Shown here one piece after another: positions 1 to 25,379 of a stretch of 25,379 bases of DNA. The DNA lies in IMG/VR virus record IMGVR_UViG_3300017598_000079, positions 1-25,379 of that record, one strand, 5' to 3'. The notes beneath the pieces were generated by a model. The model saw nothing but the letters and a program-made list of their open reading frames with translations, made no database searches and was not told the origin of the DNA. This stretch comes from a virus. The position numbers and the translations under genes were made by a program. How positions within the stretch are numbered: the first letter of the stretch is position 1; each line of letters begins with the position of its first letter.

Positions 1-2
1 AG

Positions 3-1025
3 CTTACTACTTTTAATCCTGGTAGTGGTAGGCATGTGGTATGGTGGGTAGAACATCACTTAGGTAAACAGAGGTGGGTACTTACAGATAAAGGTAACCC
101 TAAGACAGATGCAGACACATTACAAGATATGTTTGGAAGTGAGAAGTTCTTATCTCCACTACTACATTACTTAGAAGTTAATAAACTACTAGGTCAGTTA
201 GCAGAAGGCGGTAAGGCATGGATGAAATCAGTAAGAGAGGGGAGAATACATGGAGGAGCAGATATCCTTGGAGCAGTTACAGGAAGATTTACACACTCTA
301 ACCCTAACCTGGCTCAAGTACCTAGCCCAAGAGCATATAAAGGGAAGGAAGCCAGGAGCTTATTCACAGTTAAGGAAGGGTATAAACTTGTTGGAGCAGA
401 TGCGTCAGGGCTTGAACTTAGAACACTCTCACACTACCTAGCTAGATATGATGGAGGTAAGTATGGTAGTCAAGTGCTAGAAGGTGATATACATACAGCT
501 AATCAAGAGGCAGCAGGACTACCTACTAGAGATATGGCTAAGACATTCATATATGGATACCTATATGGTGCTGGTGATGCTAAGATAGGAGAGATAGTAT
601 CAGGTACTAGTAAAGATGGGGCTAGACTTAAGGCAACATTCCTTAAGAAGACAGTAGGACTAGATGGATTAGTAAGAGATGTTAGGAAAGCAGCTAAGAA
701 GAAGTGGTTGAAGGGACTATCAGGTAGAAGACTATTTGTTAGGTCACCACATAGTGCTCTTAATACATTACTACAGTCAGCAGGAGCCTACTACATGAAG
801 TATTGGGTAGTAGCTGTAGACAAGATGATTAAAGAAGAAGGACTTGATGCTCACATAGTAGGTAATATACATGATGAGATACAATGTGAAGTCAAGGAAG
901 ACCAAGCTGAAGAATTTGGTAAAAAACTTGAGGAGTTATTTATATCTGTTGGAGAGGATATAGATATGAGAATTAAGATGGAAGGAGAAGCAAAGATTGG
1001 AGACAACTGGTACGATACACACTAA
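3..1025 (+). CDS. T7-type family A DNA polymerase, C-terminal part (open at left end)
   Basis: Replicative DNA polymerase of the T7 gp5 / Pol I family. The reading frame is open from base 3, so the N-terminus, including any 3'-5' exonuclease domain, lies outside the window; the GTG at 36 is not the start. The left edge reads FNPGSGRH, the entry to the polymerase domain. Motif A (DASGLELR, metal-binding Asp at 399-401), motif B (RDMAKTFIYGYLYGAG, 528-575) and motif C (HDE, catalytic Asp at 873-875) are intact and close to T7 gp5. AEGGKAW, GRFTHSNPNLAQVP and RSPHSALNTLLQSAGA are also T7-like. The C-terminus GDNWYDTH parallels the end of gp5. The enzyme copies the phage genome, in T7 with host thioredoxin as processivity factor; I cannot judge a thioredoxin-binding insertion in this fragment with certainty. 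Identification of the family is very secure. Confidence 0.97.
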   Translation, partial: LTTFNPGSGRHVVWWVEHHLGKQRWVLTDKGNPKTDADTLQDMFGSEKFLSPLLHYLEVNKLLGQLAEGGKAWMKSVREGRIHGGADILGAVTGRFTHSNPNLAQVPSPRAYKGKEARSLFTVKEGYKLVGADASGLELRTLSHYLARYDGGKYGSQVLEGDIHTANQEAAGLPTRDMAKTFIYGYLYGAGDAKIGEIVSGTSKDGARLKATFLKKTVGLDGLVRDVRKAAKKKWLKGLSGRRLFVRSPHSALNTLLQSAGAYYMKYWVVAVDKMIKEEGLDAHIVGNIHDEIQCEVKEDQAEEFGKKLEELFISVGEDIDMRIKMEGEAKIGDNWYDTH

Positions 1026-1158
1026 GGAAAAACTAAAGAAGTACTACACTAAAGAAGTACTAGAAGCATTCAGGAAGATAAACAGTTCCCCCTTTATTAG
1101 AGAGGTAGTACATGATGCTGGTAGTGCTTGTGTAAGGAGAATGGTTAATGGCAAGTAA
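997..1158 (+). CDS. Small basic hypothetical protein (53 aa, TTG start)
   Basis: A 53-codon frame overlaps the polymerase end and the start of the HNH gene, filling the only gap between them. No ATG is available at its head. The proposed TTG at 997 is preceded by GAAGGAGAAG, a good ribosome binding site about ten bases upstream, but those bases also encode the polymerase, so the start is uncertain. The product is lysine- and arginine-rich (TKEKLKKYYTKEVLEAF; end VRRMVNGK) and probably helical. I do not recognise it. Overlapping small genes are common here, which favours a real gene, but the evidence is only an open frame and a plausible SD. Confidence 0.4.
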   Translation: METTGTIHTKEKLKKYYTKEVLEAFRKINSSPFIREVVHDAGSACVRRMVNGK

Positions 1159-1417
1159 GAGTAAGCTAAAGAGGATAGAGAATTGGGAGAAGACCTTTAT
1201 CTTTTATGGAGGTAGAAGGTGTATGATGTGTGGGATAGAAAGTGACATGCCTATATATGAATTACATCACCATGACCAAGTAGGTAAGGAAACTAATGTT
1301 AGTAGTATAATGCATCATGGGTTTCCTAAGATAGAGAGGGAGCTAAGGAAGTGTGTATTACTATGCAGTAATTGTCATAGAATAGCACATCATATAGAGA
1401 GACAGAGGAGGCAGTAG
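1148..1417 (+). CDS. HNH endonuclease-like zinc-binding protein
   Basis: An 89-residue protein with the layout of a compact HNH nuclease: a CMMC knuckle (C25, C28), the ELHHHD core (H40-H42, D43) and a second knuckle CSNCH (C73, C76, H77) followed by HH at 81-82. In this family the cysteines bind a structural zinc and the HHH/H residues bind the catalytic metal that nicks or cuts DNA. The start at 1148 has AAGGAGA eight bases upstream. It sits directly behind the DNA polymerase. Small HNH genes beside replication genes are often homing endonucleases, but others act in packaging or host DNA degradation; nothing here decides which. The fold call is good and the role is open. Confidence 0.75.
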   Translation: MASKSKLKRIENWEKTFIFYGGRRCMMCGIESDMPIYELHHHDQVGKETNVSSIMHHGFPKIERELRKCVLLCSNCHRIAHHIERQRRQ

Positions 1418-1418
1418 A

Positions 1419-1574
1419 ATGGAAGATACAGACCAACCAACAGTAATAAGAGCAATAGAAATCTTTAAGGAGAGGTATGGTATTAAAGAACCACTAGACC
1501 TCTTCAGGATGGATGAAATAATAGCAGAGCTTAAAGAAGAAGCTAAACAAACTAAAAAGAAAAGGAAGAAATAA
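1419..1574 (+). CDS. Small hypothetical protein (51 aa)
   Basis: A short frame between the HNH gene and the MazG-like gene, starting one base after the HNH stop and ending one base before the next ATG. GAGGAGG lies just upstream of the ATG. The product has a helical acidic/basic middle (IEIFKERYGIKEPLDLF, then DEIIAELKEEAK) and a very basic end, KKKRKK. I do not recognise a family. The tight fit between neighbours and the strong SD make it a likely real gene, translated as part of the same transcript. Confidence 0.6.
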   Translation: MEDTDQPTVIRAIEIFKERYGIKEPLDLFRMDEIIAELKEEAKQTKKKRKK

Positions 1575-1575
1575 T

Positions 1576-1944
1576 ATGAATACAGATATACTATTAGAGA
1601 TTATGCAATGGAATGAGGATAGAGAAAACTTAGGTTACTCATGTGTAAGAGAGGGAGCTATGCTTCAGGAAGAGTTAGATGAACTAGGAGATGCATATAG
1701 AAATGGTACTATAGTGGATGAGGCTGATGCTTATGCAGACATTATCTTTGTAGCAGTAGGGAGTCTATTTAAACTATGTGGTGGAGATAGTCAGAAGGTA
1801 CATGATATCTTAATGATAGTAACAGCAGCTAATAATCTAAAGACACAGGCTAAGGATGTAGATGGTAAGATAATCAAGCCAGAAGGATTTGCTAGACCAG
1901 AAGGAATGATAGCAGAGATATTAGGAGAAGAGAGATATGACTAA
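1576..1944 (+). CDS. MazG-like nucleotide pyrophosphohydrolase
   Basis: A 122-residue all-alpha NTP pyrophosphohydrolase of the MazG / phosphoribosyl-ATP pyrophosphohydrolase type. Such enzymes hydrolyse NTPs or dNTPs to NMP and PPi in the cytoplasm. The acidic metal-binding motif is visible as EELDE (E32, E33, E36) followed by DEADAYADIIF (D48, E49, D51, D55). The C-terminal block ANNLKTQAKDVDGKIIKPEG matches the conserved N-K-dGK-K pattern of phage members. Single-domain phage MazG-like proteins have been proposed to clean the dNTP pool or lower host alarmone levels; the substrate cannot be read from sequence. It overlaps the DUF3310 gene by eight bases, so translation is probably coupled, and a ribonucleotide reductase subunit lies 1.5 kb downstream. 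Confidence 0.8.
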   Translation: MNTDILLEIMQWNEDRENLGYSCVREGAMLQEELDELGDAYRNGTIVDEADAYADIIFVAVGSLFKLCGGDSQKVHDILMIVTAANNLKTQAKDVDGKIIKPEGFARPEGMIAEILGEERYD

Positions 1945-2254
1945 GACTAAAAGTAGGTATGGGGCAGGGCCTCAGTCTTACAGAGAAGCTAAACATGGGG
2001 AGGTAATACCAGCAGAGGAGTATGATGGTACAGGTAGCCCAGCAGAAGCAGCAGCAAAGCAGGTAGGAGGTAATCATTACAAGAACATGGCTATCACACC
2101 TACTCATTATATAGTAGCTAATAAAATAGGATGGCTAGAAGGCAATGCTATTAAATATATTAGTAGATACAAGGATAAGAATGGTGTAGAAGACTTAGAT
2201 AAAGCTATACACTATATTGAACTTATAAAGGAAGAGTATCTTGAAAGTAACTAG
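1937..2254 (+). CDS. DUF3310 domain protein
   Basis: A 105-residue protein whose second half carries the DUF3310 signature: VGGNHYKNMAITPTHYI (about residues 43-59), then GWLEGNAIKYISRYKDKNG and GVEDLDKAIHYIELI. The N-terminal 40 residues are charged and probably unstructured. The domain is widespread in phages near nucleotide metabolism and replication genes, and I recall it in T7 gp1.7, a nucleotide kinase; that parallel is from memory and does not prove a kinase activity here. The ATG lies eight bases inside the MazG-like gene, with GGAGAAGAG upstream in that gene serving as SD. Family assignment is strong and the function is unproved. Confidence 0.8.
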   Translation: MTKTKSRYGAGPQSYREAKHGEVIPAEEYDGTGSPAEAAAKQVGGNHYKNMAITPTHYIVANKIGWLEGNAIKYISRYKDKNGVEDLDKAIHYIELIKEEYLESN

Positions 2255-2258
2255 AGAG

Positions 2259-2387
2259 ATGAGGGAGAAACATTATGTACAGTTTGGCTATATGGTTAAG
2301 GATAGTGAAATACTTGCTTGGTATCAAGGGAAAGATACTAAGAAGCAAAAGGAGAAGAAGATAGATGACACAACAACAAACAGATAG
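2259..2387 (+). CDS. Small hypothetical protein (42 aa)
   Basis: A 42-codon frame starting four bases after the DUF3310 stop. It begins MREKHYVQFGYMVKDSEI and ends in a lysine- and threonine-rich tail (KKQKEKK, then DDTTTNR). No family is recognised. The SD is weak (GAAAG and GAGAG before the ATG). The last 23 bases overlap the next small membrane-protein frame. It occupies an otherwise empty stretch, the main reason to keep it; it could be non-coding leader sequence for the gene at 2365. Confidence 0.4.
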   Translation: MREKHYVQFGYMVKDSEILAWYQGKDTKKQKEKKIDDTTTNR

Positions 2388-2538
2388 GGTATTTAAAATA
2401 GGAGTACAAGCTATTGGTTATGTTTTATTAACAGCATATGGAAGTTGGCAGATAGCTTTAGGAGTATTATGTATATCTATAGGTACATTAATTGCAGCTA
2501 AACTTTCAGTGGAAAAGAAATTAGGAGAGGAAGAATAG
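2365..2538 (+). CDS. Small membrane protein (57 aa)
   Basis: A 57-residue frame with AAGGAG about 12 bases upstream of its ATG and its stop directly before the next gene's ATG. After a short polar start (MTQQQTDR) the middle, roughly residues 11-46, is hydrophobic (IGYVLLTAY, then IALGVLCISIGTLIAA) and reads as one long or two short transmembrane helices joined by a small GSWQ turn. The end is charged (VEKKLGEEE). It probably inserts in the inner membrane. Possible roles include superinfection exclusion or host takeover. Its position among DNA-metabolism genes argues against a simple holin assignment. I do not recognise a family. Confidence 0.6.
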   Translation: MTQQQTDRVFKIGVQAIGYVLLTAYGSWQIALGVLCISIGTLIAAKLSVEKKLGEEE

Positions 2539-3273
2539 ATGGCAGGTAGTAGAATACAACAAGGATGGATGAAGAGTATGTATAGACCAAAGGACTGTGA
2601 GTACTCAGCTAGTGATATTACTATGCCTAGTGCTCAGTTATGGGCTAAGGCTAATACAGAGTTTGGTGAGGATAAGCATGATAAGGTAGTAGGGTTTAAG
2701 TCTTACTTAGGTAGTGCATTACATAAAGCAATAGAGGAGCAGGATGAAGATGGGGTTGTTAAAGAACTTAGCTGGGTCAGAACATTGTCTGATGGCACTA
2801 GGATTGGAGGCACATGTGATGAACTTAGATGGAGATACTCTGTCAACAAGTGGAGACTTGGAGATGTTAAACTTAAGGGAGATTATCCAACTAAAAAGTT
2901 TCTGGGAATTGGAACTAAAGCAAACCCTACACCTAAACCTGAGCAAGAGAAAGAACAAATACAAATGAGTATATACAGGTGGTTATTTGAGGGCCTATTT
3001 GATATAGAGGATAAAGGAGTTATCTACTTATTCACACCAGGTCATGCTTCATATGCACAGTATCCTGAGATGCAAGAGGTGTGGATGGACCTACTACCTA
3101 TCAGTACAATAGATACATACATCAAAGGGAAGATAGCAGTAACTAAAGCAGAGGTACAACCTGAGAAAGATTGTCCTGAATGGATGTGTAATTATTGTAG
3201 TTTCCAAGAAGCTTGTACATACTATACTGTACCTGAAGAGAAGTGTACTAAAGAATTTGGAGATGAAACCTAA
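2539..3273 (+). CDS. PD-(D/E)XK nuclease with Cas4/AddB-like Fe-S cysteines
   Basis: A 244-residue RecB-family nuclease. The active-site order is visible: H62 in LGSALHKAIE, D94 in GTCDELRW, D109 and K111 in LGDVK, then the Q-x3-Y helix motif at Q142/Y146. The C-terminus has C217-x2-C220-x5-C226, and an isolated C20 lies near the N-terminus (KDCEYSASD). One upstream cysteine plus three downstream is the arrangement that holds a 4Fe-4S cluster in Cas4 and AddB. It occupies the place of the T7 gp6 exonuclease, after the polymerase, so a role in host DNA breakdown, recombination or end processing is likely. Cluster binding and substrate polarity are inference. The next gene begins within its stop codon (TAATG). 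Confidence 0.8.
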   Translation: MAGSRIQQGWMKSMYRPKDCEYSASDITMPSAQLWAKANTEFGEDKHDKVVGFKSYLGSALHKAIEEQDEDGVVKELSWVRTLSDGTRIGGTCDELRWRYSVNKWRLGDVKLKGDYPTKKFLGIGTKANPTPKPEQEKEQIQMSIYRWLFEGLFDIEDKGVIYLFTPGHASYAQYPEMQEVWMDLLPISTIDTYIKGKIAVTKAEVQPEKDCPEWMCNYCSFQEACTYYTVPEEKCTKEFGDET

Positions 3274-3464
3274 TGGTAAAGATAGAAGAGATGGAGGTAA
3301 CTCCTGAGCTACTAGAAGCTATAGAGGAGCAGAAGGAGATAGAGTATAGAAGAGCTAATCCTCCTCTACCTAAGCCTAATAGTTTTATAGACTATAGTGA
3401 AGATATTACAGGAGAAGATTTAGTAGCAGAAGGGATGAGAATGATAGCTGAAGAGGCAGGATAA
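3273..3464 (+). CDS. Small acidic hypothetical protein (63 aa)
   Basis: Starts at the TAATG overlap with the nuclease stop, so it is probably translated by re-initiation. The 63 residues are strongly acidic (MVKIEEMEVTPELLEAIEEQ, later GEDLVAEGMRMIAEEAG) with a proline-rich middle (NPPLPKPNS). No known domain is recognised. Small acidic proteins in T7-like early and middle regions often bind and inhibit host DNA-binding enzymes, but nothing specific supports that here. It could equally be a partner of the flanking nuclease or RNR. Confidence 0.6.
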   Translation: MVKIEEMEVTPELLEAIEEQKEIEYRRANPPLPKPNSFIDYSEDITGEDLVAEGMRMIAEEAG

Positions 3465-3475
3465 GGAGAAGTAAG

Positions 3476-4594
3476 ATGATAAAGAAAACACTATGGGACC
3501 CTAAGGGGGTAGATGCACTAGATGAGGAGCTTATAGATAGTTCCCCTACTGGTATGCTTAACTTTAATAAGAGCAGATATAGTTGGGCAGATAAGTTATT
3601 TAAACAGATGACAGATAACACTTGGTTTCCTGAGGAAGTTAATACAGGAAATGAAGGCAAGGCTTATGCTACTCTAACAGAAGATGAGAAGAATATGTAT
3701 GACTTAGTTTTTGCTCAACTGTCTTTTAATGATAGTCTACAAGCAGAGAACTTAATGGATAACCTTAATGGATACATAACTAATAAGGTAGTTAATGCTT
3801 GTATATGTAGACAGGCTTATGAAGAGGTACTACATAGTAAGTCTTATGCTGTACTACTAGCAGATGCAGTAGAGAATAGTGATGAGATATTTGACTACTA
3901 TAGAACTGACCTAACACTTACAGCTAAGAATACAATAATAGCAGAGAACTATAAGAAGCTAACAGATGGTGAGGTGACTAAGGAGAAGTTATTTTATGCT
4001 ATGGTAGCTAATCAACTACTAGAAGGTGTATACTTCCTAAGTGGGTTTGCTAGTATATATCATCTATCAGATAAGATGAGAGGCAGTGCTGATATGGTAG
4101 CCTTTATCCATAGAGATGAGGATACACACCTAGCACTATTCCAGAATATGATTAAGACATTCATTAGAGAGAACCCAGATGAACCTTACTTTAGGTATAG
4201 AGCACAGGTTAATAAGATGTTTGATGAAGCCTATCATTTAGAAGTTAGTTGGATGAAGTATGCTAGTGGTAAGTTATTTAGTGATGAACTTATAGAACAA
4301 ACTATAGCATACTTCTGTAAGAAAAGAGCTAAGGCTATTGGTATGTATGATGAAGAAGAAGATAGATTTGGACATGGTAAGAAGACCTCACTAGTTAAGA
4401 AGCTAGAATCATTTGGGGCATTTAATGATACTAAGTCTAACTTCTTTGAAGGAACAGTAAAGAACTACTCTAAAGGTACTATTACTTTTGATGGAGAGTG
4501 GACAGAGCTAGGAAGTGAAGAAGGTTGGACACAGATAAAGCAAGAAGGATACTTTGATGCTATTAAGAAAAGAGGAGTAGAAAGAAGTGGCTAA
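3476..4594 (+). CDS. nrdB: Class I ribonucleotide reductase beta subunit
   Basis: A 372-residue ferritin-like R2 protein that houses the radical cofactor of class I ribonucleotide reductase, which makes dNDPs. All six expected metal ligands are present: D86 (FNDSLQ), E117 and H120 (EEVLHSKSY), E183 (LLEGVYF), E215 and H218 (RDEDTHL). Y124 is seven residues after E117, as Tyr122 follows Glu115 in the E. coli enzyme, so a tyrosyl-radical cofactor is expected rather than a tyrosine-less subclass. AAGGAG precedes the ATG. No alpha (catalytic) subunit is in this window; it may be upstream or supplied by the host. It ends the DNA-metabolism block. The length matches the family. Confidence 0.95.
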   Translation: MIKKTLWDPKGVDALDEELIDSSPTGMLNFNKSRYSWADKLFKQMTDNTWFPEEVNTGNEGKAYATLTEDEKNMYDLVFAQLSFNDSLQAENLMDNLNGYITNKVVNACICRQAYEEVLHSKSYAVLLADAVENSDEIFDYYRTDLTLTAKNTIIAENYKKLTDGEVTKEKLFYAMVANQLLEGVYFLSGFASIYHLSDKMRGSADMVAFIHRDEDTHLALFQNMIKTFIRENPDEPYFRYRAQVNKMFDEAYHLEVSWMKYASGKLFSDELIEQTIAYFCKKRAKAIGMYDEEEDRFGHGKKTSLVKKLESFGAFNDTKSNFFEGTVKNYSKGTITFDGEWTELGSEEGWTQIKQEGYFDAIKKRGVERSG

Positions 4595-4823
4595 AATATT
4601 AGAAAAAACTAAGAGACTATATGGTGAAGATGTAGAACCTAGACTATGGAAGTATATGAGTTACAATGAGGTACTACAACTTAAGATAAGATTAGCAGGA
4701 GAACAGATAGATAGGGTGAACTCATTACACTATATGAGTAGAGATGCTAATATCATTAGAGAATGTAAGGATAGTATATCTCTCTGTAGGGCCCTATTAA
4801 AGGAGCTTGATGGTACCCTATAG
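4587..4823 (+). CDS. Hypothetical protein (78 aa, GTG start)
   Basis: Overlaps the RNR beta gene by eight bases and starts at GTG with GAGGAG about ten bases upstream. The product is mixed-charge and helical, beginning MAKILEKTKRLYGEDVEPR and ending CRALLKELDGTL. The middle shows an alpha-hairpin-like pattern (EVLQLKIRLAGEQIDRV, then IIRECKDSISLCRALLKEL). No family is recognised. It is the last gene before the 232-base gene-free junction. The first copy of a 17-base direct repeat begins in its final codons. Confidence 0.65.
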   Translation: MAKILEKTKRLYGEDVEPRLWKYMSYNEVLQLKIRLAGEQIDRVNSLHYMSRDANIIRECKDSISLCRALLKELDGTL

Positions 4824-4882
4824 TTTTACTCTTTGCAGGAAGATATAGTAATATCAGACACTTAGAGTTTTACTCTTTGCAG
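4822..4882 (+). repeat. Pair of 17-base direct repeats at the module junction
   Basis: AGTTTTACTCTTTGCAG occurs exactly twice, at 4822-4838 and 4866-4882, 44 bases apart start to start. I saw no other copy in the window. Each copy contains TTTACT, and 18 bases after it stands a -10-like TAATAT (first copy) or TAGTAT (second copy), so the pair could be two tandem promoters or two binding sites for one regulator. That reading is inference. Confidence 0.6.
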
Positions 4883-5055
4883 TCAATCTACATAGTATAC
4901 AGAGAGCAAGGGGGCCATATATAACTACTACTAGTTAGTTACTAGCAATAGAAGTTACCTCAGTTAGTGAGATAGTATATGGATAACTACCCCCTCTGTG
5001 TCTAGTGAGCCCTGCTAAGGGCGAACTACCAAAGTATAATATGGGGAGATAAAGT
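4824..5055 (+). promoter_or_regulatory. Gene-free junction between metabolism and morphogenesis blocks
   Basis: No convincing frame is present in these 232 bases. The stretch holds the repeat pair described separately, CTAGT/ACTAG inverted bases at 4931-4945, a repeated ATAACTAC (4921 and 4983), and a small hairpin GCCCT-gcta-AGGGC at 5009-5022. It lies where T7-like phages commonly switch expression class, so late-gene control is a reasonable inference. No U-run follows the hairpin, so a classical terminator is not supported. Confidence 0.45.
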
Positions 5056-5373
5056 ATGATTAGAGATATAAGTGAAGGAATGAGTAATATAGTAACCAAG
5101 TATGAGGTAGAGGATAGAGGTGTAGAACTAGAAGAAGAACTTACTTCTATATGTATAGGTTTAGGTAGGGTAGGTAACCTTACTGAGAATAAAGCAGATA
5201 CAGAGTTTGTACTTAGTGTAGTAGGTAGTTACCTAATGGCTAAGAATACTGGTAAACTACCTGATGATGCTAAACCACCTTCTTATATTTTTAATGAGAA
5301 TTTATTTCCAGCAATAGATAGTATGGAAGATGTAATAGTAGAGGAGATAGAGGAGGACAATGATGGAGAATAA
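5056..5373 (+). CDS. Hypothetical protein (105 aa), first gene of the structural block
   Basis: The first frame after the gene-free junction. GGGGAGATAAAG before the ATG is a usable but not strong SD. The product is acidic (N-terminal MIRDISEGMSNIVTKYEVED; C-terminal EDVIVEEIEEDNDGE), with a more hydrophobic middle (TEFVLSVVGSYLMAKNTGKL) that looks like an amphipathic helix rather than a membrane span. I do not recognise it. Position just before small virion proteins and the portal suggests a late or assembly role, which is inference only. Confidence 0.6.
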   Translation: MIRDISEGMSNIVTKYEVEDRGVELEEELTSICIGLGRVGNLTENKADTEFVLSVVGSYLMAKNTGKLPDDAKPPSYIFNENLFPAIDSMEDVIVEEIEEDNDGE

Positions 5374-5530
5374 TCATATACTACAATGGCTAGAAGAGTT
5401 GTGTCCAGATAAAGCCCCTATCAAAAGACTAAGTGAGTGGGAGTTAGCTAGGATAGTAGGTCAGAGAGAGCTTATAGAGAAGTTAAAGATTAAACTAAAA
5501 GTAAATGAGGAGGTAGAAAATGTTAAGTAA
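5363..5530 (+). CDS. Small hypothetical protein (55 aa)
   Basis: The frame overlaps the end of the 105-residue gene by 11 bases and the start of the next by 11. AGAGGAGGA sits just upstream. Two adjacent in-frame ATGs (5360 and 5363) are possible; spacing favours 5363. The product is helical and charged (NHILQWLEELCPDKAP, then ELARIVGQRELIEKLKIKL). No family is recognised. Strong SD and overlaps on both sides support expression. Confidence 0.6.
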   Translation: MENNHILQWLEELCPDKAPIKRLSEWELARIVGQRELIEKLKIKLKVNEEVENVK

Positions 5531-5813
5531 GTTCTTTAGTCTTATAGATATGGAAGGTAGAGAAGAGTATGAAGCTGGTGGAGGTGCTGGTGGTGGTAAG
5601 TCAGGAGGTGGAGAGACACAAGCACCACTCCCTATTAGAACTACAACTTCTGTAGGTAGTGCTCTTGATGCTACTGCTAGGACATTTGAAGAAGAGAGTT
5701 CTGATAAGACAGATGCAGTAGATAAAAAGAAGATGGGTACTAGAGGATTACAAATACCATTAGCTTCTCCTACAAGTGATACTAATACTCCTTCTGGTGG
5801 GGTACAAGTCTAA
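5520..5813 (+). CDS. Small virion-type protein, possible T7 gp6.7/gp7.3 counterpart
   Basis: A 97-residue low-complexity protein: a glycine-rich stretch (EAGGGAGGGKSGGGE), a Thr/Ser/Asp-rich middle, then TRGLQIPLASP and a C-terminus SGGVQV. T7 has small virion proteins gp6.7 and gp7.3 at this position before the portal; gp7.3 is glycine-rich and ends in a similar short beta-type GGGINI. The parallel rests on position, size, composition and this ending rather than alignable sequence. GAGGAGG precedes the ATG. The next gene starts within its stop (TAATG). A structural or tail-assembly role is plausible but unproved. Confidence 0.5.
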   Translation: MLSKFFSLIDMEGREEYEAGGGAGGGKSGGGETQAPLPIRTTTSVGSALDATARTFEEESSDKTDAVDKKKMGTRGLQIPLASPTSDTNTPSGGVQV

Positions 5814-6046
5814 TGGGAGGTTTATCATCAGCTATGGCTAGTATTACTAAGACTTCTAAAAACATCTTTGGTGATGCACTTGGTACAGGACTAGCAGGTG
5901 ACCCAGGAGATTTATTTGGGGGACAAGCTACTCTTAAACAAGAAGAGTTAGATGAAGAGAGACAAGACATTATCAATGAGATAGATAATCCAGATAAAGA
6001 TACACAAGTTACTACTAAAGTTGTAGGCAGTGGCTTACAAATATAA
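5813..6046 (+). CDS. Small virion-type protein paired with the preceding gene
   Basis: A 77-residue protein starting at the TAATG overlap. It has a glycine-rich, mildly hydrophobic first half (ASITKTSKNIFGDALGTGLA), an acidic helix (LKQEELDEERQDIINEI) and a C-terminus ending GSGLQI. That ending echoes GLQI in the previous protein, so the two may be distant relatives or bind the same partner. The place, directly before the portal, is that of T7 gp6.7/gp7.3. No catalytic motif is seen. The role as a minor virion or tail-assembly protein is inference. Confidence 0.5.
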   Translation: MGGLSSAMASITKTSKNIFGDALGTGLAGDPGDLFGGQATLKQEELDEERQDIINEIDNPDKDTQVTTKVVGSGLQI

Positions 6047-6060
6047 GGAGGACTTAGTAT

Positions 6061-7617
6061 ATGGATAATAAAAAGCATGACCTACATGAAAGGTTTGGTA
6101 CTGCTGAGAGTTGGTATAAGAATAATGTAACAGTAAGAGAGAGTATGGAAGGTGAATGGAGAGATGCTTCACAACTTACACTCCCTTATATCTTTCCTAT
6201 AGAGGATAAAGATGAGTCTGCTATATTACCTACTCCTTACAATTCAGTAGGGGCTTCAGGTGTTAATACACTAGCAAGTAAACTCTTACTAGCACTACTG
6301 CCTCCTACTGGTGTATTCTTTAGGTTACTTCCTGATAAGAATGTATTAGAAGGAGCAGAGGAAGGTAAACTTAAACAACTAGACTCAGAGTTAGCACAGG
6401 TAGAGAATGATGTAGTAGAGTATATCAATCAAAAGGCTATGAGAGTACCTGTATATGAGGCTATTAAGCTTCTAATTATTACAGGTAATGCTATGTTGTA
6501 TAAGGTACCTAATGGAAGCTTCAAAGTATTTAGTCCTTACCAATATGTAGTACAGAGAGACTATGTAGGTAATGTACTAACTTCCTGTATACAAGAGAGG
6601 ATGGATATTAGAACTCTTCCTAAGAAAGTACAAGAGCAGTTAGAGGAATCAGAGGATAATACTGAGGTAGAAGTACAAGGTGATACTACTGAGCTTAAAC
6701 AAGTAAATGTGTACACTATGATAGTAAGAGAAAGTACTAATAAGTATAAGGTATGGCAAGAGATTAAGGGAGTAGTAATAGCAGGTACAGAAAAGAGCTA
6801 TACACAAGATACACTCCCTTATATTACATTGAGATGGACTACTGTTAATAATGAATCATATGGTAGAGGACTAGTATCTCAGTATCTAGGAGACTTAAGA
6901 AGCTTAGAAGGACTTACCCAGACTATTGTAGAGGGTGCTGGTATATCAGCTATGCATCTATTTGGACTAAGACCAGGTAGTACCTTACAAGTAGAAGACT
7001 TAAACAATGCTCAGAATGGTGAGTTTGTATTAGGAGACTTAGAAAGAGAAGTATCTACATTACAAGTTAATAAAGGGGCTGACTTAGGTGTACCTCTAAA
7101 CTTGATAGGCCAATTAGAACAGAGACTAAGTAAGGCATTTATGTTAATGTCAGGTCAGGTTAGAGATTCAGAAAGAACTACAGCTACAGAGGTAAGAGCT
7201 ACAGCAGCAGAACTAGAAGCTACATTAGGTGGTGTATTTAGTGTACTAGCAGCAGAGTTCCAAACACCTGTAATTAATCTTATACTTAAAGAGTTACAAC
7301 CTGAAGTACTAAAGATAGCTATACCAAGTGTAACAACAGGTATTAGTGCTATTAGTAGAGAGAAAGACTATACTAACCTAAATACTATGTTACAATCAAT
7401 AGCCCAACTAGGCCCAGATGTAATAGCTACATACTTAAATGTACCTGCTTACTTAGGACAGATAGCTACTTCACTAGGAATGAATCCAGATGATATAGTT
7501 AAGTCACAAGAACAGATACAACAGGAGCAGATGCAACAGCAACAAGCTATGCAACAACAGCAACAACAACAAGTAGAAGGCCAGATGGCAGTAGATAATA
7601 ACAAGAAGGAGGGATAA
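6061..7617 (+). CDS. Portal (head-tail connector) protein, T7 gp8-like
   Basis: A 518-residue portal; T7 gp8 is 536. Twelve copies form the ring at the capsid vertex through which DNA is packaged and released and on which the tail is built. Typical T7-portal segments are visible: EWRDASQLTLPYIFP, then VNTLASKLLLALLPP and FFRLLPD near the N-terminus, SYGRGLVSQYLGDLRSLE near residues 265-280, and RTTATEVRATAAELEATLGG near 375-395. The C-terminus, about 483-507, is almost pure glutamine and methionine, written in CAA/CAG codons. GGAGGA lies upstream of the start. The order portal, linker ORF, scaffold, capsid matches T7. Confidence 0.95.
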   Translation: MDNKKHDLHERFGTAESWYKNNVTVRESMEGEWRDASQLTLPYIFPIEDKDESAILPTPYNSVGASGVNTLASKLLLALLPPTGVFFRLLPDKNVLEGAEEGKLKQLDSELAQVENDVVEYINQKAMRVPVYEAIKLLIITGNAMLYKVPNGSFKVFSPYQYVVQRDYVGNVLTSCIQERMDIRTLPKKVQEQLEESEDNTEVEVQGDTTELKQVNVYTMIVRESTNKYKVWQEIKGVVIAGTEKSYTQDTLPYITLRWTTVNNESYGRGLVSQYLGDLRSLEGLTQTIVEGAGISAMHLFGLRPGSTLQVEDLNNAQNGEFVLGDLEREVSTLQVNKGADLGVPLNLIGQLEQRLSKAFMLMSGQVRDSERTTATEVRATAAELEATLGGVFSVLAAEFQTPVINLILKELQPEVLKIAIPSVTTGISAISREKDYTNLNTMLQSIAQLGPDVIATYLNVPAYLGQIATSLGMNPDDIVKSQEQIQQEQMQQQQAMQQQQQQQVEGQMAVDNNKKEG

Positions 7618-7757
7618 TGGCAGGACTAACAAAAGCACAAAGAGCAGCTAAAGAGGCAGCTAAGAAAGAGGAAGAAGTAAAGAATCTCCCTAAGAAGTAT
7701 AGACATGAGTTTAACTCTTGGGATGAATTTAATAAGTATGAAGGAGAGAAGGGATGA
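7617..7757 (+). CDS. Small basic linker protein (46 aa)
   Basis: Starts within the portal stop (TAATG) and ends in an ATGA overlap with the scaffold gene, so it is wedged exactly between two well-identified genes. AAGAAGGAGGG in the portal tail provides a strong SD. The product is a basic/acidic alpha-helix (LTKAQRAAKEAAKKEEEV) followed by NSWDEFNKYEGEKG with two tryptophan/phenylalanine anchors. I do not recognise it. Its position suggests an accessory of prohead assembly; the fit of start and stop makes it very likely real. Confidence 0.65.
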   Translation: MAGLTKAQRAAKEAAKKEEEVKNLPKKYRHEFNSWDEFNKYEGEKG

Positions 7758-8572
7758 GTACAGAAGTAGCAACAGGAGAGGTAGTAGAACAGTCAGAAGT
7801 TCTATCTGAGGGTGAAGTTACACAAATTGTAGATGGAGCTAATCCTGAAGAAGCTATACTACCAAGTGATGAAGTAAAGTTTGAAGTACCTGAGAAGTTT
7901 GCAGGTAAATCTATAGAGGATGTTATCAAGTCATATCAAGAGCTTGAGAAGATGAAAGGAGGTGATTCTGAATCTAATCCAGGGGAAGTGCCTGGGGAGC
8001 CTGAGGAAGGTGGGGAAGATAAAGAGCCAACTAAAGTAGAACAAGAACAATACAATAAGTATGCAGAAGCTTATGACAAGAATGGTGGACTATCAGAAGC
8101 AGAGTATACTGAGTTAGCGGAACTAGGATATGATAAGGCTACTGTAGATGCTGAGATTAAAGCTAGAAGTGATATACAAGAGTTCCAGAAGTACAAGCAA
8201 GATAAAGCATTAAATGATGTATTAGAGCCTCTAGGAGGTGGACAAGACAAGTTTAAGGAGGTAGCTGATTGGGCTAATAAGAATAAGAGTGAGGGTGATG
8301 TTAAGGCCTTCAATGCTGAACTAGCTAAGGCAGGTCCTCTAGCACAACAAGCATTACTCAAAGGATTATATGCAGAGTATGATTCAGCAGGAGAAGTTAC
8401 TGATACTGTACTACATACTAATACTCCTCAATCACAAGGAAGTAAAGGGTATGCCAATGAAACAGAGATGTTTAAGGATATGTCAAATCCTGCATACAAT
8501 ACTGACCCTAAGTTTAATAAGGCAGTACAAGACAAACTAAGCAGAACTAATACAGATGGTTGGTCATTCTAG
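7754..8572 (+). CDS. Capsid assembly scaffolding protein, T7 gp9-like
   Basis: A 272-residue, highly acidic, helix-rich protein directly before the major capsid gene, the position and rough size of T7 gp9 (307). It would direct capsid-protein assembly around the portal and leave before maturation. Visible features are an unstructured acidic first third (ESNPGEVPGEPEEGGEDKEP, residues about 74-93), a long charged helical middle (SEAEYTELAELGYDKATV, then FQKYKQDKALNDVLEPL) and a C-terminal segment (NPAYNTDPKFNKAVQDKL) that by analogy contacts the capsid protein. Sequence of scaffolds is poorly conserved, so context carries much of the call. Confidence 0.88.
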   Translation: MSTEVATGEVVEQSEVLSEGEVTQIVDGANPEEAILPSDEVKFEVPEKFAGKSIEDVIKSYQELEKMKGGDSESNPGEVPGEPEEGGEDKEPTKVEQEQYNKYAEAYDKNGGLSEAEYTELAELGYDKATVDAEIKARSDIQEFQKYKQDKALNDVLEPLGGGQDKFKEVADWANKNKSEGDVKAFNAELAKAGPLAQQALLKGLYAEYDSAGEVTDTVLHTNTPQSQGSKGYANETEMFKDMSNPAYNTDPKFNKAVQDKLSRTNTDGWSF

Positions 8573-8599
8573 GGAAACCTAGAGGCCTCCTATCCCTAA

Positions 8600-8649
8600 G
8601 TTCATATGAGCCACATACACCCTCTCTCCTGTGTGTGGTTCTTATGAGC
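8600..8649 (+). other. Long hairpin with all-pyrimidine loop upstream of capsid gene
   Basis: Bases 8600-8619 pair with 8630-8649 over 20 positions: 16 Watson-Crick pairs, three G-U wobbles and one T-T mismatch (8607/8642). The ten-base loop is CCCTCTCTCC. No U-run follows, so it is not a standard intrinsic terminator. An RNase III-type processing site or an mRNA stability element for the capsid message would fit. The loop could also pair with purine-rich GGAG ribosome binding sites. Function is inference; the pairing is directly visible. Confidence 0.6.
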
Positions 8650-8685
8650 CTAGAGAGATACTACTAAGGTAGTAGAAGACAGACA

Positions 8686-8712
8686 ACTCAACAAAACAGT
8701 TTTGAATTGAGT
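8686..8712 (+). other. Second hairpin in the capsid-gene leader
   Basis: ACTCAA at 8686-8691 pairs with TTGAGT at 8707-8712, and CAAAA at 8692-8696 pairs with TTTTG at 8700-8704, giving 11 base pairs with an AA bulge (8705-8706) and a three-base loop. A smaller stem TACTAC-taag-GTAGTA lies just before it at 8659-8674. No U-run follows. Together with the 8600-8649 stem these make the leader unusually structured. Confidence 0.45.
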
Positions 8713-8727
8713 GTATACAGTAAGTAT

Positions 8728-8787
8728 AGAATAGAATAGTACCTATAGGGGTGCTTACAAGTCCCTATAAGGGCAGGAGAATATATA
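8728..8787 (+). promoter_or_regulatory. Candidate promoter/leader of the major capsid gene
   Basis: Bases 8742-8751 read CCTATAGGGG, resembling the initiation end of the T7 RNA polymerase promoter (CTATAGGG), and an A/T-rich run of GAATAGAATAG lies before it. TATAGGG (8744-8750) is also the left arm of an inverted repeat with CCCTATA (8763-8769). Similar TATAGGG strings occur inside the tail tubular A gene, so the match is weak. A promoter for the most highly expressed gene is expected here. AGGAGA at 8776-8781 is the SD for the ATG at 8788. Confidence 0.3.
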
Positions 8788-9699
8788 ATGGCAGCAATGG
8801 TCGCAACACTACCTAATAACGATGCAGCAAGAGCAACAGCACTTAAACTATACACAGGTGAGGTAATTAAAGCATTTAGAGAAAAGAATATTGGGTTAGG
8901 ATTAATTAAAAGTAGAATGATATCAGGAGGTAAGACAGCACAATTTATTGTAACAGGAGTAGCAGATGAGGCTGATATCCAGACACATGTAAGAGGGGAA
9001 GAGGTAGTCTCTAAAGTACTAGACAATGATGAGGTAACTATCACAGTAAGTACTAGATATGTACACTCACACTTCCTAGATACATTAGATGAGAAGTTAG
9101 CTCAGTATGAAGTAAGAGGGGAATTAGCTTTCCAATCAGGACAAGTACTAGCAACTAAGATTGATAAGGATGTATTTAAACTGGTAGGTAACACAGTACC
9201 AGCAATGACTCCATTAGCAGGTCAATCAGCAGCAGGTACAGTTGTAGCAACAGGTTATGCAGCAGCTACTACATCAGAAGCAAAAGGTAATACTATTGTA
9301 GCAGCACTGTATGAAGGTAAATCAAATCTTAATGTTAAGAATGTAACTGATACACCATCTGTAATTGTAGCACCAGAAGATTATTACAATATTGTACAGT
9401 CTACTAGAGGTGTTAATGCAGATTATACTTCTAACAATGGTGGTATTGATACAGGTATGATTAGACAAGTAGCAGGATTCTCTATTGGTTGGACTAACCA
9501 CTTAGATAAAACTACTAATGCTAAACTAATTGCACTTATGTTTACTAAAGATGTAGCAGGTGTAGTTAAGGCTATGGATATTCAGTCTGAATCTAACTAT
9601 GATTTCCGTAGATTAGGTTACCAACTTACAAGCTTCTATGCTTTAGGTATGGGTGCACTTAATCCTTCTGGAATGGAAGTAATCAATGATGACTCTTAA
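8788..9699 (+). CDS. Major capsid protein, T7 gp10A-like
   Basis: A 303-residue HK97-fold capsid protein, a little shorter than T7 gp10A (345). Family segments are visible: LKLYTGEVIKAFREKNIG near residues 19-36, ISGGKTAQFIVTG near 48-60, a VDD-like turn, RYVHSHFLDTLDEKLAQYEV about 92-111, and GMIRQVAGFSIGWTNHL late in the sequence. The protein forms the icosahedral shell. Strong SD (GGCAGGAGA) and heavy use of GCA and GTA codons fit high expression. It follows the scaffold gene and a structured 215-base leader and is followed by a hairpin. No frameshift site for a longer minor capsid form is evident near its end; the stop is followed at once by another in-phase stop (TAATAA). Confidence 0.95.
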   Translation: MAAMVATLPNNDAARATALKLYTGEVIKAFREKNIGLGLIKSRMISGGKTAQFIVTGVADEADIQTHVRGEEVVSKVLDNDEVTITVSTRYVHSHFLDTLDEKLAQYEVRGELAFQSGQVLATKIDKDVFKLVGNTVPAMTPLAGQSAAGTVVATGYAAATTSEAKGNTIVAALYEGKSNLNVKNVTDTPSVIVAPEDYYNIVQSTRGVNADYTSNNGGIDTGMIRQVAGFSIGWTNHLDKTTNAKLIALMFTKDVAGVVKAMDIQSESNYDFRRLGYQLTSFYALGMGALNPSGMEVINDDS

Positions 9700-9714
9700 T
9701 AAGAGTTAGTCTAC

Positions 9715-9736
9715 AGAGTCTCTTTAGGGAGGCTCT
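9715..9736 (+). terminator. Hairpin after the capsid gene, possible weak terminator
   Basis: AGAGTCTC (9715-9722) pairs with GAGGCTCT (9729-9736) through eight positions, one of them a G-U wobble, with loop TTTAGG. It lies 16 bases after the capsid stop, the place of the T7 late terminator downstream of gene 10. The downstream bases ATTAGGTTAATC lack a clean U-run, so partial termination or mRNA stabilisation is as likely. Confidence 0.4.
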
Positions 9737-9779
9737 ATTAGGTTAATCAAGAGTATATAATAAAGGAGAATAAATAATA

Positions 9780-10436
9780 ATGAGTGATATAATATTTCAG
9801 AGTGGAGCTATATGGGCTAAAAGTGAGCTTAACATGATTAATGATTCTCTTCTTTCTATAGGGGAAGTCCCTTTCTTAGAGGGAACAATAGTTGATACTA
9901 TTCCTATAGGGACAGATGGAGAGACAGCTAAGAGGATAGTAAGGACTACAATGATAGAGGTACAAAGTAGAGGTTGGTTCTTTAATATGGACTATGCTTT
10001 TAAACTTATTCCTGATTCTTATGGGTTTATTACTATGCCTCCTAATACTCTTAGAGTAGATTTTGGTAATAGTTCTTTTAAACATCAATACACTATAAAG
10101 AATGGTAGTATATATGACTACTTAAATCAGACATTTGTAATAGAAGAAGTACTTACAGCAGATGTAATATGGCTAGTAGACTATGCTGAGTTACCTCCTG
10201 AGGCTTATGAGTATATCTCTTTAAGGTCTGCTAGAAAGTTTCAACAGAAGGTAATAGGGGCTCAAGAGACAGATAGTTTTACTGTAAGAGATGAGTCAGA
10301 TAGTTTAATAAACTTACAAAGAAGACAGCTACAGAGTCAAGACTTTAGTATACAGAACAGTAGAGTAAGTACTAGAATTAATAATGGTTACTTAGTACAA
10401 GGCCTATATGGAGTAAAAAGTAGAAGGGGGTTTTAA
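9780..10436 (+). CDS. Tail tubular protein A, T7 gp11-like
   Basis: A 218-residue adaptor protein that in T7 joins the portal ring to the nozzle (T7 gp11 is 196). Recognisable elements are the N-terminal helix SELNMINDSLLSIGEVPF (about residues 15-32), the following EGTIVDTIP, the helix TTMIEVQSRGWFFNMDY (about 56-72) typical of gp11 proteins, and a YISLRSARKFQQKVIGA helix at about 145-161. AAGGAG upstream gives a clear SD. The gene abuts tail tubular protein B, whose ATG follows its stop directly, so the two tail-ring components should be made together. Confidence 0.92.
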   Translation: MSDIIFQSGAIWAKSELNMINDSLLSIGEVPFLEGTIVDTIPIGTDGETAKRIVRTTMIEVQSRGWFFNMDYAFKLIPDSYGFITMPPNTLRVDFGNSSFKHQYTIKNGSIYDYLNQTFVIEEVLTADVIWLVDYAELPPEAYEYISLRSARKFQQKVIGAQETDSFTVRDESDSLINLQRRQLQSQDFSIQNSRVSTRINNGYLVQGLYGVKSRRGF

Positions 10437-12734
10437 ATGGCAGCTACTAATTTAATAAATACTACTCTCTCTAATTTAGCAGGAGGTGTATCAGAACAGT
10501 ACCAAGAAGGAAGATTTGATAGTCAAGTATCTGCTATGGAGAACTGTATGCCTTCTATTACTAGAGGTGTCCTTAGAAGAAATCCTTTAGAAGATGTAGA
10601 TACTCTTGTATCTCCTGTAACAGCACTACCTTCAGACCTTAGTGATTGTTATATATACTCATATGATAGAGGTACAGGTACAGAACAATACCTAGTAATA
10701 ATACCTGGTGATGGATACATTCATACATTTAATGCTAATGATGGTTCCCACCTATATACTAATGCTGTACTAAATCCTTATTTACAAGTAGGAGTAGGAA
10801 ATATAGCTAAGAAATCATTTAAAGCAATAACAATAGGAGACCATACTTTTATAGTCAATAATACTATTACTACTTCATTTACAACAGATGTGGCTAGTAG
10901 TAGTGGTTATAGTGATATGGCTTTCTATTGGATTAAGAAGACTATATCTGTAGTAACTAAACAATATCAGTCTAGTACAGATGTAGGAAGTCTTATGAGA
11001 GGGTATACATATACTCTTAATAGTTTAGAAGTGACAGGGGCAGAAGATACTAGACCAGGACAGACCCTTATAGACTTAAATACATCTAATCTAATAGCTG
11101 CTGAGTTTGCAGATAACCCTACTGATAGTTTAGTAGATACATCAGATGGTCCTATAGCTTATAAGTTATCATATACAGGTAGTGATTGGAAGTGGAATGA
11201 TTCTTTTGGGGATGAAGCTTCTATAGGTGTATGGAAGACTGTTAAAGACTCTTCTGAACTTCCTGTAAACTTACCTAGTGATTTAGATGACTTTATAGTT
11301 AAAGTATCAGGAGGAACATCAGCAGAGTTTGATGACTACTACTTACAATATAACTATACTAATAAGTCTTGGAAGGAAGTACCAGCACCAGGAAGTCTAA
11401 CTACTTTAGATGAAGATACTATGCCTCATGTACTATATAGATTATCAGGAGGATTTGAGTTCAACACATATCAAGGAGTTATTACAGATGGTAGTGCTCT
11501 TGATGGTGTTAGTTCTTGGGGTACTAGAGAATCAGGAGGGGATGAGGCTTTAGAAGACCCTTCATTTATAGGTAAGACTATTAATAATATATTCTTCCAT
11601 AAGAACAGATTAGGCTTTATTACTAGTGATACTATTATATTATCTAAGACAGGTGACTATGGAGGATTCTTTATACAGACATTACAAGAGTCTTTAGATG
11701 ATGACCCTATTGACTTAGCAGTAGCTAGTACAGATGTAACTATACTTAGACATGCAGTACCTACAGCAGGACAGTTAATACTATTTGCAGATGATACACA
11801 GTTTAGTTTAGAGAGTCTTGAAGGACCTCTTACACCTAACTCAGCAGATATTACACCACTAAGTAACTATACATATGGTGCTAATGCAGATGCAGTATCT
11901 ATAGGTAATAGAGTATTCTTCTCTAACCAAGTAGGAGGACATAGTCAAATATACTCATATAAGGTAACAGATAGAGGTAGTCAGGTAACAGAGGCGACCC
12001 CAATGACTTTACACTTACCTACTTATATAGACAAATCTATTAGTAAGGTTATAGGACATGATGTATTAGGGTATACTTTTATGGAAGAGGAAGACAAAGC
12101 TACAGAACTTATTGTATTAACCTCAGTAATTAGAGGTAATGAAGAACTACAAAATGCATTTCATAAGTGGACCTTCATTAAGGATATAGTGTCTACTCAA
12201 ATAATTAACAATGACTTATATATTGTATTCTCAGATGGTGACTTAACTAAGATGTCTTTAGAGGTACCTAGTGACAGTAACTCAGTAAACTATATGGATA
12301 CTTATAATAGTGTAGATGGTGAACAAGAGTATGAGTCTTATATAGTATTCTCTGAGTTCTTTATTAGAGATGATAAAGGCAAAGGAACAGTTAGAGGTAG
12401 ATACCAAATAAGAACTCTTCAATATACAATAACAGAAGACAGTAAGTATGTAACTACTATATCTAATACAAATCATAGTATACTAGATGATGAGACAATG
12501 ATGGGACCTACTTGGACAGATACAGATGTATGGGATGATACTAAGATATGGGTAGATATAGACCCTCTATATACAAGAGAGTATGTAGATGATTCTTTAG
12601 TTACTGTTATGTCTAATAGTAAGAATACTGAGATTACATTTAAGAGTAGTGAGCTTGAGCCTTCTAAAGGGTTTGAATTAGCTACAGCAAACATAGAAGG
12701 ATTTATGCACCAAAGAAGCAGAAGAGGAAGATAA
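10437..12734 (+). CDS. Tail tubular protein B (nozzle), T7 gp12-like
   Basis: A 765-residue protein close in size to T7 gp12 (794), which forms the hexameric nozzle at the tail tip. The N-terminus is diagnostic: LINTTLSNLAGGVSEQYQEG followed by QVSAMENCMPSITRGVLRRN. Other family elements include FKAITIGDHTFIVN near residue 140, FFHKNRLGFITSDTIILS near 390 and YTYGANADAVSIGNRVFFSN near 480. The protein is beta-rich throughout and has no signal peptide. It lies directly after tail tubular A and is followed by the main fibre gene, which in T7 is several genes farther on. Confidence 0.94.
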   Translation: MAATNLINTTLSNLAGGVSEQYQEGRFDSQVSAMENCMPSITRGVLRRNPLEDVDTLVSPVTALPSDLSDCYIYSYDRGTGTEQYLVIIPGDGYIHTFNANDGSHLYTNAVLNPYLQVGVGNIAKKSFKAITIGDHTFIVNNTITTSFTTDVASSSGYSDMAFYWIKKTISVVTKQYQSSTDVGSLMRGYTYTLNSLEVTGAEDTRPGQTLIDLNTSNLIAAEFADNPTDSLVDTSDGPIAYKLSYTGSDWKWNDSFGDEASIGVWKTVKDSSELPVNLPSDLDDFIVKVSGGTSAEFDDYYLQYNYTNKSWKEVPAPGSLTTLDEDTMPHVLYRLSGGFEFNTYQGVITDGSALDGVSSWGTRESGGDEALEDPSFIGKTINNIFFHKNRLGFITSDTIILSKTGDYGGFFIQTLQESLDDDPIDLAVASTDVTILRHAVPTAGQLILFADDTQFSLESLEGPLTPNSADITPLSNYTYGANADAVSIGNRVFFSNQVGGHSQIYSYKVTDRGSQVTEATPMTLHLPTYIDKSISKVIGHDVLGYTFMEEEDKATELIVLTSVIRGNEELQNAFHKWTFIKDIVSTQIINNDLYIVFSDGDLTKMSLEVPSDSNSVNYMDTYNSVDGEQEYESYIVFSEFFIRDDKGKGTVRGRYQIRTLQYTITEDSKYVTTISNTNHSILDDETMMGPTWTDTDVWDDTKIWVDIDPLYTREYVDDSLVTVMSNSKNTEITFKSSELEPSKGFELATANIEGFMHQRSRRGR

Positions 12735-12747
12735 AGGAGAATAATTT

Positions 12748-15700
12748 ATGATTAGTAAGAAGAAGTTTAGTGCTGATGGGTCTGTAAAAAGGTTCCTCTC
12801 AGACTTTATAATTAGGAGTAGTAACTATGCAAGACCATACTGTTATTACTATGATAACACCTTAAACCCAGATGGGTCAGAGGATGTACTACAAGATGTA
12901 GGGAGTGATTGGAGCTTCCCAGATAATCTATATAAAAGGGGGTCTGATGGTCCTAAGTCTGAGGATTTAGTAACAGTAACTAGTTGGCAAATAGTAGATA
13001 ATAGTATTCTTTTCTTTGATACTCCTTTATCTGGCTCAACAATATGGACAGAAGTAGCTACTACATCAGAAGAGTTTGGTGAGACTTTAACAGCCCCTTC
13101 AGTTGAGAGAGCAGAAGCAGCAGCAGACTCAGCAGCAGACTCAGCTACAGCAGCAAGAGTATCTGAGACTAATGCAGCAGCAAGTGAGACAGCAGCAGGT
13201 ATCTCTGAGACTAATGCTAGTGCCTCAGAAACAGCAGCAGAGGAATGGGCAGTAGCTAGTGAAGCAGCTAGTGATGGTACTAACTTAGCCTCTATACCTA
13301 CAAGTAATGCACTAGCTGGTACAACAGCTTTAACTAACACAGTTAATACTTTAGTGTTTGATGCTATTACTTATACAGGTACAGGAGCTAGTAATGATAT
13401 TGTAACTGGTATGGAGTCATGTGACTTGACAGCAAGTGATAATGGTAATGGTATTAAGCATGATAGAGCTGCTGGAGATTGTATAATCAAAGATGATTCA
13501 GGTGGAGGATATGCAGCGGATGGAAGTTTAAACACTTCTACTACTGATGCAGTACCAACTATGACTTCTAATACATCCCCGAGTGGTATAGCTTTTGGTA
13601 GTAATCATAATGATGGAGATGCTTCAAATTATAAAGCATTTGATGGAAGTGTGTCTTCATTGTATAGAGCAAATGTGAATAATAATCAATATTGTGGGTA
13701 TGTGCATGAAACTCCTGTGGCTATAAACAAATTCACTGTGAGTTCTTTATTGAACCAATCAGCTAGAGCAGCAAAGGATTTCAAGCTACAGGCTAGTAAC
13801 AACACAACAACAGGTCACGATGGAGATTGGACAGATTTAGTATCAATTACAGGAGAAACAAGTTGGAGTTCTTCTGGAGAAGTTAGGACTTTTACGCTAG
13901 TAAACGATACTGAATACAAAGCCCATAGAATTTATATTGTATCAAACAATGGTGATTCCACTTACATTGATATTCCAGAAATTGAGTTTATAGAAGCTTT
14001 ATCTGCTGGAGAGGCTATAGAGAGTGGTGATATTAAACTTGATGTACCTTTGAGTATGGTGCATATAAAAGATAGAGATGCTGCTCATCAACACTTTAGA
14101 TATAACGGGATGCAAGGTGCTACGAAGTACCTTAGTACAGATAGCACAAATATAGAGTACACAGAAGTACAAGGACTTACTTCATTTAATTCTGATGGCT
14201 TTACAGTAGGAACTAATGTAGCAAATAATGGTAGCGGAGATGACTACATAGCCTACCAAACTATATACACTCATCTACAATGGGGATTAACTAATCATGG
14301 TAAGAGATATGTAGTAGCTTATAATCCTAAGACTAATGAAGTATTACCTATGTGGATTGGTAGTGGATTAGCTGGACATAAGATACCAAGTCCTGTTGGT
14401 GTAGCTTTAGACTATATTGAGGTTAAAAACTTAGATGATGGAACTAATCATTGGAATGTATTTTATGGAGATAAAGACAAGAAGTTAATACTAAACCTTA
14501 CCAACACAGCAGTAGATGCTACCAAATGGAATAATACTGCACCTACTGTTAATGATTTTACATTGGGTGCGGATGATGATGTAAATACTTCAAACAATAC
14601 TCATGTAGGCTACGGAAAAGCTAAATCAGAAACATGGACAATAGTACCATATACAGGTACAGGTGTAGCTGGTAACTTTGTTGAGACTAAAGATGTTAAT
14701 GGTGTAGCTAGGAAGCCTAGAAGAGTTGTTGTTAGGAGAGTAGATTCTACTGGGGACTGGGCGATACATGATACAGAAAGAGATACTTCTACTGGCAATG
14801 ACAAGGTTCTATATTATAACTATTCTAATGCAGAAGATGAAAATACATTATTTAGTATAGATATATTATCAAGCGGGTTTATACTAAAAAACACACACGC
14901 ATACTGGAATGCTTCAGGAGGTCAATACATAGCCCTAGTTTACTTCGACTCTAACTCAGATGGTGGTGGTAGTTATGATGACTTAGCATCTGATACAACT
15001 CAGGTTAATATAGACGATAGACAGACTATGTTCACTAAAGGTTTTGTAGAGGGTAAAGCATATAACACAGCTGAGTACAATACAGGCACAGAGACTATCA
15101 CACCTAATGGTGGTTGGCTAGAGGGTAATAACTATCTTTATAAAGTTGAGGGTGGTGATTGGTTTGCTACTTTAGATGAGCCTAATTTTGGTAGTATTGC
15201 TTATGGTCATTCACTTGTTGGTGGAAAATGGGTTGATTATGACTATGTAGCGGATGGTAGTACAAACACATCAGTTGAAGATAGTGTACCTACAATGACC
15301 TCTGATACTGCACCAAGTGGTTTAGTTACTTATTCTACTTACTCAGGTGGTAGTGCATGGAGTTGTTTCAAAGATGCAAATGGAGAAGTGTTATATACAG
15401 CTACATCGAATGTAAGATTAGGTTATGGTAGAGATGAAGCTACTGTTTCTAACAAGTATTCATTAACAGCTTTCACAAGTGCTAATAGAGCTTTCAAGGA
15501 TTGGAAGTATCAAGGCAGTAATGACACAACTGATGGCTCTGATGGAACATGGGATGATTTAGATACTGTAACTGGTGAGACATCATGGGGTTCTTATGAG
15601 AAGAGAACATTTACTTGTACTAACGGAACAGCCTATAAACACTATAGAGTTCTAGTATCAGCCAACAATGGTGATGGTACATACATGCAGATGGCTCAAA

Positions 15701-16158
15701 TGGAAATGATAGAAGCTCAACTGGATTCAGGTACAGCCTTAACAACTCCTATAACATACCATGACAAAGTAATAGAAGTAGCTGTAGGTGAGCCAGTAGA
15801 TACAGCAGAGTTTAATTATCCTGATACAGTGTTAGATGTGCTTAGAGTTGAAGAGGTTAGAAGCAAGAATCAATGTACAGCATGGGTAGCTGTAGACGCT
15901 ACTACAACTCCAGTAACATTAAGAGATGGTTTTAATCACAGTGATGTTGTATCCATGTCAACTGGTGTGTTTAGGTTTTATTTTGAATCCAGAATGGATA
16001 ATACTAATTATGTAGCAATGGGTTCATCAAGCGTTTCTAATTTTATCATGGTGGACAATAAAACACTTGATTATGTAGAGATTAGTGATAAAAATTACAA
16101 TGGAACCTTACATGCTGATAGACTCAAAGGGATAGCTATTATTGGAGGAAAAGAATAA
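12748..16158 (+). CDS. Tail fibre with two discoidin-like domains
   Basis: An 1136-residue host-recognition fibre, expected to attach as trimers near the nozzle. Residues 1-115 resemble the T7 gp17 tail-binding region (FIIRSSNYARPYCYYYD; ILFFDTPLSGSTIWTEV). Residues about 117-175 are an Ala/Ser/Glu coiled-coil shaft with repeats of SETNAAASETAA type. Two related beta-rich domains of F5/8-type C (galactose-binding-like) appearance lie at about 256-415 and 835-990. The middle part (about 420-830) and the end, after 990, are unknown beta-rich regions and probably include the receptor-binding tip. From about base 13,510 to the end, CpG dinucleotides become many times more frequent than anywhere else in the window, pointing to acquisition of the distal part from elsewhere. 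AAGGAG precedes the start. Confidence 0.85.
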   Translation: MISKKKFSADGSVKRFLSDFIIRSSNYARPYCYYYDNTLNPDGSEDVLQDVGSDWSFPDNLYKRGSDGPKSEDLVTVTSWQIVDNSILFFDTPLSGSTIWTEVATTSEEFGETLTAPSVERAEAAADSAADSATAARVSETNAAASETAAGISETNASASETAAEEWAVASEAASDGTNLASIPTSNALAGTTALTNTVNTLVFDAITYTGTGASNDIVTGMESCDLTASDNGNGIKHDRAAGDCIIKDDSGGGYAADGSLNTSTTDAVPTMTSNTSPSGIAFGSNHNDGDASNYKAFDGSVSSLYRANVNNNQYCGYVHETPVAINKFTVSSLLNQSARAAKDFKLQASNNTTTGHDGDWTDLVSITGETSWSSSGEVRTFTLVNDTEYKAHRIYIVSNNGDSTYIDIPEIEFIEALSAGEAIESGDIKLDVPLSMVHIKDRDAAHQHFRYNGMQGATKYLSTDSTNIEYTEVQGLTSFNSDGFTVGTNVANNGSGDDYIAYQTIYTHLQWGLTNHGKRYVVAYNPKTNEVLPMWIGSGLAGHKIPSPVGVALDYIEVKNLDDGTNHWNVFYGDKDKKLILNLTNTAVDATKWNNTAPTVNDFTLGADDDVNTSNNTHVGYGKAKSETWTIVPYTGTGVAGNFVETKDVNGVARKPRRVVVRRVDSTGDWAIHDTERDTSTGNDKVLYYNYSNAEDENTLFSIDILSSGFILKNTHAYWNASGGQYIALVYFDSNSDGGGSYDDLASDTTQVNIDDRQTMFTKGFVEGKAYNTAEYNTGTETITPNGGWLEGNNYLYKVEGGDWFATLDEPNFGSIAYGHSLVGGKWVDYDYVADGSTNTSVEDSVPTMTSDTAPSGLVTYSTYSGGSAWSCFKDANGEVLYTATSNVRLGYGRDEATVSNKYSLTAFTSANRAFKDWKYQGSNDTTDGSDGTWDDLDTVTGETSWGSYEKRTFTCTNGTAYKHYRVLVSANNGDGTYMQMAQMEMIEAQLDSGTALTTPITYHDKVIEVAVGEPVDTAEFNYPDTVLDVLRVEEVRSKNQCTAWVAVDATTTPVTLRDGFNHSDVVSMSTGVFRFYFESRMDNTNYVAMGSSSVSNFIMVDNKTLDYVEISDKNYNGTLHADRLKGIAIIGGKE
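13513..13998 (+). repeat. Fibre internal repeat, copy 1 (discoidin-like domain)
   Basis: Encodes fibre residues about 256-417. It opens ADGSLNTSTTDAVPTMTS, contains SARAAKDFKLQASNNTTTG and TGETSWSSSGEVRTFTL, and closes with VSNNGDSTYIDIPEIEFIEA. The order of these blocks and their spacing match copy 2 closely. The pattern is that of F5/8-type C carbohydrate-binding domains. Confidence 0.7.
15250..15717 (+). repeat. Fibre internal repeat, copy 2 (discoidin-like domain)
   Basis: Encodes fibre residues about 835-990. It opens ADGSTNTSVEDSVPTMTS, contains NRAFKDWKYQGSNDTTDG and TGETSWGSYEKRTFTCT, and closes with SANNGDGTYMQMAQMEMIEA, block for block the same as copy 1 with diverged residues between. 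The DNA is no longer nearly identical, so the duplication is old or the two copies came from separate sources. Confidence 0.7.
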
Positions 16159-16616
16159 TGGGATACGGAAAAAGAAACACAGATGGCACTTTAAGTAGTG
16201 CCTCTAAACAACATGAGGGCTTTGTAGAGTTAAGTAACTTTGAGAACAATGGACAAGATGAGTTTTACCTAGAAGCTGATGAAAATGGTTTCTATGCTAG
16301 GGATGAAGTTGCTCTACATAGTAAGTTTGTAATAGATACTGTTGCAGAAGGTGTAGCAGTTATTGAAGAACATATACAAGAACAAATAGATAACTATAAT
16401 TTAACTAATGGTGTACTCTTTGCAGATGTACATGCTTGTGCTAACTATAAGGACACAGCAGGATATATACATAAGGAGTTCTGTGCAGACATATGGGACT
16501 TTAATGTAGCAACATGGGAAGCAGGTAGAACCTTACAAGCTGGTATTATAGATGCAATCCCTCCTGCACCTACTAAGGCAGAGTTTAAGGCTCTACTACC
16601 TGTATGGGGTGCATAA
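16158..16616 (+). CDS. Fibre-associated hypothetical protein (152 aa)
   Basis: Starts at the TAATG overlap with the tail fibre stop, with TTGGAGGAA as SD, so the two are translationally coupled. The 152 residues begin MGYGKRNTDGTLSSASKQH, contain an acidic central part (FYLEADENGFYARDEVALHS) and helices (IEEHIQEQIDNYNLTNG), and end in a proline-rich IPPAPTKAEFKALLPVWGA. There is no membrane segment or recognised domain. A gene directly after the receptor fibre is often a fibre chaperone, tip or assembly protein; that is inferred from position. Its start lies at the right edge of the CpG-richer fibre segment (one CpG at 16166), so it may have moved with the fibre. Confidence 0.6.
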   Translation: MGYGKRNTDGTLSSASKQHEGFVELSNFENNGQDEFYLEADENGFYARDEVALHSKFVIDTVAEGVAVIEEHIQEQIDNYNLTNGVLFADVHACANYKDTAGYIHKEFCADIWDFNVATWEAGRTLQAGIIDAIPPAPTKAEFKALLPVWGA

Positions 16617-16617
16617 C

Positions 16618-16821
16618 ATGAAGTGGAATAAAGGATACTGTACAGGATGGTGGGATACTTATTTAGGTATATACATAGGTGACTGTTGTAAACAACATGA
16701 TAACAATTGTGGTACTAGTAACTTCTTCAAATGTTTAGTAGGTAAGCTTGGGTATTTCCATGCAAGTTACATAACATTAGGAGGGGCTATAGGATGCCTT
16801 GTAAGGTACTTTAAAGTCTAA
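16618..16821 (+). CDS. Small cysteine-rich protein, phospholipase-A2-like motif
   Basis: A 67-residue protein with six cysteines (C8, C23, C24, C31, C39, C60). The core GDCCKQHDNNC resembles the catalytic CC-x2-HD-x-C of phospholipase A2, with one extra residue before the last cysteine. The segment after it (SNFFKCLVGKL, then a Gly-rich stretch and LVRYFKV) loosely matches the helix and tail of small phage PLA2-like proteins, but the usual second Asp appears as Asn35. So a PLA2-like fold with H27/D28 is plausible and activity doubtful. A longer frame begins inside the upstream gene; the ATG at 16618, with GGGGT before it, is preferred. It follows the fibre genes. Confidence 0.45.
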   Translation: MKWNKGYCTGWWDTYLGIYIGDCCKQHDNNCGTSNFFKCLVGKLGYFHASYITLGGAIGCLVRYFKV

Positions 16822-16915
16822 GGTATAGTAAGGCATAGGTTAATACTAGTTAGAGTCTTCTAGGGTACTTAAAATGACCCTGAAGGCTATATAGTAATAT
16901 TAAGGAGAGAGTAAT
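16822..16915 (+). other. Short gene-free gap with small hairpin
   Basis: These 94 bases contain no frame. AGGGT at 16862-16866 pairs with ACCCT at 16877-16881 around a ten-base loop. ATGCCTT (16794-16800, in the preceding gene) is inverted as AAGGCAT at 16830-16836. No U-run follows either. A very strong SD, AAGGAGAGAG, ends the gap and serves the gene at 16916. A promoter may lie here but no motif is convincing. Confidence 0.3.
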
Positions 16916-17266
16916 ATGAAGAGAGTAGAAACAATAGAAGAGATGTTAATAGAACACTTGCCAGGTAGGTACAAGGATACATTAGCTTGTTATGAGATGT
17001 GGAAGCATGAAGATTGGGAAGAGAGTGATGAAGGTGGGCTTAAAGGTTTTATCTCTTACTTCTACTTAGACTTCAAATATGATATGATTATAACAGCTTC
17101 TAGGGATGATGTATTTAGTAAGACTCAATGGAGAATACTAAGAGATACAATAAAGAATAGAAGTAAACCTATTAGGATACAGAGTGACCCTAACAAACCA
17201 GCACTACATAAAGGGGCTGCTAGATTAGGAGGAAGGTTTATAGAAGATGAGATATATTTTGATTAA
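16916..17266 (+). CDS. T7 gp13-like internal/assembly protein, GNAT-like
   Basis: A 116-residue protein in the slot of T7 gp13 (138 aa), before the gp14-like gene. It begins MKRVETIEEMLIEHLPGRYK. The C-terminal part, SDPNKPALHKGAARLGGRFI followed by EDEIYFD, parallels the end of T7 gp13 (NTSHIRFLKTIGAVF) and the last strand and helix of GNAT acetyltransferases. No intact acetyl-CoA loop is obvious, so an enzymatic role is doubtful. T7 gp13 is needed for correct virion morphogenesis. AAGGAGAGAG upstream is a strong SD. The call rests on gene order plus this C-terminal resemblance. Confidence 0.55.
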   Translation: MKRVETIEEMLIEHLPGRYKDTLACYEMWKHEDWEESDEGGLKGFISYFYLDFKYDMIITASRDDVFSKTQWRILRDTIKNRSKPIRIQSDPNKPALHKGAARLGGRFIEDEIYFD

Positions 17267-17279
17267 AGGAGACAAGTAA

Positions 17280-17855
17280 ATGGCAGTACCTATTATTATA
17301 GCAATGGCAGCTATTAGTATGATTAGTTCAATTCAAGGCCAAGCAGCAGCAGCTAGAGAAGCTGATAGAAAAAGGTCTGCTGAGATAGCAGGGGCTAAGA
17401 CAGGGTTTCTTGCTACTCAGAGTTCTGTAAACATAATGAAAAGAGCTAATAGAGAGTCTTCTTTTAATGCTATCAATGAGGCTCTAAGAGCAGGAGCAGA
17501 ACAGGATAGGATAGTTAAAGCAGAGATAGAAGTAGCAGGTAGTAAGTTAAAGGCTTCTTCTGAGGGGCTTACTTCAGGGAGGTCTGTAGGAAGACAAGCA
17601 GTTAGTCTGTATGTACAAGGAAATAAAGCAGTACAACAAAGTAAGAGTCAGACTGCTAGTGTAATTAACCAAATAACAGACCAACAAGACAGTATGACAA
17701 ATGAGTTGAATAATAGGTTATTAACTTCATATCAACAAATGACAGCAGTACTTACTACACCAGGAAATATATATCAAGGTAATAATGGTGAGGTACTAAG
17801 TGCTGGTGTACAAGGGGCTTCTTCAGGAGTCTCTCTAAGCAGTGCAATTAAATAA
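17280..17855 (+). CDS. Internal virion protein B, T7 gp14-like
   Basis: A 191-residue protein matching T7 gp14 in length (196), order and pattern. The N-terminus is a hydrophobic helix (AVPIIIAMAAISMISSIQGQ) followed by AAAAREADRKRS, and the rest is Ala/Gln/Ser-rich helix (NAINEALRAGAEQDRIVKAE, VNIMKRANRE). In T7 this protein leaves the capsid first and sits in the outer membrane as part of the DNA-ejection channel. AAAGGAGACAAG precedes the ATG. The gp15-like gene follows eleven bases later, as in T7. Confidence 0.87.
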   Translation: MAVPIIIAMAAISMISSIQGQAAAAREADRKRSAEIAGAKTGFLATQSSVNIMKRANRESSFNAINEALRAGAEQDRIVKAEIEVAGSKLKASSEGLTSGRSVGRQAVSLYVQGNKAVQQSKSQTASVINQITDQQDSMTNELNNRLLTSYQQMTAVLTTPGNIYQGNNGEVLSAGVQGASSGVSLSSAIK

Positions 17856-17866
17856 GGAGAACTAAT

Positions 17867-20536
17867 ATGGCTAATGAAGCAATAAGATTATTTGGAGCTA
17901 ATGTAAATGAAGTTAATATTAGTACACAAGGACAGCAAGTAGCTCAAAGAGAGATGCAGAGAAATGATAATAACTTCTTTGACTTTGGTAAAGCTACTAG
18001 AGAAGTAGCACAAGTAAGTACTCAAATAGTAAATGCACAGAAGACTGTAGAGGCTGACAAAGCTAAACAAGATTACTTAGGTATGATTATGTCTGAGGGT
18101 TATAGAGATGCTTCTAGTGCTCTTAAGGCAGAGATGTTTGAGGGAATATACTCTGGACTAGGAGAACAATCAGATGCATATAAGGACTCTTTTATTTCTT
18201 ATTCATCAGGAGAGTACACAACTCAATATGATGCTAGAGGAGTAGAAGAAGATAATGCTCTCTACAATGCAGCAGGGGCGGCTAAGAAGGCATGGGACCA
18301 AGAGACAATAGAGGACTTATCAGACCCAGAGATTAATGAAGAACTTACTACTACTAATATAGCATCAGGTAAAGGATATGCAGACTTTGTAAATGAGTAT
18401 GTAGCAAACAATCCTAGACTAGATAAAGTAGTAGTAGGCAGGTCTTTAATGTCTGATGCATACTCTGAGATGTTATTAAATGTAGCTAATGCTCCTGCAA
18501 CTGAAGAAGGGTTAGCTAAAGCAATGGCTAATGTACAGGATATAAAAGAACCTTTAATGTCTCCTCAATTCCTAACTACTAAACAGAAACAAGGACAAGC
18601 ATATGTTAATTCTTTAGAAGTACAGTTAGGTAAAGTAGTAAAGGCTAAACAAGGTGAGATTAAACAAGGGTACTATGCACAGAGAGCTAATGCAGTTAAG
18701 TCTGGTAATAGAGTACCACCTGCTGATATAGAGAAAGCTATAGATGCTACTTCTAAGGATGTATTTGTAGCTACTAAAGAGAAGCTTAAGTATATGAAAC
18801 AATATAATGAGGTTACAGAATCAGATGCTTATAATGCTGAGTATGTACCTGGTGATAGACCTGGAATACTTCCTGACAATAAGACTCTTAAGGAAGCAAG
18901 ACAGAAAGAAGTGACAGGGGCTTTATACAATGCTTTTGTATCTAATGACTTTGAGGAGTTTACTAGAATAGCAGATAATGAGAGTGATATGATAGCAGAT
19001 ATGGGTAAAGGGATACTTACTCAGTTTAATAAGGCTAATACAGTAGAAGATATTACTGCTATTAATACTAGACTTAACCATATAAACTCTACTAACAAAG
19101 GCCCTACTATACTAAGACAAATGTTCTCAGATGATGAGTATGTTAGGATGGTAGCTATTAATAATCTATCTGAATTTGGTAGTGATAAGGACTTAATATC
19201 TATTAGAAATTCTGTAGACAGGTTCCAAGCTAATACACAAGCAATGAAACTGCCTCCTTCTGATAATGCTAATATATATGAGTATGCTAATAAGTTAGGG
19301 TCTCAAGGACAGAAGTACTTATCTATTGTAGAGTCTCTTAAGAATATTAGTGGTCAGTTAGCCTTAGATGAGTATAAGAATGTAGCTGAGAAGTTAATGG
19401 ACCAAGTACAACCTAATAGTGACCTTGGTGGAGCTAAAGAAGATGTATCTATGAGTTCAAGACCTGAAGCTGTTAATGATGAGAAGTTCTTAGAGACTAT
19501 GAATACAGAAGTAGTAAAAGGTAATAATAATGTAATATATATGAAAGATACTAAAGGTAATACTTCTGCTATAGTTAGAGATGACTTAGGAGGTACTGTT
19601 ACTATACAGAATCTTACTCCTTACTTAGAAGAGAATGAAGAACAAGAACTAATAGATGTTAAACAAGCAAGTATAGTAGAAGAGGAAAGTATTACTAGTG
19701 ACCCTATAGTAGGGGCTAAGGTAGCTACTAGAGCCTTTATTAGAGATACTATAGATAATGCAGGAGGTTTTGTTATGGCTACTCCTGAGGTACTAGGGGA
19801 CTTAGTCAGTAATATGACTAGTAGATTAGTAGAGCATATGAAGGATAGTATACCTGATTACCAAAGAGAACTAATAGGTATGGACACTAAAGATGAAGAA
19901 GCTTCTAAGGAACTAGCAAGAACCCTTATAGAGAATGAGATGGAGTTTATAGCTGAAGTTAATAATATAGGAGACTCAGCATCTAATAATAATACACTAG
20001 ATTCTGTACACCAAGTAGGAGTAGACTTTGCTAAACAAAATGCAGCTATGACTATGAGGAAAGCCTTAGAGATTAAGAAAGAAGTAGGTAAGCAACAGCC
20101 TGTTAGAGATGTATTAAAGCATCTTAAAAGAAGAGAAGGTGAGAGATTAGAAGTATATAATGATTCATTAGGTAATCCTACAGCAGGAGTTGGACATTTA
20201 CTTACTGCTAGTGAGAAGACTAAATATCCTGTAGGTACTAAGATACCTCAGAAACAAGTAGATGCTTGGTTAAAGCAAGACACTAAGAAAGCTATTAAAG
20301 CAGCAGAGGACCAAGCTAAAGAGTTTAAAATTAAATCTGAAGACTTTACTAATGCTCTAGTATCTGTAAACTTTCAATTAGGTACAGGGTGGACCTCTAA
20401 GTTCCCTAAAGCAGTTAAAGCTTTAAAAGAAGGTAAATGGAAGAAAGCTGTAGAAGAGATTAAAGATAGTAGATGGTATAAACAGACACCTGTTAGGGTA
20501 GAAGATTTTGAGGATGCTATTAATAGATTAGGATAA
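17867..20536 (+). CDS. Internal virion protein C, T7 gp15-like, with C-terminal GH24 lysozyme
   Basis: An 889-residue core protein, longer than T7 gp15 (747). Residues 1 to about 745 are helical and have the expected position of gp15, which forms the periplasmic part of the ejection channel. Residues about 750-889 are a T4-lysozyme-type (GH24) domain: REGERLEVYND holds E757 and D766, T772 lies in NPTAGVGHLLT, and the E-9-D-6-T spacing equals T4 E11/D20/T26. FTNALVSVNFQLGTG and SRWYKQTPVR also match T4 lysozyme. The domain would cut peptidoglycan during DNA entry. In T7 the cell-wall enzyme is instead a transglycosylase at the N-terminus of gp16. No frameshift separates the parts. Confidence 0.88.
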   Translation: MANEAIRLFGANVNEVNISTQGQQVAQREMQRNDNNFFDFGKATREVAQVSTQIVNAQKTVEADKAKQDYLGMIMSEGYRDASSALKAEMFEGIYSGLGEQSDAYKDSFISYSSGEYTTQYDARGVEEDNALYNAAGAAKKAWDQETIEDLSDPEINEELTTTNIASGKGYADFVNEYVANNPRLDKVVVGRSLMSDAYSEMLLNVANAPATEEGLAKAMANVQDIKEPLMSPQFLTTKQKQGQAYVNSLEVQLGKVVKAKQGEIKQGYYAQRANAVKSGNRVPPADIEKAIDATSKDVFVATKEKLKYMKQYNEVTESDAYNAEYVPGDRPGILPDNKTLKEARQKEVTGALYNAFVSNDFEEFTRIADNESDMIADMGKGILTQFNKANTVEDITAINTRLNHINSTNKGPTILRQMFSDDEYVRMVAINNLSEFGSDKDLISIRNSVDRFQANTQAMKLPPSDNANIYEYANKLGSQGQKYLSIVESLKNISGQLALDEYKNVAEKLMDQVQPNSDLGGAKEDVSMSSRPEAVNDEKFLETMNTEVVKGNNNVIYMKDTKGNTSAIVRDDLGGTVTIQNLTPYLEENEEQELIDVKQASIVEEESITSDPIVGAKVATRAFIRDTIDNAGGFVMATPEVLGDLVSNMTSRLVEHMKDSIPDYQRELIGMDTKDEEASKELARTLIENEMEFIAEVNNIGDSASNNNTLDSVHQVGVDFAKQNAAMTMRKALEIKKEVGKQQPVRDVLKHLKRREGERLEVYNDSLGNPTAGVGHLLTASEKTKYPVGTKIPQKQVDAWLKQDTKKAIKAAEDQAKEFKIKSEDFTNALVSVNFQLGTGWTSKFPKAVKALKEGKWKKAVEEIKDSRWYKQTPVRVEDFEDAINRLG

Positions 20537-20547
20537 GGAGGAAGGAT

Positions 20548-23500
20548 ATGGCAGAACAAGGACAGAGAGAGAGCACAGCAGTAGATTATTGGGTAACACA
20601 GAATCCTTCAGGGATGGCATATCACTATCCAGAGACTAAGTTTGAACCTACTAATGATATTAGAGGTATACTAGATACTGAAGATGTAGAGTTTAAAACA
20701 TACTTTGACTCTTCAGATACACAAAATAAGAGAGCTATGTTAGGTGCTAATAATACAGCAGATGCAATAAAGATAGCTCAAAGAAGAGAAGTCTTTAATG
20801 AAGCTGAGAGAGCAATAGACCAAGATGGTATAATCACTCAGATAGGTATGAGTATTGTTCCTGCTGTAGCTAGTCCTACAAGTTTACTTCCATTTGGGGT
20901 AGTCTTTAAAGGGGCTCAAGTAGCTAAGACTACTAACAGACTTACTTCAGGTTTAGTAGGAGTAGGTGCTGGTGGTGTTACAGGTGCAGGAGCTAATATA
21001 GCAGATGAAGCCTTATTTGATTTACAAGGGATGCCTACTAACTATGTAGGTGCAGGAGCTATAGGATTTATGTTTGGAGGAGGTTTAGGCTTCTTAGGAG
21101 GTGTCCTATCAGGCCCTAATGCTAAGAATGTAGCTAACTCTATAGACCCTAAGAATGACTCATATACTAGAGATTACCAACAAGACCCTTATATAAAGGT
21201 AGAGATGGATGAGAATGGTGTACCTAAGTTACAAGATATAGGACAGATGGAGAAGTCATTTACTGATAAGCTTCCTCTTATAGGGGGATGGTTAAGAAGT
21301 GATGTACATACTGTATACCAATCTGATAGTCCTTTACTAAGAGGATGGATGGGTAGAATAGCATCTGCTACTACTTCTCTTAAAGACTCAGCAGGTAATG
21401 TAATGCCTATACTTAAGACAGGTGTAGATATTAAAAGAGAAACTAAAGGAGTACATAATGTACTTACTAGAGAAGTTAATGATGTATATGCTGAGGCTAG
21501 AACTAAAGGGTACTCAAATGACCTAGAAACATTCAATAAGGATGTATGGGGTGTGTATATGGAAGCACTCAATCAACAGAGAGCAGATGCAGCTATGTTT
21601 GCTAATCAGAAGACAGCAGGTATGCCAACAGGTACAAAGAAAGTAAGTACTATAGATTACCTTAATGATATACCAGGTGCATCAGGTGAAGGTGTTGGAC
21701 CAGTAAGAGATAGAAACTTTATAGCTAAAGGGAATAAACAGGTTGATGACCCTGATTTTACTCCTAGAAAAAGAACTGGTGGATTATTAGATGAATTATT
21801 AGATGATTTAGATGTACCTGATGTACCTGAAAAGGTATGGGTTAAACAAACACCAGAAGAAAAAGCAGCAACACAGATAGCTCTTGATAAAGAAAAGGAT
21901 GCTTTTGATACATCTATTAAAACTGAAGGCATGAAAGAACCTGTAATAGTAGGATATGAAGAAGGTAAGCTTGTAATACTAGAAGGTAACCACAGAATAT
22001 CTGCTGCTAATAGAATTGGAATGGATGATGTTCCTCTTGTATACACAGATAAAGTGCCTGATGATATGAAGTTTAAAGAAACTGCTAAAGGTATTACTGA
22101 TGCTGAGAGAAATGCTCTACTAAAAGCTAATAGAGATGCTATGGATGAGTACTACAATACTAGAAGTATAGAGTTTAAAGGGGAACCTTCTCTTAATAAA
22201 GCAGCAGAGTCTTATAGAAAATACTTCCAAGATATGTTAGATAGAAGTCAGAAGTCAGGGATAAAAGAACTACAAGGAATGAACCCTAATAGACTATATG
22301 CTCCTAGAACATACAACTATAAAGCTATTAAAGATGGTAGTGTACCTCAAGAGAAAGTGTACTCTGAAGTTAGAGAAGGTTTAGCTAATGATGTTAGAAA
22401 TGCAGGTATGACTAAGGAAGAATTAGAAGTAGCTACTAAAGATATTGTTAATAAACTTAATGAGAGTGCTTTTGACTTGAATAACTTAACTACTTCTTAT
22501 ATGGTTAAGGACCTACCATTCAGTACACACCTTAAGAGTAAGAAGCTATACCTTAATGAGTCTTTTATGCCTAATGTGGTTAAGAGTAACTTTGAAGAAG
22601 TAACAGGAGCTTATCACTATAAGATGTCAGGCAGACAATCTACACAGTATGCTTTTGGTACTGATAACTTAGATGAAGTAATGAAGATGGTTAGAGAAGA
22701 ACACCTATCAAAAGGGGTGATGAGTAATGAGCAAGAGATACAAGCATTTGAGAGGACTGTTAGAGATTTAATGGGAGACTTAAGAATGAATCAATTAGCT
22801 GATACTCCTTCTTGGTCTTTTACTAGGAACTTAACTTCTTTTAACTCAGCTAGACTAGGTGGGGGCTTTGGAGGTAATCAATTTATAGAGCTAGCTTCTA
22901 GTATTATGTTTAATGGTACTAAGGCACTACTATCTGGTAGAATGTTTACATCCCTAAAGAATACTAAAGAGTTACTATATACAAAAGGTAAGACTGATGA
23001 TTTTGCTAACTATTTAATAGGTAGTGGGTATATGGAAGATGCATTACATACTAGTAGGATTAATAGATATGCTGATACTGAGTCTGGGTTTAATTCAGGA
23101 GTTGTAGAGAATAAGCTTAACTGGATTAATGATAAGCTAATGAAGTATAATGGTATGAGGTATTTTATGGGAGTAATGGAAGACTATACTGGGGCCGCTG
23201 TAGTTACACAACTAAAAGCAGGTAAAGTAGACCCTAAGATGTTAGCTAGATGGGGAATGACTGAAGCAGATGGTAAGACACTACAAGGTAAGCTAAAAGA
23301 TATTACTTTAGATGAAGGTTGGAACTTAGAAGGACTATCCCTTAAAGAAAGAGACCAATTACAGTTAGCTATATCAAGAGGTATTGCTGAAGTAGTAGTA
23401 CAAGGTGATAGTATACACTTACCAGCTTGGATGAAAGCACCAGGACAATTTACTAAAGTATTAACTCAGTTTATGAGATTCCCTCTTATAGCACAGGAAA

Positions 23501-23991
23501 CTTTACTAAGAAGAGGTATGAAAGAAGAACAAGCTAAGATGGCAGGAGCAGTTATGGGTTCTATAGGAACATATGTAGGGCTTAAGTATCTTAGAGAACA
23601 AGCAGCTATTAGTTTAGGTACAATACACCCTATAGATGCTAAGTATGACTATGAGAACTATGAGGATGAAGATTGGTTAAGAGTTACAGGTGAGGCCTTA
23701 AACTATACTGCTCCTCTAGGTTTTATGAGTAGTGTATACAATTATGGGGCTATAGCTACTGGTAATAATGAACTAGGTAGAGAATGGACAAGTAAGAATG
23801 GTATGTCATCTCTATTAGGCCCATCAGGAGGACTAGGAGAAGACTTAATTCAAATAATGAGGTCAGGAGTAGAAGGAGATTTTAAAGATGAAAGGTCTTT
23901 ACAAAGATGGAAGTCTTTAGTCCCTTTTAATAACTTACCAATTATAAATGAAGCTGGTAAATATTTAATAGAAGAATATGGAGATAAGTAA
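20548..23991 (+). CDS. Internal virion protein D, T7 gp16-like, with ParB/Srx-like segment
   Basis: An 1147-residue ejection protein (T7 gp16 is 1318) following the gp15-like gene. The N-terminus (STAVDYWVTQNPSGMAYHYP) is not a lytic transglycosylase. Residues about 95-195 contain hydrophobic Gly/Ala-rich segments (GVGAGGVTGAGANIAD; IGFMFGGGLGFLGGVLSG) that could cross a membrane. Around 462-510 is a ParB N-terminal/sulfiredoxin-like stretch: MKEPVIVGYEEGKLVILEGN, then HRISAANRIGMDDVPLV, with GNHR at 480-483. The later region (TKVLTQFMRFPLIAQETLLR, GAVMGSIGTYVGLKYL) has the look of the gp16 C-terminal membrane-associated part. The protein would enter the host and line the inner-membrane end of the DNA channel. 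Family call rests on order, size and these regions. Confidence 0.8.
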   Translation: MAEQGQRESTAVDYWVTQNPSGMAYHYPETKFEPTNDIRGILDTEDVEFKTYFDSSDTQNKRAMLGANNTADAIKIAQRREVFNEAERAIDQDGIITQIGMSIVPAVASPTSLLPFGVVFKGAQVAKTTNRLTSGLVGVGAGGVTGAGANIADEALFDLQGMPTNYVGAGAIGFMFGGGLGFLGGVLSGPNAKNVANSIDPKNDSYTRDYQQDPYIKVEMDENGVPKLQDIGQMEKSFTDKLPLIGGWLRSDVHTVYQSDSPLLRGWMGRIASATTSLKDSAGNVMPILKTGVDIKRETKGVHNVLTREVNDVYAEARTKGYSNDLETFNKDVWGVYMEALNQQRADAAMFANQKTAGMPTGTKKVSTIDYLNDIPGASGEGVGPVRDRNFIAKGNKQVDDPDFTPRKRTGGLLDELLDDLDVPDVPEKVWVKQTPEEKAATQIALDKEKDAFDTSIKTEGMKEPVIVGYEEGKLVILEGNHRISAANRIGMDDVPLVYTDKVPDDMKFKETAKGITDAERNALLKANRDAMDEYYNTRSIEFKGEPSLNKAAESYRKYFQDMLDRSQKSGIKELQGMNPNRLYAPRTYNYKAIKDGSVPQEKVYSEVREGLANDVRNAGMTKEELEVATKDIVNKLNESAFDLNNLTTSYMVKDLPFSTHLKSKKLYLNESFMPNVVKSNFEEVTGAYHYKMSGRQSTQYAFGTDNLDEVMKMVREEHLSKGVMSNEQEIQAFERTVRDLMGDLRMNQLADTPSWSFTRNLTSFNSARLGGGFGGNQFIELASSIMFNGTKALLSGRMFTSLKNTKELLYTKGKTDDFANYLIGSGYMEDALHTSRINRYADTESGFNSGVVENKLNWINDKLMKYNGMRYFMGVMEDYTGAAVVTQLKAGKVDPKMLARWGMTEADGKTLQGKLKDITLDEGWNLEGLSLKERDQLQLAISRGIAEVVVQGDSIHLPAWMKAPGQFTKVLTQFMRFPLIAQETLLRRGMKEEQAKMAGAVMGSIGTYVGLKYLREQAAISLGTIHPIDAKYDYENYEDEDWLRVTGEALNYTAPLGFMSSVYNYGAIATGNNELGREWTSKNGMSSLLGPSGGLGEDLIQIMRSGVEGDFKDERSLQRWKSLVPFNNLPIINEAGKYLIEEYGDK

Positions 23992-24228
23992 ATGGCTAAA
24001 GCAAATCTAGGTGAGTTACATAACTTACATAAGGTAATAGCAGAGTATTATGTAGAGGCAGTAGAGTCAGGAGAGGAATTATCTTCTGGTACTCTAGCAG
24101 CTATTAATGCTTTCCTAAAGAATAATAACATCACAGTAGATGTAATAGAAGATAGTCCTACACAGAACTTAACCTCTAAAATACAACAACTGATGGATGA
24201 AGACATAGAAGAAAGGAGACAAGCATAA
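23992..24228 (+). CDS. Small terminase subunit, T7 gp18-like
   Basis: A 78-residue protein (T7 gp18 is 89) beginning directly after the gp16-like stop. It has the helical pattern of T7-type small terminases: LHNLHKVIAEYYVEAVESG, then LSSGTLAAINAFLKNNNITV, then a charged end SKIQQLMDEDIEERRQA. The TLAAINAFLKNNNI block is the most characteristic. The subunit would recognise concatemeric DNA and guide the large ATPase, not in this window and presumably to the right. Location among late genes with lysis-type genes nearby agrees with T7, where genes 17.5, 18 and 19 adjoin. Confidence 0.75.
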   Translation: MAKANLGELHNLHKVIAEYYVEAVESGEELSSGTLAAINAFLKNNNITVDVIEDSPTQNLTSKIQQLMDEDIEERRQA

Positions 24229-24864
24229 ATGGCATTATCATGGACTGATTTTAATAATGGAGAGAGTCTACTAACCTTAAGGAACTCTATAAACTCCTTT
24301 AATAATAGTGTAGTAACAGATGTAAATACTAATACAACAGCAGTATCTACTAATGCATCAAATATTAGTACTTTAGATGGGAGGATTTCTACTAATGAAG
24401 ATGATATTGCTTCTTTAAGTGATAGAGTAACTGTTAATGAGGCTGATATATTGACTAATGTAGCAGATATAGTGGACTTAAACATTAAAGCTCCTTTTAT
24501 CCCTTCATATGATTATGTAAAAGGAGCTAATATAGTAGTTACAGATGATACTTATGAGGAAGTAGCAAGAATGACTACTACAAGTAGACCAGCAGGTATT
24601 TATAAGTTAAGTCAATCTATGCTTTATTCATTGGATTCTACTAATACAAGTGCTTATTTTAGGTTTAGCTTAAATGGAGGGTCTACTTGGAGTGAGGTAA
24701 GAAGAGAACCTAAGGATAATACTGATGTACTTCCTAGTGCTTATACTTCTACTCTGGTTTATGCAGGAGGTGTATTGGACTGGATCATACAGGCAAGAAA
24801 AGAAGATGCAGGTGATGTACTTAATATACTTAGTGTTGATATGATATTTGAAAGAAAGGTGTAA
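24229..24864 (+). CDS. Short fibre-like protein: coiled coil plus beta C-terminal domain
   Basis: A 211-residue protein starting on the base after the terminase stop. Residues about 20-88 are a trimer-type heptad region with repeated hydroxyl and Asn residues (TNASNISTLDGRISTNEDDI, then VNEADILTNVADIVDLN). Residues about 90-211 form a beta-rich domain with aromatic and Gly turns (AGIYKLSQSMLYSL, FRFSLNGGSTWSEV). The N-terminal block MALSWTDFNNGESLLTLRNS may be the anchor. The layout is that of a short fibre or head decoration trimer. I do not recognise the exact family. It is separate from the main fibre by 8 kb and has normal low-CpG composition for this genome. Confidence 0.65.
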   Translation: MALSWTDFNNGESLLTLRNSINSFNNSVVTDVNTNTTAVSTNASNISTLDGRISTNEDDIASLSDRVTVNEADILTNVADIVDLNIKAPFIPSYDYVKGANIVVTDDTYEEVARMTTTSRPAGIYKLSQSMLYSLDSTNTSAYFRFSLNGGSTWSEVRREPKDNTDVLPSAYTSTLVYAGGVLDWIIQARKEDAGDVLNILSVDMIFERKV

Positions 24865-24870
24865 TAGTGT

Positions 24871-25101
24871 ATGGGTGAAAGAGAAGAAGCAGTGATAGAG
24901 ACTAAGTTAAATATATTAATAACTGACTTTCAAAGATTTAGGGATGAGCAAAGAGATGTGAATAAAGAACTAACTGAACATGGAAGTGATGAGACTCAAG
25001 TACAAGCAAAGATATTAACTACTCTTAAATGGCATACTATTATAGGTTCATTTATGATGGGTATGGTAATGTTCTTGATGTATAGTAAGATAGGAGGGTA
25101 A
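24871..25101 (+). CDS. Small membrane protein, XhlA/holin-accessory-like
   Basis: A 76-residue protein: a charged helical N-terminal half (EAVIETKLNILITDFQRFRD, about residues 6-25), a polar linker, then KWHTIIGSFMMGMVMFLMYS as a single C-terminal transmembrane helix (about 53-73). This one-span, coiled-coil-first layout resembles haemolysin XhlA-type proteins found beside phage lysis genes. The SD (AAAGG, about 11 bases upstream) is weaker than elsewhere, consistent with restrained expression of a lysis protein. The next membrane gene starts two bases after its stop. Function is inferred from topology and neighbours. Confidence 0.6.
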   Translation: MGEREEAVIETKLNILITDFQRFRDEQRDVNKELTEHGSDETQVQAKILTTLKWHTIIGSFMMGMVMFLMYSKIGG

Positions 25102-25102
25102 T

Positions 25103-25379
25103 ATGCCAATAGAAATTCTAACAATGGGAGTCAGTACACTAGGAGGATTTGCTCTTAAGTATATGGCTAATCAGGCACAATATAGACACCAACAGATGAT
25201 GGATTTGATGGGTGCTCAAGAAAGGGCTGATAAGGTGGATGGTGGGGAAGGTAAGTATGTTAGAAGATTTATTGTATTAGTTATGATGTCTCTACTAGCT
25301 TACATAGTAGTAGCACCTAGTCTTATTGATGCTAATGCGGTGATAGTAGATGAAGGGTGGTTCTGGACTACTACTACAG
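25103..25379 (+). CDS. Putative holin-like membrane protein, 3' end outside window
   Basis: An open frame of 92 visible codons running off the right edge. It begins MPIEILTMGVSTLGGFALKY (possible first hydrophobic helix, about 5-22), then a polar, Gln-rich cytoplasmic-type segment (NQAQYRHQQMMDLMGAQERA), then VRRFIVLVMMSLLAYIVVAP as a clear transmembrane span (about 53-72), and a following IDANAVIVDEGWFW stretch. GGAGGG lies upstream of the ATG. A second small membrane protein right behind the XhlA-like gene suggests a holin of the lysis cassette, but no lysin is seen beside it in the window. The function is tentative. Confidence 0.55.
   Translation, partial: MPIEILTMGVSTLGGFALKYMANQAQYRHQQMMDLMGAQERADKVDGGEGKYVRRFIVLVMMSLLAYIVVAPSLIDANAVIVDEGWFWTTTT

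Follow-up and report, generated by a model that had tools for sequence, protein, structure and literature searches.

A gp16-type ejection protein encoded by a T7-like phage carries, within an in-frame insertion of 154 residues, a domain whose placement in the ParB/sulfiredoxin superfamily is supported by profile matches and by a predicted alpha+beta fold (residues ~428–505). A ParB/Srx-like unit had been proposed inside this protein by an earlier, sequence-only reading, and the profile, fold, and empty-site evidence bears that proposal out.

The gp16-type protein and its neighbourhood

The window, meaning the whole 25,379-nt stretch analysed (IMG/VR record IMGVR_UViG_3300017598_000079), is a T7-like morphogenesis region that runs from the end of a DNA polymerase gene through genes for an exonuclease, a ribonucleotide reductase small subunit, portal, capsid assembly protein, and capsid to those for tail tubular proteins, a tail/fibre protein, the ejection-type proteins, and DNA packaging. 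A gene for a MazG-like nucleotide pyrophosphohydrolase (1576–1944; PHROG 671, E=3.3e-13) lies in its metabolism region, and the 1136-aa tail/fibre-type protein (12748–16158) has two similar stretches, at residues ~250–420 and 841–1010, with a match to PHROG 17517 that also consists of two stretches. The features relevant to the ejection proteins are as follows:

17280–17855, + strand: probable gp14-type ejection protein, from position and gene order only
17867–20536, + strand: gp15-type ejection protein with a C-terminal phage lysozyme domain
20548–23991, + strand: gp16-type internal virion (ejection) protein, 1147 aa (PHROG 342, family profile, neighbours)
20836–21117, + strand: Gly/Ala-rich hydrophobic region, residues 97–190, upstream of the insert (alignment to 7eyb)
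21625–22086, + strand: in-frame insertion, residues 360–513 (absent from the closest relative, L001)
21625–21828, + strand: N-terminal part of the insertion, an acidic/proline-containing linker including GGLLDELLDDLDVPDVP, residues 360–427
21829–22062, + strand: ParB/sulfiredoxin-superfamily domain, residues ~428–505 (Pfam, PHROG, profile, predicted fold)
21928–21942, + strand: Box I (C motif) loop GMKEP, residues 461–465 (alignment; motif definition from PMC12704722)
21982–21996, + strand: P motif (Box II, GxxR) EGNHR, residues 479–483 (alignment; PMC12704722)

Judged by homology, the product of 20548–23991, whose frame is unbroken, is a T7 gp16-type ejection protein. Against PHROG 342 (“internal virion protein with endolysin domain”) it scores E=8.2e-55, and the profile of its family matches the solved structures of T7 gp16 (chain 7eyb_I, E=8.7e-7) and of an internal virion protein (9sfn_G, E=4.3e-11). 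The gene is flanked by a gp15-type gene and a DNA packaging protein gene, and the likeness to T7 gp16 and PHROG 342 includes both the scaffold family and this gene order, with a lysozyme-bearing gp15-type protein and a packaging gene. By analogy, the protein would be carried in the virion and enter the host upon ejection. It differs from T7 gp16 in its extra ParB/Srx insert and in lacking a family match to the N-terminal peptidoglycan transglycosylase (ParB_N being the sole Pfam match), a domain that is present in T7 gp16 and is not universal in the gp16-type family. Instead, a lysozyme domain is found on the window’s gp15-type protein, at residues 754–873 (20126–20485; Pfam PF00959, E=6.6e-14), and that protein also matches PHROG 2083, internal virion lysozyme motif. 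This arrangement fits the known swapping of domains between the gp16- and gp15-type proteins of different phages; in K1E and K1-5, for example, the lysozyme is carried by the gp15-type protein (PMC8954989). The same Pfam domain is present at the C-terminus of the gp15-type protein of L005 and is not reported in the counterparts of L001, L004, and CRP-143, so that this hydrolase module seems to be exchanged between relatives. The product of 17280–17855 has no PHROG family match.

Relatives of the gp16-type protein are few. The closest, L001, is an IMG/VR sequence 71% identical overall, and the sole annotated phage record with a relative is that of Roseobacter phage CRP-143 (Autographiviridae; 39% identical). 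IMG/VR scans for members of the family gave only L001, L004, L005, L008, and L009 together with a distant partial match, L010, and the family was not found in a scan of genome contigs; the survey of the insertion site therefore rests on few phages.

The insertion and its empty site

Alignment with gp16-like relatives, as the sequence-only reading had suggested, defines the insertion. Where the window protein reads KTAGM, 154 residues, and then KGITDAERNALL, L001 reads KTAGM-NT-KDITNSERDALL, with two residues at the site. The two proteins are 59% identical in the left flank and 78% in the right, and 63% and 65% identical over the 60 residues adjoining each junction. The insert is known from a single metagenomic record, and its third-position GC (0.129) lies below that of every equal-length window in the remainder of the gene (0.161–0.297, compared post hoc), both of which might be taken as marks of a chimera assembled from two sequences. 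Such an artefact is nevertheless extremely improbable: both junctions lie in an unbroken frame, both flanks match the same relative at the identities given above, and the overall GC of the insert is ordinary (0.348 vs. 0.364). The excess of GAA over GAG codons already remarked on held when counted across the gene (12:0 in the insert vs. 42:25 elsewhere; Fisher p=0.014, post hoc), and the codon-level composition, with its low GC3 and exclusive use of GAA, fits a separate origin of the insert as a post hoc observation. When the insert alone served as query, no close relative was found in IMG/VR, although sequences close to the window may be missing from the records searched, and only one metagenomic phage is known to possess an insert-bearing gp16.

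The N-terminal part of the insertion, residues 360–427, is modelled with low confidence (pLDDT blocks of 32–53). An Asp/Leu/Pro stretch had been taken for the insertion linker; the insertion is real, but the stretch lies inside it, upstream of the domain. The limits of 462–510 first proposed for the ParB unit shift in a similar way, the unit itself being real, with the insert now covering 360–513 and the domain ~428–505. In a model of the full-length protein, the insert lies between two predicted long helices (residues 326–356 and 506–538), which are among the confident parts of a prediction that is otherwise weak; with a mean pLDDT of 47 and insert blocks of 23–49, it is too poor for the domain to be placed from it.

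At the same site, CRP-143, L004, and L009 possess helical-looking, charged segments that differ in length, L008 has almost nothing, and the available sequence of L005 stops there, which suggests that the site is length-variable. The six relatives compared at the site (L001, CRP-143, L004, L005, L008, and L009) gave no match to the ParB-type profile. Charged helical segments at this gp16 site were recorded in L002:19866–23363, L004:4911–8411, and L009:3331–6624.

The ParB/sulfiredoxin-superfamily domain

ParB_N (PF02195) was the only Pfam model to match the window gp16 at E<=1. It aligned with residues 451–501 (E=1e-3 with the whole protein and 4.4e-5 with the segment alone), with scores of 19.5 and 23.9 bits, respectively, that fall short of the model’s curated threshold (26.3 bits). 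PHROG ParB families matched more strongly, at E=2.1e-8 with the whole protein and 7.5e-10 with the segment. Relatives of the domain were collected first as Bacillus phage G gp284 and a Streptomyces plasmid protein and then by an IMG/VR scan with ParB-type relatives, which gave 20 loci, most with EGNHR. A profile of 17 relatives, excluding the window, matched the window gp16 at E=1e-17, a value that is somewhat favourable because the relatives had been collected by a query containing the window; the same profile matched none of six sister gp16 proteins, 200 shuffled copies, or the window’s other stop-to-stop frames of 60 or more codons. A profile of seven diverse members alone gave E=2e-16, and at the sequence level the relatives’ profile picks out ParB, Noc, sulfiredoxin, SerK, and SbnI as well.

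A structural model of the insert, built from an alignment with EGNHR-type relatives, is confident in its core (residues 447–506, block means of 81–92) and poor in its first 80 residues. Foldseek and VIA comparisons with this model returned ParB, Noc, KorB, PadC, sulfiredoxin, SerK, and SbnI among the matches, and the matches listed belong to the ParB/sulfiredoxin superfamily; since the VIA Z is at most 6.7, the sequence evidence weighs most. A scan of a defence library gave weak ParB-fold matches only. The outcome that would have told against the original proposal, an unbroken helical fold lacking any ParB/Srx match, did not emerge, and profile and fold were both positive.

Five positions are constant in an 18-row alignment of the domain (G461, P465, G480, R483, and A486), and they are the counterparts of two elements defined by Kaljevic et al., the Box I loop and the P motif of Box II (PMC12704722). 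Both motifs, GMKEP at 461–465 and GNHR at 480–483, are intact in the window domain, and the signature first picked out by eye, GNHR and the AANRIGMDDVP that follows, is found as EGNHR at 479–483 (21982–21996) and AANRIGMDDVP at 486–496. Kaljevic et al. purified 28 proteins of this fold; 11 of them bound CTP, ATP, or GTP and the other 17 showed no NTP binding, while changing the Arg of GxxR to Ala abolished binding in the family members tested (PMC12704722); R483 is the equivalent residue in the window. Since nucleotide specificity is not predictable from sequence (PMC12704722), the nucleotide of the window domain is left unnamed.

These constant residues also bear on the view that the site tolerates variation in length and that the ParB fold simply stands where other relatives have a helical segment, as a passive spacer with no ligand bound. 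The range at the site, from the variable segments of CRP-143, L004, and L009 to a nearly empty site in L008 and an empty one in L001, agrees with this, but a spacer would have no need of G461, P465, G480, and R483, all of which are kept. A recent arrival might still retain its motif residues, and the spacer remains an explanation that we consider unlikely.

The GxxR P motif and ParB fold liken the domain to the CTP-binding partition protein ParB and to Noc, whereas it differs from them in being embedded mid-protein without Box III, a helix-turn-helix, or a dimerisation domain. Box III (ENxxR) is absent from residues 484–513, residues 514 onward align with gp16 relatives and so leave no room for a helix-turn-helix, and TIGR00180 scores 23.5 bits, where its cut-off is 58.45. 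A canonical CTP-clamp partition ParB was rejected on these grounds. In noncanonical members of the family, Box III is often absent or divergent (PMC12704722).

Also considered was an enzyme akin to a kinase or to sulfiredoxin, with a small molecule or a protein of the host as its target, as sulfiredoxin, SerK, and SbnI appear in the profile and structure matches, and the segment is matched by the NCBIfam model of SerK at E=5.4e-4. That match, at 19.2 bits, is far under the model’s cut-off of 380 bits, and it begins at model position 33–35, past the catalytic Glu30, which the alignment does not reach. Sulfiredoxin has a GCHR motif with the catalytic Cys, and at the position of this Cys the window has Asn481. 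An enzyme of either kind is very unlikely.

The sequences closest to the window domain form a phage and plasmid clade that shares the EGNHR P motif and a G-x-x-E-P Box I loop and comprises phage G gp284 (35% identical over the domain), the 895-aa protein of a Streptomyces plasmid (34%), and L020–L039. Clade members are stand-alone or lie within unrelated large proteins, and none was found in a gp16-type protein. Several of the domains sit in open frames of 1329 to at least 2050 codons at IMG/VR loci, including very large phage proteins of 1577, at least 1812, and at least 2050 codons, which resemble the polyvalent injected proteins of PMC5512222. In five phage open frames with an EGNHR-type ParB (L023, L026, L028, L031, and L039; 458 to at least 2050 codons), Pfam finds nothing else.

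Possible roles during genome ejection

Where the domain would act can be approached through T7. Residues ~97–190 of the window protein align with T7 gp16 301–414 (family profile vs. 7eyb) and are a probable membrane segment, and a second, weak alignment places later residues at T7 gp16 787–905. In the published composite model, T7 gp16 1–228 is periplasmic, while gp16-C (411–1118) binds DNA and is placed in the host cytoplasm (PMC8954989). Because the insert lies between the two aligned stretches, it would by analogy be on the cytoplasmic side, a position that draws on T7 gp16 homology together with the composite model.

It is conceivable, with about an even chance in our estimation, that the insert is an NTP-binding-type ParB/Srx module that is ejected with gp16 to serve as a nucleotide-dependent switch or enzyme in the host cytoplasm. 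The phage has acquired a compact EGNHR-type module at a point of its gp16-type protein that two long helices flank; the domain would bind a nucleoside triphosphate through GNHR/R483, leave the virion together with gp16, refold with the gp16 C-terminal part at the cytoplasmic face of the inner membrane, and act, at the very start of infection, on a host target or on the phage DNA as it enters. Its action might be to cleave DNA, to gate contact with DNA, or to modify a host target. NTP binding, DNA cleavage, and DNA protection are all activities that the domain might share with other family members. Against this explanation stand the occurrence of the insert in one phage, the lack of NTP binding in 17 of the 28 proteins assayed, the missing Box III, the fact that no set of catalytic residues can be put forward, the poor modelling of the insert in the full-length prediction, and the dependence of cytoplasmic delivery on the T7 analogy.

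A more specific proposal is an NTP-regulated nuclease or nickase acting on host DNA or the entering genome. Such DNase roles have been proposed for the DdrB-type ParB domains of injected proteins, and nuclease activity is cited for several ParB-fold proteins (PMC5512222). The PHROG families matched include the names “nuclease” and “ParB-like partition nuclease”, but these are annotation only, PF02195 is the sole Pfam match, and no metal-binding acidic cluster is established in the window domain, all of which leaves the nuclease a doubtful candidate. A broader and similarly improbable suggestion is that T7-type ejectosomes use one helix-flanked site in gp16-C for exchangeable cargo, here loaded with an NTP-responsive ParB module; if true, the DNA-translocating hub would become a nucleotide-responsive device in the host cytoplasm.

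ParB-type domains in phage-injected proteins are known as part of polyvalent proteins (PMC5512222), and the window domain resembles these, including the DdrB type of phage P1, in lying within a large, presumably injected protein. The window gp16 differs from polyvalent proteins in that its carrier is an ejectosome component and in that Pfam recognises one domain beyond the scaffold, ParB_N, and not several. In the literature searched, no description was found of a ParB domain that interrupts a T7-type gp16 and is matched by an empty site in a relative; no paper had ParB, gp16, and internal virion protein together, ejection protein with ParB gave one match, which concerns a staphylococcal siphovirus, and the CRP-143 paper makes no mention of ParB or internal virion proteins. 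The insertion in a T7-type gp16 is an apparently new variant of a known theme.

Ejection proteins have so far been viewed mainly as pipework. A nucleotide-binding-type domain in one of them would imply that the ejectosome of T7-like phages can bring along a module that is active or regulated, in parallel with what has been proposed for larger phages with polyvalent proteins, and the natural empty-site relative, L001, offers a ready comparison for the module’s role.
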